Shown here: in pieces, positions 1 to 64,000 of the stretch
Numbering within the stretch: position 1 is the first letter of the stretch
Layout of the letters: each line of letters begins with the position of its first letter
Origin: Olleya sp. Bg11-27
GTDB taxonomy: Bacteria > Bacteroidota > Bacteroidia > Flavobacteriales > Flavobacteriaceae
Reading direction: 5' to 3'
Assembly (NCBI RefSeq): GCF_002831645.1
Contig: NZ_CP025117.1
Location: forward strand, 1,991,514 to 2,055,513
Length of the DNA stretch: 64,000 nucleotides
Translations under genes and position numbers: made by a program
The notes under the pieces: model-generated
Told to the model about the DNA's origin: nothing
The model's input: only the letters and a program-made list of their open reading frames with translations
The model's database searches: none

Positions 1-920
1 AGGATTTCTGTACTTGGTTTAAAGATCAAATAGGTTATAAAGGCTTTTGGGGAAATATCACTTTTGAAGGTCGTTCAAGACATGGAAGAAGTATACCAAG
101 AAGTAATTTTGCAACTCATCAAGATAATTTTAATCGTGTTTGGGATAATATTGCTTTAATATTTAATGGAAACCTAGGCAATCATTCAATAAATATTTTT
201 CAGTTTTTCGCATTAGTAAGCATCATTATTAATGAAACGGGAGGGACGTTTACACCGATTAGCGAAAGAGGAACTTTGGCTTATACGTTTGGAACTAATA
301 ACGGAAGGAAATCTTCTTATAACACAGCAGGTGGTAATGTAAACGCACGAGCTTTATTTAGAGATCAGGTGTTTTTAAATGCGCACAGAGGTTTAGCTTA
401 TTATAATCAAGTCGCTAACACAACAAGCAGTGTTTGGGCTGGTACACAATATCCATCATCCTATCCAACAGATCCATCTGTTGCAGGAATTATTGCAGAA
501 GCAGATTTTTACAAGTTTAGAGGTCGTGGTTTAATACAATCTACTTTTAGAAGTACTTATTCACGATTAATTGATTTTATAAGGACCTATTCAGGGACTA
601 ATTCCACATTACTAAGTTATAAAAACAGATGGCACTCGTTAAATGACTCGGTTATTTTGTCTACAAGTAGAAACACAGATTGGGATGCCTTATTTTTAAA
701 TTCTAATTTAGAATTTCCATGCTATGCAATTTATAATTTCCAACATAGACGAAATGATTTTTTAAATATTCTGCCAACCAAGTCTAAGTTAATTCAAGAA
801 TCTACAGTAAGAAGTGGTAGTGGGTCTTTGTTTTATGTTGGCTATCGTGTTGGTGGTTCGCAAAGATACGGACGACTTTTAAAGAAACGTGTAATACAAA
901 TGATAGAGACGTTAGCTTAG
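1..920 (+). CDS. GH19/lysozyme-like glycoside hydrolase, 5' truncated by window edge
   Basis: The reading frame is open from base 3 with no stop and no ATG before 276, so the gene starts outside the window; the TTG at 276 is not a credible start. Two motifs recall the GH19 chitinase/lysozyme-like fold: NETGG, whose Glu matches the catalytic Glu of the GH19 HETGG motif, and about 100 residues later FYKFRGRGLIQ, matching the FYGRGPIQLT substrate-cleft motif. The likely role is cleavage of peptidoglycan or chitin-like polymers. It converges on the minus-strand MeaB gene 40 bp downstream. The visible part is about 306 codons. The substrate is not decided by the sequence. Confidence 0.6.
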   Translation, partial: DFCTWFKDQIGYKGFWGNITFEGRSRHGRSIPRSNFATHQDNFNRVWDNIALIFNGNLGNHSINIFQFFALVSIIINETGGTFTPISERGTLAYTFGTNNGRKSSYNTAGGNVNARALFRDQVFLNAHRGLAYYNQVANTTSSVWAGTQYPSSYPTDPSVAGIIAEADFYKFRGRGLIQSTFRSTYSRLIDFIRTYSGTNSTLLSYKNRWHSLNDSVILSTSRNTDWDALFLNSNLEFPCYAIYNFQHRRNDFLNILPTKSKLIQESTVRSGSGSLFYVGYRVGGSQRYGRLLKKRVIQMIETLA

Positions 921-960
921 TACTTTTCTTATTTAAGCAACAAAACATACTCTACTTTTT

Positions 961-2028
961 TTAAATTGATAACAAATAATCTGCAGCAGCAAAAGGCGTG
1001 GTTTGATTAGCTTCAATCAACGCAAGTTGCTTGTTTAGTTCTATTTTAATGTCAGGATTATTAAAAAAGACTGCTTTTAATTGTTCTTCAATGGTCTGTA
1101 GTAACCAAAACTTATTTTGTTCGGTACGTTTGGTATTAAAGTAGTTGTTCTGTTTGGTTAGAGTGATGTAATCGAAAATAACATCCCAGATGTCAGAGAT
1201 GCCCTCGTTAGTCAAAGCACTACATAAACTTACTTTAGGCTGCCAATCCGAGTCTTTTATAGGATACATATGTAAGGCACGGTTAAACTCGACTTTAGCT
1301 AATTTAGCACGTTTTACATTGTCTCCATCTGCTTTGTTAATGGCTATAGCATCTGCCATTTCAATAATACCACGTTTAATACCTTGCAGCTCGTCTCCGG
1401 CACCTGCCAGTTTTAAAAGCAGAAAAAAGTCAACCATACTATGTACAGCGGTTTCACTTTGCCCGACACCAACGGTTTCAATAATCACCGTGTCAAAACC
1501 TGCGGCTTCACAAAGGATAATAGTTTCTCGTGTTTTTCTGGCCACACCACCTAAAGATGTTCCAGAAGCGGATGGACGTATAAACGCATTGTTGTTTTTA
1601 ACCAAATCTTCCATTCTGGTTTTGTCACCTAGAATACTACCTTTAGTTATGCTACTACTCGGGTCCACAGCTAAGACTGCCACTTTTTTGTTTAAAGTGG
1701 TTAGATACGTTCCAAAAGCTTCAATAAAGGTGCTTTTTCCAACACCAGGCACACCGGTAATACCAATTCGTGTCGATTGGTTGGCATGTGGTAAGCAAGC
1801 TTTAATTATAGCATTAGCTTGCGCCGTATGTTTTGGATTTTTACTTTCTACTAAAGTAATGGCCTGACTTAAAGCGGTAATGTTTCCGTTTAAAATCGCG
1901 CTGACTAAATCCTTAGTGGTCCGTTGTAATCTACGTTTGGCTTTTAGTTTTAAAACAGCAGCTGCATTGGTCATTTCTGGAGAAGAAACGCCTTCAGTTT
2001 CTGATAATGCTGTTTTTTTATTGGACAT
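961..2028 (-). CDS. meaB: Methylmalonyl-CoA mutase-associated GTPase MeaB (ArgK family)
   Basis: A 355-residue G3E-family GTPase. The P-loop GVPGVGKST lies at residues 92-100, followed by DPSSSITKGSILGDKTRM, the switch segment ETVGVGQSE and a base-specifying NKAD motif. MeaB proteins protect and load adenosylcobalamin-dependent methylmalonyl-CoA mutase in the cytoplasm. A PduO-type cobalamin adenosyltransferase at 31637-32209 would supply the cofactor. The first 30 residues are unusually extended, so an internal start is possible; the ATG at 2028 opens the longest frame. Family assignment is very secure; the mutase itself is not in the window. Confidence 0.93.
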   Translation of the reverse strand: MSNKKTALSETEGVSSPEMTNAAAVLKLKAKRRLQRTTKDLVSAILNGNITALSQAITLVESKNPKHTAQANAIIKACLPHANQSTRIGITGVPGVGKSTFIEAFGTYLTTLNKKVAVLAVDPSSSITKGSILGDKTRMEDLVKNNNAFIRPSASGTSLGGVARKTRETIILCEAAGFDTVIIETVGVGQSETAVHSMVDFFLLLKLAGAGDELQGIKRGIIEMADAIAINKADGDNVKRAKLAKVEFNRALHMYPIKDSDWQPKVSLCSALTNEGISDIWDVIFDYITLTKQNNYFNTKRTEQNKFWLLQTIEEQLKAVFFNNPDIKIELNKQLALIEANQTTPFAAADYLLSI

Positions 2029-2090
2029 CGTTGCTTTTAATTTCCGCGTAAGCGAAAACGAGTTTAATTATAAATAACTGAGATTAAAAT

Positions 2091-2639
2091 TTAATCCTTA
2101 AGCGGGACTTCAATTTTTACATTATCCCAAGCCATAGTCATTTTTAAATCGTCTGTAGAATTATCAAAGGCTACCGTAAATTGCTCAACGGTTTTATCTA
2201 ATTTTTGTGCTGGTACTTCAACTTCTACGACATCAAAATTTGGATCCCAGTTCGGTTCCATTTTTTCGTTAACTCCCCAATCATATTGTTTAGAGTTAAA
2301 CATTACTTTCCAATGGTCAGCCTGTGGTACAGTCCAAAGGGTATATTTTCCTTTAGGTAATGTAACACCTTTAACAGATAAATCATGATTGGTTTCAAAA
2401 GTAGTAGCTTCGTTTGCTCCTGTACGCCATACTTTATCAAAAGGAACTAAAGCACCAAACACGTCTCTATTTCGTTTTGAGGGTCTGTTATAGACTACTC
2501 TGACATTTAAATCATTTATTTTAATCCCCGCAGTATCTTTTGGACTTAAAGGTTGATTGAATAAACCTGTTTTAGTAAAAAATTGGTAGCCTAAAACTCC
2601 TATAGCGACTATAATTAATAGATATATAAATTTTTTCAT
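2091..2639 (-). CDS. DUF2911 family exported protein
   Basis: The 182-residue product starts with a lysine pair and a hydrophobic segment at residues 4-22, fitting a signal anchor or uncleaved signal peptide. The rest matches the DUF2911 pattern common in Bacteroidota: RVVYNRPSKRNRDVFGALVP, WRTGANEATTF, LPKGKYTLWTVP and a C-terminal beta-rich half. The function of DUF2911 is not established; an envelope location is inferred. A TAnnTTTG-like box on the minus strand at 2676-2683, about 40 bp upstream of the ATG, may be its promoter. It lies 62 bp upstream of meaB's start and could be co-transcribed with it. Confidence 0.82.
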   Translation of the reverse strand: MKKFIYLLIIVAIGVLGYQFFTKTGLFNQPLSPKDTAGIKINDLNVRVVYNRPSKRNRDVFGALVPFDKVWRTGANEATTFETNHDLSVKGVTLPKGKYTLWTVPQADHWKVMFNSKQYDWGVNEKMEPNWDPNFDVVEVEVPAQKLDKTVEQFTVAFDNSTDDLKMTMAWDNVKIEVPLKD

Positions 2640-2769
2640 TTATGTTTTACTTGAAAATTGTAATTAATAGAGACACAAAATTAACTGAAAATTTAGTACT
2701 TACAGAAGGATAAACCTTAAATTATTCTAAATTAATATGCTAAATTGAAAAAAAATCAATCTTTTTTGC

Positions 2770-2792
2770 AACACTCCTTTTTTTGTGTCGTC
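2770..2792 (+). promoter_or_regulatory. ECF-type promoter AAC-N16-CGTC (candidate autoregulatory)
   Basis: AAC at 2770-2772 and CGTC at 2789-2792 are separated by exactly 16 bases, the classical ECF sigma factor arrangement. The element sits 31 bp upstream of the GTG start of the ECF sigma gene. Many ECF factors transcribe their own operon, so autoregulation is inferred. No housekeeping TAnnTTTG box is evident in the same gap. Confidence 0.55.
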
Positions 2793-2823
2793 TTTAAGCT
2801 GAACACTAACCAAAAACCAACAC

Positions 2824-3381
2824 GTGAAAGTCGTTACTTTAGATAACATTGAGTTGTGTAAACAAAACAACCGAAAAGCCCAATTACAGGTGTATCAGCA
2901 ATATTGCGATGCTATGTATCATGTCGCTTTGCGGTTTGTAAACCACACAGCCGAAGCAGAAGATGTCGTCCAAGACGCGTTTATTAAAGCGTTTGCTAAA
3001 CTACATCAATTTAAAGGAGACGTTACTTTTGGGGCTTGGTTAAAACGGATTGTCATTAATAAAAGTATTGATTATTTAAAATCTAAAAAACAACGTTTAG
3101 TTGAATTAGATGAGGTGCACCTGAAAGTAATAGATACGGACACAAATGACAAATGGTTAGTAGAAGACAGTACAACTTTAAACGATATTAAGGAGGCTAT
3201 TAACGATCTTCCGGAAAAATACAAATACGTGGTAATGCTCTATTTAATTGAGGGGTATGATCATCAAGAAATTTCTGAAATCCTAAATATTACAGCAATT
3301 GCATCACGTACACAATTATCCAGAGGAAAAGTAAAATTGCAAGACCTTTTAAAACATACCCATTATGGCGAAAGATATTAG
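2824..3381 (+). CDS. RNA polymerase ECF sigma factor
   Basis: A 185-residue sigma-70 family ECF factor. Region 2 is seen around residues 40-85 (AEDVVQDAFIKAF, FGAWLKRIVINKSIDYLK) and region 4 around 125-180 (LPEKYKYVVMLYLIEGYDH, then QEISEILNIT and SRTQLSRGKVKL, the helix-turn-helix contacting the -35 element). The start is GTG at 2824; no in-frame ATG gives a complete region 2. Its 3' end overlaps the next gene by 17 bp, so translation is probably coupled to an anti-sigma-like membrane protein. It presumably controls the downstream envelope genes and itself. Confidence 0.92.
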   Translation: MKVVTLDNIELCKQNNRKAQLQVYQQYCDAMYHVALRFVNHTAEAEDVVQDAFIKAFAKLHQFKGDVTFGAWLKRIVINKSIDYLKSKKQRLVELDEVHLKVIDTDTNDKWLVEDSTTLNDIKEAINDLPEKYKYVVMLYLIEGYDHQEISEILNITAIASRTQLSRGKVKLQDLLKHTHYGERY

Positions 3382-3952
3382 AGCCCTTTTTAACGACGAT
3401 AAAAAAGCAATGACTCAGCAACTGTCCAAAGGACATGAGGCCAAGTTTTTAGAAAAACTAAATCAAGAATTGCCACAAAAAAAGCAATCAAGGTGGTCGT
3501 TTTTAAATATTGCAGCTGGCGTGCTATTACTTGTTGGTTTAGGATTTGGTAGTTATACACTGTTTAATAAAGAAGTGACACCAGCAGAAGTTGTTGTTGC
3601 TGATACGCCAGAACCAGAAACTAGTCCCGAAGAAAAGACCATGACACTTGGAGATATCTCCCCGGATTTAAAAAAGGTTGAAGATTATTATGTCGCTAAT
3701 ATTAATTTAGAATTGTCTAAGTTAAAATTGACACCAGATAACAAAGAGTTGTTTGATGGTTATGTTTTGAAGTTGGAAGAATTAAATGTAGAATATAAAA
3801 GCTTGTCTAAAGAGTTGACCGATAATGGTCCTGATGAGCATACGGTAAATGCATTAATCCAAAATTTGAAATTTCGTTTAAACTTGATGCACCGTCTTAA
3901 AGAACAATTAAAACAGTTAAGCACATTAAGAGCTTCTCAAGGTGAAGCGTAA
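3365..3952 (+). CDS. Anti-sigma-factor-like membrane protein
   Basis: The 195-residue product has a cytoplasmic N-terminal part of about 43 residues, one transmembrane helix at roughly residues 45-66 and a periplasmic C-terminal half rich in charged, probably helical sequence (residues 95-190). This bitopic layout directly downstream of, and overlapping, an ECF sigma gene is typical of an anti-sigma factor, though no ZAS zinc motif (HxxxCxxC) is present. Assignment therefore rests on position and topology, not on a recognised domain. It could alternatively be a stress-sensing protein without anti-sigma activity. Confidence 0.65.
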   Translation: MAKDIRALFNDDKKAMTQQLSKGHEAKFLEKLNQELPQKKQSRWSFLNIAAGVLLLVGLGFGSYTLFNKEVTPAEVVVADTPEPETSPEEKTMTLGDISPDLKKVEDYYVANINLELSKLKLTPDNKELFDGYVLKLEELNVEYKSLSKELTDNGPDEHTVNALIQNLKFRLNLMHRLKEQLKQLSTLRASQGEA

Positions 3953-4021
3953 AAACTAGAGCAATTATATGCGCTGATACATTTTAGAGGCGCATTACAA
4001 TTGACATTAAAACCAATACAA

Positions 4022-5563
4022 ATGAAACTATTTAAAACTATATATTTAAAATTACTCCTTTTGCTAATGACTGTAAGTGTTACAGCACAACAAAAGTTGA
4101 GTAAAATTGACCAATCTGTAAGAGCAGATAAAGAGGTTATCGTAAATCTAGATACCAGTCATACTAATATTATTGTAGAAACTTGGAATAAAGATTATAT
4201 CGAGGTGGAAGCGTTTATAGAAAGTAAGACACTGTCTAAAGCGGATATGCAAACAGCTTTGGATAATTGGGAGGTGTCTTTAACAGGCGATTCAGATTAT
4301 ATAAATATTACATCAAAAGGGGCTAGAGGTATTTGGTCTGATGATATGAGTCTTGGTATTTTGGATGAGGAATCGATTGCCGTATTATCTAGTCTTCCTG
4401 AATTATTAGATATTAATATAACGCCCTTATTAAAAGGTCTTGATAAATTAGATCTTTTAGAAGGGTTACCAGAAGGCTTAAGTGCTTTACGTATTCCGAA
4501 GTCTCCTGACGGAAATTATACTGTCGATTTTGATTATGATAGATATAAAAAGGAAGGCGAATCTTATTTAGATACATGGAGTAAAAAATACCGTAAAGAA
4601 TATGGGGCAGAGTATGAACAAGACATGCGCGCTTGGGCTAAAAGTATCAAACAAGAAGATATTGATAAGTTTGAAAAAAAGATGGACGCTTGGGGTGAAA
4701 ACTTTGGTAAACAAATAGAAGATGTTTTAGAAGAGGTTTTTGATGAGGATTTTGAGGATAGTATGGAGGAGTGGGGAGAGAATTTTGAAAAGAAATTTGA
4801 ATCCGAAATTGCGCCAAAATTAGAAGCTTGGGGAAAACGTTTTGAAAAAGAAGTAGGGCCTAAGTTAGAGGCTTGGGGAAAACGTTTTGGCGAGGAGTTT
4901 GAACGCAAAATGCAAGCACAATTTGAGAGTGATGGTGCCAATGGAACCCAAAAAAACAATAAACTTTTTAAAGATGTTGATTATAATACCACAAAGACCA
5001 TTATTATAAAAATGCCTAAAAAGGCTAAATTAAAATTAAACGTAAGACATGGCGAATTAAAACTAGCTAATGTCTTAGAAAACGCCAATGGGACTATTTC
5101 TCATGGGTCATTTATAGCAAATCACATTACTGGAGGTAGCACCTCCATTAATGTGTCTTATGCTAAAGTGGCTATTAAAGATTGGATGTCTGGCGAGTTA
5201 AAATTAAATTATGTGGATGATGCGATAATCGCCAATGCTAATAATTTAATATTAAACGCAGTGTCATCTGATGTGGAAGTTAATACCTTGTCAGGTAACT
5301 CTGTAATTAATGGAAGTTTTGGAGACTTGTTAGTCAACACAATCGCTTCAGATTTTAATAATCTAAACATTATTTTAGAAAATAGTGATGCTAAATTAAA
5401 GTTGCCAGATACCGATTATAACTTGTTTTATAGTGGTAATCGGTCTAAATTTAATAACGTGACAGCATCTAATAAAACCATTAAAAACTATCCGAATAAT
5501 AATAGTAATACCAGTAAAACAATTGTTATAAATGCAAAATTTAGTAATGTAATTGCTAAATAA
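4022..5563 (+). CDS. DUF4097-like beta-strand-repeat envelope protein with helical W-G repeat insert
   Basis: The ATG at 4022 is preferred over the TTG at 4001 because it begins a clean signal peptide (MKLFKTIYLKLLLLLM..., cleavage near VTAQQ). After a short beta domain, residues about 170-310 form a highly charged helical segment carrying at least four units of the type A/E-WG-x-x-F (DAWGENFGK, EEWGENFEK, EAWGKRFEK, EAWGKRFGE). The C-terminal about 190 residues are beta-rich with short repeating strands, as in DUF4097 putative-adhesin proteins. It follows the ECF/anti-sigma pair by 69 bp and is probably in that operon, suggesting an envelope-stress target. Function is unknown. Confidence 0.68.
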   Translation: MKLFKTIYLKLLLLLMTVSVTAQQKLSKIDQSVRADKEVIVNLDTSHTNIIVETWNKDYIEVEAFIESKTLSKADMQTALDNWEVSLTGDSDYINITSKGARGIWSDDMSLGILDEESIAVLSSLPELLDINITPLLKGLDKLDLLEGLPEGLSALRIPKSPDGNYTVDFDYDRYKKEGESYLDTWSKKYRKEYGAEYEQDMRAWAKSIKQEDIDKFEKKMDAWGENFGKQIEDVLEEVFDEDFEDSMEEWGENFEKKFESEIAPKLEAWGKRFEKEVGPKLEAWGKRFGEEFERKMQAQFESDGANGTQKNNKLFKDVDYNTTKTIIIKMPKKAKLKLNVRHGELKLANVLENANGTISHGSFIANHITGGSTSINVSYAKVAIKDWMSGELKLNYVDDAIIANANNLILNAVSSDVEVNTLSGNSVINGSFGDLLVNTIASDFNNLNIILENSDAKLKLPDTDYNLFYSGNRSKFNNVTASNKTIKNYPNNNSNTSKTIVINAKFSNVIAK

Positions 5564-5596
5564 ATTATTTAAATTTGAGTTCAATTTTGATTATAA

Positions 5597-6292
5597 ATGA
5601 ATTCAAAGACACTTTCTACAATCTTAAGTCAGTTATCCACAAAAGACTTAAACGTTATCGATGCGACTATTCCAAAAACGGATTACATTGCTATTGATTT
5701 ATCTAAAGCTAATCTGGATTTAGAGACGTTTGATATTTCTTCTTCCAAAGCATGGGAACACTACGTTACTAATTATCTTAACAGTCAAAACAAGCAAGTT
5801 GCCTTTGGCGGGTATTTAGAACACCGAAACTTATATAACAGAAGTACTTATTTTTCTTCGCAAAGCGAAACAGAACAACGGAATATTCATTTAGGTTTAG
5901 ATTTATGGTGTCCAGCAGAAACTGCCGTATTGGCTTGTTTTGAGGGGACGATTCATAGTTTTAAAAACAATACTAATTTTGGAGATTATGGTCCAGCTAT
6001 AATTTTAGAGCATAACATTAATAATCATAACTTTTACACTTTGTATGGTCATTTAAGTTTAGCCTCTTTAAAAGGTCTAAAAATTGGTGATGCTGTCGCT
6101 CAAGGCGAAACGATAGCGTATTTAGGAGAAGCATCCGTTAACGGAGATTATGCCCCGCATTTGCATTTTCAGATTATAATAGATATGCAAAATAATACTG
6201 GAGATTATCCAGGAGTTTGTAGTCTAAATACTTTAGAGTTTTATAAATCAAACACTATAAATCCTGAGCTTGTTTTAGGGTTGCAATCTTAA
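5597..6292 (+). CDS. M23 family metallopeptidase (LytM-like)
   Basis: The 231-residue protein carries the M23 zinc-site motifs: HLGLDLW around residue 99 (first His and Asp ligands), YGHLS around 155 and HLHFQ around 197. The Gly-rich barrel sequence between them (GTIHSFKNN, YGPAIILEH, KIGDAVAQGETIAYLG) is typical of LytM/gp13 peptidases that cut peptidoglycan cross-links. No signal peptide is visible, so export or an envelope role is uncertain; some flavobacterial relatives are adjacent to sugar or amino-acid metabolism genes. Its last 4 bp overlap the convergent small membrane-protein gene. Confidence 0.85.
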   Translation: MNSKTLSTILSQLSTKDLNVIDATIPKTDYIAIDLSKANLDLETFDISSSKAWEHYVTNYLNSQNKQVAFGGYLEHRNLYNRSTYFSSQSETEQRNIHLGLDLWCPAETAVLACFEGTIHSFKNNTNFGDYGPAIILEHNINNHNFYTLYGHLSLASLKGLKIGDAVAQGETIAYLGEASVNGDYAPHLHFQIIIDMQNNTGDYPGVCSLNTLEFYKSNTINPELVLGLQS

Positions 6293-6699
6293 TCTAAATG
6301 CTTTAGATCTCTTTTAATACGTTGTTCTGTAGGCATTAATAGTGCTAAATACACAATAAGAAGGATTCCAAAAATGATAAAGTCAGGCTTTATAATTAAA
6401 ATAAAAAAAGCAGTACCTTCAATAATAGCATAGCGTACAATTGATGCGCTTTGGTAAGGGACTATTTTCTCTTTTAAACTAAGTGTGTTGTCAATTTTAG
6501 AAACCAACAGTCTAAACATCAGATTACTGATTAAAAAAGCAGCGACCGGTAGTATTATATAGATCATGCTAGCATTGTCTAATGTTGGTAGTTTTAATTG
6601 GCTTAAGGCGGATATGTTGCCTAAGAAAAAGTAGGCCACTATTAAACCTACGACTAGTGCTAAATGAATAATCTTAAATACTTTTAATTGGTCTTGCAT
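6289..6699 (-). CDS. Small four-helix integral membrane protein
   Basis: The 136-residue product has four predicted transmembrane helices (about residues 10-28, 44-62, 88-104 and 107-122) with a short charged loop (SKIDNTLSLKEKI) in the middle and a charged C-terminus. I recognise no catalytic or transport motif. Similar short proteins are common, unnamed, in flavobacterial genomes. It overlaps the end of the convergent M23 gene by 4 bp. It lies 87 bp downstream of the RbsD/FucU gene on the same strand, so co-transcription is possible. Confidence 0.72.
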   Translation of the reverse strand: MQDQLKVFKIIHLALVVGLIVAYFFLGNISALSQLKLPTLDNASMIYIILPVAAFLISNLMFRLLVSKIDNTLSLKEKIVPYQSASIVRYAIIEGTAFFILIIKPDFIIFGILLIVYLALLMPTEQRIKRDLKHLD

Positions 6700-6786
6700 G
6701 GTTTTTAGATTGGTGATGTTATTGGGTTTGGTTTAGTCTAAAAAAAACTGTAGTTATGTAAAGCGTGAATTAGTAAAGGGGTTTTC

Positions 6787-7221
6787 TTAAAAACCGCTTT
6801 CTTCTGCCATTTTTACAACACCAACGGTTAAAATCAAATTAGCAAAACGACGTTGCTCGCCTGTTTGAATGATTAAAGTGGTTGCAGGGGCTTTAATTTT
6901 GTCATAAAATGCCCAACGTTCCATCTCATCCCATGTCACGTCTCCAAGTATTTTTTTATAAGCGTCATGTATCTCTGCATTCGCTTCAGCCGGTTTTTCC
7001 ATAACAATAGCACCTTGAAAAGGACAAACTTCTATTAGACCTTCAAGTACTGTAAGGGCATCTAATAATCCAGGACGGAAGTTGAGGTGCACTGTTGTCG
7101 AGTTTGGGCCTGTCATGGCACCAACAGGTAAATTACCGTCAGCAATGACCACTTGTGCAAAATGACCAGAGCGCGCCAACGCTTCCATAATGGTAGGGTG
7201 TATAACCGGAGTCTTTAACAT
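6787..7221 (-). CDS. RbsD/FucU family protein (sugar mutarotase-like)
   Basis: The frame is open to 7257, but the ATG at 7221 (protein starting MLKTPVIHP) fits the family: RbsD/FucU proteins begin with a short segment leading to HPxIMEALARSGH. That gives 144 residues, close to the usual length. Visible family motifs are the catalytic-type His in SGHF, VVIADGNLPV and GLIEVCPFQGAIV. Members interconvert anomers of ribose or fucose. No sugar operon is adjacent, so the substrate is unknown. This is the last conserved gene before the cassette array. Confidence 0.85.
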   Translation of the reverse strand: MLKTPVIHPTIMEALARSGHFAQVVIADGNLPVGAMTGPNSTTVHLNFRPGLLDALTVLEGLIEVCPFQGAIVMEKPAEANAEIHDAYKKILGDVTWDEMERWAFYDKIKAPATTLIIQTGEQRRFANLILTVGVVKMAEESGF

Positions 7222-7438
7222 CTTTTTGTATTTAGATAAGATGTAAATATAAAACAATAGTCGCTTAAAAATAAAAGGTTTTTGAGGTCTTCTAATCTTT
7301 TGTTTTTTTAACTATTATTTTATTGCTGTCTTGTTCGAGTATTTTAGATGGAAGATTTTTTAAGTGGCGTGCTGTTGCTTTTATTGTCAGTAAAGGATTT
7401 ACATGTTATGCTGCACACTGTATTTGATTGTAGAGACA
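7222..7438. other. Junction between conserved chromosome and cassette array
   Basis: This 217-bp gap contains no credible ORF. It lies at the 3' end of the array. On the minus strand GCATAAC occurs just after the last cassette gene (7405-7411 on plus), resembling the AAC end of an attC site, but the expected GTT partner and stem are not clear. The CGTTTAAC that would match this cassette's start is absent. The terminal attC site is probably lost or decayed here. Confidence 0.4.
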
Positions 7439-8071
7439 TTACATTTTACAATTTTCGCCATAAACGGCTTTCCAATATTTTGTATTTTCCGTAATAGCTT
7501 CAGCTAGTGCTTGTCGGACTTCATTTTCTAATACAGATTTGTTTTCTCCAAAAATAAAATGACCGTCATGCATTTGTTCTACTTTTGAGATGTAGTCCTT
7601 TAGAGACTCTTTTTCTTCATTCGTTTTTGGTTTGTTGTTTAAGTATTGCATGCCTTTGTGTACATTCCATTCGTCTACATACGCTTCGATATAAAGTTGT
7701 GAACTTTCTAAACTTACAGTGCCTTTTTGGGTCACGTAATATATCTGTTTTCTAAAACCATAAGGATAGATGTTTTTCATCATTCTATCTGCACTTGCCC
7801 AATAGGAATAGAAAATCAGCGTGTTATCTATAATTTTATAGGTTCCTAACTCAATGTTTTCACTACTACAATCACCATCACTTTCATATAGCGTATGCTG
7901 TAATAGTTTTTTATTGTTTCTGTATAATTCAATAAAGTCAATTTGCCGTTCTTCATCCACTGAAGTGGTTATAATTTCAAATTCAATCCCATTAATGACT
8001 TTCTTTTGCGTTTGAGACAAGCAAAAATTGAGACATAAAAAAGTTGTGATTAAAAATGTTATTTGTTTCAT
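7439..8071 (-). CDS. Hypothetical secreted protein, intact copy of a repeatedly duplicated cassette gene
   Basis: The 210-residue protein has a clear signal peptide (MKQITFLITTFLCLNFCLSQ, cleavage near residue 19) and a mature part with no recognised domain. A CSSE motif near residue 67 and a C-terminal Cys (ENCKM) could form a disulphide. It is the only intact member of a family whose 5' parts recur as decayed fragments at 10295-10459, 11396-11562, 16820-16967 and 17768-17885. The upstream leader begins with GTTAAACG, the start shared by those fragment cassettes. It is the last gene of the attC array; function unknown. Confidence 0.72.
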   Translation of the reverse strand: MKQITFLITTFLCLNFCLSQTQKKVINGIEFEIITTSVDEERQIDFIELYRNNKKLLQHTLYESDGDCSSENIELGTYKIIDNTLIFYSYWASADRMMKNIYPYGFRKQIYYVTQKGTVSLESSQLYIEAYVDEWNVHKGMQYLNNKPKTNEEKESLKDYISKVEQMHDGHFIFGENKSVLENEVRQALAEAITENTKYWKAVYGENCKM

Positions 8072-8120
8072 TTAAGCTTTTTTACTTTAATTTTGAATGG
8101 ATTAGATATTGGGGGTTTTC

Positions 8121-8257
8121 GTTTAACGGTTATGTATATGGAAAGTTGCGTGTTTGTGTGCGAGGATTTTCCGAAGGAAAATCAGATGCAAGCAAGCAAA
8201 GCAACTTACATTGGTTAAGCTAAAAATAGCAATTTTTTATATACGGTGTTGCCATTA
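8121..8257 (-). other. attC-like recombination site, 3' end of the 8264-8755 cassette
   Basis: Read on the minus strand, the site runs from an AAC box (ends TAATGGCAAC, plus 8248-8257) to GTTAAAC (plus 8121-8127). The arms form an imperfect palindrome: GTATATA/TATAC outer arms, AAGTTGC/GCAACTT middle arms (7 bp, exact) and an apical GATTTTCC-GAA-GGAAAATC hairpin. GTTAAAC matches the integron R' consensus GTTRRRY. The AAC box is the exact 10-bp reverse complement of the start of the same cassette (plus 8781-8790). This is classical attC organisation; cruciform folding is inferred. Confidence 0.78.
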
Positions 8258-8263
8258 GTATTT

Positions 8264-8755
8264 TTACTTTTTAGTTCGGACTATTTTCCTTTTAATTGTT
8301 TTTCGAAGAGGGAAATAAATTAACATTATAATTAAAGTCATAAAAAGAAACATTATTATTTCCGTTTTATTAATTCTATTTCCAACTTTTTTGTTATTGA
8401 CATAAATAATTCTTACCGATTCAGATTCTTTTGCAATCCATTTAGATTCTTTCTGAGTTTTTAATTGAAATAAAACATTGTCTCCAATCAAATATTTGGT
8501 ATCAACCTCTTCTTTAGCATTAAATACTTTTATTCCTGTCTCAATTTGATAAACTTTGTACGTATAATTTTCAACAGGATCTTGTCCTGATTTATACTCA
8601 ATATTTATTATTTCACCTTTTTCTAAATTATTCCAATTTTTTATGGTAAAAAAAAGGTGTGATGAGCTAAAATATAATAAGCTTAAAAAAATGAGTATGG
8701 TAATTCCAGATATTAATAAAACAAAGAATTTATATATTATTTTTTTTATCAACAT
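8264..8755 (-). CDS. Hypothetical two-helix membrane protein (cassette gene)
   Basis: The 163-residue protein has a transmembrane helix at about residues 9-32 and another at about 131-150, with a roughly 95-residue beta-rich extracytoplasmic part between and a Lys/Arg-rich C-terminus (TIKRKIVRTKK). The architecture resembles DUF3592-type proteins, but no signature clinches it. It fills a single cassette: the stop codon is 7 bp before the AAC box of its attC site and the leader after the upstream GTT is only 33 bp. No clear promoter box is seen in the leader. Function unknown. Confidence 0.65.
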   Translation of the reverse strand: MLIKKIIYKFFVLLISGITILIFLSLLYFSSSHLFFTIKNWNNLEKGEIINIEYKSGQDPVENYTYKVYQIETGIKVFNAKEEVDTKYLIGDNVLFQLKTQKESKWIAKESESVRIIYVNNKKVGNRINKTEIIMFLFMTLIIMLIYFPLRKTIKRKIVRTKK

Positions 8756-8783
8756 TTGAATTTAAGAGTGAGTACTATATTAA

Positions 8784-8980
8784 TGGCAACGTTAAATATA
8801 TGGCAAGCTGGGCAGAAAATAAGCAATTACTTTCGTTTTATTACTTAGCTAAATATAAATATTTTGATTTTATCTTTTTTGTTGAAAATGTCAAATTTTA
8901 TATTTGGCGGACATTGTTAATATTCACAGACCTTTAGGTTTAGCACAAACTCCCTATGTTTTTTATACCTTGTTATGCGC
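8784..8980 (-). other. attC-like recombination site, long form B, end of HNH cassette
   Basis: On the minus strand the site starts with GCGCATAAC (plus 8972-8980), 5 bp after the HNH stop codon, and ends at the GTT at plus 8788-8790. The AAC box pairs with the cassette start GTTGTGCGC (plus 10140-10148) at 8 of 9 positions. The interior of about 190 bp is closely similar to the site at 11610-11800 (shared blocks TATATTTAGC, CTTTCGTTT and CATAGGG). Two copies of one attC subtype thus end two unrelated genes. Confidence 0.72.
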
Positions 8981-8985
8981 TGCAT

Positions 8986-10114
8986 TTATTTAATATTTCT
9001 GAGATTGTTTCTATGGGCAATAAAAGGCATCATTCTCTTCATTAGTTCATTAAACATTGAATTTAGTATTTTCTCGTTAATAATGGTTCCTTCTGGTAAT
9101 AATCCTAATGAATTATCAATTGCATTTGAAATAATCTCGTGTATTTGATGTTTATCTTGTTGCTTGTTGGCAATAGTCAATATTCTTGCATAACGTTTCT
9201 TTATTTTTTCAAATGGTTTTGCATCTTTATTTATAAAAAGGTCAATTAGTTCATTTCTAGATAATTTTAAACAAGTTTTGTTTTCTTTCACTTCGTAATT
9301 ATGTACATTAAAAATGTAGTCAAAGTCAATATCAATTCCATTATATGAGTCATTTAAACAGATAATAAAATTATGTAGATTGAACAATTCTACATAAGCA
9401 TATAAAACCTTCTCTTTTGAATCACCCACGACTTTCAAAACATGAGACGCTTCATCTTTATCTGGTATATAAATATCTTTATCTGGATAATGCATCCAGA
9501 CTATATCTAATTCTTTATTACCTTCCAAGTAAGGGAGTAAATGTTTAATATTTACTCTGTCACCTCCTTTGTGAATATAAAAGTTAATTGCAGTCTTTGC
9601 TATTGACTTAAAAGCTTCTTTTCCTCCAATATGAGAGTTTACTTGAAAAGAATCATTTACATAAAAACTTTTTTGTTCAGCAGTATCAAGTATTTTATCG
9701 ACTTCAATTGTAGGATGCTTCTTTTTTAGACCTAGTAGAGTTATTTTTAACTCTTTTCGGTTTTTAGCATTAATCTTCAATCTAGATTTAGTACTATCCT
9801 CTTGAGTTATTTCATAGTTAGTTTTCGCTTGAACAGGAGACCCCCCCATAATCAAGATAATATTTTTCCCCAGTCGAAGTACGTGTTGTTCTTATTGGTT
9901 GAGGAACTCCATGATGTCTTTTAACCATCAATAGATTAGTAATGACATTAGTTGTTCTTGCTAATTCACAATCAAATTTATCTCCAAATATTGAGTTACA
10001 TTTTTTGCATAAAAGGTTTTTCGATTTTAATCTACCTCCGCATGCATTAATTATTATATGTTCCTCTGAAGAATTTTTATCATCAATAATATCTTCACAT
10101 CTATAACATTTCAT
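8986..10114 (-). pseudogene. HNH endonuclease-domain protein, frameshifted at a G7 run (cassette gene)
   Basis: Two overlapping frames form one protein. The N-terminal part (start ATG 10114) has CYRCED, SEEHIIINACGG and LCKKCNSIFGDKFD: two CxxC zinc pairs with an EH pair between, an HNH_5-like nuclease. It shifts out of frame at seven Gs (plus 9841-9847), and the rest of the protein (about 280 residues, VQAKTNYEIT onward) continues in the other frame to 8986. Removing one G gives a continuous protein of about 375 residues. The break may be real, phase-variable or a sequencing error. An alternative TTG at 10147 lies inside the attC site and is unlikely. A nuclease cassette could act in defence. 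Confidence 0.75.
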
Positions 10115-10141
10115 TGTCTTATTGGGGATTTGGGTAGTTGC

Positions 10142-10197
10142 GCACAACGTATAGCGAATGAGATTCCGTTTTAATGAATTTTATTCGAAGTTAAACG
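10142..10197 (-). other. attC-like recombination site, short form A (copy 1)
   Basis: On the minus strand: CGTTTAAC (plus 10190-10197), spacer TT, arm CGAATAAAATT, 11-base loop, arm AATCTCATTCG, CTATAC, then GTT (plus 10146-10148). It forms a nearly perfect hairpin of about 55 bp, the size of a classical 59-base element. CGTTTAAC is the exact complement of the start of its own cassette (plus 10504-10511). Very similar copies occur at 11258, 14697, 16715 and 17657, with a degenerate one at 18680. Confidence 0.78.
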
Positions 10198-10294
10198 AAT
10201 TTAGTTTAAAAAAATGACAAAGTCAAGTTACTATTTTGTATTTAGATTAGCCTCTGTAATCACGATCAAGCTCCTAAAGTGTGTAGTATGATAT

Positions 10295-10459
10295 TTTTTT
10301 ATTATTTCTGAATAATTCAATAAAGTCAATTTGCCGTTCTTCATCCACTGAAGTGGTTATAATTTCAAATTCAATCCCATTAATGACTTTCTTTTGCGTT
10401 TGAGACAAGCAAAAATTGAGACATAAAAAAGTTGTGATTAAAAATGTTATTTGTTTCAT
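10295..10459 (-). pseudogene. 5' fragment of the repeated signal-peptide cassette gene
   Basis: The first 53 or so codons are nearly identical to those of the intact gene at 7439-8071 (MKQITFLITT... to IDFIELFRNNKK), then similarity stops and the frame ends after a few unrelated codons. The upstream leader up to 10503 also matches. The rest of the gene is missing and the fragment joins directly to a sequence leading into attC form A. It is a cassette with an internal deletion; expression would give only a signal peptide and about 40 residues. Confidence 0.8.
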
Positions 10460-10504
10460 TTAAGCTTTTTTACTTTAATTTTGAATGGATTAGATATTGG
10501 GGGC

Positions 10505-10639
10505 GTTTAACGGTCTCGTATAACCGTCAGTTACGAGTTAAATTAGTAATAATTTTTGGTTTAGTACAGGCTTTAGCCATTCCGCGTGGATTCGGACGTA
10601 GTCGAATCCGCCGTAATTGCGCTTATACATTGTTGTGTG
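10505..10639 (-). other. attC-like recombination site with extrahelical base, end of the 10648-11235 cassette
   Basis: On the minus strand CACACAAC (plus 10632-10639) and GTTAAAC (plus 10505-10511) bound a palindrome with outer arms GTATAA/TTATAC. The apical hairpin pairs GGATTCG-AC with GT-CGAATCC; one extra G remains unpaired on one arm, as do the extrahelical bases that give integron attC sites their strand polarity. CACACAAC exactly complements the cassette start GTTGTGTG (plus 11257-11264). The stop codon of the cassette gene lies 9 bp from the AAC box. Confidence 0.8.
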
Positions 10640-10647
10640 TAGTGCTT

Positions 10648-11235
10648 TTATTTCAAATTCCATTGTTTCAATATCTTATCAACTTTACTTTTTTCAAATC
10701 CATACATAGAACGATTAGGCTCAAAGTCAATTAATAAATCCTCTCCATTTTTCATATGAGCAAGATGTCCATATATTTCTTTACTCCACCAGTGAGTTGA
10801 AACTTCCAACTCCTCGTATTCGGCTAATTCTGAATTCGGATTGATATATGTATCGTATTCTAAAGTGATTTCGTATTTCCAAATCCAGTAACTTTCGGTA
10901 AAGTAGATTATTTTGCTTTTATGATAGGGTATCGATGTGTCTTTATTTCTGTTAGTCCAATATTGACAATACCTTTTGTCTTCGAGAAACTTATATTCAG
11001 AGGTCGTTCTCCAAGTACTCGGAAAACACATTACTCCTGCTATCGGTGGTTGTAAAGCAATACTGTCAAGAGTCCAATTTTCAGTGAGTGGTTTTATTCC
11101 TAATTCTATCCTTTTTTCATTAAAGTCGACTCCGTAATCCTTAGAGATGGAATTTGAAACTGTTAAAGAAATGAATGAATAAACAAATAAAACTCCTAAA
11201 ATTACAATGATAGTATTTCTAATTTTCTTTGTCAT
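10648..11235 (-). CDS. Hypothetical membrane-anchored protein (cassette gene)
   Basis: The frame is open to a GTG at 11259, but that GTG falls in the attC-derived end of the cassette; ATG 11235 (MTKKIRNTI) is preferred and gives 195 residues. A transmembrane helix lies at about residues 6-25. The mature part is rich in aromatic residues, with WTNRNKD, TESYWIWKYEIT and STHWWSKEIYGH, and has no domain I recognise. It fills one cassette bounded by the sites at 10505-10639 and 11258-11313. Topology suggests a periplasmic or surface-facing domain; function unknown. Confidence 0.65.
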   Translation of the reverse strand: MTKKIRNTIIVILGVLFVYSFISLTVSNSISKDYGVDFNEKRIELGIKPLTENWTLDSIALQPPIAGVMCFPSTWRTTSEYKFLEDKRYCQYWTNRNKDTSIPYHKSKIIYFTESYWIWKYEITLEYDTYINPNSELAEYEELEVSTHWWSKEIYGHLAHMKNGEDLLIDFEPNRSMYGFEKSKVDKILKQWNLK

Positions 11236-11257
11236 TTCAAAAGTTTGATTGCATTTC

Positions 11258-11313
11258 ACACAACGTATAACGAATAAGATTCCGTTTTAAAGAATTTTAT
11301 TCGAAGTTAAACG
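11258..11313 (-). other. attC-like recombination site, short form A (copy 2)
   Basis: Same hairpin as at 10142-10197: CGTTTAAC (plus 11306-11313), arms CGAATAAAATT and AATCTTATTCG, then GTT (plus 11262-11264). CGTTTAAC is identical to the complement of its own cassette start (plus 11609-11616). The adjacent bases GTTGTGTG belong to the next cassette, as expected for a site whose crossover falls after the first G of GTT. Confidence 0.78.
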
Positions 11314-11395
11314 AAGTTAGTTTAAAAAAATGACAAAGTCAAGTTGCTATTTTGTATTTAGATTAGCCTCTGTAATCACCATCAAGTGTGGTATG

Positions 11396-11562
11396 ATATT
11401 TTTTTATTGTTTCTGTATCATTCAAGAAAGTCAGTTTGCTATTCTTAATCAATTAAAGTAGAAACAATTTTAAGCGTTATGCTGCTAATGACCACTTTTG
11501 CGTTTGAGACAAGCAAAAATTGAGACATAAAATAGATTTGATTAAAATGTTATTTGTTTCAT
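11396..11562 (-). pseudogene. Decayed fragment of the repeated signal-peptide cassette gene
   Basis: The leader and first codons (ATG at 11562) match the intact gene at 8071, but indels break the frame within 20 codons and divergence is higher than in the 10295-10459 copy. Similarity ends at the same place, about 55 codons in, so both probably derive from one deletion cassette that was duplicated, or from the same deletion. No functional product is expected. The 616-bp stretch 11260-11876 holds only this fragment, two attC sites and the left end of the IS. Confidence 0.72.
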
Positions 11563-11800
11563 TTAAGCTTTTGCTTTAATTTTGAATGGATTAGATATTG
11601 GGGGTTTTCGTTTAACGTCTCGTATAAGAAACGTAGGGCAGTTGATAAGCACTTTCGTTTCGGTTTATTACTTAGCTAAATATAAATATTTTGCTTTTAT
11701 TTTTTCTACTATAAATGCCAAATTTTATATTTAGCGGACTTTGTTAATAAGCACAGAACTTTCGGTTTAGCAGAAACGCCCTATGTTTTTTATACATTGT

Positions 11801-13523
11801 GCCTGTTGCACAACTCTGTTGATAAAGTTAGAGCAATGGTTTGTTATTGACAAGATATTATTTGTAAATTACTGGTATGCAAGGAAAAAAGACCTATCAA
11901 GAACAGTTGTTTACTCATTTTCTGTTGAGCGAACGTATTCCCGAACACAATTTCTACCGACGCCTTAAATCGGTATTGGATTTAGAGTATCTCTATAAAC
12001 TTACAGCGCCTTATTATGGGACTAGTGGTCAAAAAAGTATTGACCCTGTGGTGTTTTTTAAACTGTGTTTGGTAGGATATCTAGAAAACATAATAACTGA
12101 TCGTAAGTTGATACAACATAGTAGTATGCGCTTAGATATTTTGTTTTTTATAGGTTATGATTTAGAAGATGAATTACCATGGCATTCAACAATAAGTCGT
12201 ACTCGTAAACTTTTTCCAGAATCTGTTTTCGAAACTGTATTTACTAAAGTATTAGAGCTTTGTATCTTAAAAGGCATGGTCAGTGGTCATACGCAAACGA
12301 TAGATTCTGCACCTATAAAAGCAAATGCTTCTATGGATACTTTAGAGCTAAAAGTTCCTGAAGCGGATCTAGCCTCTCATTTAGAAAAAGTAAGACATAT
12401 TAGTGCTCGAGATAAAGCGGCTTTTCGACAAAGTAAAACAAACAAAGCAAATATATCCGATAAGGTTATTAGTGCTACCAGTCAAGAACTAAGCGCTATA
12501 AAGAACCGAAATAAAAAATGGGCAAAAGACCAAGACCAACGCCCCGGAGCAGGAGCTAAAGATAGTCGTTATACCAGTAATAAGACGCATTACAGTCCAA
12601 CCGATCCAGACGCAAGAATTAGTGTAAAGCCAGGTAAGGCGCGAAAACTGAATTACATGAGCCAGTTAAGTGTGGACACAGGTCATCATGTGATTACGGA
12701 TATTAAAGCTTACCATGCAGACAAACGCGACAATCAATACCTTCCAGATATTGTAGGACGCTTACGTTCCAGATTAAATTTATTTGGCTTGCTTTGGCGC
12801 AACTGCGTCGCAGATACTGGTTATAGTAGCGGAGAGAATTATGCTTTTTTAGAACAGATAAATTTAGTAAGTTTCATTCCGCCGCATGGCACTTATAAAG
12901 GCGGTCCAGATGGGTTTGTTCACGATTTAGATCAAGACCACTATGTCTGTCCAGAAGGTGAGATTATTCCTTTTAAAAAAGTCTTTAACGACTACAAGAC
13001 AGGAAGTTTGAAAAAGGAATATCGCGGGAGTACTTATCAATGTAGAGATTGTCCAATAAAAAAGAGTTGTTTAGGTAAAACCGCAAAAGAGAAAAAGTTT
13101 TCAGTGACCTATTTTAAAGCAGAATACGAGCGTAATATTGCACGTGTAGAGAGTAATCGTGGTCGTTATATGAAAGGTAAGCGTCAAAGCACTGTAGAAC
13201 CTGTTTTTGGTACACTGACTCAGTTTATGGGGTTAAGAAAAATAAACACCATAGGTATTAAACAGGCCAATAAGGTTATGCATCTGTCTGCAATAGCTTA
13301 CAACCTTAAAAAATATTTAAAGTTTGTACAAAAACGAACAAAAAGTGAAGGAAAAGCACTTGGTGTTTTGCTTTTTGAAATAATGGCACTTTACAAGGCT
13401 ATAAACTTCCATTTAAGTGTATCAAAATTAAGGTAAATCTTAGTAAGTATTAAAAATTGAGCCTCTTAAAAAGGCTTATTTTGCTTATTCTATTAGAAAA
13501 TTATGGGGTTGTGCAACGGTTAC
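11801..13523 (+). mobile_element. IS1182-like insertion sequence, about 1.72 kb
   Basis: The element carries one transposase gene and ends with short inverted repeats sharing the core GTTGCACAAC (plus 11804-11813 on the left, reverse complement near 13509-13518 on the right). The target CATTGT is duplicated at 11795-11800 and 13524-13529. Exact ends are uncertain by a few bases because the outermost bases do not pair perfectly. It is inserted inside an attC-like site and is the only plus-strand gene in the array. Confidence 0.75.
11877..13436 (+). CDS. IS1182 family transposase
   Basis: The 519-residue protein looks full length. The N-terminal 130 residues (YYGTSGQKSIDPVVFFKLCLVGYLENI, DELPWHSTISRTRKLFP) are the DUF772 domain of IS1182/IS5-type transposases. 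A DDE nuclease core follows (TIDSAPIKANASMD, then VADTGYSSGENYAFLE), and a Cys cluster (YQCRDCPIKKSC) precedes the C-terminal catalytic-Glu region VESNRGRYMKGKRQSTVEPVFGTL. Such transposases cut and paste the element. The frame is intact with no premature stop, so the element may still be active. A short in-frame upstream alternative start is not needed. Confidence 0.92.
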   Translation: MQGKKTYQEQLFTHFLLSERIPEHNFYRRLKSVLDLEYLYKLTAPYYGTSGQKSIDPVVFFKLCLVGYLENIITDRKLIQHSSMRLDILFFIGYDLEDELPWHSTISRTRKLFPESVFETVFTKVLELCILKGMVSGHTQTIDSAPIKANASMDTLELKVPEADLASHLEKVRHISARDKAAFRQSKTNKANISDKVISATSQELSAIKNRNKKWAKDQDQRPGAGAKDSRYTSNKTHYSPTDPDARISVKPGKARKLNYMSQLSVDTGHHVITDIKAYHADKRDNQYLPDIVGRLRSRLNLFGLLWRNCVADTGYSSGENYAFLEQINLVSFIPPHGTYKGGPDGFVHDLDQDHYVCPEGEIIPFKKVFNDYKTGSLKKEYRGSTYQCRDCPIKKSCLGKTAKEKKFSVTYFKAEYERNIARVESNRGRYMKGKRQSTVEPVFGTLTQFMGLRKINTIGIKQANKVMHLSAIAYNLKKYLKFVQKRTKSEGKALGVLLFEIMALYKAINFHLSVSKLR

Positions 13524-13538
13524 CATTGTTACCCACAG

Positions 13539-14690
13539 TTACTTATTCTTTTTAGTTGGTCTCGAACTAGCACCAGCTTTTATCTTTTCATCAAGTACAA
13601 GAATTACAGTTTTTTTCAAGTCTTCATAGTTGAAATCTTCTTCAAATCCATATCTAAAAGTTGAGTGTGTTCCTCCTTTGTCCATTCCAAGTACATATTT
13701 CGGCCCACCTAATTCAACAGAGATTGGCGAATTTTCTGTTTGAATTCGAAATTCCGTTTCTCCTTTATCATTTACTACATAAAAAAGATGTTTGTAGTAG
13801 AGTTCTCCTTCTTTAACCGCAAATCTTTCAAATGCCTGTATTAACTTATCATTCCAATCGAACTGGTCAAAACAAAACATCTCTTTGAGGTTGTCCTTTA
13901 AGACTCCTTGCTCATATGCCCGATAAAGTTTCGCTCTTAAAGGTTTGGCTTTTTCATATTCTTTTTTACCATAGTAAACTTGAATTAGTTTTGCGTAGGA
14001 ATGAAAGTCATTTGGTGCTAATTCAATCAATTCTTTAAGTGCTATTTCCGATTTATTATAATCTTTATTTAGCAATTCATAAAGTCCAATATTGTAAAGT
14101 GCGTTTATATAAGAATCGGATTCTTTTGAGATGGTTGCTTTTGATTTGTAAAATGCCTCTAAGGCTTTTTCTGGTTGATTTAGTTCTGCATAGATTTGTG
14201 GAATCATAGTAAAAGGTCTGTCTATCGGCTCATTTTTTTCTGTAGCTGCGATATAAGCAGGAAGTGCCTTTTCATATTTCTCTTGACTTATATAAGAATC
14301 TCCTAATCCAGTAAAATAATTTGTGTTAGTTGAATCAAGTTCGATTGCCTTATTGAAAGACTCAATTGCTTTATCAAACTGTCCCATATAATTTAAAGTC
14401 ATTCCTTTAATGAAATATGTGTCAGGGTCAGTTTTGTCTTTTTTAATTGACAAATCCATTAGTTTAAGTACATTATTATCGTCAGCTTTCATATAGTAAG
14501 CCATTCCAACATAATAAATTGCTTTAGCTGGATATTCACTTGCCTTTTCGGAATGCTCGGAAATAATCAAATCATATTTCTCTTTTCCGTAAGCTTTTTC
14601 TAATTCAGTCGTAATCTGTTCTTGAGCATAATTACTTAAGCTTAAAAGACAAATTATAAATGTTAGCAGGATATTTTTCATAATTTTCAT
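13539..14690 (-). CDS. TPR-repeat exported protein (cassette gene)
   Basis: The 383-residue protein has a signal peptide (MKIMKNILLTFIICLLSL, cleavage near NYAQ). Residues about 30-240 contain tandem 34-residue tetratricopeptide repeats (PDTYFIKGMTLNYMGQFDKA, NYFTGLGDSYISQEKYEKAL, PQIYAELNQPEKALEAF, YALIQVYYGKKEYEKA-type units), followed by a non-repeat beta-rich C-terminal domain of about 110 residues. TPRs mediate protein-protein contacts; the partner is unknown. The ATG at 14690 follows the cassette-start GTT by 10 bp; ATG 14681 is an alternative. The stop codon abuts the interrupted attC site. Confidence 0.8.
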   Translation of the reverse strand: MKIMKNILLTFIICLLSLSNYAQEQITTELEKAYGKEKYDLIISEHSEKASEYPAKAIYYVGMAYYMKADDNNVLKLMDLSIKKDKTDPDTYFIKGMTLNYMGQFDKAIESFNKAIELDSTNTNYFTGLGDSYISQEKYEKALPAYIAATEKNEPIDRPFTMIPQIYAELNQPEKALEAFYKSKATISKESDSYINALYNIGLYELLNKDYNKSEIALKELIELAPNDFHSYAKLIQVYYGKKEYEKAKPLRAKLYRAYEQGVLKDNLKEMFCFDQFDWNDKLIQAFERFAVKEGELYYKHLFYVVNDKGETEFRIQTENSPISVELGGPKYVLGMDKGGTHSTFRYGFEEDFNYEDLKKTVILVLDEKIKAGASSRPTKKNK

Positions 14691-14696
14691 AATTGT

Positions 14697-14752
14697 GGGT
14701 AACGTATAGCGAATAAGATTCCGTTTTAATGAATTTTATTCGAAGTTAGTTT
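14697..14752 (-). other. attC-like recombination site, form A with a shortened AAC arm
   Basis: The hairpin arms and GTT end are as in the other form A copies, but the sequence before the arm reads AAACTAACTTCG instead of AAACTAACTTCGTTTAACTTCG. A deletion between the direct repeats AACTTCG removed the usual CGTTTAAC box and left CTAAC in its place. The remaining AAC may still serve, but it no longer matches any cassette start I can see upstream. Confidence 0.65.
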
Positions 14753-15036
14753 AAAAAAATGACAAAGTCAAGGTGTTATTCATTGTTATTAAATACTTGT
14801 AAAATAGAAGGAAACGATTTAATTTACTGTGCAATCTAAGTTAGATACTGTTATAGTAAGGCTAGTCATAGGAAGCACGAAACGTATCGTTTTTCTTAGT
14901 GTTTATTCCGTAACGAGCCTTATTTAATTAAACTAGCTAAAAAGTCTATTAATACAACAAGCTTATAATAAAACATAGTAAAAAACGACAAATTTATTGG
15001 GTAAATTAAGATTGTAAATGTTGTTATTTGATAGCG
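14753..15036. other. Gene-free spacer in the cassette array
   Basis: About 284 bp with no credible ORF. On the plus strand it contains a small inverted repeat, ACGAAACG-tat-CGTTTTTC, and nothing else recognisable. On the minus strand GGCATAAC stands at the start of the gap right behind the CPBP gene (plus 15036-15043) and may be the AAC end of a decayed attC site, but no stem partner is convincing. Confidence 0.35.
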
Positions 15037-15699
15037 TTATGCCAAACCGTAATAGATACAAATTAAGGCAAACGTGTCAAAAAAACCGTGTACTGCAACA
15101 ATAAACCATAAATCGTATTTACGTAAGTAGAATATCAGAGCTAAGAGCGCCCCAACAAAACCTGCAACAAGTTGTCCTGTAATGCCTTGATAGCTATGCA
15201 TAAAACCGAAAAAACAACCAAATAGGATAATATTAATAGCAATACTTACTTTGCTTTCTCCAAAGAACTTTACAAATTGGCGCATAAAATAACCGCGAAA
15301 GATAATTTCTTCGCCAAATCCCGCAGTAGCCCACACTACTCCTAAAGCAATTAAGCAGGCTGGAAGATTTCCCTTCAATTGCTCAAAACTTGAATAATCA
15401 ATAGGAACTCCTGTAAGTTTTGTCATTCCAGGAACCACAACAAAGACATAAAAAGCGAACAGTCCTAGTGCGACTATTGGAGCAAGTACGAGGATGTTTT
15501 TGAATGTAAATTTTTTACGTTGAAATCCAAGTGCTGAAAATGGTTTTCCTTTGTACTCTATATAATTCGCTATAATGATTACTATAGCAATAATAACATT
15601 TTCTATATAATTTATACGGATTGGTCCAAACCATATAAACCAGATGATTGCAATGGTAATTAATGGAATTAAGGTTTGGCGTAAGTTAATTTTGTTCAT
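15037..15699 (-). CDS. CPBP family intramembrane metalloprotease
   Basis: The 220-residue protein has six or so transmembrane helices. The CPBP/Abi signature is visible: EEIIFRGYF at residues 130-138 (EExxxR), FGFMHSY around 168 and VHGFFDTF around 204, supplying the Glu, Arg and His residues of the active site. Relatives include CAAX-prenyl proteases and bacteriocin self-immunity proteins. It lies 123 bp behind the LytTR-type gene on the same strand with no attC site between, so the two probably share one cassette. Substrate unknown. Confidence 0.85.
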   Translation of the reverse strand: MNKINLRQTLIPLITIAIIWFIWFGPIRINYIENVIIAIVIIIANYIEYKGKPFSALGFQRKKFTFKNILVLAPIVALGLFAFYVFVVVPGMTKLTGVPIDYSSFEQLKGNLPACLIALGVVWATAGFGEEIIFRGYFMRQFVKFFGESKVSIAINIILFGCFFGFMHSYQGITGQLVAGFVGALLALIFYLRKYDLWFIVAVHGFFDTFALICIYYGLA

Positions 15700-15822
15700 T
15701 TTTTTAGTTTTAATTTCTAAGCGAAATAATGAACAAAATCTCTGAAAGCCCTTTTAAATGCTTTTGTTTTTACTGAATGGTCATAAATTTATATCTGAAT
15801 AGTCGGTAGTTTTTGATTTCTT

Positions 15823-16659
15823 TTATTGAATCCAACTCATAAATGCTTTTCGTTTGTAACGACTGATATTAATTAGGGCAATTGCATCATTTTTAATGGA
15901 AGCTTTTAACCGAATACTTAACTTCCCATTTTCAATCTTTTCAATTTGGTCTACAGCATCTTTATGAATGATAATTTGTCGATTGGCTCTAAAAAACAAT
16001 TGATCGTTTATTTTTTCTTCAAGTTCATTCAGTGTAAAATCGGTGTTAATTGTGGTGCCATCCTTTTGAATAGTATACACAATTTTGTTTTCGCTGTAAA
16101 AGCATGCAATATTTTCATAGGTCAGCTTGGTTGTTTTTGCACCGCTTTCAATAGTGATTTCCGCATCTTTTATAGATAATGTATACAAACTGTATAGGTC
16201 TTGGGCATACAAGATAACTATGAAAATAAAACTCAATAATAAGGTGATTACCAAGCCTATTAATAAATAATAGAACACGGTCTGTTCACCTGTAATTATA
16301 TTTAAAATTATATTTACGGGGATATACATTATTGTAATGTACCCTAGAGTGGAAAGCATAAACCATAATATGGTACTAACTTCTATCTTTTTGGAAAAGT
16401 ACTTTTTTTTATAAAATTTAAAATTAAGATTCGTTATAATTCCAATAAGAATAAATAAAACAATAGTTGACAAAAAACCTTCTATCGGGAATCTGTACGC
16501 TTCACTATCTATAAAATTATCGTGCGTGGCTAAATGATTGACCACTAATGAAAAAGTTGTTAATATAATGACTTTCTTAAACCAACGCCATGCAGCGTTG
16601 CTGGTACATGTCTGCCATACTGTTTTTAATGTATTCTTGATTGGTTGTGTAATACTCAT
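15823..16659 (-). CDS. Membrane-bound LytTR-domain transcriptional regulator
   Basis: The 278-residue protein has four transmembrane helices (roughly residues 25-45, 60-80, 92-118 and 130-160) and a C-terminal LytTR DNA-binding domain (residues about 170-278; LTYENIACFYSENKIVYTI, FFRANRQIIIHKDAVDQI, INISRYKRKAF). There is no receiver domain, so it probably senses a membrane signal directly. It is upstream of the CPBP protease gene, a pairing consistent with a small signalling or self-immunity module. Its leader begins at the form A attC site 16715-16770. Confidence 0.83.
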   Translation of the reverse strand: MSITQPIKNTLKTVWQTCTSNAAWRWFKKVIILTTFSLVVNHLATHDNFIDSEAYRFPIEGFLSTIVLFILIGIITNLNFKFYKKKYFSKKIEVSTILWFMLSTLGYITIMYIPVNIILNIITGEQTVFYYLLIGLVITLLLSFIFIVILYAQDLYSLYTLSIKDAEITIESGAKTTKLTYENIACFYSENKIVYTIQKDGTTINTDFTLNELEEKINDQLFFRANRQIIIHKDAVDQIEKIENGKLSIRLKASIKNDAIALINISRYKRKAFMSWIQ

Positions 16660-16714
16660 TAATTAGAAGCTTTTTTTTAGTCAAGCTATTTCTGGAAGAT
16701 GTTTTTACCATTGT

Positions 16715-16770
16715 GGTTACCGTGCAACAAATAAGATTCCGTTTTAAAGAATTTTATTCGAAGTTAAACC
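16715..16770 (-). other. attC-like recombination site, form A (divergent copy)
   Basis: Arms CGAATAAAATT and AATCTTATT are kept, preceded by GGTTTAAC (plus 16763-16770). The GTT end differs from the main copies: the arm is followed by TGTTGCACGGTAACC rather than CTATACGTT. The copy at 17657-17712 shares TGTTGCAC and then has GTTAGC. The crossover triplet here may be mutated (GGT) or lie at the earlier GTT; the site may be inactive. Confidence 0.55.
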
Positions 16771-16819
16771 TATTTAGTTTAAAAAAAAATGAAAAAGTCA
16801 AGTTACTATCCAGTCTGCG

Positions 16820-16967
16820 GATTAGCTGCTGCAACTTCCATCGCTCTCATATACCGTATGCTGTAATATTTTAAATTCAAATCCTATTAATGACTTTCTT
16901 TTGCGTTTGAGACAAGCAAAACTTAATAAATGAAAAGGCTGTGATTAATAGGGGGGATTTGTTTCAT
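16820..16967 (-). pseudogene. Decayed copy of the repeated signal-peptide cassette gene
   Basis: From the ATG at 16967 the sequence keeps MKQI, then a run of Cs and internal deletions remove most of the signal peptide and the middle. Recognisable pieces are the codons for SQTQKKVINGIEF-like sequence and, 40 bp later, LQHT-YESDG-CSS, corresponding to residues 57-70 of the intact protein. It therefore extends further 3' than the fragments at 10295 and 11396. No product is expected. The 364-bp gap 16660-17024 holds only this and the attC site. Confidence 0.68.
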
Positions 16968-17024
16968 TCTAGTTTTTTGTTTTATATCGATTAGATGGTG
17001 GGGGATGTCATGTTTTTTCTTTGC

Positions 17025-17647
17025 TTAATTGCATAAACTTCTGGATACGTAGCTTTTGTTTCCTTTTGAATTTATATAATAACAACCACCTCTAGGGCCT
17101 CTATAGTAACTTCTTGAATTCTGATATTTCTTATTTTTATATGAAGAGTTATTTGATTTGGTACTTTTTAGTGATGAGTTGTAAGAGGGGGAGTTACTAT
17201 TAATTCCATTACTGAGTTTTCTTTCTTTTTCAATAGATTTGGTAAACTCAGATATTGAACTGTCATTTTTAATCCAAATTTCATTCATATAGCCACAAAG
17301 CCTGCCTTGACATACTGCAAAGTAACTTTCGTTATACTCCAAAATTATTACTTTTTTGTCCTCCTTTAAAACTATAATTATGTCAGCAAATAAACTTGGG
17401 TCTTTTTTTAATTTAGCTCCTTTACTTGCAACTGCAATTAGTGAAGAATCTTTGATTTTTTCTAATATTTTTTTTGAATTTAATTGCGCTATTTTTAAAT
17501 CAATACTGTTTATTGAGTCAGTCAAGTTTTTAATCTCAGATTCAATTTTTTTCTTTGATTTTTTAGCCCATCTATTTCTTTATCCGTTTGTGAATAAGTA
17601 AAGAAGGAAATTAAAATAGTCAAGTATGTTAGGTAGAAGTGCTTCAT
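17025..17647 (-). pseudogene. SH3-like exported protein, frameshifted at an A6 run
   Basis: From ATG 17647, 10 bp after a GTTAGC cassette start, the frame encodes a signal peptide (MKHFYLTYLTILISFFTYSQ) and a coiled-coil start, then goes out of frame at six As (plus 17551-17556 area). One extra A rejoins it to the frame ending at 17025, giving about 207 residues: coiled coil (KKIESEIKNLTDSINSIDLK), an SH3b-like domain (KKVIILEYNESYFAVCQGRLCGYM) and a C-terminal GPRGGCYYINSKGNKSYV motif resembling the small basic GxRGGxYY adaptor repeat. The fault may be genuine, slippage-tolerant or an assembly error. A TTG at 17525 could start the shorter frame. Confidence 0.68.
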
Positions 17648-17656
17648 TTAAATTTT

Positions 17657-17712
17657 TGCTAACGTGCAACAAATAAGATTCCGTTTTAAATAGTTTTATT
17701 CGAAGTTAAACG
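17657..17712 (-). other. attC-like recombination site, short form A (copy 5)
   Basis: CGTTTAAC (plus 17705-17712), arm CGAATAAAACT, loop, arm AATCTTATTTG, TTGCAC and then GTTAGC (plus 17658-17663). The left part of the stem has one extra mismatch against the copies at 10142 and 11258. The GTT is immediately followed by the short leader of the SH3-like gene, so the position relative to the next cassette is as expected. Confidence 0.68.
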
Positions 17713-17767
17713 AAGTTAGTTTAAAAAAAAATAAAAAAGTCAAGTTACTATCCAGTCTGCGGATTAA

Positions 17768-17885
17768 CTGCTGCAACTTCCATCGCTCTCATATACCGTA
17801 TGCTGTAATATTTTAAATTCAATCCTATTAATGACTTTCTTTTGCGTTTGAGACAAGCAAAACTTAATAAATGAAAAGGTTGTAA
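17768..17885 (-). pseudogene. Remnant of the repeated signal-peptide cassette gene, 5' end lost
   Basis: This copy is almost identical to the fragment at 16820-16967 (same CSS, ESDG and SQTQKK remnants and the same internal deletion), but similarity stops near 17885, before the start codon. A 98-codon frame passing through it (17748-18044) has no plausible product. The 367-bp gap 17648-18015 contains only this remnant, the attC site and about 130 bp of unrecognised sequence on the lipoprotein side. Confidence 0.62.
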
Positions 17886-18015
17886 TCTACACTTCGTTTT
17901 GGTTTGGCGCTTTTCCAAAATATCAGAACTGACGTATATCAGGCTCGCGTTTACGGTCGTGTGAGACGTGTATTTCTGTTGTTTTAATTGGAGTCGTCTA
18001 TTCGATTGGCAATGG

Positions 18016-18441
18016 TTATTTGCATTCACATGCATATTCTCCATCTCCTTCTATTAACATCCAACTTTCATTTTTATTAAAATTTTCACTATTAATTGGC
18101 CAAGATGTTAGGTGTATTACGCACTCTTTATCTTTTGGTATGCCAGACTTCCAATTATAATGTGCGACTTTTATTGTGTCCTTAATATGTAAACCACTTG
18201 TATTCATTAAGATATCGATAACTTGTATTGTTGGATATAAATATTTGTTTCCGCTATCAAATTCAATTAGCTTTCCTTTTATAATAGCTTTAGATTTTGA
18301 ATATTTTACTGAGTCTATTTTACTGTTATCTTGCAATGTCTTTTCTTGAACCTGAGTTATTGCTACTTTATTATGCTTATCTTTTGATTTTACACAGCTA
18401 AAAAACACTAATATGACAAATAATGCAGATAAATATTTCAT
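18016..18441 (-). CDS. Hypothetical lipoprotein (cassette region)
   Basis: The 141-residue protein begins with a lipoprotein signal (MKYLSALFVILVFFSC, lipobox FFSC, lipidated Cys16) followed by a Lys-rich linker. The mature domain (KAIIKGKLIEFDSGNKYLYPTIQVID, GLHIKDTIKVAHYNW, ECVIHLTSWP) is beta-rich and ends with a Cys pair, CECK. No family is recognised. It lies 6 bp downstream of the 18448-18672 ORF, so the two form a pair. It is probably attached to the outer membrane or its inner leaflet; function unknown. Confidence 0.65.
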   Translation of the reverse strand: MKYLSALFVILVFFSCVKSKDKHNKVAITQVQEKTLQDNSKIDSVKYSKSKAIIKGKLIEFDSGNKYLYPTIQVIDILMNTSGLHIKDTIKVAHYNWKSGIPKDKECVIHLTSWPINSENFNKNESWMLIEGDGEYACECK

Positions 18442-18447
18442 GATTTA

Positions 18448-18672
18448 TTACTGTTTTGGAGCTTCTCTAAAAGACCAACCTCCACTTTTAAATGATTTTG
18501 TTTTTCCTTGACCCAATTTTAATAATCTGACATGTCCAGAAACTAAATTTTTAGGTTTTATCCTTTTCTTTTTTATCTGAATTCTATATATCTGTCCAAT
18601 CCCATAAATTATAACCATAATTACTTGTGACAAAGTATCTTCATATTTTAGTCCTATGACTTCATATATCAT
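18448..18672 (-). CDS. Small hypothetical protein
   Basis: A 74-residue ORF with ATG at 18672, placed 11 bp after the degenerate attC site and 6 bp before the lipoprotein gene, which is the expected place for a first cassette gene. It has a hydrophobic stretch at about residues 16-28, a basic patch (IQIKKKRIKPKN) and a C-terminal GKTKSFKSGGWSFREAP segment. No family is recognised. Coding status is plausible but not certain because of its shortness. Confidence 0.45.
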   Translation of the reverse strand: MIYEVIGLKYEDTLSQVIMVIIYGIGQIYRIQIKKKRIKPKNLVSGHVRLLKLGQGKTKSFKSGGWSFREAPKQ

Positions 18673-18679
18673 AATTATT

Positions 18680-18734
18680 GCAGGCGTATAACAAATAAGG
18701 TTCTGTTTTAATGAATTTTATACGAAGTGAAATG
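18680..18734 (-). other. Degenerate attC-like site, form A (outermost copy)
   Basis: Overall sequence and hairpin are those of form A, but the two recombination triplets have changed: TTTCAC stands for TTTAAC (plus 18727-18732) and TATACGCC for TATACGTT (plus 18683-18690). The arms also carry substitutions (CGTATAAAATT / AACCTTATTTG). It is the upstream-most copy on the minus strand and marks the upstream edge of the array. Recombination activity is unlikely. Confidence 0.55.
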
Positions 18735-18861
18735 AAGTTAGTTTAAAAAAATGACAACGTCAAGTTACGATTTCGTTTCGCTAAGCATTTGATTAATAGA
18801 AGGAACGACTGAGTTTTGCAAGGAGTTAAAAACTATCTATTGTTTCTAGGATATAATGCAA

Positions 18862-18897
18862 AAAGCCGAATTTCAAAACATATTGAAATTCGGCTTT
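18862..18897. terminator. Strong bidirectional hairpin terminator
   Basis: A perfect 15-bp stem AAAGCCGAATTTCAA / TTGAAATTCGGCTTT with a six-base loop (AACATA), flanked by A and T runs. It lies 21 bp after the stop codon of the minus-strand gene 18919-19581 and separates that operon from the cassette array. Confidence 0.8.
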
Positions 18898-18918
18898 AAA
18901 TATTATAATGCTAAAAGA

Positions 18919-19581
18919 TTAACTTTTTACTTTTAAGTTTGGATACAAGGCGCTTATTTTAGTGTAAAACTCATCTCCAACGACTTTGTTTTTGGTTAAG
19001 GTTTTAGAATAGCTACTACCAAACATTGAAGAAACACCAGCATTAAAAGTTAATGTGTTATGAATGGCTATAGTGCTTACTTGACCATCTATATCAAAGG
19101 TGAAAAGATACTTGTCGCCAAGGACATTTTTTGTTTTAGTAGGCTCTAATGTAACAGTTGCATGACTTAAACGATCTGAATTAAAAATCAAATGCTCTTT
19201 TAAATCACCTTCTACATCTGTACTAAAATAATGCATTTTTCCTTCGCTTAAAGTTACAAAAGAAGGCGTTTCGACAGTTGTGTACTTCACGGTTCCTAAT
19301 GTTAATGCCGATTTTAATAGATCTTTACCTACATCCTTCGCTTTGTCAATACCAGTGTAGGGTATAGACGCTGAGGTAAAGGCATCAATAGATGCATTTT
19401 TCATCCATTTTTTAATATAGGAATAGTCTTTATTTAAAAGTTCTTTTTTATACTGGTCAACATTTAATTTTTCTTTATCAATATCTTCATTAGAGATATG
19501 GGTTTTGTTTTTTTTCATCATGTAAAACATCATAAAAATACCCAAAGAAAAAACAATTGCCGGGATTAAATATGGACTCAT
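18919..19581 (-). CDS. Hypothetical membrane-anchored protein
   Basis: The 220-residue protein has an N-terminal transmembrane helix (residues 4-21) followed by a Lys-rich stretch, a central hydrophobic patch (ASIPYTGIDKAKDVGKDLLK SALTLG region) and a soluble beta-rich C-terminal domain (SFVTLSEGKMHYFSTDVEG, YLFTFDIDG, FNAGVSSMFGSSYSKTL). No family is recognised. Its start is 1 bp after the stop of the 19583-20041 gene, so translation is probably coupled. It ends at the strong terminator 18862-18897. Confidence 0.7.
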   Translation of the reverse strand: MSPYLIPAIVFSLGIFMMFYMMKKNKTHISNEDIDKEKLNVDQYKKELLNKDYSYIKKWMKNASIDAFTSASIPYTGIDKAKDVGKDLLKSALTLGTVKYTTVETPSFVTLSEGKMHYFSTDVEGDLKEHLIFNSDRLSHATVTLEPTKTKNVLGDKYLFTFDIDGQVSTIAIHNTLTFNAGVSSMFGSSYSKTLTKNKVVGDEFYTKISALYPNLKVKS

Positions 19582-19582
19582 G

Positions 19583-20041
19583 TTACACTTCTTTAGGTTC
19601 TACGTTATCTTCTTTTTTTCCCATGTAGCTCCAGATAATTCCTGCAACAATTAAAAGAAAGACAGCTTTACCACCATATTTATTGTAAAAAGGAACTTTT
19701 AAAACATCTGCTTCAGTAATGTTATTTTCTTTTAAAATAGCTTCCATCTGGTCTGCAGGAACGTCATAGTAAGTTTCTGACGTAACATTATATAGCACAA
19801 GTTTTGCTTCTTTAGTAATCCATAAAGGTAAAATCCAAGCAATATTAAATTCTTCATGTATCGTTGCTAGATCAAGATATTCTTTACTATTTTCACTAGT
19901 TTCATACATTTCGTTATCTGGTAATTCAGACACAACGGTAATCACTTCTTTCTTTCCAAAAGGAATTTTTCCTTTTGCAAAAGAACTAGTAATACCAAAA
20001 ATTAAGAATGTAAATAGAATTGCTGCTTTGATTTTTTTCAT
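19583..20041 (-). CDS. Hypothetical exported protein with C-terminal membrane helix
   Basis: The 152-residue protein has a signal peptide (MKKIKAAILFTFLIFGITSSFA), a periplasmic part of about 95 residues with tyrosines and acidic residues (ETSENSKEYLDLATIH, WILPLWITKEAKLVLYNV, TYYDVPADQMEAILK), and a transmembrane helix at about residues 128-143 followed by a short acidic tail. It is the first gene of a two-gene operon with 18919-19581. Function unknown. Confidence 0.7.
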   Translation of the reverse strand: MKKIKAAILFTFLIFGITSSFAKGKIPFGKKEVITVVSELPDNEMYETSENSKEYLDLATIHEEFNIAWILPLWITKEAKLVLYNVTSETYYDVPADQMEAILKENNITEADVLKVPFYNKYGGKAVFLLIVAGIIWSYMGKKEDNVEPKEV

Positions 20042-20427
20042 GTTATGGTTGTTTATAGTTAGGTGTAAATATATGTGAAAAAAATTAATAGTGATATAAG
20101 CCGGATAAAAAAGTGGCGGATTACAATGATGACTTTAGTATTTATTGGTACTCCATATTTAATAAAAAAAGACTGTATTATAAGCCTGATGCGTGTCTTT
20201 AGTTTGTACTACAATCTGGATATATGGGTTGTTTTAAGTACAAAACACACACACACAAGTCTTGTTTTATGGAGAAGCTTGTGTGTTTTGGTTTGAAATA
20301 TAAGACTATGACGGCTAGATTATATTTTTTAAAAATTTAAGAATTGTAATATGGATTACATCTTTTGGAATGATAGGTTTTGTATTAAGGTAATGGTGTA
20401 CACTAAATTGATATTTAATGGAGTAGA
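20042..20427. other. 386-bp intergenic region with a long hairpin
   Basis: No credible gene; a 73-codon plus-strand frame at 20075-20296 has no ribosome-binding context or family features. A hairpin pairs CAAAACACACACACACAAG (plus 20241-20259) with CTTGTGTGTTTTG (20278-20290), with extra CA units bulged out. It may terminate the minus-strand aminotransferase operon, although it lies about 140 bp beyond that gene's stop, or mark a remnant. Confidence 0.45.
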
Positions 20428-21603
20428 CTAACGGTGGTTTTTTAGAAGGGTCTCCTGAAAGGTTTGTAAACTTTGTCCTGCTTTTATAGGGTGTCCTAAT
20501 GTGATCAATGCACGCTCTAAAGCACCTAATACAGCTAGAAGGTCGTTAGAGGATACTGATCCCATGTGTCCTATTCTAAAATAAGTTGCTTTTAATTCGG
20601 GGAGTAGTCCTCCTGCTATTATAACAGCATTAGCACTCATTTGTGTGCTTAAATCAGCCCCATTTATGCCTTTTGGATAGTAAATAGCGGTTAAGGTATT
20701 GGCTGCGGTAGTATTTGTTTTAGGTAATATATCTAGGTCTAAAGCTGCTATTCCTGCTCTAAATGCTTTCGCTAAATTGTGATGACGTTGTATGCGCTGG
20801 TCTATGCCTTCAGCACAAATAATTTTGAGACTAACTTCTAGGGCTACAATTAAATTGACTGCTGGTGTGCCAAAATAGGACGGTTTTCGTGCTTCGTAAG
20901 CATGCATTATTGGTAACCAATTGCTGAAATCTGCATAGTAATTAGGGACAGGTGTTTTTCTGTTTTCCCAGACGTGCATCGCTTTTTCCGAAGCCATTAG
21001 AAGGGCTAGTCCTGGTGGTACACCAATAGCTTTTTGAGAAGCGGTTAATACAATGTCAAGACCCCATTCGTCTTGATGTATTGCTTCACCCGCGACTGAG
21101 CAAACCCCATCTAAAACACTTAAGGTGTTGTATTTAGCAGCTAATTGTGCAATGGGTTTAGGATCTGTTAGTAAACCTGTCGAGGTATCTACATGTGTAA
21201 TGGTTAGTGCTTTGTATGGTTTGCTTTTAAGTTCTTTTTCAATCGTTTCAAGAGAGACCAATTCGCCTAAAGGCGCTTCTAATAAGGTTGTTTTTGCGCC
21301 ATAGCGTTCTGCAATAGCTTTAAAACGATTCCCAAAATAGCCAGAAGCGATTATTAACACATGATCACCCTGTTCTATAAGGTTGGCGGCTGCCATATCC
21401 ATGGCTAATGTCCCTGTTCCTGCGACAATAAATGGCTGTCCTTTTGGAGCCTTCCAAACATCGCGCATTAATTCCAAACTAGTTCCAAAAACGTTTATAA
21501 AATCTGGTGAGACATGACTGGTGGTTGGTATGCTCATAGCGAGTAATACGTCTGGTTCAAATTCTATAGGACCAGGAATCATAAGTAGTTTTCTGCCTTT
21601 CAT
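20428..21603 (-). CDS. Class V aminotransferase, alanine--glyoxylate aminotransferase-like
   Basis: The 391-residue PLP enzyme starts with the family hallmark LLMIPGPIEFEPDVLLAMS and TTSHVSPDF. PLP-site motifs are AGTGTLAMDMAAANL, HVDTSTGLL, VLDGVCSVAGE and TASQKAIGVPPG, whose Lys forms the Schiff base. Family members transaminate glyoxylate with alanine or serine. It lies 7 bp behind the RraA-like gene and downstream of aceB-aceA, so a role in removing glyoxylate made by isocitrate lyase fits well. The precise amino donor cannot be read from the sequence. Confidence 0.88.
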   Translation of the reverse strand: MKGRKLLMIPGPIEFEPDVLLAMSIPTTSHVSPDFINVFGTSLELMRDVWKAPKGQPFIVAGTGTLAMDMAAANLIEQGDHVLIIASGYFGNRFKAIAERYGAKTTLLEAPLGELVSLETIEKELKSKPYKALTITHVDTSTGLLTDPKPIAQLAAKYNTLSVLDGVCSVAGEAIHQDEWGLDIVLTASQKAIGVPPGLALLMASEKAMHVWENRKTPVPNYYADFSNWLPIMHAYEARKPSYFGTPAVNLIVALEVSLKIICAEGIDQRIQRHHNLAKAFRAGIAALDLDILPKTNTTAANTLTAIYYPKGINGADLSTQMSANAVIIAGGLLPELKATYFRIGHMGSVSSNDLLAVLGALERALITLGHPIKAGQSLQTFQETLLKNHR

Positions 21604-21610
21604 TACTTTA

Positions 21611-22120
21611 TTATTTAATTAAATAGTGTTTGCTTATTAGTACACCATCTAAATCTACATAAATATAGTGTTTTGGTATAAAAATAACGCCTCCAAATGT
21701 AATTGAGATAGTGCTATGTCCACTATTTTGTTTAATACTTTTTACTGGCGAAGTGTTTAAAGCTTTTATTCCGATGTCCATTGTGTTAATTAGGGCGCTA
21801 TCGCGAATACAGCCGTTAACCACAATACCATTCCAATTATTCTGAATAGCCAAAGCAGCTAATTGATCCCCAATTAAAGCACATCGTAAGGAAGCGCCAC
21901 CGTCTATGACAAGGACTTGGTCCGTTCCGTCGGATTCTAATTGTTTTCTGACTAGCGTATTATCTTCAAATACTTTCAGGGTTTTTATTTGTCCTGAAAA
22001 TGCTGATTTGGATCCATAAGATTTAAAAATAGGAGCAACACAGGTAAGGTGTTCGTGGTGGTCGTCCCACAGGTCTGCTGTTGTAAACATAGTATTAACA
22101 ATTGAGATGTTACATGACAT
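21611..22120 (-). CDS. RraA-like family protein
   Basis: The 169-residue protein has the RraA fold motifs: TADLWDDHHE, VVNGCIRDSALI (the R in GxxRD), GDQLAALAIQNNW and GHSTISITFGG. The family covers RNase E inhibitors and 4-hydroxy-4-methyl-2-oxoglutarate/oxaloacetate aldolases; Arg-Asp in NGCIRD supports the aldolase metal site. Placed between isocitrate lyase and a glyoxylate aminotransferase, an aldolase or oxaloacetate decarboxylase role is plausible. ATG at 22090 (MFTTADLW) is an alternative start closer to the E. coli RraA length. Confidence 0.82.
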   Translation of the reverse strand: MSCNISIVNTMFTTADLWDDHHEHLTCVAPIFKSYGSKSAFSGQIKTLKVFEDNTLVRKQLESDGTDQVLVIDGGASLRCALIGDQLAALAIQNNWNGIVVNGCIRDSALINTMDIGIKALNTSPVKSIKQNSGHSTISITFGGVIFIPKHYIYVDLDGVLISKHYLIK

Positions 22121-22175
22121 TTTAATTAAAATAAGGCAACAAATACGTCTGTTGCCCTATTTTAAGAATGATAGC

Positions 22176-23801
22176 TTATTTGTCTAAAACCAGTTCTGGT
22201 TTTGTCGTATTTGTTTTGCTTTCAAATTGATTAGAGGTGTTGTTTTCTCCACCTGCTTTTAAGGCTTTATCACCTGCGAAAAATGTTTTGTGATCATCTC
22301 CAAGGTCAGAACCAGCCATTCTTTGATGTTTTACACAAGACACGCCTTTACGGATTTCTTCTCTTTGCACACCTTTTACGTAAGCTAGCATACCGTCTTC
22401 ACCAAAGTAACCTTTGGTTAAATCGTTCATGTGTAATGCAGTGGTGTGATACGTTGGTAATGTAATCAGGTGGTGGAATATCCCCGCGTCTCTAGCGCCA
22501 TCTTTTTGAAATGTTTTAATGTTTTGGTCTGCACGCAAACATAAAGGGGTGGCGTCATATTCTGCAGCCATTAAATTGTTTTTGTCATAGGCTGTTACGT
22601 CTTCTCCTGCAGCAAGCATAGCCTCATAGGCTTGATTACGGAAATTTAAAGTCCAATTAAATGACGGCGAGTTATTGTATACCAATTTAGCATTGGGCAC
22701 GACTGCTTTTACACGATTAACCATATGTGCAATTTGCTTTACATTAGGTGTTGGTGTTTCAATCCATAATAAATCGGCACCATTTTGTAAACTTGTGATA
22801 CAATCTAAAACGACACGGTCTATATTAGAGCCTTCTTTAAATTTATAAAGCCCGTTAGCTAATCGCACTGGGCGGACTAATTTACCATCTCTTTTTAGGA
22901 GCACATCATCTTCTTTGGCCTCTGTAATATCAATAGCTTCAGCTTCAACAAAAGCTAAATATTGAGAGGCTAAATCACCTGGTTCTTGACTTACGGGTAG
23001 TTTTTGGGTTAATCCTGCACCTTCAGAGTCTGTTCTGGCTACAATAACTCCATCGTCTACACCTAATTCTAAAAACGCATATCTAATAGCGTTTAATTTT
23101 GCAATAAAATCTTCGTGTGGTACCGTTACTTTACCATCTTGATGCCCACATTGTTTTGCGTCAGACACTTGATTTTCAATTTGAATGGCACAAGCGCCAG
23201 CTTCAATCATTTTTTTGGTTAGTAAATAGGTCGCTTCTTCATTACCAAAACCAGCATCAATATCAGCTATAATTGGTACGATATGTGTTTCGTAATTATC
23301 AATTATATCTTGTACATCTTCTCCGTTTTCTAGTCTTTTAAATAGGTCATTTAATTCTATAGCATCCGCTTGACGTAAAAAATCATAGATCTCTGCAATC
23401 AAACTCGGTACTGCCGTTTTTTCATGCATAGACTGATCTGGTAATGGTCCAAATTCTGAACGTAGGGCAGCAACCATCCATCCAGAAAGGTATAAATAAC
23501 GTTTGCTTGTTGTTTTATGATGTTTTTTTACGGCAATCATCTTTTGTTGGGCCACAAACCCGTGCCAGCAGCCTAATGATTGTGTGTAGTTAGAATGGTC
23601 AGCATCATAAGCAGCCATATCTTCTCTCATAATACCAGCCGTATATTTAGCGATATCTAATCCTGTTTTAAAGCGATTTTGTGTGGCCATCCTCGCCGCA
23701 CTTTCTGGACGTATGGCATTCCAAGTGTTACCATACTTTGCTTTTAGATTTTTAACAGTGTCTAAAGCCGAACTATAATTTGTTTGTGCTAAATTTTTCA
23801 T
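22176..23801 (-). CDS. aceA: Isocitrate lyase
   Basis: The 541-residue protein is of the long isocitrate lyase class. DIDAGFG (residues 180-186) binds the metal and KQCGH (216-220) holds the catalytic Cys218, in place of the more common KKCGH. Other family blocks are SGWMVAALRSEFGPLPDQS, AIQIENQVSDAKQCG and NNSPSFNW. It splits isocitrate to succinate and glyoxylate, the first step of the glyoxylate shunt in the cytoplasm. It lies 71 bp behind aceB in the same operon and upstream of the RraA-like gene. Confidence 0.96.
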   Translation of the reverse strand: MKNLAQTNYSSALDTVKNLKAKYGNTWNAIRPESAARMATQNRFKTGLDIAKYTAGIMREDMAAYDADHSNYTQSLGCWHGFVAQQKMIAVKKHHKTTSKRYLYLSGWMVAALRSEFGPLPDQSMHEKTAVPSLIAEIYDFLRQADAIELNDLFKRLENGEDVQDIIDNYETHIVPIIADIDAGFGNEEATYLLTKKMIEAGACAIQIENQVSDAKQCGHQDGKVTVPHEDFIAKLNAIRYAFLELGVDDGVIVARTDSEGAGLTQKLPVSQEPGDLASQYLAFVEAEAIDITEAKEDDVLLKRDGKLVRPVRLANGLYKFKEGSNIDRVVLDCITSLQNGADLLWIETPTPNVKQIAHMVNRVKAVVPNAKLVYNNSPSFNWTLNFRNQAYEAMLAAGEDVTAYDKNNLMAAEYDATPLCLRADQNIKTFQKDGARDAGIFHHLITLPTYHTTALHMNDLTKGYFGEDGMLAYVKGVQREEIRKGVSCVKHQRMAGSDLGDDHKTFFAGDKALKAGGENNTSNQFESKTNTTKPELVLDK

Positions 23802-23872
23802 AATTTTGTACTATGTTATTTATTATTAATAATTAGATCCTGTTGATTGTTACAGCAATCGCAGGATTTTTT

Positions 23873-25471
23873 TTATAGGTATTGGTAAGCGGGAAGCGTC
23901 AAAAATTCTTCAAAGGTTTCGTTGGTTACCAATTGGTCAAATAACGAGATAGCTAGTTTGAACTTTGTATTTTTAATTGTGTCTTCACCGTATTCGGTAA
24001 GAATTTTTTCAACTTCATCATTAAATAATACTTGATATAAGTTTAAATTAAACGGACGTCCATCTTCAAGAACGACTTCGTTTTTTAACCATTGCCAAAC
24101 TTGTGTTCTAGAAATTTCGGCAGTAGCGGCATCTTCCATTAGATTATAAAGTGCGACAGCACCATAGCCTCTTAACCAAGCTTCGGTATATAGAATACCA
24201 ACGTTTATATTTTTTCGTATGCCGGCTTCGGTAACCGTTCCTTTAGGGATTTCAACTAAATCTTGTTCGGTTATAATCACATCATCACGTGTAACTTGTA
24301 ACTGGTTTGGCGTTGGCATGTGCTTATCGAATTCGCTCATGGCTACAGAAACCAAATCAGGATGTGCCACCCAAGTGCCATCGTGTCCGTTTTTAACTTC
24401 ACGTTCTTTATCTTTTCTAACTTTTTCTAGTGCTGCTATATTAGCATATTCATCATTTTTAATAGGTATTTGTGCGGCCATTCCTCCAATAGCTAATATG
24501 CCTCTTTTGTGACACCGTTGAATTACTAATTTAGAATAGGCATCCATAAAAGGGGAGGTCATAGTGACTTGATCACGATTAGGGACTACAAAATTAGGGT
24601 GGTTTCTAAATTTTTTGATGTAGGAGAAAATATAATCCCATCGGCCACAGTTTAAGCCAACAATATGGTCTTTAAGTTCAAAAATTATTTCGTCAAGCTG
24701 AAAACTCGCAGTAATTGTTTCTACTAAAACGGTTGCTTTAAATGTACCATGTGGCACTTTTAGATAGTCTTCAGCAAAAGTAAAGACGGTATCCCACCAG
24801 CGCGCTTCTAAATAATGTTCTAATTTTGGAAGATAAAAGTAAGGTGCGGTATTATTTTCTAATAGTATGTTCGTGTTATGAAATACGTATAACCCAAAAT
24901 CGACTAAACTCCCAGAGGCCTCTTCGTTATTGATGGTAATATGTCTTTCGTTTAAATGTAATCCTCTTGGTCTCACTAATAAAACAGCAGTGTCAGGATT
25001 TAGTTTATAAGATTTATTTCTTTTGGTATCCGTTAACGAGATTGTTTTATTGTTAGCATCTAGTAGATTTTGTTGCCCTGAGATAGCATTATCCCAAGTC
25101 GGTGCATTACTATCCTCCAAATCTGCCATAAATGTTTTGGCACCAGAATTTAAAGCATTGATAATCATTTTTCTGTCCACTGGTCCTGTGATTTCTACAC
25201 GACGATCTTGTAAATCATGTGGGATATTACCAGCTGTCCAATCGGTTTCTCTAATCGTTTTTGTTTCTCTAGGAAACTCTGGGAATTGTCCACTATCAAA
25301 AAACTGTTGTTGATTGGTACGTCTTTTTAATAATTCTAAGCGTTCAGGATTAAATTTTTCATGAAGTGCAGATAGAAAAGCAAGCGCGTCATCCGTTAAA
25401 ATTTCTGGATAGTAATTAGTGACGTCTTTTGAGAATGTAATCTGAGGGGTTTTTAAAAGCGTGTTTTCCAT
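23873..25471 (-). CDS. aceB: Malate synthase A
   Basis: The 532-residue protein matches malate synthase A in length and motifs: the acyl-CoA/glyoxylate Arg in LLVRPRGLHLNERH, the metal ligand Glu in VETITASFQLDEI, NCGRWDYIFSYIKKF and the late EAWLRGYGAVALYNLMEDAATAEISR. It condenses acetyl-CoA with glyoxylate to malate. It is the first gene of the operon aceB-aceA-rraA-like-aminotransferase. The divergent regulator and a repeated operator stand in the 119-bp upstream gap. Confidence 0.96.
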   Translation of the reverse strand: MENTLLKTPQITFSKDVTNYYPEILTDDALAFLSALHEKFNPERLELLKRRTNQQQFFDSGQFPEFPRETKTIRETDWTAGNIPHDLQDRRVEITGPVDRKMIINALNSGAKTFMADLEDSNAPTWDNAISGQQNLLDANNKTISLTDTKRNKSYKLNPDTAVLLVRPRGLHLNERHITINNEEASGSLVDFGLYVFHNTNILLENNTAPYFYLPKLEHYLEARWWDTVFTFAEDYLKVPHGTFKATVLVETITASFQLDEIIFELKDHIVGLNCGRWDYIFSYIKKFRNHPNFVVPNRDQVTMTSPFMDAYSKLVIQRCHKRGILAIGGMAAQIPIKNDEYANIAALEKVRKDKEREVKNGHDGTWVAHPDLVSVAMSEFDKHMPTPNQLQVTRDDVIITEQDLVEIPKGTVTEAGIRKNINVGILYTEAWLRGYGAVALYNLMEDAATAEISRTQVWQWLKNEVVLEDGRPFNLNLYQVLFNDEVEKILTEYGEDTIKNTKFKLAISLFDQLVTNETFEEFLTLPAYQYL

Positions 25472-25521
25472 GATGTTATGATTTTATATGACAATAGTAT
25501 AACAAAGATTTTAAAAAACCA

Positions 25522-25573
25522 AGCGAACGTTCGCTAAATATTGTTTTTCGCTGAAATAGAATATTCGCAGAAA
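25522..25573. promoter_or_regulatory. Operator array: three direct repeats TTCGCWRAAW with 17-bp spacing
   Basis: TTCGCTAAAT at 25530, TTCGCTGAAA at 25547 and TTCGCAGAAA at 25564 begin exactly 17 bp apart. The first is also half of a perfect palindrome AGCGAACGTTCGCT (25522-25535). The array fills the gap between aceB and the divergent ScfR/RamB-like regulator. RamB-type regulators bind A/T-flanked TTTGC-like direct or inverted repeats, so this is the likely operator for that regulator controlling both sides. Binding is inferred. Confidence 0.68.
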
Positions 25574-25577
25574 AGCG

Positions 25578-25585
25578 TATATTTG
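25578..25585 (+). promoter_or_regulatory. Candidate -7 box TATATTTG of the ScfR-like regulator
   Basis: TATATTTG matches the Bacteroidota -7 consensus TAnnTTTG. It ends only 5 bp before the ATG at 25591, so the transcript would be nearly leaderless. The last operator repeat lies immediately upstream, suggesting autoregulation. No good TTTG -33 box is visible. Confidence 0.45.
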
Positions 25586-25590
25586 CTATT

Positions 25591-27066
25591 ATGCAAGAAG
25601 ATTATATAAAATTGATATTCGGCTTAAAGCTAAAGCAGATAAGGACTGATAAAAAATTATCGTTGTTTGGATTGTCTAAACTTTCGGGATTATCTAAGTC
25701 GTATTTAAACGAAATAGAAAATGGGAAAAAATATCCAAAACCTGATAAAATTGCTATTCTTTCAGAAAAATTAGATGTGCCATACGATCAAATGGTGTCT
25801 TTAAAATTAGATAAAAATTTAGCGCCTATTGGTGACTTGTTGCAGTCTAAGATTTTAAAAGAAATTCCTTTAGAGTTATTTGGAATAAAAGAGAGTAACT
25901 TGATTGATATTGTGGCCAATGCGCCAGCTAAAGTCAATGCCTTTATTAGTACCATTATTAAAATTGCAAAACATTATAATTTTAGTAAAGAGAGTTTTTA
26001 TTTGGCTTCTGTACGTTCTTTTCAGGAGGCCAATAATAATTACTTTGAAGATTTAGAGGATAGCGTATTAAAGTTTGCAAAAGCGTATCAAATTGATTTA
26101 AATGAAACTATAACGTCTGCAGATTTAGAAGAGATACTTGTGGAAGAATATGGGTATACTATTGCGTGTAATGAATTAAGTCAGTATGAAGCTTTGGGTA
26201 ATTTAAGAACGCTTTTTGTACCTAAAACGAAAACATTATTGCTTGCTAATGAAATTGATGAAGCCCAACGTACGTTTATTTACGCTAAAGAATTGGCTTA
26301 TAATTTTTTGGAAATAGAAGAACGTTTATATACTTTTCCTTGGATTAAGTTTGAGACGTTTGATCAAGTATTAAATAATTTTTATGCGTCTTATTTTGCA
26401 GGTGCTTTAATTATACCGAGTGCTAAAATTAAAGCACAGTTGAGTGTTATTTTTGAAAAGGACACCTTTGATACAGCTTTGTTTTTAGAAGCCATCCATA
26501 GTTTTAATGCGTCTCCGGAATCTTTTTATCAACGTCTGACTAATATTTTGCCAAAGGCCTTTAATATTCAGAATTTGTTTTTTTTAAGATTTACACACAA
26601 AGCTAAAAGTGATCGCTTTTATTTGAAAAAAGAATTGCATTTATCACACCAACAATCGCCTCATGCTAATGAGACTAATGAGCATTATTGCAGACGTTGG
26701 GTGTCTTTACAAAAACTAAAAGATATTAGTAAAGGTAAAAGTGAACACGAATTTGATATTCAGATTTCTAACTATCCAGATGATGGTTTTAAGTATTTGG
26801 TGCTTTCTTCTGCAACTAAAGATCCGTTTAGGGATAATCATTATAGAAGTATAACGGTTGGTTTATTAATTAATAAGCAGTTACAACGTAAACTTAATTT
26901 TTTAAATGATCCAAAAATTATAACTCATAACGTTGGGGTGACTTGCGAGCGTTGTGCGATAAAGGATTGCAAAGTTAGAGTCGTTCCTGCTGTGTTTTTA
27001 GAAAAGAAAGCAAAAAACGTAAAAATGGAATCTATTGTTTCAGAGTTAAATAGTAAGTTTTCATAA
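25591..27066 (+). CDS. XRE/ScfR-type short-chain fatty acyl regulator (DUF2083)
   Basis: The 491-residue protein has an XRE helix-turn-helix at residues 9-66 (IRTDKKLSLFGLSKLSGL, SYLNEIENGKKYPKPDKI), an ImmA/IrrE-like middle region around residue 225 (TFIYAKELAYNFLEIEERL, zinc His residues apparently absent) and a C-terminal DUF2083 region with CERCAIKDC. This is the layout of ScfR/RamB/PrpC-locus regulators that sense acyl-CoA levels and control acetate, propionate or glyoxylate metabolism. It is divergent from aceBA, consistent with control of the glyoxylate shunt. Confidence 0.85.
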   Translation: MQEDYIKLIFGLKLKQIRTDKKLSLFGLSKLSGLSKSYLNEIENGKKYPKPDKIAILSEKLDVPYDQMVSLKLDKNLAPIGDLLQSKILKEIPLELFGIKESNLIDIVANAPAKVNAFISTIIKIAKHYNFSKESFYLASVRSFQEANNNYFEDLEDSVLKFAKAYQIDLNETITSADLEEILVEEYGYTIACNELSQYEALGNLRTLFVPKTKTLLLANEIDEAQRTFIYAKELAYNFLEIEERLYTFPWIKFETFDQVLNNFYASYFAGALIIPSAKIKAQLSVIFEKDTFDTALFLEAIHSFNASPESFYQRLTNILPKAFNIQNLFFLRFTHKAKSDRFYLKKELHLSHQQSPHANETNEHYCRRWVSLQKLKDISKGKSEHEFDIQISNYPDDGFKYLVLSSATKDPFRDNHYRSITVGLLINKQLQRKLNFLNDPKIITHNVGVTCERCAIKDCKVRVVPAVFLEKKAKNVKMESIVSELNSKFS

Positions 27067-27108
27067 GCTTTAAAGTGTTACAAATAATAGGGTAGTGGTC
27101 GCTTTTAC

Positions 27109-27525
27109 TTATACCAACACACCATAAACATATCTAGACGCTAAAGATTTTCCGAAGTAAAAAGCAGCTATGGCCAATACAGCATCACTTGCCGCAAACC
27201 ATACTGTTTTTGGTAGCATAACTATGGTGCCTATTGTGGCTAAAACCAGTAATCCACCAACAATGTAAGCGGGAATCATGCTGGTTTTAGAAATCATACC
27301 AGCGACTAACATACCAGCTATAATGCCAGAAAAATGTGCTAGAATAACAAATAGTTTTGCGCCTATTGGTATCAAGTGTAGATTTGCTTTTATCGAGGAT
27401 AGGTCATTTGGATCTATATGTTCTGGTAAAGGAAAAAAGGCATGGCCTAAAAGCGTTTCTATGATGTAAACGACAGTAGCTGCAACTATAAATCCAACAA
27501 TGGTGGCAATTGTATTTTTAAGCAT
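27109..27525 (-). CDS. Hypothetical integral membrane protein
   Basis: The 138-residue protein has four hydrophobic segments (about residues 3-25, 52-78, 85-107 and 113-130), glycine- and valine-rich, with one longer charged loop (PEHIDPNDLSSIKANLH). No transport or catalytic motif is recognised. It converges on the ScfR-like gene and is followed upstream by a 195-bp gap that carries terminators of secA. Similar proteins without a known role are common in this group. Confidence 0.7.
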   Translation of the reverse strand: MLKNTIATIVGFIVAATVVYIIETLLGHAFFPLPEHIDPNDLSSIKANLHLIPIGAKLFVILAHFSGIIAGMLVAGMISKTSMIPAYIVGGLLVLATIGTIVMLPKTVWFAASDAVLAIAAFYFGKSLASRYVYGVLV

Positions 27526-27600
27526 AATATTAAGTGTTAGTACTCAATAAAGGAGTTGGTTAGTCATTCAATTTACAAAATAAAATTAACTAGGTCATTG

Positions 27601-27638
27601 CTGTAATAGATCAGCAACTTATTCAATTTCTATTACAG
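27601..27638. repeat. Spaced inverted repeat CTGTAATAG / CTATTACAG
   Basis: A perfect 9-bp inverted repeat at 27601-27609 and 27630-27638 with a 20-base spacer, between the membrane-protein gene and the secA terminator. It could be a weak hairpin or a dyad operator; nothing shows which protein would bind. Confidence 0.4.
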
Positions 27639-27654
27639 TCGTGTTGTTACAAAA

Positions 27655-27686
27655 AAAATCTCGATACTAATTAGTATCGAGATTTT
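27655..27686. terminator. Palindromic terminator after secA
   Basis: AAAATCTCGATACTAA joined directly to TTAGTATCGAGATTTT forms a perfect 16-bp palindrome, AT-rich at both ends. It lies about 34 bp beyond the secA stop codon on the minus strand and can act in both directions. Confidence 0.75.
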
Positions 27687-27720
27687 GATATAAGATTGTT
27701 CTACAAAAGTAGGTGTTAAT

Positions 27721-30700
27721 TTAGTCGTTAACGATGACCCATTCTCCTTTTGAGATTAAAGGCTCAGCTTGTTTATACTTAACCGTTTTGTTTTCTCCAG
27801 TAATAATGTGTTTGATCGTTACTTTATCATTACGACCAATTTTTGGTTGGTCTCTAACGATAGTCTCTACAACTTGTTGCTGAGGTTGTGTGTTAGATGC
27901 TGCTCTGTTTTGTGCAGAACGTTCATCTAAGTTTTGAATTTCCTCTTTTTGTGTTTGTAAGTTATCCTTTTGACGTACTTCTTTAGCCTCGCTAATGGCG
28001 TTAGTCGTTTCAGTAGGTAATTCTCCTTTAAATAAGAAAGAGATAACCTCTTTGTTAACCTGATCAATCATTGCTTTAAATAACTCAAAAGCTTCAAATT
28101 TGTAGATTAATAGCGGGTCTTTTTGTTCGTGAACGGCTAATTGTACAGATTGCTTAAGTTCGTCCATTTTACGTAAATGGGTTTTCCAAGCATCATCAAT
28201 AATCGCTAATGATATGTTTTTCTCAAAATCTGTTACTAATTGTTTTCCTTTAGTTTGGTATGCTTTTTCTAAGTCAGTGACTACTTGAATATTTTTTACA
28301 CCATCCGTAAAAGGAACAACAATACGTTTGTATTGGTCACGTTGGTTTTCGTATACATTTTGAATAACCGGGAATGCAATTTCTGCATTACGTTCCATTT
28401 TTTCTTTGTAATGCTCAAAACCTGCTTTGTAAATGGTTTGTGCAATATCTAAAGCTGACATTTTATTAAATTGAGCTTCAGTAATTGGAGACGACATAGA
28501 GAAGAATCTAATTAATTCAAACTCGAAATTTTTAAAGTCACTAGCGCCTTTGTTAGATTCTGCAATACCTTCTGAAGTATCATAAATCATGTTGGCTAAA
28601 TCTACACGTAGACGTTCTCCAAATAAAGCATTGTAACGACGTTTGTAAACAACTTCACGTTGTGAGTTCATCACATCATCATATTCTAATAAACGTTTAC
28701 GTACTCCAAATTGATTTTCTTCAACTTTTTTCTGAGCACGTTCAATAGATTTAGAAATCATAGAATGCTGAATCACTTCACCTTCTTCTAATCCCATGCG
28801 GTCCATCATCTTCGCGATACGCTCCGATCCAAATAGACGCATTAAGTTGTCTTCTAAAGAGACGTAAAACTGAGAGCTTCCTGGATCTCCTTGACGACCA
28901 GCACGACCTCTTAACTGACGGTCTACACGACGTGAATCATGACGTTCTGTACCAATAATTGCTAAACCACCTGCTGCTTTAACCTCTTCAGATAATTTAA
29001 TATCCGTACCACGACCAGCCATGTTTGTTGCAATAGTTACTTGACCTGGCTTACCAGCTTGATCAACTATTTCTGCTTCTTTTTTATGTTGCTTGGCGTT
29101 TAATACGTTGTGTGGTACTTTACGTTGTGCTAAAATTTTACCTAATAATTCAGAAATATCTACAGACGTTGTTCCAATTAATACTGGACGTCCTTGTTGT
29201 GATAGTTTTGTAACTTCATCGACAACTGCATTATATTTTTCACGTTTAGTTTTGTAAACTAAATCTTGTCTGTCATCTCTAGCAATTGGTCTGTTAGTCG
29301 GAATTTCTACGACATCTAATTTATAGATTTCCCAGAATTCTCCCGCTTCCGTTACTGCTGTACCTGTCATACCAGACAGTTTTTTGTACATTCTAAAGTA
29401 ATTTTGAAGCGTTACCGTTGCAAAAGTTTGCGTAGCATCTTCAATTTTTACATTTTCTTTAGCTTCTATGGCTTGGTGTAATCCGTCACTATAACGACGA
29501 CCATCCATAATACGACCCGTTTGCTCGTCTACAATCATTACTTTATTCTCCATGACCACATATTGTGTGTCTTTTTCAAATAAAGCATAGGCTTTAAGTA
29601 ATTGGTTAAGCGTGTGAATACGTTCTGACTTGATTCCGAAATCTCTAAATAAATCTTCTTTAGCTTCAGCTTCGGCTTCAGTAGATAAGTTTTTAGCTTC
29701 GATTTTAGCTATTTCGATACCAATTTCTGGCATGACGAAAAAGTCAGGATTATCTGCTCCAGAGATGTATTCAACCCCTTTATCCGTTAATTCAATTTGA
29801 TTATTTTTTTCTTCAATAACATAGTACAAATCAGCATCAACCTTAGGCATCTCGCGATTGTTATCTTGTATGAAATAGTTTTCTGTTTTTTGAAGAATTT
29901 GTTTTACACCGTCTTCACTTAAAAACTTAATTAAAGCTTTGTTTTTAGGAATACCTCTGTAAACTTGTAATAATTTAAAGCCACCTTCCTTACTATCGCC
30001 TTCCGCAATTAATTTTTTAGCTTCAACTAAAACCTGAGTTAAGTACTTACGTTGGATACTAACAATATCGTCTACTTTTGGTTTAAGCACTGTAAATTCG
30101 TGCTCGTCACCTTTTGGGATTGGACCAGAAATAATTAATGGGGTACGGGCATCATCAATTAATACAGAATCGACCTCATCTACAATGGCGTAGTGGTGCG
30201 GGCGTTGTACTAAATCTCCAGTAGCATGTGCCATATTATCACGTAGGTAGTCAAAACCAAATTCGTTATTGGTACCGTAAGTAATATCAGAGTTGTATGC
30301 TTTTCGACGCGCATCACTATTAGGTTGATGATAATCGATACAGTCAATACTTAATCCGTGAAAGTTAAATATTGGCGCCATCCAAGCACTATCACGTTTT
30401 GCTAAGTAGTCGTTTACTGTTACTAAGTGCACACCTTTACCGGCTAGTGCATTTAAATAGACAGGAAGCGTCGCTACTAATGTTTTTCCTTCTCCTGTAT
30501 GCATCTCTGCAATTTTACCTTGGTGCATTGCAACACCACCAATAAGTTGTACATCATAGTGCACCATGTCCCAAGTAATAGCTTTACCTGCAGCATCCCA
30601 AGAGTTAGACCACGTGGCTTTGTCACCTTCTAAAGTTACAAAATCTTTATCTCCAGAAAGACTTCTATCAAACTCGTTAGCACTTACTGTTATGGTTGTA

Positions 30701-31077
30701 TTGTCTTTAAAACGTCTCGCTGTTTCTTTAACAACAGCAAAAGCTTCTGGTAAAATAGTGTTTAATGTTGCTTCTGTAGCAGTATAAGAGTCTTCTTTAA
30801 TTTTATCAATAGCTTGATAGATATCTTCACGTTTGTCAATATCTTCAGTCGTTTCAGCTTCAGCTTGAAGGCTTTCGATTTTAGAGTTAAATGGTTGACG
30901 TGCTTCCGCTATGATAGCTTTAAACTCGGCTGTTTTAGCTCTTAATTGGTCATGTGACAAGGCTATCATAGCCTGTTCAAAGGTTTTAATTTTGTCTACT
31001 ATAGGTGTGATGGCTTTAACGTCTTGTTTAGACTTGTCGCCAACAAATACTTTTAGTACGGAATTTAAAAAACTCAT
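27721..31077 (-). CDS. secA: Protein translocase ATPase SecA
   Basis: The 1,118-residue protein is longer than the roughly 900-residue E. coli SecA, as usual in Bacteroidota, because of an insert in the first nucleotide-binding domain (residues about 230-430). Visible are Walker A (MHTGEGKTLVA, around 188), the DEAD-like box VDEVDSVLIDDARTPLIISGP, NBD2 motifs NMAGRGTDIKL and TERHDSRRVDRQLRGRAGRQGDPGSS, and the helical scaffold. The C-terminus lacks the CxCxSGxxxxxC zinc finger seen in proteobacterial SecA. It drives preprotein export through SecYEG. Confidence 0.97.
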   Translation of the reverse strand: MSFLNSVLKVFVGDKSKQDVKAITPIVDKIKTFEQAMIALSHDQLRAKTAEFKAIIAEARQPFNSKIESLQAEAETTEDIDKREDIYQAIDKIKEDSYTATEATLNTILPEAFAVVKETARRFKDNTTITVSANEFDRSLSGDKDFVTLEGDKATWSNSWDAAGKAITWDMVHYDVQLIGGVAMHQGKIAEMHTGEGKTLVATLPVYLNALAGKGVHLVTVNDYLAKRDSAWMAPIFNFHGLSIDCIDYHQPNSDARRKAYNSDITYGTNNEFGFDYLRDNMAHATGDLVQRPHHYAIVDEVDSVLIDDARTPLIISGPIPKGDEHEFTVLKPKVDDIVSIQRKYLTQVLVEAKKLIAEGDSKEGGFKLLQVYRGIPKNKALIKFLSEDGVKQILQKTENYFIQDNNREMPKVDADLYYVIEEKNNQIELTDKGVEYISGADNPDFFVMPEIGIEIAKIEAKNLSTEAEAEAKEDLFRDFGIKSERIHTLNQLLKAYALFEKDTQYVVMENKVMIVDEQTGRIMDGRRYSDGLHQAIEAKENVKIEDATQTFATVTLQNYFRMYKKLSGMTGTAVTEAGEFWEIYKLDVVEIPTNRPIARDDRQDLVYKTKREKYNAVVDEVTKLSQQGRPVLIGTTSVDISELLGKILAQRKVPHNVLNAKQHKKEAEIVDQAGKPGQVTIATNMAGRGTDIKLSEEVKAAGGLAIIGTERHDSRRVDRQLRGRAGRQGDPGSSQFYVSLEDNLMRLFGSERIAKMMDRMGLEEGEVIQHSMISKSIERAQKKVEENQFGVRKRLLEYDDVMNSQREVVYKRRYNALFGERLRVDLANMIYDTSEGIAESNKGASDFKNFEFELIRFFSMSSPITEAQFNKMSALDIAQTIYKAGFEHYKEKMERNAEIAFPVIQNVYENQRDQYKRIVVPFTDGVKNIQVVTDLEKAYQTKGKQLVTDFEKNISLAIIDDAWKTHLRKMDELKQSVQLAVHEQKDPLLIYKFEAFELFKAMIDQVNKEVISFLFKGELPTETTNAISEAKEVRQKDNLQTQKEEIQNLDERSAQNRAASNTQPQQQVVETIVRDQPKIGRNDKVTIKHIITGENKTVKYKQAEPLISKGEWVIVND

Positions 31078-31206
31078 AGTTTTATTTTTTATTTAATATG
31101 AAATACTCTGCAGTGCAAAGGCTATCAATACTTTATGTGTTGTGCTCTTTTGAAAAAGGGCTTAAATATACGTTTTTAGCGGCATTCGGCTAAATTTTAA
31201 AGCACA

Positions 31207-31233
31207 AAAAAAGTCTCTAATTGAGACTTTTTT
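31207..31233. terminator. Hairpin terminator after the DUF2795 gene
   Basis: AAAAAAGTCTC (31207-31217) pairs with GAGACTTTTTT (31223-31233) around a five-base loop, 18 bp from the stop of the minus-strand DUF2795 gene. It ends in a T run on either strand. Confidence 0.78.
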
Positions 31234-31251
31234 GATACTATTTGTGTGTTA

Positions 31252-31473
31252 TTAATATTCGTCCTCATTCCAGAGGTAATCTTCGTCAGTTGGATAATCC
31301 GGCCAAATTTCTTCGATAGAGTCGTACGAATCACCTTCGTCTTCTATGGATTGTAAGTTTTCTACAACTTCTAAAGGAGCACCTGTTCTAATGGCGTAAT
31401 CAATAAGCTCATCTTTAGTTGCTGGCCAAGGTGCATCACTCAAATAAGATGCTAATTCTAGTGTCCAATACAT
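31252..31473 (-). CDS. DUF2795 domain protein
   Basis: The 73-residue protein matches the DUF2795 pattern: MYWTLELASYLSDAPWPATKDELIDYAIRTGAPLEVVENL, followed by an acidic tail ending in WNEDEY. The family is small, soluble and of unknown function; the acidic C-terminus is typical of the Bacteroidota version. It ends at the terminator just downstream and is a single-gene unit between secA and the adenosyltransferase gene. Confidence 0.85.
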   Translation of the reverse strand: MYWTLELASYLSDAPWPATKDELIDYAIRTGAPLEVVENLQSIEDEGDSYDSIEEIWPDYPTDEDYLWNEDEY

Positions 31474-31636
31474 TTCTTAATAGGGTTTAATTTTTGCAAA
31501 AGTAAATTTTTTGTTCTAATAGTCAAGAGAAAAGTGAATTATTTTTTCATTAAAAAAAAGAACGTCTTCAAAACGGGAACTACTTGATACTAAAGTGTTT
31601 TGCAGTATTAGTAATCACAGCGCTTTATAAAAGTGA

Positions 31637-32209
31637 TTACGTTTTCTCCGGAATCCATTTTACTTCGTCTGCTTGTAAGTCATGAGACAATTTTCGTGCC
31701 AAGACAAAAAGGTAGTCAGAAAGCCTGTTTAAATATTTTAAGGTATTGGCTTCAAAAGGCTCTAAATCGTTAAGCGCTGAAGCTAAGCGTTCTGCGCGTC
31801 GACATACCGTTCTGGTAATGTGACAAAATGACACCGTTTGATGTCCTCCGGGTAGCACAAAGTGTGTCATGGGCGGTAAATCAAGGTTCATGGCATCCAT
31901 TTCGCGTTCTAGTAAGGCAATGTCTTCGTCAGAAATTTTATTAATATTTAAACGCTCTTTTCCGTTTTTTAGAACTGCTTTTTCCGGATCTGTTGCTAAT
32001 ACTGCACCAACAGTAAATAATTTATCTTGAATAATAATTAAGATGTCTTTATATAATTGGTGGATGTCCTGATCTCTTATTAAGCCAATGTACGAGTTTA
32101 GCTCGTCAACGGTTCCGTAACTGTCAATACGGATATGGTGCTTTGGTACACGTGTGCCTCCAAATAAAGCAGTGGTACCTTTATCTCCTGTTTTAGTGTA
32201 TATTTTCAT
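31637..32209 (-). CDS. PduO-type cob(I)alamin adenosyltransferase
   Basis: The 190-residue protein has the PduO-type signature MKIYTKTGDKGTTALFGGTRVPK for ATP binding, GTVDELNSYIGLIRDQ, LPGGHQTVSFCHITRTVCRRAER and the C-terminal LNRLSDYLFVLARKLS. It transfers the 5'-deoxyadenosyl group from ATP to cob(I)alamin, giving the cofactor of methylmalonyl-CoA mutase. MeaB at 961-2028 serves the same mutase. The ATG at 32209 puts the TKTGDKG motif at residue 5, as in characterised members. Confidence 0.93.
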   Translation of the reverse strand: MKIYTKTGDKGTTALFGGTRVPKHHIRIDSYGTVDELNSYIGLIRDQDIHQLYKDILIIIQDKLFTVGAVLATDPEKAVLKNGKERLNINKISDEDIALLEREMDAMNLDLPPMTHFVLPGGHQTVSFCHITRTVCRRAERLASALNDLEPFEANTLKYLNRLSDYLFVLARKLSHDLQADEVKWIPEKT

Positions 32210-32271
32210 AAATGTAAAGTTAAAAGATTAATACTATAAAATGCAATTAGAATTTAAAGTTAATATGACTC

Positions 32272-33210
32272 TTATTCTGTTAGTATTTGTGTCTGATCTA
32301 AAGTTTCATCGCTGTCTAAAGTGGGTTGGATGATATCTTTAAAGTTTATTAATTTATCTTTTAGTTCGTTGTTTATATAGATGTTTTCAACAAGTAACGT
32401 GTCTTCAAATTCTAATTCGCCATCTTTATTGTATTTCGCTTTCTTATTGTTTATCGTTAGGTAGTTTTCGTTATTAGATGAAGAGTATAAAGTAAACACG
32501 CTATGGTCTTGATCAGCTTTTGTAACTAGCGTAAGTGTATTAAAAACAGTTGGATCTCCATTTTCAATAGCTTTAATTAATGCCGGTCTATTGTCTATTG
32601 CGCCAAAAGCAGGTAGGTTTTTAGAGTTGAACCATTGGTTGGATAATTCGCAAAAAGGCACTGTAGAGCCATTAGTTAATAGAAGCGTTACACCAATAAT
32701 CAATACCGCTTCTATAATCCAGATTATAGTTAAAAAAGTCCCACTAACAGTGGCAGACTTTATACCCCAAGTCCCATATTCGTTAATGTTAGCGATTAAT
32801 TCAAATAAGGTTAATGGGTTCGTGGCTAAGATGTATAACTGGTTAACATCAACATTGCTTGCTGTTATTCCTATTCTTGAGTTTCCGTAACTTTCTCCTA
32901 TGTTAATGACTAAATCAGCCCAAACAACCCATGAAGAATACAGTGTAATGACACTTGCTAAAAGCGCGAAAATAATAGCTAGAGTTTTGTTTCTTACTTT
33001 TCCCATGGTAATAACAAATTTTGATATTAGCCAAGCTATTGCAAAGCCAACTGCTCCTGCAATTAGGAAGTTTAGATAAATAATAGGGATATACCAAATG
33101 GCATATGAATAGGCTAAACCTAAAAGAGGTAGTGCTATTACTGAGATTAGAATAAAATAAAGAATTGCTTTTGAGTCAAATTTTCCTGAAGGTGAATAGT
33201 ATTTATCCAT
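32272..33210 (-). CDS. Hypothetical polytopic membrane protein
   Basis: The 312-residue protein has five predicted transmembrane helices in its first 180 residues (about 14-35, 40-66, 73-97, 120-138 and 155-180) and then a soluble, acidic C-terminal domain of about 130 residues (PAFGAIDNRPALIKAIENGDPTVFNTLTLV, DQDHSVFTLYSSS) with no recognised signature. Similar proteins of unknown role occur in flavobacteria. It lies 62 bp upstream of the adenosyltransferase gene on the same strand. Confidence 0.65.
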   Translation of the reverse strand: MDKYYSPSGKFDSKAILYFILISVIALPLLGLAYSYAIWYIPIIYLNFLIAGAVGFAIAWLISKFVITMGKVRNKTLAIIFALLASVITLYSSWVVWADLVINIGESYGNSRIGITASNVDVNQLYILATNPLTLFELIANINEYGTWGIKSATVSGTFLTIIWIIEAVLIIGVTLLLTNGSTVPFCELSNQWFNSKNLPAFGAIDNRPALIKAIENGDPTVFNTLTLVTKADQDHSVFTLYSSSNNENYLTINNKKAKYNKDGELEFEDTLLVENIYINNELKDKLINFKDIIQPTLDSDETLDQTQILTE

Positions 33211-33289
33211 ATAATGGTTGGTTTTTGGTTAGTAGAGGCTAAATATAGGTGTATTTTGTAAACGTTGTTTTTTTAATAAAACGAATAGA

Positions 33290-34069
33290 TTACAATCTAA
33301 TTGTAAAGTGCTCTTTAGCTTGTTCCTGTCTAAAAAATACAAACCCAAATTTATAAGTGTCAATAGTTACCGTCACTTTTGGGTGCTGTTTTATGATGTT
33401 CCAAGCTGCTGTCATGTCTTTTGACCAATAGATATCGTCAAAGATAAACACAGTGTCATTAGTGATTGTTGGAAGTAAGGTTTCAAAATACTGTAGGGTT
33501 GCTTCTTTTTGATGATTCCCATCAAAGTAAACTAAGTCATAGTGGTTAGTTTTTAATCCATTGATGGCCTCACTAAAATCATTGGTTACAACGTCTATGT
33601 ACTTTAAATCGAATTTTTTAAAGGAGGCCTTGGCTGCTGCCGAAATATTTGGACAACCTTCAATAGTGGTAAGTGCTGCTTTAGGTCGGCCTAATGCTAA
33701 TGCTTGTGTAGCAATACCTAAAGAGGTGCCTAGTTCTAAAATAGAATCACACTGCAAGTAATGTGTAAGTCTATATAACAGCTTAGCGTCATTGTAGTTG
33801 GATCCTGCTACTGAAGCCATTTTAGAAATGGACCTTTTAGTGGTTTTAAATACTTGACTCCCTGAGCCTAAATCGGTAATCTCAAGAGTAGTTGTATTGC
33901 TTAATAAGTGTTGTCTGTAGGCTTTTATGTTTTGGTAAGCGGGGTACTTTTTTTTGTCATAAAAACACTTGGTCACCAAATCATAAACAAAAGGGGAGTG
34001 CACGCCATGCTGATTGGTGGAGCGTTTTAGGAAATTAAAGTAGGATTGTATTTGGTAGGTCTTGGTCAT
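33290..34069 (-). CDS. Class I SAM-dependent methyltransferase
   Basis: The 259-residue protein has a Rossmann methyltransferase core: motif I SILELGTSLGIATQALA near residue 107, an acidic motif II TTIEGCPNISAAAKA, and YDLVYFDGNHQKEAT with the DGNH signature of the family-24 O-methyltransferase type. An N-terminal segment (FNFLKRSTNQHGVHSPFVYDLV) is conserved in Bacteroidota relatives. The substrate is unknown. It is a single minus-strand gene 80 bp behind the membrane-protein gene. Confidence 0.82.
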   Translation of the reverse strand: MTKTYQIQSYFNFLKRSTNQHGVHSPFVYDLVTKCFYDKKKYPAYQNIKAYRQHLLSNTTTLEITDLGSGSQVFKTTKRSISKMASVAGSNYNDAKLLYRLTHYLQCDSILELGTSLGIATQALALGRPKAALTTIEGCPNISAAAKASFKKFDLKYIDVVTNDFSEAINGLKTNHYDLVYFDGNHQKEATLQYFETLLPTITNDTVFIFDDIYWSKDMTAAWNIIKQHPKVTVTIDTYKFGFVFFRQEQAKEHFTIRL

Positions 34070-34202
34070 TTGATAGCTGTTTGCTATTGATTTTCTTTTT
34101 TTAAGATCAAATGTTTGTTCTTGAAAGTCTTTTAATGTACTGTTTAAATCTGTATAACAGAAGGGGGCTTTTGTTGGGTAACTATTAATTATAGTAGTTG
34201 CT

Positions 34203-34550
34203 TTATGATTCTTTAGATTGATGTAATGCTTTGATAGTCTTTTTTAATTCAGCATTTTCTTTTTTTAAATCTATAATTCTTTCTTTTTGTAATTCGATCG
34301 TATAATCTAATTGATTAATATCTACTTCTGGTATTTCATTAGATACACCTCTAAATAACCAATTAGCATCCAAATCTTTAAATTCATTCAATATTTTGTA
34401 TACTTTATCTGTGCCAAAAACTCTTCCATTTTTAATGTTGCTAATTTGACTTCCTGAAAAACCTAATTTCCTGGCAGTGTCATTTATACCTAATCCTTTG
34501 TTTTTTAGGTATTTGTAAAATCGTAGTCCTACTTCGTTAAATTCAGGCAT
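34203..34550 (-). CDS. XRE-family helix-turn-helix regulator with coiled coil
   Basis: The 115-residue protein has a helix-turn-helix at residues about 15-55 (INDTARKLGFSGSQISNIKNGRVFGTDKVYKIL), a short linker with the phage-repressor-like WLFRGVSNEIPEV and a C-terminal coiled coil (LQKERIIDLKKENAELKKTIKAL) for dimerisation. It is divergent from the roadblock-like gene at 34706, with a 155-bp gap between them, so it may control that gene and itself. Confidence 0.8.
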   Translation of the reverse strand: MPEFNEVGLRFYKYLKNKGLGINDTARKLGFSGSQISNIKNGRVFGTDKVYKILNEFKDLDANWLFRGVSNEIPEVDINQLDYTIELQKERIIDLKKENAELKKTIKALHQSKES

Positions 34551-34615
34551 TAAAAGGTTATAGTTTTAACATTAATCATGTCATTCAATATAATGTATAA
34601 CGAGACAAAATATTG

Positions 34616-34623
34616 TATGTTTG
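34616..34623 (+). promoter_or_regulatory. Candidate -7 box TATGTTTG upstream of the roadblock-like gene
   Basis: TATGTTTG fits the Bacteroidota TAnnTTTG consensus and stands 82 bp upstream of the ATG at 34706. No clear TTTG -33 box is seen about 19 bp upstream. A long leader of about 75 bp would result, with no recognised riboswitch. Confidence 0.4.
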
Positions 34624-34705
34624 TGCAAAAAAAAGAATATTTGATCATTTTAGCAAAGCAAATATTACATTAATTTACAAATATAAAATATAAAACACAA
34701 AAATT

Positions 34706-35080
34706 ATGTCTGATTTTTTAAGCCAATTTGGGAACGAATTAAAGGAAAATATTTCTGGCTACATTGCAGTAACAGTAACAGAAATTAAAAGCGGTATTTC
34801 TTACTTTTCAGATTCGATATCTTCAGATTTTGATCCTGAGCTTGCAGCTGCTTATAATCTTGAAGTTGTCAAAGCTAAGCTTAAAGCGATTGAGGTTTTA
34901 AATTTAAATCAAAAGATAGATGATATATTAATTACTATAACTGGTCAGATTCATATTGTTGATATCTCAGAGGATAGTAAGTACTTTATTTATTTAGCGG
35001 TTGATTCAACAAAATCTAATTTAGGTATGACCAAATCATTGCTTAATAAGTACAAGAATGGACTATCTGGTAAACTTTAG
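34706..35080 (+). CDS. Roadblock/LC7-like small protein
   Basis: The 124-residue protein alternates strands and helices in the roadblock/LC7 order: ISGYIAVTVTEIKSGISYFSDS, then a helix, EVVKAKLKAIEVL, DILITITGQIHIVDI, FIYLAVDS and NLGMTKSLLNKY. Such domains, as in MglB or Ragulator subunits, dimerise and bind small GTPases, though no GTPase gene is adjacent. The XRE regulator is divergent from it. Family assignment is by fold impression, moderate confidence. Confidence 0.6.
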   Translation: MSDFLSQFGNELKENISGYIAVTVTEIKSGISYFSDSISSDFDPELAAAYNLEVVKAKLKAIEVLNLNQKIDDILITITGQIHIVDISEDSKYFIYLAVDSTKSNLGMTKSLLNKYKNGLSGKL

Positions 35081-35100
35081 TTTTTCTTTGGTTACCACAT

Positions 35101-35137
35101 AAAAAAAAGCGCAATACATGTATTGCGCTTTTTTTTA
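35101..35137. terminator. Bidirectional terminator between convergent genes
   Basis: AAAAAAAGCGCAATACAT / ATGTATTGCGCTTTTTTT forms an almost perfect 18-bp palindrome flanked by A and T runs. It lies between the convergent roadblock-like gene and the ABC-F gene and can end both transcripts. Confidence 0.82.
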
Positions 35138-35153
35138 TGGTTGGACTTTAATA

Positions 35154-37022
35154 TTAATTCTCTAATTTCTCCGTTAATTCTAGCCAACGCATTTCTTTTT
35201 CTTCAATCGAATCTATTATTTTTTGAATTTTGGCAGACAGGTCTTTGATTTGATCTTGTGTTAAATCAGGATTTAGAAATTTTTGTTCTATCTCTTTTTT
35301 GTCAAATTCTAAGGCTTTTATTTTGCTTTCTAAATTCTTATATTCCTTTTGTTCGTTGTATGATAAAGTGACCTTGTTACTGTCTTTTTTCCAGTCTTTC
35401 TTTTCTTTTTTATCATCACCGTTTGTGTCGCTTTCTGGCGCTTTACTGTCTTCGTAACTACGATAATCAGAGTAGTTACCTGGAAAGTTTTCAACTTGAC
35501 CTTCACCTTTAAAGACGAGTAGATGATCCACAATTTTATCCATAAAGTAACGGTCGTGAGACACGACTATCAAACAACCAGGAAAATCTAATAAGAAAGA
35601 TTCTAATACATTAAGCGTAACAATATCTAGATCGTTGGTCGGCTCATCCAGAATTAAAAAGTTAGGGTTTTGTATTAAGATTGTACATAAATACAAACGC
35701 TTACGTTCTCCACCACTTAGTTTTTCGACAAAATCATACTGTTTTTTTCTATCAAATAAAAAGCGCTCCAATAATTGCTGAGCACTAATTTGACGCCCTT
35801 TTTTTAACGGAATATAATCTCCAAAATCTCTAACAACATCAATAACTTTTTGGTTGGGTTTTGGTGTAATACCAGCTTGGGTATAATATCCAAACTTAAC
35901 CGTTTCTCCAATTAAAATTTTACCACTATCAGGAGGTGTGCTTTGGGTTAACATGTTTAGAAAGGTCGATTTTCCAGTTCCGTTTTTACCGATGATCCCC
36001 ACACGTTCACCACGTTGAAAGTTATAATCAAATGTATCTAATATGATTTTGTCCTTAAATGATTTAGATAACTTGACTAACTCGACAATTTTGCTTCCTA
36101 GGCGTTCCATATTAAGCTCAAGCTCTATAACGTGATCATTCCTACGTTGTGAGGCTTTATGTTTAATTTCGGTAAAATCGTCAATTCTAGATTTAGACTT
36201 TGTCGTACGTGCTTTAGGTTGACGACGCATCCAAACCAATTCCTTTTTAAAGAGTTGTTTTGCTTTTCCTGTTTCGACTTGTTCTCTGTTTATGCGCTCT
36301 TCTTTCTTTTCTAGGTAGTAAGAGTAATTTCCTTTGTAATTATATAATTCGCCATGATCTAACTCTATAATTTCGTTACACACGCGCTCTAGAAAGAAAC
36401 GGTCGTGAGTCACCATAAATAAAGTGATATTTTCTTTGGCAAAAAAAGCTTCTAACCATTCGATCATTTCTAAATCAAGGTGGTTAGTCGGTTCATCTAA
36501 AATTAATAAATCTGGTTTGTTAATTAACGCATTAGCTAAGCTTAGGCGTTTTTTTTGTCCTCCAGATAAGACGCTTACTTTTTGATTTAAGTCGTCTAAT
36601 TTTAATTTAGAAAGTATTTGCTTGTATTGCGTTTCAAAGTCCCAAGCATTATTTCTATCCATTTGTTCAAATGCTTTTTGGTAGGCATCTTCATCTTCAG
36701 GGTTTAATAGTGCTTTTTCATAATTTTTTATGACATCTAAAATAGGATTGTCAGAATTAAAAATAGATTCCTCGATAGTCAAGGTTGGATCTAGTTTAGG
36801 ATCTTGAGGTAAAAAAGCGACTTTTATATCTTTTCTGTAAATAATATTTCCAGTATCTGGCGCATCAAAACCAGCTAACATATTCAGAATAGAGGTTTTT
36901 CCGGTTCCGTTTTTTGCAACAAATGCAATTTTTTGGTCTTTATGCACACTAAAAGAAAGGCCTTCAAATAATGTTAATTCGCCATAAGATTTAGCGATAT
37001 TTTCTACTGTTAGATAATTCAA
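35154..37022 (-). CDS. ABC-F family ATPase (Uup-like)
   Basis: The 622-residue cytoplasmic protein has two ABC domains (Walker A AKNGTGKTS near residue 37 and GKNGTGKST near 350), signature motifs LSGGQKKRLSLA and LSGGERKRLYL, Walker B LLILDEPTNHLDL and FLILDEPTNDLDI, and no membrane segment. A C-terminal coiled coil (about 545-620) is present, as in Uup. ABC-F proteins act on ribosomes or DNA processes. Its start at 37022 fits the first domain without extra residues. Confidence 0.9.
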   Translation of the reverse strand: MNYLTVENIAKSYGELTLFEGLSFSVHKDQKIAFVAKNGTGKTSILNMLAGFDAPDTGNIIYRKDIKVAFLPQDPKLDPTLTIEESIFNSDNPILDVIKNYEKALLNPEDEDAYQKAFEQMDRNNAWDFETQYKQILSKLKLDDLNQKVSVLSGGQKKRLSLANALINKPDLLILDEPTNHLDLEMIEWLEAFFAKENITLFMVTHDRFFLERVCNEIIELDHGELYNYKGNYSYYLEKKEERINREQVETGKAKQLFKKELVWMRRQPKARTTKSKSRIDDFTEIKHKASQRRNDHVIELELNMERLGSKIVELVKLSKSFKDKIILDTFDYNFQRGERVGIIGKNGTGKSTFLNMLTQSTPPDSGKILIGETVKFGYYTQAGITPKPNQKVIDVVRDFGDYIPLKKGRQISAQQLLERFLFDRKKQYDFVEKLSGGERKRLYLCTILIQNPNFLILDEPTNDLDIVTLNVLESFLLDFPGCLIVVSHDRYFMDKIVDHLLVFKGEGQVENFPGNYSDYRSYEDSKAPESDTNGDDKKEKKDWKKDSNKVTLSYNEQKEYKNLESKIKALEFDKKEIEQKFLNPDLTQDQIKDLSAKIQKIIDSIEEKEMRWLELTEKLEN

Positions 37023-37180
37023 TGGATATTTTTTTTACAAAGATGGTTAATATTAAGTGAAATGTAGAAAGTGAAAAGTAAAAAGTTGTTATTTAGAGTA
37101 GTAAAAATAAAAGCAATGTCGTTAAGAGGTGGTTTTGGTTTGAGATCCTAGGTTTATATACCAAAAACACCGATAAATGT

Positions 37181-37210
37181 TTTGATTTGCATGACGAAAG
37201 GTTATATTTG
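37181..37210 (+). promoter_or_regulatory. Candidate promoter of the polysaccharide locus
   Basis: TTTG at 37181-37184 and TATATTTG at 37203-37210 are separated by 18 bp, close to the Bacteroidota consensus TTTG-N19-TAnnTTTG. The box is 21 bp upstream of the ATG of the Wza-like gene, the first gene of the long co-directional cluster, so this is its likely main promoter. Confidence 0.55.
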
Positions 37211-37231
37211 TGAATTAACAAACGCCTAAAA

Positions 37232-38029
37232 ATGAAGCAAATTGTTGTGTGTATTGTCGTTGTACTTGGTCTATTAAGTACGTCTTGTATTACTCAAAAA
37301 GATGTGGTTTATCTTCAAGATAAAGGCACTGTTGTTAACGATTCTCTACAAATACAAGCTTTAGCTTCTCCATATCGCGTGCAGGTTAACGATTTATTAA
37401 GTGTCAACGTTAAGGCAGAGAAAAAAGAAATTAACGACCTAGTTCAAATATTTAACCCAACTAGTGGTGAGGTGGGTAATTCTGATAGATCTTTATATTA
37501 TAATGGATTTACTGTCGATTTACACGGTAATATCGAGTTTCCTATTCTTGGAGAAATTAATGTATTGGGGTTTACTACGGACGAAATAGAATTTAAAGTA
37601 AAGGAAGTAATCCTCCAAAAATACTTAAAAGAAACGGCTAAGATTTTTATAACTGTTAAACTTTCTGGGTTAAAGTATACAACTTTAGGAGAAATTGGTA
37701 ATAAAGGGACTAAGGTGTTATTTCAAGATCGTGTCAATATTTTGGAGGCTATAGCAAATGCAGGAGATATTTTGGAAACTGGAGATCGCAAGGATGTGTT
37801 AATTGTAAGACAGTATGCTACTGGTCAAAAAATTCATCACATAGATTTAACTGATATTGCAGCGATGCAATCGGAGTTTTATTATATCCAACCCAACGAT
37901 TTAATTATGGTTAAACCTTTAAAACGTAAATCTATTGGAGCGGGGCAAACGGCGACACAAACACTAACAACTATAGCTAGTATTTTTTCAGTATTGGTTA
38001 GTACTTATTTTTTAGCACGTAACCTATAA
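37232..38029 (+). CDS. Polysaccharide export outer-membrane lipoprotein, Wza-like
   Basis: The 265-residue protein has a lipoprotein signal (MKQIVVCIVVVLGLLSTSC, lipidated Cys19), then the Poly_export domain (YRVQVNDLLSVNVKA, FTVDLHGNIEFPILGEINVLG) and an SLBB-like unit (YTTLGEIGNKGTKVLFQDRVNILEAIANAG). The C-terminal hydrophobic helix (SIFSVLVSTYFLARNL) is typical of Wza-type channels. It would form the outer-membrane pore for the polysaccharide. It starts 4 bp before the tyrosine kinase gene, as is common for the pair. Confidence 0.92.
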   Translation: MKQIVVCIVVVLGLLSTSCITQKDVVYLQDKGTVVNDSLQIQALASPYRVQVNDLLSVNVKAEKKEINDLVQIFNPTSGEVGNSDRSLYYNGFTVDLHGNIEFPILGEINVLGFTTDEIEFKVKEVILQKYLKETAKIFITVKLSGLKYTTLGEIGNKGTKVLFQDRVNILEAIANAGDILETGDRKDVLIVRQYATGQKIHHIDLTDIAAMQSEFYYIQPNDLIMVKPLKRKSIGAGQTATQTLTTIASIFSVLVSTYFLARNL

Positions 38030-38033
38030 AAAA

Positions 38034-40478
38034 ATGGAAGAGCAATTCGAGGTTAATAGCGTTCAGGTCTTTGATTTTAAAGCCTTTGTTTTTAGAACGA
38101 TAAGCTATTGGAAATGGTTTGTTTTAGCACTAATTATAGGGTTCTATATTGTATATCAACAAAATATACGAAAAGAGTTTCCGTATACTTTGGATGCTTC
38201 TATTACCGTACAAGACGATAAAAACCCATTATTTACTTCCAATACTAGTTTAGTCTTTAATTATGGCGGAATTTCTGGTAAAGTACAAGAAGTTTTACTT
38301 AATTTAAAATCTAGAAAGCACCACGAAAAAGTAGTCGATAGTTTAGATTTATATTTATCTTATTATAAACAAGGGCGTTTTTATAAAACAGATATTTACG
38401 GCGCTACCCCTTTTAAATTTGTGGGACTAGATAGTGCGTATCAAGTGATAGATCACCCCATTAAAATTGCGTTTTTAGATCAATCCTCTTTTGAGTTGTC
38501 TTTTGATTTAGAAGATACACAAAATGTGACTGCACAAAATTTTAAGAATAAGAAATTAAAAACAATAGCGGTTAATACGCCTACTTATTCTAAGACGTAT
38601 AAGTTTAATGAGTATATCAATTTACCTTTCTTTAAGGGAAGTGTGGTTAAAAATGATAATATAGCTGTTGCCAAAGGGCAAGAATTTTTCATTCAATATA
38701 CTAATTTTAATGCAACGGTCTCTTCCTTTGCTAATAATTACGTGGTAATAAACCAACAAAGCTCACCACTGCTAGTTAATAGGTTAACAAACAAAAACAA
38801 AGCTAAAATTGTCGATTATATAAATACTTCTGTTTTTATATTAGAACGGGATCAATTACAGCGTAAAAATCAATATGCGATTAATACGGTGGCCTTTATT
38901 GATAAACAATTAGCAAGAGTTAAGGGCCAAGTTAATCGCAAAGCAGACTCGTTAAATAATTTTAAGCGTAGTAATAAAATATTTAATATCGAAAGTGAAA
39001 GCACGTTGTTATCAAGTAAAATTGAATCGTATAATGATCAGAAAGAAGCTTTAAATCAATCATTATTATCCTATGATTTATTAAAAAATTATTTATTAAC
39101 AAGCCAAGATTTTACAAGTTTTCCGGCACCAGCGTTGCAAGGGATTGATGATTCTAATATAACAGCAGGTATTTCAAAAATTGTAAGCCTATCTATTCAA
39201 AAATCGACTTTAGAATCTTCTGTTAGGGATAATGTATCTGTTTTTGGAGATTTAAATAATCAAATAGCGTCACTTAAAAACGTGATGTTAGAAAATATTA
39301 CTTCTGTAAAAACTAATATCGGGTATCAATTACAATCTATAAATTCTAAAATTTATAGTACAGAGAGCGAGTTTTCTACCTTGCCAGAAAATCAGCAAAA
39401 ACTAGAAGCGATTGAGCGTGAGTATTTACTAAGTCAAAGTACTTATAATTTATATTTAGCAAAGCGTGGTGAGGCAGATTTAATAAAAGCCTCTAATATT
39501 TCTGATATAATTTTAATAGAACCTGCTAAGGATATTGGACAAGGTCGTAATGCGGTAAACCTTAATATAAGATACGTATTTGCTGCTATTGCCGCTTTAT
39601 TACCGATAGTATTGCTGTCTTTTATCATTACTTTTTTTGATAATAAAGTGCATGCGCCAAGTGATTTAGATAAACTAGCGAAAATCCCCTTGTTAGGTGT
39701 GGTTGGTAAAAACGATACAGAAAATAATCTAGCTGTTTTTAACAAACCTAAGTCAGCAGTAGCAGAAGCCTTTAGGGCGGTTAGATCCAGTTTGCAATTT
39801 ATCTATAAAAAACACGAATTAGAAGGTACTAAAACGGTTATGGTGACGTCTTCAGTTAGTGGAGAAGGTAAAACATTTTGTTCTATTAATATTGCTTCTG
39901 TGTTCGCTTTAAGCGGAAAAAAAACAGTATTGGTAGGACTAGATTTGCGTAAGCCAAAAATATTTGGGGATTTTGATATTGACAACACTATAGGAGCGGT
40001 TAATTATTTAATAGGCCAGAAACCGTTACAAGACGTTGTTCAAAAAACGAAGGTGGCGCATTTAGATGTGATCACCTCGGGACCCATACCTCCAAACCCT
40101 TCGGAGTTATTAATTGGTAAGCAAATGGATCAATTTATAGACGAGCTAAAAGCAAATTACGATTATATTGTATTAGATACGCCTCCTGTTGGTTTAGTAG
40201 CAGATGCTTTGGAGTTAATTGAATATGCTGATGCGTCTTTATATGTGGTTAGACAGGATTATACTAAAAAAGAAATGCTGTCTTTAATTAATGACAAGCA
40301 TAAAAAGGGAGAAGTTAAAAATATAAGTTTCTTATATAATTTTTACGATCAAAAAGGAAAATATGGTTATGGGTACGGCTACGGGTATGGTTATGGGGCC
40401 TATGGTAATGGGTATCATGAAAACTTAGATGAAAAACAATCCCTATTAAGTCGGATAAAATCAATTTTCATAAAATAA
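38034..40478 (+). CDS. Polysaccharide co-polymerase tyrosine kinase, Wzc-like
   Basis: The 814-residue protein has an N-terminal membrane helix (about residues 24-42), a long periplasmic Wzz/GNVR domain (about 60-500, ends with LPENQQKLEAIEREYLLSQSTY), a second helix (about 510-530) and a cytoplasmic BY-kinase domain with SSVSGEGKTF (Walker A), VGLDLRKPKIF (Walker A') and YIVLDTPPVG (Walker B). The tail has a Tyr-Gly-rich run (KYGYGYGYGYGYGAYGNGY region, residues about 778-796), the autophosphorylation cluster. It controls chain length and export with the Wza-like protein. Confidence 0.94.
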   Translation: MEEQFEVNSVQVFDFKAFVFRTISYWKWFVLALIIGFYIVYQQNIRKEFPYTLDASITVQDDKNPLFTSNTSLVFNYGGISGKVQEVLLNLKSRKHHEKVVDSLDLYLSYYKQGRFYKTDIYGATPFKFVGLDSAYQVIDHPIKIAFLDQSSFELSFDLEDTQNVTAQNFKNKKLKTIAVNTPTYSKTYKFNEYINLPFFKGSVVKNDNIAVAKGQEFFIQYTNFNATVSSFANNYVVINQQSSPLLVNRLTNKNKAKIVDYINTSVFILERDQLQRKNQYAINTVAFIDKQLARVKGQVNRKADSLNNFKRSNKIFNIESESTLLSSKIESYNDQKEALNQSLLSYDLLKNYLLTSQDFTSFPAPALQGIDDSNITAGISKIVSLSIQKSTLESSVRDNVSVFGDLNNQIASLKNVMLENITSVKTNIGYQLQSINSKIYSTESEFSTLPENQQKLEAIEREYLLSQSTYNLYLAKRGEADLIKASNISDIILIEPAKDIGQGRNAVNLNIRYVFAAIAALLPIVLLSFIITFFDNKVHAPSDLDKLAKIPLLGVVGKNDTENNLAVFNKPKSAVAEAFRAVRSSLQFIYKKHELEGTKTVMVTSSVSGEGKTFCSINIASVFALSGKKTVLVGLDLRKPKIFGDFDIDNTIGAVNYLIGQKPLQDVVQKTKVAHLDVITSGPIPPNPSELLIGKQMDQFIDELKANYDYIVLDTPPVGLVADALELIEYADASLYVVRQDYTKKEMLSLINDKHKKGEVKNISFLYNFYDQKGKYGYGYGYGYGYGAYGNGYHENLDEKQSLLSRIKSIFIK

Positions 40479-40506
40479 AATTAATATTTTAATTTAAATA
40501 ACATTT

Positions 40507-41385
40507 TTGGATTCAACAACAAATAATAACGATTGGCTTTATACTATATCTCCTAAAAAAAAGTTGATAGATTTAAATTTTAAAGAAATTTGGAGGTATC
40601 GTGACTTGTTGTTTTTGTTTGTAAAGCGTAATGTAATTACATTATACAAACAAACTATATTAGGACCGCTTTGGTATTTTATTCAACCCTTATTTACAAC
40701 GCTTACTTTTACCTTAATTTTTAATAACTTAGCTAATATTCCGACGGGTAATGGGATTCCTGCCTTTTTATTTAATTTAGCCGGCCTAAGTTGTTGGAAT
40801 TATTTTAGCAGCTGTTTAACCGGTACTAGTAATACTTTTAAAGCTAATCAAGGTCTTTTTGCTAAGGTTTATTTTCCAAGAGTTATCATGCCTTTGTCTA
40901 CCGTTATTACCAACCTAATTAACTTTGGTATTAGGATGTTTTTATTTATCGGTTTTTATATTTATTTTAAGTTTTTTACAGAAGTAGCCAATCTAGCTTC
41001 ACCTAATCTTACGTTATTGTTATTACCCATTTTGATATTATTTATGGCACTTTTTGGGTTAGGGTTTGGTATGATAATATCCTCATTAACTACAAAATAT
41101 AGAGATTTAACGTATTTAGTTGGTTTTGGTGTCCAATTATTGATGTACGGCTCTGCAGTGATGTACCCCTTATCTTACTTTAAAGAAAAATTACCAGAAT
41201 ATTCATGGTTAGTAGAGTATAACCCAATGACGACGTTTATAGAATTATTTAGGCATATGACATTGGGGACAGAGGCGTTTTCTTTGTCTTCTTTTTTATA
41301 TGCAGGAGTTGTTAGTATCGTTTTCTTTTTATTAGGTCTAATAGTTTTTAATCGCACTGAAAAAACGTTTATAGATACGGTTTAA
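40507..41385 (+). CDS. ABC-2 type polysaccharide transporter permease, Wzm-like
   Basis: The 292-residue protein has six transmembrane helices and ABC-2 motifs YRDLLFLFVKRNVITLYKQTILGPLWYFIQPL and the later YGSAVMYPLSYF, EYNPMTTFIELFRH. It forms the inner-membrane channel of an O-antigen/capsule exporter with the downstream ATPase (1 bp apart). It has to start at TTG 40507: there is no in-frame ATG upstream and none before the first helix, and MDSTTNNNDW is the usual kind of N-terminus. Confidence 0.9.
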   Translation: MDSTTNNNDWLYTISPKKKLIDLNFKEIWRYRDLLFLFVKRNVITLYKQTILGPLWYFIQPLFTTLTFTLIFNNLANIPTGNGIPAFLFNLAGLSCWNYFSSCLTGTSNTFKANQGLFAKVYFPRVIMPLSTVITNLINFGIRMFLFIGFYIYFKFFTEVANLASPNLTLLLLPILILFMALFGLGFGMIISSLTTKYRDLTYLVGFGVQLLMYGSAVMYPLSYFKEKLPEYSWLVEYNPMTTFIELFRHMTLGTEAFSLSSFLYAGVVSIVFFLLGLIVFNRTEKTFIDTV

Positions 41386-41386
41386 T

Positions 41387-42679
41387 ATGACAGATAAAGA
41401 CATCATTCTTAAAGCTAGTAATATCTCAAAACAATACCGTTTAGGTGTAGTTGGTACTGGTACTATTGCAGACGATTTAAAACGTTGGTGGTATAGAGTG
41501 CGAGGTAAGGAAGATCCATTTTTGAAAATAGGAGAAAGTAATGATCGCAGTACAAAAGGACTTTCTGACTATGTTTGGGCATTACAAGATATTAATTTTG
41601 AAGTTAAACGCGGAGAGGTACTAGGCATTATTGGTAAAAACGGAGCAGGTAAATCAACGCTTTTAAAAATACTCTCTAAGGTTACAGGTCCAACTACTGG
41701 TGAGATTAAAACTAGAGGGCGTATAGCATCCTTGTTAGAAGTAGGTACAGGATTTCATGGCGAGATGACTGGGCGAGAAAATGTGTACCTAAATGGAGCA
41801 ATCCTCGGTATGACCAAAAAAGAAATAAACGCTAAAATAGAGGAGATTATTGAGTTTTCTGGCTGCGAACGTTATATCGATACACCTGTAAAACGATACA
41901 GTTCTGGTATGACTGTGCGCTTGGCTTTTGCGGTTGCTGCGTTTTTAGAGCCTGAAATTTTAGTTGTGGATGAAGTATTAGCGGTCGGTGATGATGAATT
42001 CCAGAAAAAGGCCATCGGTAAAATGCAAGAGATCTCTAAAGGGGAAGGACGTACAGTCTTATTTGTAAGTCATAATATGGCAGCTATACAAGACTTGTGT
42101 ACCAGAGTTCTTTTAATGTCTAATGGAGTTATTTCTTTAGATGGCAGTGTGGAAGAAGTTGTGAATACTTATTTGAGTGCTCATAGCTCTTCAATTGGTG
42201 AAGTTTTTTTTGATTACGATAAGTCACACGAGGCAGCTAAAATAAAATCCATAAAAGTTTATAACAATCAAGATGAAGTTAGTGCTCAATTAAAATCGGG
42301 AGAACATTTTAAATTTGTTATAGATTTTGATGTGAAAAGAGAATTAAGAAACCCTGTTTTTAGCCTGCGTATTAGTGATTTGCAGAATGTTAATATAGTT
42401 ACTTGGCGCTCTAATGACTTTATTGATTCTCCTTTGAAAACAAAAATAAATAATGATTTTAATGTGGTTTTAGAAATAGATTCAATATATCTTCTAAACG
42501 GAATCTATGATGTTTCTATGGGTTTTGCAGATGGTAAAGAAGTTTTAGATATGCGAATTAAACAGTTTCAAATAGAGATATTGCCTAGTAAACCTGATGA
42601 GCGTTATCATATTTTGACAAAAGAAAAATCTTCAAATAGTTTGATTTTTAGTTCTGCGAAATGGAATGTTAATGTATAA
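41387..42679 (+). CDS. Polysaccharide ABC transporter ATP-binding protein, Wzt-like
   Basis: The 430-residue protein has an ABC domain in residues about 1-245 (Walker A GKNGAGKSTLLKIL, the ABC signature replaced by the Wzt-type YSSGMTVRLAFAVAAFLEPEILVVDEVLAVGD) and a C-terminal domain of about 185 residues (SIKVYNNQDEVSAQLKSGEHFKFVIDF onward) like the Wzt glycan-binding beta-sandwich. Such tails recognise the modified end of the glycan before export. It pairs with the Wzm-like permease. Its 3' end overlaps the next gene by 14 bp. Confidence 0.92.
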   Translation: MTDKDIILKASNISKQYRLGVVGTGTIADDLKRWWYRVRGKEDPFLKIGESNDRSTKGLSDYVWALQDINFEVKRGEVLGIIGKNGAGKSTLLKILSKVTGPTTGEIKTRGRIASLLEVGTGFHGEMTGRENVYLNGAILGMTKKEINAKIEEIIEFSGCERYIDTPVKRYSSGMTVRLAFAVAAFLEPEILVVDEVLAVGDDEFQKKAIGKMQEISKGEGRTVLFVSHNMAAIQDLCTRVLLMSNGVISLDGSVEEVVNTYLSAHSSSIGEVFFDYDKSHEAAKIKSIKVYNNQDEVSAQLKSGEHFKFVIDFDVKRELRNPVFSLRISDLQNVNIVTWRSNDFIDSPLKTKINNDFNVVLEIDSIYLLNGIYDVSMGFADGKEVLDMRIKQFQIEILPSKPDERYHILTKEKSSNSLIFSSAKWNVNV

Positions 42680-52810: not shown

Positions 52811-53398
52811 GTGAGTATTATAAAAGTTGTAGTGAATTATATTAAACGAAAGCGACGTCGTTTTATAACCAATCGAAACGCACAATTGAAACAATCAGAT
52901 GTACAACGTTGGGAGAAAACGGAAGCGCTTTTTGAAGATTGGAATCAACGAACAAATATTATGGCACAATATATTGGCGCACATGATAGTGTTTTAGAGT
53001 TTGGTGCTGCTAAACTTGCTTTGAAGCAGTTTATTCCAGAGACAGTAAAGTATACACCATCTGACATTGTAGATAGAGGAGAAGGTACAATTGTTTGTGA
53101 TTTAAACAGAAAACCATATCCAGAATTTAATAGGCAAGATGTTATATTTTTTAGTGGTGTTTTAGAATATGTTTTTGATATTCCAGATTTAGTTCAGTTT
53201 TTATCCACTAAAACAAATAAATTTATTATCTCATATTGCACATTTGATTCTTTTTCTAGTCAAGAAAATAGAAAAATAAATGGATGGGTTAATCAGTATA
53301 CTAATTTAGAAATCATTAATATTTTTAAAGAAAATACTTTTGAATTAATAGAAACAAAAACTTGGCGAAAACAAAATATTTATGTTTTTAAAAAATAA
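52811..53398 (+). CDS. SAM methyltransferase-like protein
   Basis: The 195-residue protein begins at GTG 52811; no ATG precedes the conserved core. Motif I is HDSVLEFGAAKLALKQF, followed by YTPSDIVDRGEGTIVCDLNRKPYP and VIFFSGVLEYVFDIPDLVQFL, the usual class I methyltransferase pattern, though the GxGxG of motif I is degenerate. A basic N-terminus (IKRKRRRFI) is present. It probably modifies a sugar or lipid carrier in the locus. Confidence 0.65.
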   Translation: MSIIKVVVNYIKRKRRRFITNRNAQLKQSDVQRWEKTEALFEDWNQRTNIMAQYIGAHDSVLEFGAAKLALKQFIPETVKYTPSDIVDRGEGTIVCDLNRKPYPEFNRQDVIFFSGVLEYVFDIPDLVQFLSTKTNKFIISYCTFDSFSSQENRKINGWVNQYTNLEIINIFKENTFELIETKTWRKQNIYVFKK

Positions 53399-53407
53399 AA
53401 ACAATTA

Positions 53408-54493
53408 ATGCTATCCATAATATATCCATATCGTGAAAGAGATTTAGATCGTATACGTTTTAGTCTTAATTCATTATGTAAACAAACTAATAAAGATTTT
53501 CTTGTCTATTTTGTTGATTATGGTTCTCCTATTGATCATGCCCGCCAAGTTAAAGATCTTCTAGAAGATTATACTTTTGTAAAGTATTTTTACTGCTTTA
53601 CAGAATATCAACCTTGGAACAAGTCTAAAGCATTAAATAGTGTTGTTAAATTACTGGACACTGATTACTTTTTTGTTGCGGATATTGATATGATTTTTCA
53701 TCCAAGTTTTATAGAAATAACAAAAAAACTATCTGAAACACGGGAAGTATGGTATTTTAAAGTTGGTTTTTTAAGTGAAACAGAATCTATAAATGAGAAA
53801 GAGTTTAGTGAGTATAAGGTTAAATTTGAAAGTAATAAAGAGGCAACAGGTTTAACGTTATGCCCAACAAAACAAGCACAAACAATAAACGGGTTTGATG
53901 AATTATATCACTTTTGGGGAAGTGAAGATACAGACTTTCATGTGCGATTGGTTAACGCAGGATATAAGCTTAACTATTATGATAAAGATTTAGTAATGTT
54001 GCATAAATGGCATAAAACTTATCGTAATAAAGAAGTCAATCATTTAACATTATCATTACAGGTAAAAGGTATAGTGCAATTCAATCAATTACATTTAAAG
54101 CAAGCTGTAGATAATAAGGTAACTAAAGTAAATAATAGTAATTGGGGAGAGGTAATAAGTGAAATAGATTTTAAAGAATTACAAAGTAAATCGCAAATTC
54201 AAGTTATTAATAATTTATCTACCGAGGTCAATTATTTTGTTTTTCAGCAATTAGCAAATTTAAAATCAGGTGTTCATCATTTTCAGTTTAAAAAAAATAA
54301 AAATACCGCTCAATTAAAAAAACAATTAAAACAAGTATTAAAATTTAAACAGCAGTCTCAAAAATTTTATAGTTTAAAAGAAATAAATGATCTTGTGTTA
54401 TTACATATTGTTAACTTTTATCATTATTACAGTTATACGTACCAAATTGAAGACAACTTAAAATCTATTAATTTATCAATCAAAGTAAATTAA
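53408..54493 (+). CDS. GT2 family glycosyltransferase 3 (galactosyltransferase C-domain-like)
   Basis: The 361-residue protein starts with IIYPYRERDLDRIRFSLNSL and has DYFFVADIDMIFHPSF (DxD) and HFWGSEDTDFHVRLVNAGYKL, which resembles the Glyco_transf_7C motif WGxEDxDF of galactosyltransferase-type enzymes. The C-terminal 140 residues are Lys/Gln-rich and helical. Starts 10 bp after the methyltransferase gene. Donor uncertain, possibly a hexosamine or galactose. Confidence 0.8.
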   Translation: MLSIIYPYRERDLDRIRFSLNSLCKQTNKDFLVYFVDYGSPIDHARQVKDLLEDYTFVKYFYCFTEYQPWNKSKALNSVVKLLDTDYFFVADIDMIFHPSFIEITKKLSETREVWYFKVGFLSETESINEKEFSEYKVKFESNKEATGLTLCPTKQAQTINGFDELYHFWGSEDTDFHVRLVNAGYKLNYYDKDLVMLHKWHKTYRNKEVNHLTLSLQVKGIVQFNQLHLKQAVDNKVTKVNNSNWGEVISEIDFKELQSKSQIQVINNLSTEVNYFVFQQLANLKSGVHHFQFKKNKNTAQLKKQLKQVLKFKQQSQKFYSLKEINDLVLLHIVNFYHYYSYTYQIEDNLKSINLSIKVN

Positions 54494-54497
54494 ACTA

Positions 54498-55286
54498 ATG
54501 ATATCAGTAGTTATAAGAAATAAAAATCAAGATAAAGCACTTACGTTTTTACTTAAAAATTTAACTGAGCGTTATATTAATGATATTGGCGAAATAATAG
54601 TCATTGATAATCTTTCATCGGATGATAGTGAACAAGTCGCAAAAAAATATGACGCACGTTTTATCACAATAGAAAAGTTTAGCTATGGTAGTAGTGCTAA
54701 CTTAGGTGCCAAGTGTGCTAATTATAATATTGTAGTTTTTTTTAGTGCACATTCGTATCCAGTAAGTCATGATTTTTTTAAATTAATTACATCTAAATTT
54801 GATAACAGAAATGATTTAGCTGGTCTACGCTGCTTGCATAGTCCTAATGATTACAGAAATTATATTAATAATGTTTCATCAAAAGAAGATCCAAATAAGT
54901 CTGGATTAATATTTTCAGGTTCTGCTTTCAATAAAGAGATTTGGAAGCTTCATCCTTTTAACAATGATGTAGCTACTTTTGAAGATAAAGAATGGTCTAA
55001 GCGTGTCATCAAAAATGGCTATAGGATTGAATTTGTTCCAGCGATTTTTAGTTATGAAATAAAACGCACTAAAAAACAAGAATTATTTAGGTTTAAAAAT
55101 GATTTGATAGGTAATTATCAACTGTGGCAGGAAGGCCCCAGTTTTAAAAATGCTTGTGGATTTCTAGTTATGTCTTTTGTTAGGTTGTTTAAAAACTTGT
55201 TTTTAGATACTTATTACATCTTTATTAAATTTATTCTTGCATTAAAATTTGTTATTAAAAAGCCAACAAAATTAAAAGACTTATAA
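54498..55286 (+). CDS. GT2 family glycosyltransferase 4
   Basis: The 262-residue protein has MISVVIRNKNQDKALTFLLKNL, IVIDNLSSDDSEQVAKKYDARF, FSYGSSANLGAKCANYNIVVFFSAHSYP and FEDKEWSKRVIKNGYRIEFVPA. The usual DxD is replaced by SAHS, so the metal site looks altered, as in rhamnosyltransferase-like GT2 members. A C-terminal hydrophobic stretch (FVRLFKNLFLDTYYIFIKFILAL) may bind the membrane. Starts 4 bp after the previous gene. Confidence 0.8.
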   Translation: MISVVIRNKNQDKALTFLLKNLTERYINDIGEIIVIDNLSSDDSEQVAKKYDARFITIEKFSYGSSANLGAKCANYNIVVFFSAHSYPVSHDFFKLITSKFDNRNDLAGLRCLHSPNDYRNYINNVSSKEDPNKSGLIFSGSAFNKEIWKLHPFNNDVATFEDKEWSKRVIKNGYRIEFVPAIFSYEIKRTKKQELFRFKNDLIGNYQLWQEGPSFKNACGFLVMSFVRLFKNLFLDTYYIFIKFILALKFVIKKPTKLKDL

Positions 55287-56099
55287 ATGTTTACGAATAA
55301 AAAAATACCATTATTTTGGTGGAGTGAGGTGTATTTAATGCACAAGAAAAAAGAGAATTATGGAGATCTATTAGGTAAGTATTTAATAGAAAAAATATCG
55401 AATCGAGTAGTCGTTTTTAAACACACAAAAAAAACGCATTTTTTTGATTCAAAAAAAGTATTAGTAACTATAGGTAGTATCTTATCAAATGTTAATAAGC
55501 GCTGTGTCGTTTGGGGGAGTGGAATAATATCAAAAAAGGATACTGTAGAAAATGCTACTTTTTTGGCGGTACGAGGTCCTCAAACAAGACAATTTTTGAT
55601 TGAAAAAGGCTATAGTGTCCCCGAGATTTATGGTGATCCTGCATTACTATTACCTGATTATTATTCTCCTGTTATTGAGAAAAAATTTGATTATGGTATT
55701 ATACCACATTACACAGATTTTAAACTTATAAAGGATCAATTTAATGATATTTCAGGAGTAAAAATAATTGATTTAATGACGTTGTCAATAGAGCATACTA
55801 CAGATGAAATTTTAAGTTGTAAAAAAATAATTTCGTCATCATTGCATGGTGTGATCTTAGCACATGCTTATGGTATACCGGCAGTTTGGCAAAAATTTTC
55901 TAATAATCTTTATGGCGATGATATAAAATTTCAGGATTATTTTGAATCTGTAAAAATTAATGCTTACCAATTGCCTATTTTCAACAACGGATTTGATTTA
56001 AATACTCTAATAACACTTTTTGAAGACGTAGAAACTTTACCAAGCAAGGTTATTGTAGATGAAATTAAGAAAGGGCTAATTGAAGTTTGTCCTGTATAA
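55287..56099 (+). CDS. Polysaccharide pyruvyl transferase family protein 3
   Basis: The 270-residue protein starts on the base after the preceding stop codon. It has FWWSEVYLMHKKKENYGDLLGKYLI, SILSNVNKRCVVWGSGI, FLAVRGPQTRQFLIEKGY, EIYGDPALLLPDYYSPV and IISSSLHGVILAHAYGIPAVW, the best-conserved PPT motifs of the three copies. It would add a pyruvate ketal to a sugar. A 78-bp gap follows before the NeuA-like gene. Confidence 0.87.
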   Translation: MFTNKKIPLFWWSEVYLMHKKKENYGDLLGKYLIEKISNRVVVFKHTKKTHFFDSKKVLVTIGSILSNVNKRCVVWGSGIISKKDTVENATFLAVRGPQTRQFLIEKGYSVPEIYGDPALLLPDYYSPVIEKKFDYGIIPHYTDFKLIKDQFNDISGVKIIDLMTLSIEHTTDEILSCKKIISSSLHGVILAHAYGIPAVWQKFSNNLYGDDIKFQDYFESVKINAYQLPIFNNGFDLNTLITLFEDVETLPSKVIVDEIKKGLIEVCPV

Positions 56100-56198
56100 T
56101 ACAAATATGTCAAATTTCATTTTATCTTTAATTTATACACTTTCATCCTTAAAAACTGTATTTTAGCGATTAATTATATGAAAAACGAGTTTCAATAT

Positions 56199-57353
56199 AT
56201 GAGAAAAATAGGCTTCATTCCCTTGCGAAAAGGCTCCAAAGGTATTGTCGGTAAAAATAAACGTAAAATGGTTGGAAGACCATTATATACATGGGTTTTA
56301 GGAGAAGCGTTACACTCAGATTTAGACTTAGTGTATATCTATACAGACGATCAATCTATTATTGATTTTATCGCTAAGGAATACCATTATACAAACAAAA
56401 TAAAAGCGGTTTTACGTAGTGATGCAAGTGCAACAGATACAGCCTCTACAGAAAGTGCCATGTTAGAATTTGCAACACAAATAGATTACGATTTTGATGT
56501 GTTTTGCCTATTGCAAGCGACGTCGCCATTTACTACTGCATTGGATATAAACAATTGTTTAGATACTGTTGCAAATGGTAAAGATTCTGCATTAACCGTT
56601 GTTAATACGCATCGTTTTTTATGGCATGCAAACGGAACTCCCATTAATTATGATTATAATAATCGCCCAAGACGTCAAGATTTTGAAGGGTTATTAATAG
56701 AAAACGGAGCCGTTTACACGTGTACTAAACAAGTATTGCAAAATAATAAAAACCGATTAGGACAAAATATAGGTATTGTAAAAATGCCAGAGGATAGTTT
56801 ACAAGAAATTGATAGTGAGTCTGATTGGATTGTTGTAGAAAATTTATTAATCGAACGTCAAAAGCAATTAAAAAAAGCTGAGAAGATCACGCATTTAGTG
56901 CTTGATGTTGATGGTGTCTTTACAGATGGAACGATAACTTACACTAAAGATGGAGAACATACTAAAAGCTTTGATATGCGGGATGGTATGGGATTAGAGA
57001 TTTTAAGACAGTTTGGGGTAGAAGTTATGATTATGACAAGTGAGCAATCCGAACTGGTTGCTAAACGGATGGAAAAACTTCAAATTAAACAAGTGTTTTT
57101 AGGTGTTAAAGACAAATATACGTTACTTAAAACCCTATCTATACAGCAAAATTTCTCTTTAAATAATGTTGCTTATATTGGAGACGATGTTAATGATATG
57201 GCCAATATTTGCAGCGTAGGCTGGTCTTTTGCTCCTCAAAATGCGATGACAGAAATTAAAACCAACGCTGATGTTGTATTGTCAAAACCATCAGGAGCAG
57301 GTGCTATCAGAGAAGCTTGCTATTTTATTAAAAATTATAACAAAAGATATTAA
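56199..57353 (+). CDS. CMP-nonulosonate cytidylyltransferase fused to a HAD phosphatase (NeuA-KdsC-like)
   Basis: ATG 56199 (MRKIGFIPLRKGSKGI) starts the NeuA-type domain directly; the ATG at 56178 would add seven residues. Residues about 1-225 have RKGSKGIVGKNKRKMVGRPL, LLQATSPFTT and NGAVYTCTK, typical of NeuA. Residues about 235-385 are a HAD phosphatase (LVLDVDGVFTDGTITY, MTSEQSELVAKRM, YIGDDVNDM), as in KdsC or nonulosonate-9-phosphate phosphatases. One chain would dephosphorylate the acid and activate it to CMP-sugar. The NeuB-like gene is 9 bp downstream. Confidence 0.9.
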   Translation: MRKIGFIPLRKGSKGIVGKNKRKMVGRPLYTWVLGEALHSDLDLVYIYTDDQSIIDFIAKEYHYTNKIKAVLRSDASATDTASTESAMLEFATQIDYDFDVFCLLQATSPFTTALDINNCLDTVANGKDSALTVVNTHRFLWHANGTPINYDYNNRPRRQDFEGLLIENGAVYTCTKQVLQNNKNRLGQNIGIVKMPEDSLQEIDSESDWIVVENLLIERQKQLKKAEKITHLVLDVDGVFTDGTITYTKDGEHTKSFDMRDGMGLEILRQFGVEVMIMTSEQSELVAKRMEKLQIKQVFLGVKDKYTLLKTLSIQQNFSLNNVAYIGDDVNDMANICSVGWSFAPQNAMTEIKTNADVVLSKPSGAGAIREACYFIKNYNKRY

Positions 57354-57362
57354 GGATACATA

Positions 57363-58238
57363 ATGAATACATACAATAAACCCTACATCATAGCTGAAAT
57401 TGGTTGTAACCATAAAGGTGATATGCAAATCGCTAAAGAGTTAATTCAAATGGCTAAAATCTTTTGTAACGTGGATGCTGTGAAGTTTCAAAAGCGACAC
57501 AATAAAGAATTATTAACTGAAGCACAATATAATAGTCCGCATCCAAATCCAACGAACTCTTATGGAAATACCTATGGTGCACATCGTGAGTATTTAGAGT
57601 TTGATGTTAATCAACACCAAGAATTAAAAGATTTTTGCGAATCTATAGGTATTGATTATTCAACCTCTGTTTGGGATGTCACCTCTGCTAAAGAAATAGC
57701 TTCGTTAGATCCAAAGTTTATAAAAATACCATCAGCCTGTAATAACAATGTAAAAATGTTAGAGTGGTTGTGTCAACATTATCAAGGAGACATTCATATT
57801 TCAACTGGAATGACTACTAAAGATGAGATTGAAGATTTAGTACAGCTATTTAAAACACACAAGAGAAATAAAGATTTAGTCTTGTATAATTGTACTTCTG
57901 GATATCCTGTGCCTTTTGAAGATGTCTGCTTATTAGATATTAATTTATTATTGGAACGCTATAGTGGAGAGGTAAAGCATATTGGGTTTTCTGGTCACCA
58001 TTTGGGTATTGCAGTCGATGTTGCTGCTTATACTTTAGGAGCTCCTATTATTGAGCGTCATTATACCTTAGACAGAACATGGAAAGGGACCGATCATGCG
58101 GCGTCTTTAGAGCCTATGGGATTACGTAAGCTGTCTAGAGATTTAAAGGCAGTGCATAAGGCACTAACGTTTAAGTCTCAAGATATTTTGCCCATCGAGC
58201 AGGTGCAACGTGATAAGTTGAAGAATCAGAAAGGGTAG
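57363..58238 (+). CDS. N-acetylneuraminate synthase-like protein lacking the SAF domain
   Basis: The 291-residue protein has the NeuB TIM barrel: PYIIAEIGCNHKGDMQIAKELI, AVKFQKRHNKELL, DYSTSVWDVTSAKEIASLDPKFIKIPSACN, HISTGMTTKDEI, YNCTSGYPVPFEDVCLLDI, GFSGHHLGIAVDVAAYTLGAPIIERHYTLD. The usual C-terminal SAF domain (about 60 residues) is absent. It would condense phosphoenolpyruvate with a hexose or hexosamine phosphate. Together with the HAD part of the fusion, a nine-carbon nonulosonate-9-phosphate route is likely. Confidence 0.9.
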   Translation: MNTYNKPYIIAEIGCNHKGDMQIAKELIQMAKIFCNVDAVKFQKRHNKELLTEAQYNSPHPNPTNSYGNTYGAHREYLEFDVNQHQELKDFCESIGIDYSTSVWDVTSAKEIASLDPKFIKIPSACNNNVKMLEWLCQHYQGDIHISTGMTTKDEIEDLVQLFKTHKRNKDLVLYNCTSGYPVPFEDVCLLDINLLLERYSGEVKHIGFSGHHLGIAVDVAAYTLGAPIIERHYTLDRTWKGTDHAASLEPMGLRKLSRDLKAVHKALTFKSQDILPIEQVQRDKLKNQKG

Positions 58239-58342
58239 CGAGTAGTTTGTTTTGGGTATAAGGCAAAAGCTGAAAAAAATAGGGCTCTGGAGAAATTAGA
58301 AGTCAAAAGAAATTTGCTATAATTAGATTAGTGTATTAAAGA

Positions 58343-59734
58343 ATGAAAAAGAAGGTGTTTGTGTTTTTTCCTGATGGTGTTGGTTTACGAAACTTCGCTT
58401 TTACTGATTTTAAAGCGGTTGGAGAACAGATGGGGTTTGATATTACCTATTGGAACAATACTGTTTTTTCTTTAAAAGACAATTTGGGCTTTAAGGAGGT
58501 TAAAATTGATAACCATCAGATACATCCATTAACGCCTATATATTCTCGTGCTAGAAAACGAGCCGAATTAAATGTGTCTAGAGACAAATTTAATGATGAG
58601 GTCTATCCAACGTATAAGTTTCCGTTTAGCTATAAAGGGGTTAAAAACACATTTAAAAGTGTGTATACTAAACTATTGATAGGCTTATACTCTTCAGAAA
58701 AAGGGATTGAAAAATTACGTCATAAAATAGATAATTTAGAACGTAAAAATCCTAAATATGCCTATTGTAAAGCACAATTAGAATTACATAAGCCAGATTT
58801 AATTTTCTGTACAACGCAGCGTGCTACGCAATCTATTAGTGCCTTATTAGCCGCTAAAGATTTAGGGATTCCTACAGTTGCTTTTGTGTATTCTTGGGAT
58901 AATGTTCCCAAGGCAATGCAGGTCGTCAATACAGATTATTATTGTGTTTGGAGCGACCATATGAAGCGTGAAATCCTGCAATATTATCCTTTTGTAAAAG
59001 AGTCTCAAGTATTTGTCACAGGGACGCCACAATTTGAACCACATTATGAGACTAACTTAAAACAAAGTCGAGCAGACTTTTTTAAACACTATAATTTAGA
59101 CGTTAATAAAAAATATATTTGTTATTCTGGAGATGACGAAACCACGTCGCCTTTAGATCAATATTATTTAGAAGATTTAGCAAATGCTGTTAGACGTCTA
59201 AATGCAAAAGGTGAAAATCTTGGCATTATTTACAGAAAGTGTCCTGTAGATTTTACAGATAGATACAATGCAGTAATTGAAAATAATAAAGATATTATTG
59301 AAGTTTTAAACCCTATATGGAAACAAGTAGGGAGTCAGTGGAATCAGGTATTACCTGCAAAAGAAGATTTTAAAATGTTGTATAATGTTTGCGAGCATTC
59401 GGAGTTTGTCACTAACGTCTGCTCTTCAACTGTTTTTGATTTTGTAGCTCACGATAAACCATGTATTTATTATAATTATGAGCAACCACAACTTAAAAAG
59501 GGTATTAGAGATATAGGGCAAAATTACAACTACGTACACTTTAGGAGTATGCCAAGTCCAGAAGCAGCTGTATTTTGTACAGATAAGAACGACTTAGAAG
59601 CCCTAGTCAAACAAATTTTAGATGGACAATTATCTAATGTTGATGAAGGGAAAAAATGGTATGAGGTTATTGTTGGTGAAAGGCCTACAAAAGCTTCTGA
59701 AAATATTTGGAAAGTACTCAAACAAATTTCATAA
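58343..59734 (+). CDS. GT-B glycosyltransferase, UDP-glycosyltransferase-like
   Basis: The 463-residue protein has KVFVFFPDGVGLRNFAFTDFKAVGEQMGF at the N-terminus, DLIFCTTQRATQSISALLAAKDLGIPTVAFVYSWDNVPKAM, a linker and a C-terminal domain with YICYSGDDETTSPLDQYYLEDLANAV, and a late FVTNVCSSTVFDFVAHDKPCIYYNYEQPQL like CDP-glycerol/UDP-glycosyltransferase donor sites. The stop TAA overlaps the next ATG by one base (TAATG), so translation is coupled. A 104-bp gap separates it from the NeuB-like gene; I see no gene there. Confidence 0.7.
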   Translation: MKKKVFVFFPDGVGLRNFAFTDFKAVGEQMGFDITYWNNTVFSLKDNLGFKEVKIDNHQIHPLTPIYSRARKRAELNVSRDKFNDEVYPTYKFPFSYKGVKNTFKSVYTKLLIGLYSSEKGIEKLRHKIDNLERKNPKYAYCKAQLELHKPDLIFCTTQRATQSISALLAAKDLGIPTVAFVYSWDNVPKAMQVVNTDYYCVWSDHMKREILQYYPFVKESQVFVTGTPQFEPHYETNLKQSRADFFKHYNLDVNKKYICYSGDDETTSPLDQYYLEDLANAVRRLNAKGENLGIIYRKCPVDFTDRYNAVIENNKDIIEVLNPIWKQVGSQWNQVLPAKEDFKMLYNVCEHSEFVTNVCSSTVFDFVAHDKPCIYYNYEQPQLKKGIRDIGQNYNYVHFRSMPSPEAAVFCTDKNDLEALVKQILDGQLSNVDEGKKWYEVIVGERPTKASENIWKVLKQIS

Positions 59735-60879
59735 TGCACATAGCTTATATTACTTCCGAATATCCTCACCCAAAGGTTACGCATGCTGCAGGTATAGCTA
59801 CAAGTATTAAAAATCTTGCAGAAACTTTAGTGCAAAAAGGAATTACTGTTACGGTTTTTGTCTATCATCAAAAAGAGGATGCTGTTATTAATGATCAAGG
59901 TGTAACGATTCATTTAATAGCTAAAAAAAAGTATAGATTATTGTCGTGGTATTTTTACAGAAAACAACTTCAAAATTATGTTAATGCTATAACTGTAAAA
60001 GAAAACATTAACCTTGTAGAAGCTCCAGATTGGACTGGTATCACTGCTTTTATGCGATTAAAAGTACCATTAGTAATACGCTTTCATGGTAGTGATGCTT
60101 ATTTTTGTAAATTGGATAAAAGGCGACAAAAATTTAAAAATTTTATTTTTGAAAAAAAAGCATTGAAGTCTGCTTCCGCTTATATTGCACCAACAACATT
60201 TGCAGGGGAAGAGACTGCTAAGATTTTTGGTTTAAACCGAAAGAAAATAAAAACTATTCATTATGGGTTGCAATTAGATCAATTTAATAATGAGACTCCA
60301 GAGAGTTATGAGCCGAAAACACTATTATATATAGGGACGATTATACGAAAAAAGGGAGTTTTAGAATTAGCAGCAATTTTTAATAAAATTGTAGAAAAAA
60401 GACCACAGGTTCAGCTTAAATTGATAGGTGGAGACTCTGGAGATATACAAACAGGAAGTGCTTCGACCTATGGCTTAATGCAGGCCATATTTTCAGATCA
60501 GGCCAGTGCTAATGTTAGTTATCTGGGTAAAATACCTTATGCTGAGGTGCAAGGTCATATAAAAAAATCACACGTGTGTACATTTCCAAGTTTTGCAGAA
60601 ACCTTAGGTATGGTGACTATAGAAAGCATGGCCTTGCAAAAACCAGTCGTTAATACTAGTATTGGTTGGGCCAAAGAGTTAATTGATGATGGTTTTAATG
60701 GGTATTTAGTACATCCTTCAAATATTGAACTGTTTAGTCAACGCATATTACACCTTTTTAATGACCAAGACTTCTGTTTAAAAATGGGAAGCGCAGCAAG
60801 AGAAAAAGTAGAAACTACTTTTGATATTAATACTATTGCGGAAACTAATATAGCATACTATAAAACAGTTATTGAATGA
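59734..60879 (+). CDS. GT4 family glycosyltransferase
   Basis: ATG 59734 overlaps the preceding TAA by one base; the longer frame from 59707 is not needed. The 381-residue protein has ITSEYPHPKVTHAAGIATSIKNLAETL (donor-site Gly loop), LVIRFHGSDAYFC, TLLYIGTIIRKKGVLELAAIF and CTFPSFAETLGMVTIESMALQKPVV, i.e. the EX7E motif of retaining GT4 enzymes. Its last four bases ATGA overlap the next gene's start. Confidence 0.9.
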   Translation: MHIAYITSEYPHPKVTHAAGIATSIKNLAETLVQKGITVTVFVYHQKEDAVINDQGVTIHLIAKKKYRLLSWYFYRKQLQNYVNAITVKENINLVEAPDWTGITAFMRLKVPLVIRFHGSDAYFCKLDKRRQKFKNFIFEKKALKSASAYIAPTTFAGEETAKIFGLNRKKIKTIHYGLQLDQFNNETPESYEPKTLLYIGTIIRKKGVLELAAIFNKIVEKRPQVQLKLIGGDSGDIQTGSASTYGLMQAIFSDQASANVSYLGKIPYAEVQGHIKKSHVCTFPSFAETLGMVTIESMALQKPVVNTSIGWAKELIDDGFNGYLVHPSNIELFSQRILHLFNDQDFCLKMGSAAREKVETTFDINTIAETNIAYYKTVIE

Positions 60880-62408
60880 TAATTTTAGTCCATGATAACA
60901 ACAAAGTAGTAGCACTTTTAAATGCTGGTTTAGAGCCAATGGATGTGTCTTTTGATAAGCATATTGCCACTGCTTTGATCGCTGTGGCAAAACAATTTCC
61001 AGAGACCCTAATTATTTGGTGCCACAAAGCTTTTGTAAATAGTATTAATACTGACCTTTTACATTCCATTTTTCATCATAAACGGATATTAGCTAGTTAT
61101 AATCCATCCGAGTTAAATTACTTACCAAATCAAATAGGATATGTCGATCGAGAGTTTTACTTGAAAATAAATAAAACAGTAAGTTATCCTACTTGGGTAA
61201 CAAGTAGTAATATTGGAGGTGTAAATTCTAGTGTTATTAATTCTTTAGTAAATCAGTTGAATCCTAAAGTAAGCTTCGATTATTTTTTGATTTCCTTAGC
61301 CAAGCGAGCTATGGTCAATGGTTTGTTCTGTTACTCAGAACCTAAATTATTAAAAACAAATACTTCGGTGTTGATTGAAACGCCAAAGGCTTCAACATCC
61401 GATTTGTTTCTATTTGTGAAACAACATTATAAATGGGTTTGGGTGTTTTTTTTATCAATGTGTTATTTTGTGTATGAAAGGAAAATAGTGCTATTTCCTT
61501 TACTAAAAAGTTTGTTTTTTAAACGGTTGTCACAAGATTTAAATTTGGAAGGAGTAGTAGTAGAATCCACTAAATCAATTATTGAGAAGAAAACGATAGA
61601 TGTGATTATCCCAACGATAGGGAGAAAAGAATATTTATATGATGTTTTAAAAGATTTAGCCTCACAAACGCTGTTGCCTAAAAATGTTATTATAGTTGAA
61701 CAAAACACTTTGTCAGGGTCCGTATCTGATTTACATTATTTAAAGACTGAAGATTGGCCATTTACTATAAAACATACCTTTACTCACCAATCCGGAGTCG
61801 TGAATGCTCGTAATATCGCTTTATCTCAAGTAACAAGCGAATGGGTTTTATTGGGAGATGATGATAATAGGTTTGATCAGTTTTTAATAGAGCAATTATT
61901 TTCTCAAATTTTGTGTTATGGTGTTGCTTCAGGTTTAACTGTATATCTGCAACCCCACGAAAAACAAACTTTTTTTAAAACAGGACAAACACCTATTTTT
62001 GGTGGCGGAAATGCTATTATAAAAAGTAGCTTGCTTAATACTATTTCGTTTAATCCGAAATATGAATTTAACTATGGGGAGGATACCGATTTTGGAATGC
62101 AAATTAGATTGTCGGGAGAAGATGTTGCTTTTTTTTCGGATATAAAAATTACACATTTAAAAGCACCAATTGGTGGTTATCGTACTATAGTGAAACAACG
62201 TTGGGTCGATGATATTATTCAACCTAAACCATCACCAACAATACAATTGCTATATCAAACGTATTATACAGACCAGCAATTATTAAGTTATAAATTATTG
62301 TTAGGTTTACGTAGTTATAAACATAGTGCTATTAAAAATCCGATGACTTATATTAAACATTTTAATAAACAATGGCAGCGTAGTCAATTTTGGAGTTCAA
62401 AATTATAA
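60876..62408 (+). CDS. Two-part protein with C-terminal GT2 domain
   Basis: The 510-residue protein overlaps the GT4 gene by 4 bp (ATGA). Residues 1-190 are an unassigned domain (IILVHDNNKVVALLNAGLEP), followed by a hydrophobic stretch (WVWVFFLSMCYFVY) near 195. From about 240 there is a GT2 domain: VIIPTIGRKEYLYDVLKDLASQ, GVVNARNIALSQVTSEWVLLGDDDNRF (DDD metal site) and YGEDTDFGMQIRLSG. The fusion suggests membrane association of the transferase. Confidence 0.82.
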   Translation: MIILVHDNNKVVALLNAGLEPMDVSFDKHIATALIAVAKQFPETLIIWCHKAFVNSINTDLLHSIFHHKRILASYNPSELNYLPNQIGYVDREFYLKINKTVSYPTWVTSSNIGGVNSSVINSLVNQLNPKVSFDYFLISLAKRAMVNGLFCYSEPKLLKTNTSVLIETPKASTSDLFLFVKQHYKWVWVFFLSMCYFVYERKIVLFPLLKSLFFKRLSQDLNLEGVVVESTKSIIEKKTIDVIIPTIGRKEYLYDVLKDLASQTLLPKNVIIVEQNTLSGSVSDLHYLKTEDWPFTIKHTFTHQSGVVNARNIALSQVTSEWVLLGDDDNRFDQFLIEQLFSQILCYGVASGLTVYLQPHEKQTFFKTGQTPIFGGGNAIIKSSLLNTISFNPKYEFNYGEDTDFGMQIRLSGEDVAFFSDIKITHLKAPIGGYRTIVKQRWVDDIIQPKPSPTIQLLYQTYYTDQQLLSYKLLLGLRSYKHSAIKNPMTYIKHFNKQWQRSQFWSSKL

Positions 62409-62417
62409 TAAAACAGA

Positions 62418-63449
62418 ATGCTTAAATTATTTACTAATAAAGAATTTCTAACAGAAACGTATCGACGTCAAGTCTTTCCGTTATTGTTTGATTTGGTATT
62501 TCTGAAAAATAAAACACTTTTAGAGTATTATACTTTAGTGGATATTATTGAGTTAGCAGATATTGTTGTATTTCCTGTTGATTATGCCGTGTTTTTAAAA
62601 CAAAACACCGCATTTCTAAGTTTATTAAAAGCAGCAAAACAACATCAAAAAGTAATATGGATTTATACCGCAGGAGACTATGGGTTTACTAATTATATAG
62701 ACAATAGTTATACCTTTAGATTAGGTGGTTTTAATAGTAAATTGAACAGGAATACGTTTATTTTACCTTCTTTTATTAATGATCCCTATTCTTCATTTTT
62801 ACCACAAGGGTTTTCAGTTTTAGAAAAAGAAAGAAAACCAAGTATTGGATTTGTAGGACATGCACAATCTGGGGTTATAAAATATTTAAAAGAATATAGT
62901 AATCATTTAAAATATCTGGTTAAACGGAAAACTAATCTGTTGCTCGCGGATCGCCAGCTGTTTTATCCTTCCAGTGTTAAGCGAGCTAGTTATTTACAAC
63001 GTTTAACATTACATGACGACTTAGACGCGACATTTATTTTGAGGCAGAAATACCGTGCAGGCTCTCATTCTAAATTAACACAGCAAGAAAGCTCGCAGCA
63101 GTTTTTCGATACCATTTTTAATACAGCTTATACGTTTTGTATTAGAGGCGTAGGTAATTTCTCTGTTCGATTTTATGAAACCTTAGCAGTTGGTCGTATT
63201 CCTATTTTGTTAAATACAGATTGCCGATTACCGTTAAGTACGGAAATAGATTGGACTAAACATTGTGTTATTATTGATCATAATAATAAGGATACCGTAG
63301 CGGATCAAATTTTAGCATTTCATAATAATTTAACAGATGCTGAGTTTGAAAACATACAACACTCAAATCGTGAGTTATGGTTAAACACGTTAAGACGTGA
63401 TGTTTATTTTATAGAAATAGGGAGACAATTTAAAACAAAAAGACAATAA
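62418..63449 (+). CDS. Exostosin-like glycosyltransferase (GT47)
   Basis: The 343-residue protein has DIVVFPVDYAVFLKQNTAFLSLLKAAKQHQKVIWIYTAGDYG, GFVGHAQSGVIKYLKEYSNHL, and the exostosin C-terminal block FCIRGVGNFSVRFYETLAVGRIPILLNTDCRLPL with DWTKHCVIID. GT47-type proteins add hexuronic acids, hexosamines or hexoses with inversion. The stop TAA shares a base with the next ATG. Confidence 0.83.
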   Translation: MLKLFTNKEFLTETYRRQVFPLLFDLVFLKNKTLLEYYTLVDIIELADIVVFPVDYAVFLKQNTAFLSLLKAAKQHQKVIWIYTAGDYGFTNYIDNSYTFRLGGFNSKLNRNTFILPSFINDPYSSFLPQGFSVLEKERKPSIGFVGHAQSGVIKYLKEYSNHLKYLVKRKTNLLLADRQLFYPSSVKRASYLQRLTLHDDLDATFILRQKYRAGSHSKLTQQESSQQFFDTIFNTAYTFCIRGVGNFSVRFYETLAVGRIPILLNTDCRLPLSTEIDWTKHCVIIDHNNKDTVADQILAFHNNLTDAEFENIQHSNRELWLNTLRRDVYFIEIGRQFKTKRQ

Positions 63450-64000
63450 TGAGTCAGTCGTTTTCATTAGTAATTTGTACATACATGCGATCCAAAGTGA
63501 TTGTCAAGTTGTTGGAGTCCGTTGGAATACAGACCTTATATCCTGATGAGATATTAATTATTGATGGTTCTACAAACATGGATACCGCAATTGTTTTAAA
63601 AGATAAGGCGTTTAAAAATTTGAGTTATTATAAAGTTGAGGCAGAAGATAGAGGCTTGACTAAACAGCGTAATATTGGGATTAGTAAAGTTAATAAGACC
63701 TCTGAAGTCGTTTGTTTTTTAGATGACGATGTGGTTTTGGAACCAGATTATTTTGAAATGGTAATGACTGCTTTTAAATCAGATTCAAAAATTGTAGGCG
63801 TAGGTGGTATTGCTATCAATGAATATCGATGGTTGCCAAAAGCAACAGAATTCAACTATTCTAAGAAGCGATTTTATATTTTAGGAAGTTATGTAATTAA
63901 AGAAAGTATTAGAAATGTCGCTCGTAATTATTTAGGATTACAATCTCAAGATAAACCTGGTGTAATGCCTGATTTTTCACATGGTAGAACTTATAATTAC
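63449..64000 (+). CDS. GT2 family glycosyltransferase, 3' truncated by window edge
   Basis: ATG 63449 overlaps the preceding TAA by one base. The 184 visible codons encode a GT2 start, SFSLVICTYMRSKVIVKLLESVGIQ, ILIIDGSTN, LTKQRNIGISKV and VVCFLDDDVVLEPDYF, whose LDDDV is the metal-binding DxD motif, then VGVGGIAINEY. The frame stays open to the last base, so the polysaccharide locus continues beyond the window. Confidence 0.85.
   Translation, partial: MSQSFSLVICTYMRSKVIVKLLESVGIQTLYPDEILIIDGSTNMDTAIVLKDKAFKNLSYYKVEAEDRGLTKQRNIGISKVNKTSEVVCFLDDDVVLEPDYFEMVMTAFKSDSKIVGVGGIAINEYRWLPKATEFNYSKKRFYILGSYVIKESIRNVARNYLGLQSQDKPGVMPDFSHGRTYNY

What the first reader, a model, noticed from the sequence alone, without database searches (positions are those of the whole stretch)
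8121..18734. Integron-like gene-cassette array without a visible integrase in a flavobacterial chromosome
Seen: ten attC-like palindromes on one strand, each behind a short minus-strand gene or gene remnant, in a region where every gene but the IS transposase points the same way. Sites fall into a short form A (six copies, about 55 bp, the size of a classical 59-base element) and longer forms of about 135-195 bp. Established: integron cassettes have an attC site bounded by AAC and GTT triplets just behind the stop codon, and integrase-less arrays (CALINs) are known. Inferred: this is such an array; integrons are rarely reported in Bacteroidota, so the site class may be new. No tyrosine recombinase was found in the window.
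Basis: partly seen in the sequence, partly recalled or inferred. Interest (0 to 1): 0.88.

Follow-up and report, generated by a model that had tools for sequence, protein, structure and literature searches.

The report
Bacteroidota integrons with a different integrase
A row of small, movable gene packets in a flavobacterial chromosome belongs to a gene-capture system that is laid out like an integron but is paired with a different kind of recombinase enzyme, so searches that look for the usual integrase may miss it.

Summary
The array is real: ten attC-like sites (six short, four long) on the minus strand. Cassettes start GTT+N6 and end N6+AAC; the two ends are complementary within a cassette, not within an integrated site: 81 of 100 cassettes in related loci, 1.3% in controls, as expected of units moving as circles. 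A covariance model built only from other genomes finds two window sites. The genome holds at least 77 such sites (E<=0.01) in about 14 clusters. The CALIN reading holds, but classical IntI is absent over cut-off in 149 genomes, host included. Instead a Xer/IntI-like recombinase without the IntI insert heads such arrays: in 14 loci 87 of 87 sites lie downstream on its strand, none upstream. In 18 of 27 loci the complement of the first site's end starts 33-119 bp after its stop codon, an attI-like junction. Relatives of it occur in 148 of 295 genomes of the class. The host's copy is disrupted and about 0.9 Mb away, beside another array. Cassette order and content differ at this locus in a sister species. 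Recombination itself is untested.

The parts
18680..18736 (-). form A site 1, degenerate core (GCC instead of GTT); start of the array, shared with the sister species
   Evidence: alignment; L148 match
18016..18672 (-). cassette genes (74 aa and 141 aa, unknown); matched at a different rank in the G005 array (window 17996-18544)
17655..17712 (-). form A attC-like site 2 (R'' CGTTTAAC, next core GTTAGCA)
17025..17647 (-). cassette gene(s) 41 aa and 166 aa; no closing attC seen
16714..16770 (-). form A attC-like site 3
15037..16659 (-). cassette with LytTR-domain protein (278 aa) and CAAX protease-like protein (220 aa); shared with G005
   Evidence: Pfam
14694..14750 (-). form A attC-like site 4; hairpin beats shuffles
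   Evidence: weak model match
13539..14690 (-). cassette gene, TPR protein (383 aa); ends GTTACCCAC/GTGGGTAAC complementary 9 of 9
11801..13523 (+). IS (transposase domains PF13751/PF05598; IS1182-like by recall) inserted in the core of a long attC, target repeat CATTGT at 11795-11800 and 13524-13529
11602..11800 (-). long attC-like site (form B), cut by the IS; its R'' half lies at 13528-13536
   Evidence: weak R1 hit (E 0.0155)
11256..11313 (-). form A attC-like site 5; hairpin beats shuffles
   Evidence: weak model match
11256..11613 (-). repeat cassette: remnant of the 7439-8071 gene, promoter-like TTGAC...TAACTTCG, form A site; further copies end at form A 2, 3 and 6
   Evidence: repeats; BLAST
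10648..11259 (-). cassette gene (203 aa, unknown); ends GTTGTGTGA/ACACACAAC 8 of 9
10501..10642 (-). long attC-like site (form C)
   Evidence: R2 76.7 bits; covariation
10140..10201 (-). form A attC-like site 6
8986..10147 (-). cassette gene(s): HNH endonuclease-like frame 9818-10147 and overlapping frame 8986-9855; ends GTTGTGCGC/GCGCATAAC 8 of 9
8780..8990 (-). long attC-like site (form B)
   Evidence: pattern match; reading; not found by R2
8264..8755 (-). cassette gene (163 aa, unknown); ends GTTGCCATT/AATGGCAAC complementary 9 of 9
8117..8258 (-). long attC-like site (form D)
   Evidence: R2 96.5 bits
7439..8071 (-). last gene of the array (210 aa, signal peptide-like start), apparent parent of the repeat cassette; conserved at the array end in G005

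Best explanation
The window array is a stranded cassette array (CALIN-like) of a Bacteroidota integron-like system that does not use IntI. A tyrosine recombinase of about 345-440 aa (IntI-type core-binding domain, Xer-like catalytic domain without the IntI insert, about 100 extra N-terminal residues) sits at the head of such arrays. An attI-like site lies just after its stop codon, and cassettes follow on the same strand, each one or a few genes plus an attC-like site. Proposed working: the bottom strand of an attC folds into a hairpin (AAC box, 3- and 6-nt spacers, GTATA box); the recombinase exchanges strands at the GTT core; a cassette leaves as a circle whose ends restore a full attC, and re-enters at attI or another attC. 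In this genome the only family gene found is disrupted (C1:1108092-1109319), so the window array would now be moved only by a recombinase from elsewhere. Shown: anatomy, end complementarity, recombinase-array linkage, changed cassette order and content between two species, and one cassette shared by distant genomes. Inferred: that this recombinase catalyses the reaction, single-strand use, and the exact cut.
For: Linkage: at E<=0.01, 87 of 87 R1 sites lie downstream on the recombinase's strand and 0 upstream in 14 loci (23 of them were seeds of R1); in 36 named-genome loci 49 downstream on its strand and 2 upstream; 42 loci of other recombinases 2 sites in all; 14 XerC/XerD-like background loci 2 sites, both in one locus. 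attI: the complement of the first site's R'' occurs within 260 bp after the stop codon in 19 of 27 loci (18 perfect), against 10 of 486 upstream windows. Circular units: 81 of 100 cassettes match at 6 of 6 variable end positions, controls 1.3%, 0 of 5000 permutations; own genome 40 of 66 sites, controls 37 of 1277. Structure: 12 of 23 pairs have changes on both sides; the bottom strand folds better in 120 of 130 sites. Co-occurrence: sites in 78 of 81 genomes with the recombinase and 18 of 68 without. Mobility: the G005 locus has shared cassettes in another order plus private ones; a 151-aa cassette gene is 97% identical over 636 bp between Algoriphagus ornithinivorans and relative G065, the identity starting 6 bp before the GTT core. 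No IntI: 0 of 149 over cut-off; insert absent in 34 of 34 members.
Against: No recombination assay exists here. Of 68 genomes without a detected recombinase 18 still carry sites, and 3 of 81 with it have none. Of the 17 named loci with at least 5 kb downstream, 6 have no model site downstream; R1 is built from relatives of the host and may miss others. Form A hairpins are weak. In the shared 151-aa cassette the identity stops about 50 bp before the closing AAC, and the Algoriphagus copy shows no clear closing attC. The recombinase in this genome is disrupted. Co-occurrence is not corrected for phylogeny.
Confidence: 0.84

Rival explanations
1. An ordinary CALIN: cassettes left behind by a lost classical IntI integron, with no role for the neighbouring recombinase family.
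For: CALINs are common and classical IntI occurs elsewhere in the phylum (84 of 296 genomes over cut-off).
Against: IntI over cut-off in 0 of 149 genomes although 96 of these 149 have sites; sites are fixed downstream of another recombinase with an attI-like junction.
Confidence: 0.06
2. The sites are moved by XerC/XerD or another host recombinase, and the linked family only maintains or regulates the locus.
For: Sites occur in 18 of 68 genomes without the family.
Against: 14 XerC/XerD-like loci have 2 sites in 224 kb, both in one locus; the orientation and attI-like start go with the family.
Confidence: 0.07
3. The palindromes are REP- or MITE-like transposed repeats or terminators behind genes, not recombination sites.
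For: They lie behind genes and are partly palindromic.
Against: Ends are complementary within the gene unit (81 of 100 full matches) and not within the integrated site (mean 2.44 of 6, control 2.19); whole units differ in order between species.
Confidence: 0.01
4. The alternation of repeat unit and unique gene in this window arose by tandem duplication and homologous recombination of the 7439-8071 gene region rather than by site-specific recombination.
For: Repeat unit copies are homologous, partly deleted, and in the stretches searched almost confined to this locus and its G005 counterpart.
Against: Unique cassettes between them have their own matched ends and long attC sites; cassette content differs between the two species.
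Confidence: 0.06

Closest known systems
Classical integrons (IntI integrase, attI, attC cassettes; TIGR02249)
   Same: recombinase, attI and cassette layout; AAC...GTT bounded sites; cassettes in one orientation with self-complementary ends; bottom-strand hairpin preference; changed order and content between strains
   Different: recombinase lacks the ~41-residue IntI insert and scores 195-213 bits against a 265-bit cut-off (four members); attI lies 3' of the recombinase gene and cassettes run in its direction (classical layout, as I recall, is mostly divergent); core mostly GTTR then G or T; spacers 3 and 5-6 nt; about 100 extra N-terminal residues
CALIN elements (attC clusters lacking IntI)
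   Same: the window array by itself is one: several attC-like sites, no recombinase beside them
   Different: a linked recombinase exists for this site class, only it is not IntI
XerA / XerD-type simple tyrosine recombinases
   Different: N-terminal extension, IntI-type core-binding domain (PF13495 best of the two CB families), linkage to cassette arrays
Integron-like subgroup of Smyshlyaev et al. 2021 (PMC8138268, passages seen)
   Different: the passages shown describe no cassette arrays for insert-less members; whether this family lies in that subgroup was not tested

Membership tests
Integron (IntI type) | integrase with the IntI-specific additional domain | tested here: not met
   0 of 149 genomes over the TIGR02249 cut-off; distance KDR to HxxRH 63-65 in 34 of 34 family members against 105-106 in the 7 IntI-type rows that could be measured
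Integron (IntI type) | attI site next to the integrase gene | tested here: met
   attI-like cassette start in 19 of 27 loci, 18 perfect, against 10 of 486 control windows; 8 loci without
Integron (IntI type) | cassette attC bounded by AAC and GTT with imperfect hairpin | tested here: met
   form A weak
Integron (IntI type) | core site GTTRRRY (recalled consensus) | tested here: not met
   6 of 100 cassette starts
Integron (IntI type) | cassettes as circular units, ends complementary | tested here: met
   81 of 100; circles themselves not observed
[quoted passage not shown]
   needs an assay
CALIN | two or more attC sites less than 4 kb apart (definition in PMC9668308, passage) and no IntI beside them | tested here: met
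   sites 8117-8258 and 10501-10642 by R2; no recombinase motif in the window
CALIN | attC sites recognised by the published IntegronFinder covariance model | not testable with these tools
   model not available here
XerC/XerD dimer resolution recombinases | score over the XerC or XerD equivalog cut-off | tested here: not met
   171-200 bits against 335.15 and 329.6 for four family members; the host's XerD reaches 336.9 for XerD, its XerC-like protein 303.8 for XerC

The most novel reading that the evidence does not exclude
Bacteroidia carry a second lineage of integrons: complete recombinase-attI-attC cassette systems run by a Xer-like recombinase that is not IntI and lies outside the IntI clade, present in about half of the sampled genomes of the class, so that many 'integrase-less' arrays of this class are in fact products of an unrecognised integrase.
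Probability: 0.72. Interest if true: 0.93.

Novelty: new variant of a known kind. Interest (0 to 1): 0.88.

Why it matters
The IntI insert is described as necessary for cassette recombination (PMC9668308 and PMC8138268, passages). A working cassette system without it would mean that folded-site gene capture evolved more than once, or before the insert, and would open a direct comparison of how a recombinase reads a hairpin. It would also add a large, little-seen route of gene exchange in Bacteroidota. Reviews list Bacteroidota among phyla with integrons (PMC8618304, passage), but IntegronFinder 2.0 names complete ones only in Chlorobi, Ignavibacteriae and Salinibacter ruber within the Bacteroidetes/Chlorobi group (PMC9024848, passage).

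Tried and rejected
Rfam at gathering thresholds gave no match in the window and no tRNA or tmRNA was found. Classical IntI was searched first and rejected for this group; matches in all 14 control genomes at E<=10 show that low TIGR02249 scores mean any Xer-like protein. A first script for cassette ends chose the wrong AAC in A-rich stretches (32 of 73 full matches) and was replaced by a position rule fixed by the model alone, which dropped 10 of 140 sites without AAC or GTT at the expected place. For one search I kept R1 hits at E<=0.01 and dropped weaker opposite-strand hits that overlap a stronger one. For one search I used the rows down to E 0.0008; of the 77-78 own-genome rows, 66 had an AAC at the expected place. 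In one search locus L008 was dropped for want of an AAC; L113, not counted as a family member, is among the 27. In one search two IntI rows were out of frame and were corrected for the tree. R1 has two window sites among its 25 seeds, so R2 was built without them. The tree (quick method) keeps the 14 IntI rows as one clade (SH-aLRT 100) but does not settle whether the family is IntI's sister; the family label needs three changes: L098 and L104 fall apart from the rest and three rows that I had labelled 'other' (L090, L105, L107) fall among them. The N-terminal extension of four members has no Pfam match and was barely tested by the fold search. The XerC/XerD-like control loci were picked from the 183-200-bit background hits and not classified one by one.

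Literature: ten full-text searches in an open-licence library without bioRxiv listed no paper that I recognised as describing such a system; six papers were opened as passages only (PMC8618304, PMC9668308, PMC9024848, PMC2426708, PMC8138268, PMC4184897). The original IntegronFinder survey (Cury et al. 2016, recalled) was not seen; the In0 elements that it is said to have found in Bacteroidetes (PMC9024848, passage) might be such recombinases.
Full report
OBSERVATION. The minus strand of the region was read in gene orientation. In the long sites the grammar is N6-AAC, three bases, GTATA box, variable stem and loop, TATAC box, five or six bases, GTT-N6. Form A follows the same 3/6 spacing with an 11-bp imperfect stem. 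No tyrosine recombinase motif is in the window's frames of 150 aa or more. A covariance model from 23 sites of other genomes (R2) finds two of the long window sites with E 4e-18 and 5e-14. With filters off, form A sites 5, 4 and 6 appear at E 0.035, 0.051 and 0.34 and sites 1-3 not at all, and 2 of 6 fold better than shuffles as DNA, so form A is the weakest part of the case.

CASSETTE ENDS. Each of four unique cassettes with an intact closing site begins with GTT plus bases complementary, at 8 or 9 of 9 positions, to the bases ending in the AAC of its own closing site (by eye). This is what remains when a unit is cut out as a circle and inserted between the halves of another site. On 100 cassettes bounded by two model sites in recombinase loci, 81 match at all six variable positions; starts paired with ends of other cassettes match fully in 1.3%; the two halves of one integrated site match 2.44 of 6 on average in 80 pairs, near the control mean of 2.19; 0 of 5000 permutations reach the observed mean. 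In this genome 40 of 66 usable sites have a perfect partner 200-3500 bp upstream on the same strand, against 37 of 1277 with swapped ends; 3 sites have one when looking downstream.

THE RECOMBINASE. TIGR02249 gives only sub-threshold matches in the host. One lies in a disrupted gene at C1:1108092-1109319 (two overlapping frames, L008) that is followed at once by another array with the same site grammar; a sequencing error is not excluded. Relatives' homologues were taken with 20 kb (one 16 kb) in 13 loci. Sites lie downstream and on the recombinase's strand in all 14 loci: 87 of 87 at E<=0.01, none upstream in 127,656 bp; 23 of these sites were seeds of the model, found by a pattern scan of both strands of the whole loci. 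Among 36 named-genome loci that I counted as family members out of the 80, 49 sites are downstream on the same strand and 2 upstream (both L104); of the 17 with at least 5 kb downstream, 11 have downstream sites. Controls: 42 other recombinase loci carry 2 sites and 14 XerC/XerD-like loci carry 2, both in L156. The complement of the first site's R'' starts 33-128 bp after the stop codon in 19 of 27 loci, 18 of them perfect (33-119 bp), against 10 of 486 upstream windows. Two attI-like types recur by eye: ends like CATATAACNA-GTT, and a short palindrome followed by an end like CAATT-GTTG.

DISTRIBUTION. With a threshold of 218 bits that I set in the gap above the background (about 206 bits), the family is in 81 of 149 genomes (counted). 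R1 sites at E<=0.01 are in 78 of these 81 and in 18 of the 68 others (Fisher p 1e-20, not corrected for phylogeny). At class level matches at E<=1e-66 occur in 148 of 295 genomes; whether all of these head arrays was not tested. Classical IntI is over cut-off in 84 of 296 phylum genomes; of the 86 genomes listed with E<=1e-45 one is labelled same class, the rest same phylum. In the host R1 lists 87 matches at E<=1, 77 of them at E<=0.01, with only 150 of 4010 candidates scored, so a lower bound. Named genomes with a relative include Zunongwangia, Mesonia, Algibacter, Winogradskyella, Seonamhaeicola, Flavobacterium, Algoriphagus and Cyclobacterium.

MOBILITY. The sister species G005 has the same locus with flanks 86-91% identical. 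Three units are shared (window 17996-18544, 14990-16946 and the last gene), and the first two stand in the opposite order; by eye about five units are private to this genome and about six to G005. The repeat unit alternates with unique cassettes in both. Among the 100 cassettes, one with a 151-aa gene is 97% identical over 636 bp between L026 (relative G065) and Algoriphagus ornithinivorans (L081, Cyclobacteriaceae). The flanks of 300 bp show no similarity, and the identity starts 6 bp before the GTT core; at the other end it stops about 50 bp before the closing AAC, and the Algoriphagus copy shows no clear closing attC. One L092 cassette has two further cross-genome matches (80 and 83%) with unrelated flanks.

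HOW IT PROBABLY WORKS. The bottom strand of a site folds better than the top in 120 of 130 sites (RNA parameters). Of 23 consensus pairs 12 have changes on both sides, and two positions are G-T wobbles in all 25 sites, which would be A-C mismatches on the other strand. I infer bottom-strand recognition as in IntI systems. The exact cut within GTT, the single-stranded intermediate and the identity of the catalyst are inference. The repeat unit may serve as a promoter-bearing cassette: it carries TTGAC...TAACTTCG, similar to the Bacteroidota promoter pattern that I recall, ahead of the next gene; this is untested. Why it alternates with unique cassettes is unexplained.

VERDICT. As a member of the IntI integrons the system fails two tested features (the insert and GTTRRRY), so I do not file it as one; as something that works like an integron the case is strong. 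Ten searches of an open library that lacks preprints and most subscription journals listed no description of it.

Noticed in passing
window 11801-13523; L184-L194: All 11 (near) full-length copies of this IS in the genome (4 at 98-100%, 7 at 68% identity) lie, by eye, in the core of attC-like sites in one orientation relative to the site; 8 of 11 have the same 6-bp repeat C-N3-GT on both sides, L188, L191 and L194 do not. It looks like an IS that targets these sites, comparable to the IS1111-attC group (recalled).
   Followed up: partly
L026 and L081:13987-14621: A 151-aa cassette gene shared at 97% DNA identity between relative G065 and Algoriphagus ornithinivorans, the identity starting 6 bp before the cassette core.
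   Followed up: yes
window 9818-10147 and 8986-9855: HNH-endonuclease-like cassette gene in two overlapping frames near a run of C on the plus strand (9841-9847), perhaps a frameshift; described only.
   Followed up: no
L113, L114, L116: Open frames of 676-720 aa that end in a recombinase of this kind; a longer N-terminal part or a read-through of the upstream frame.
   Followed up: no
   Followed up: no
window 7439-8071 and copies at 10274-10459, 11258-11613, 16720-16990, 17660-17900: A repeat cassette derived from the last gene alternates with unique cassettes here and in G005; in the stretches searched it occurs otherwise only in L183 and weakly in L164.
   Followed up: partly
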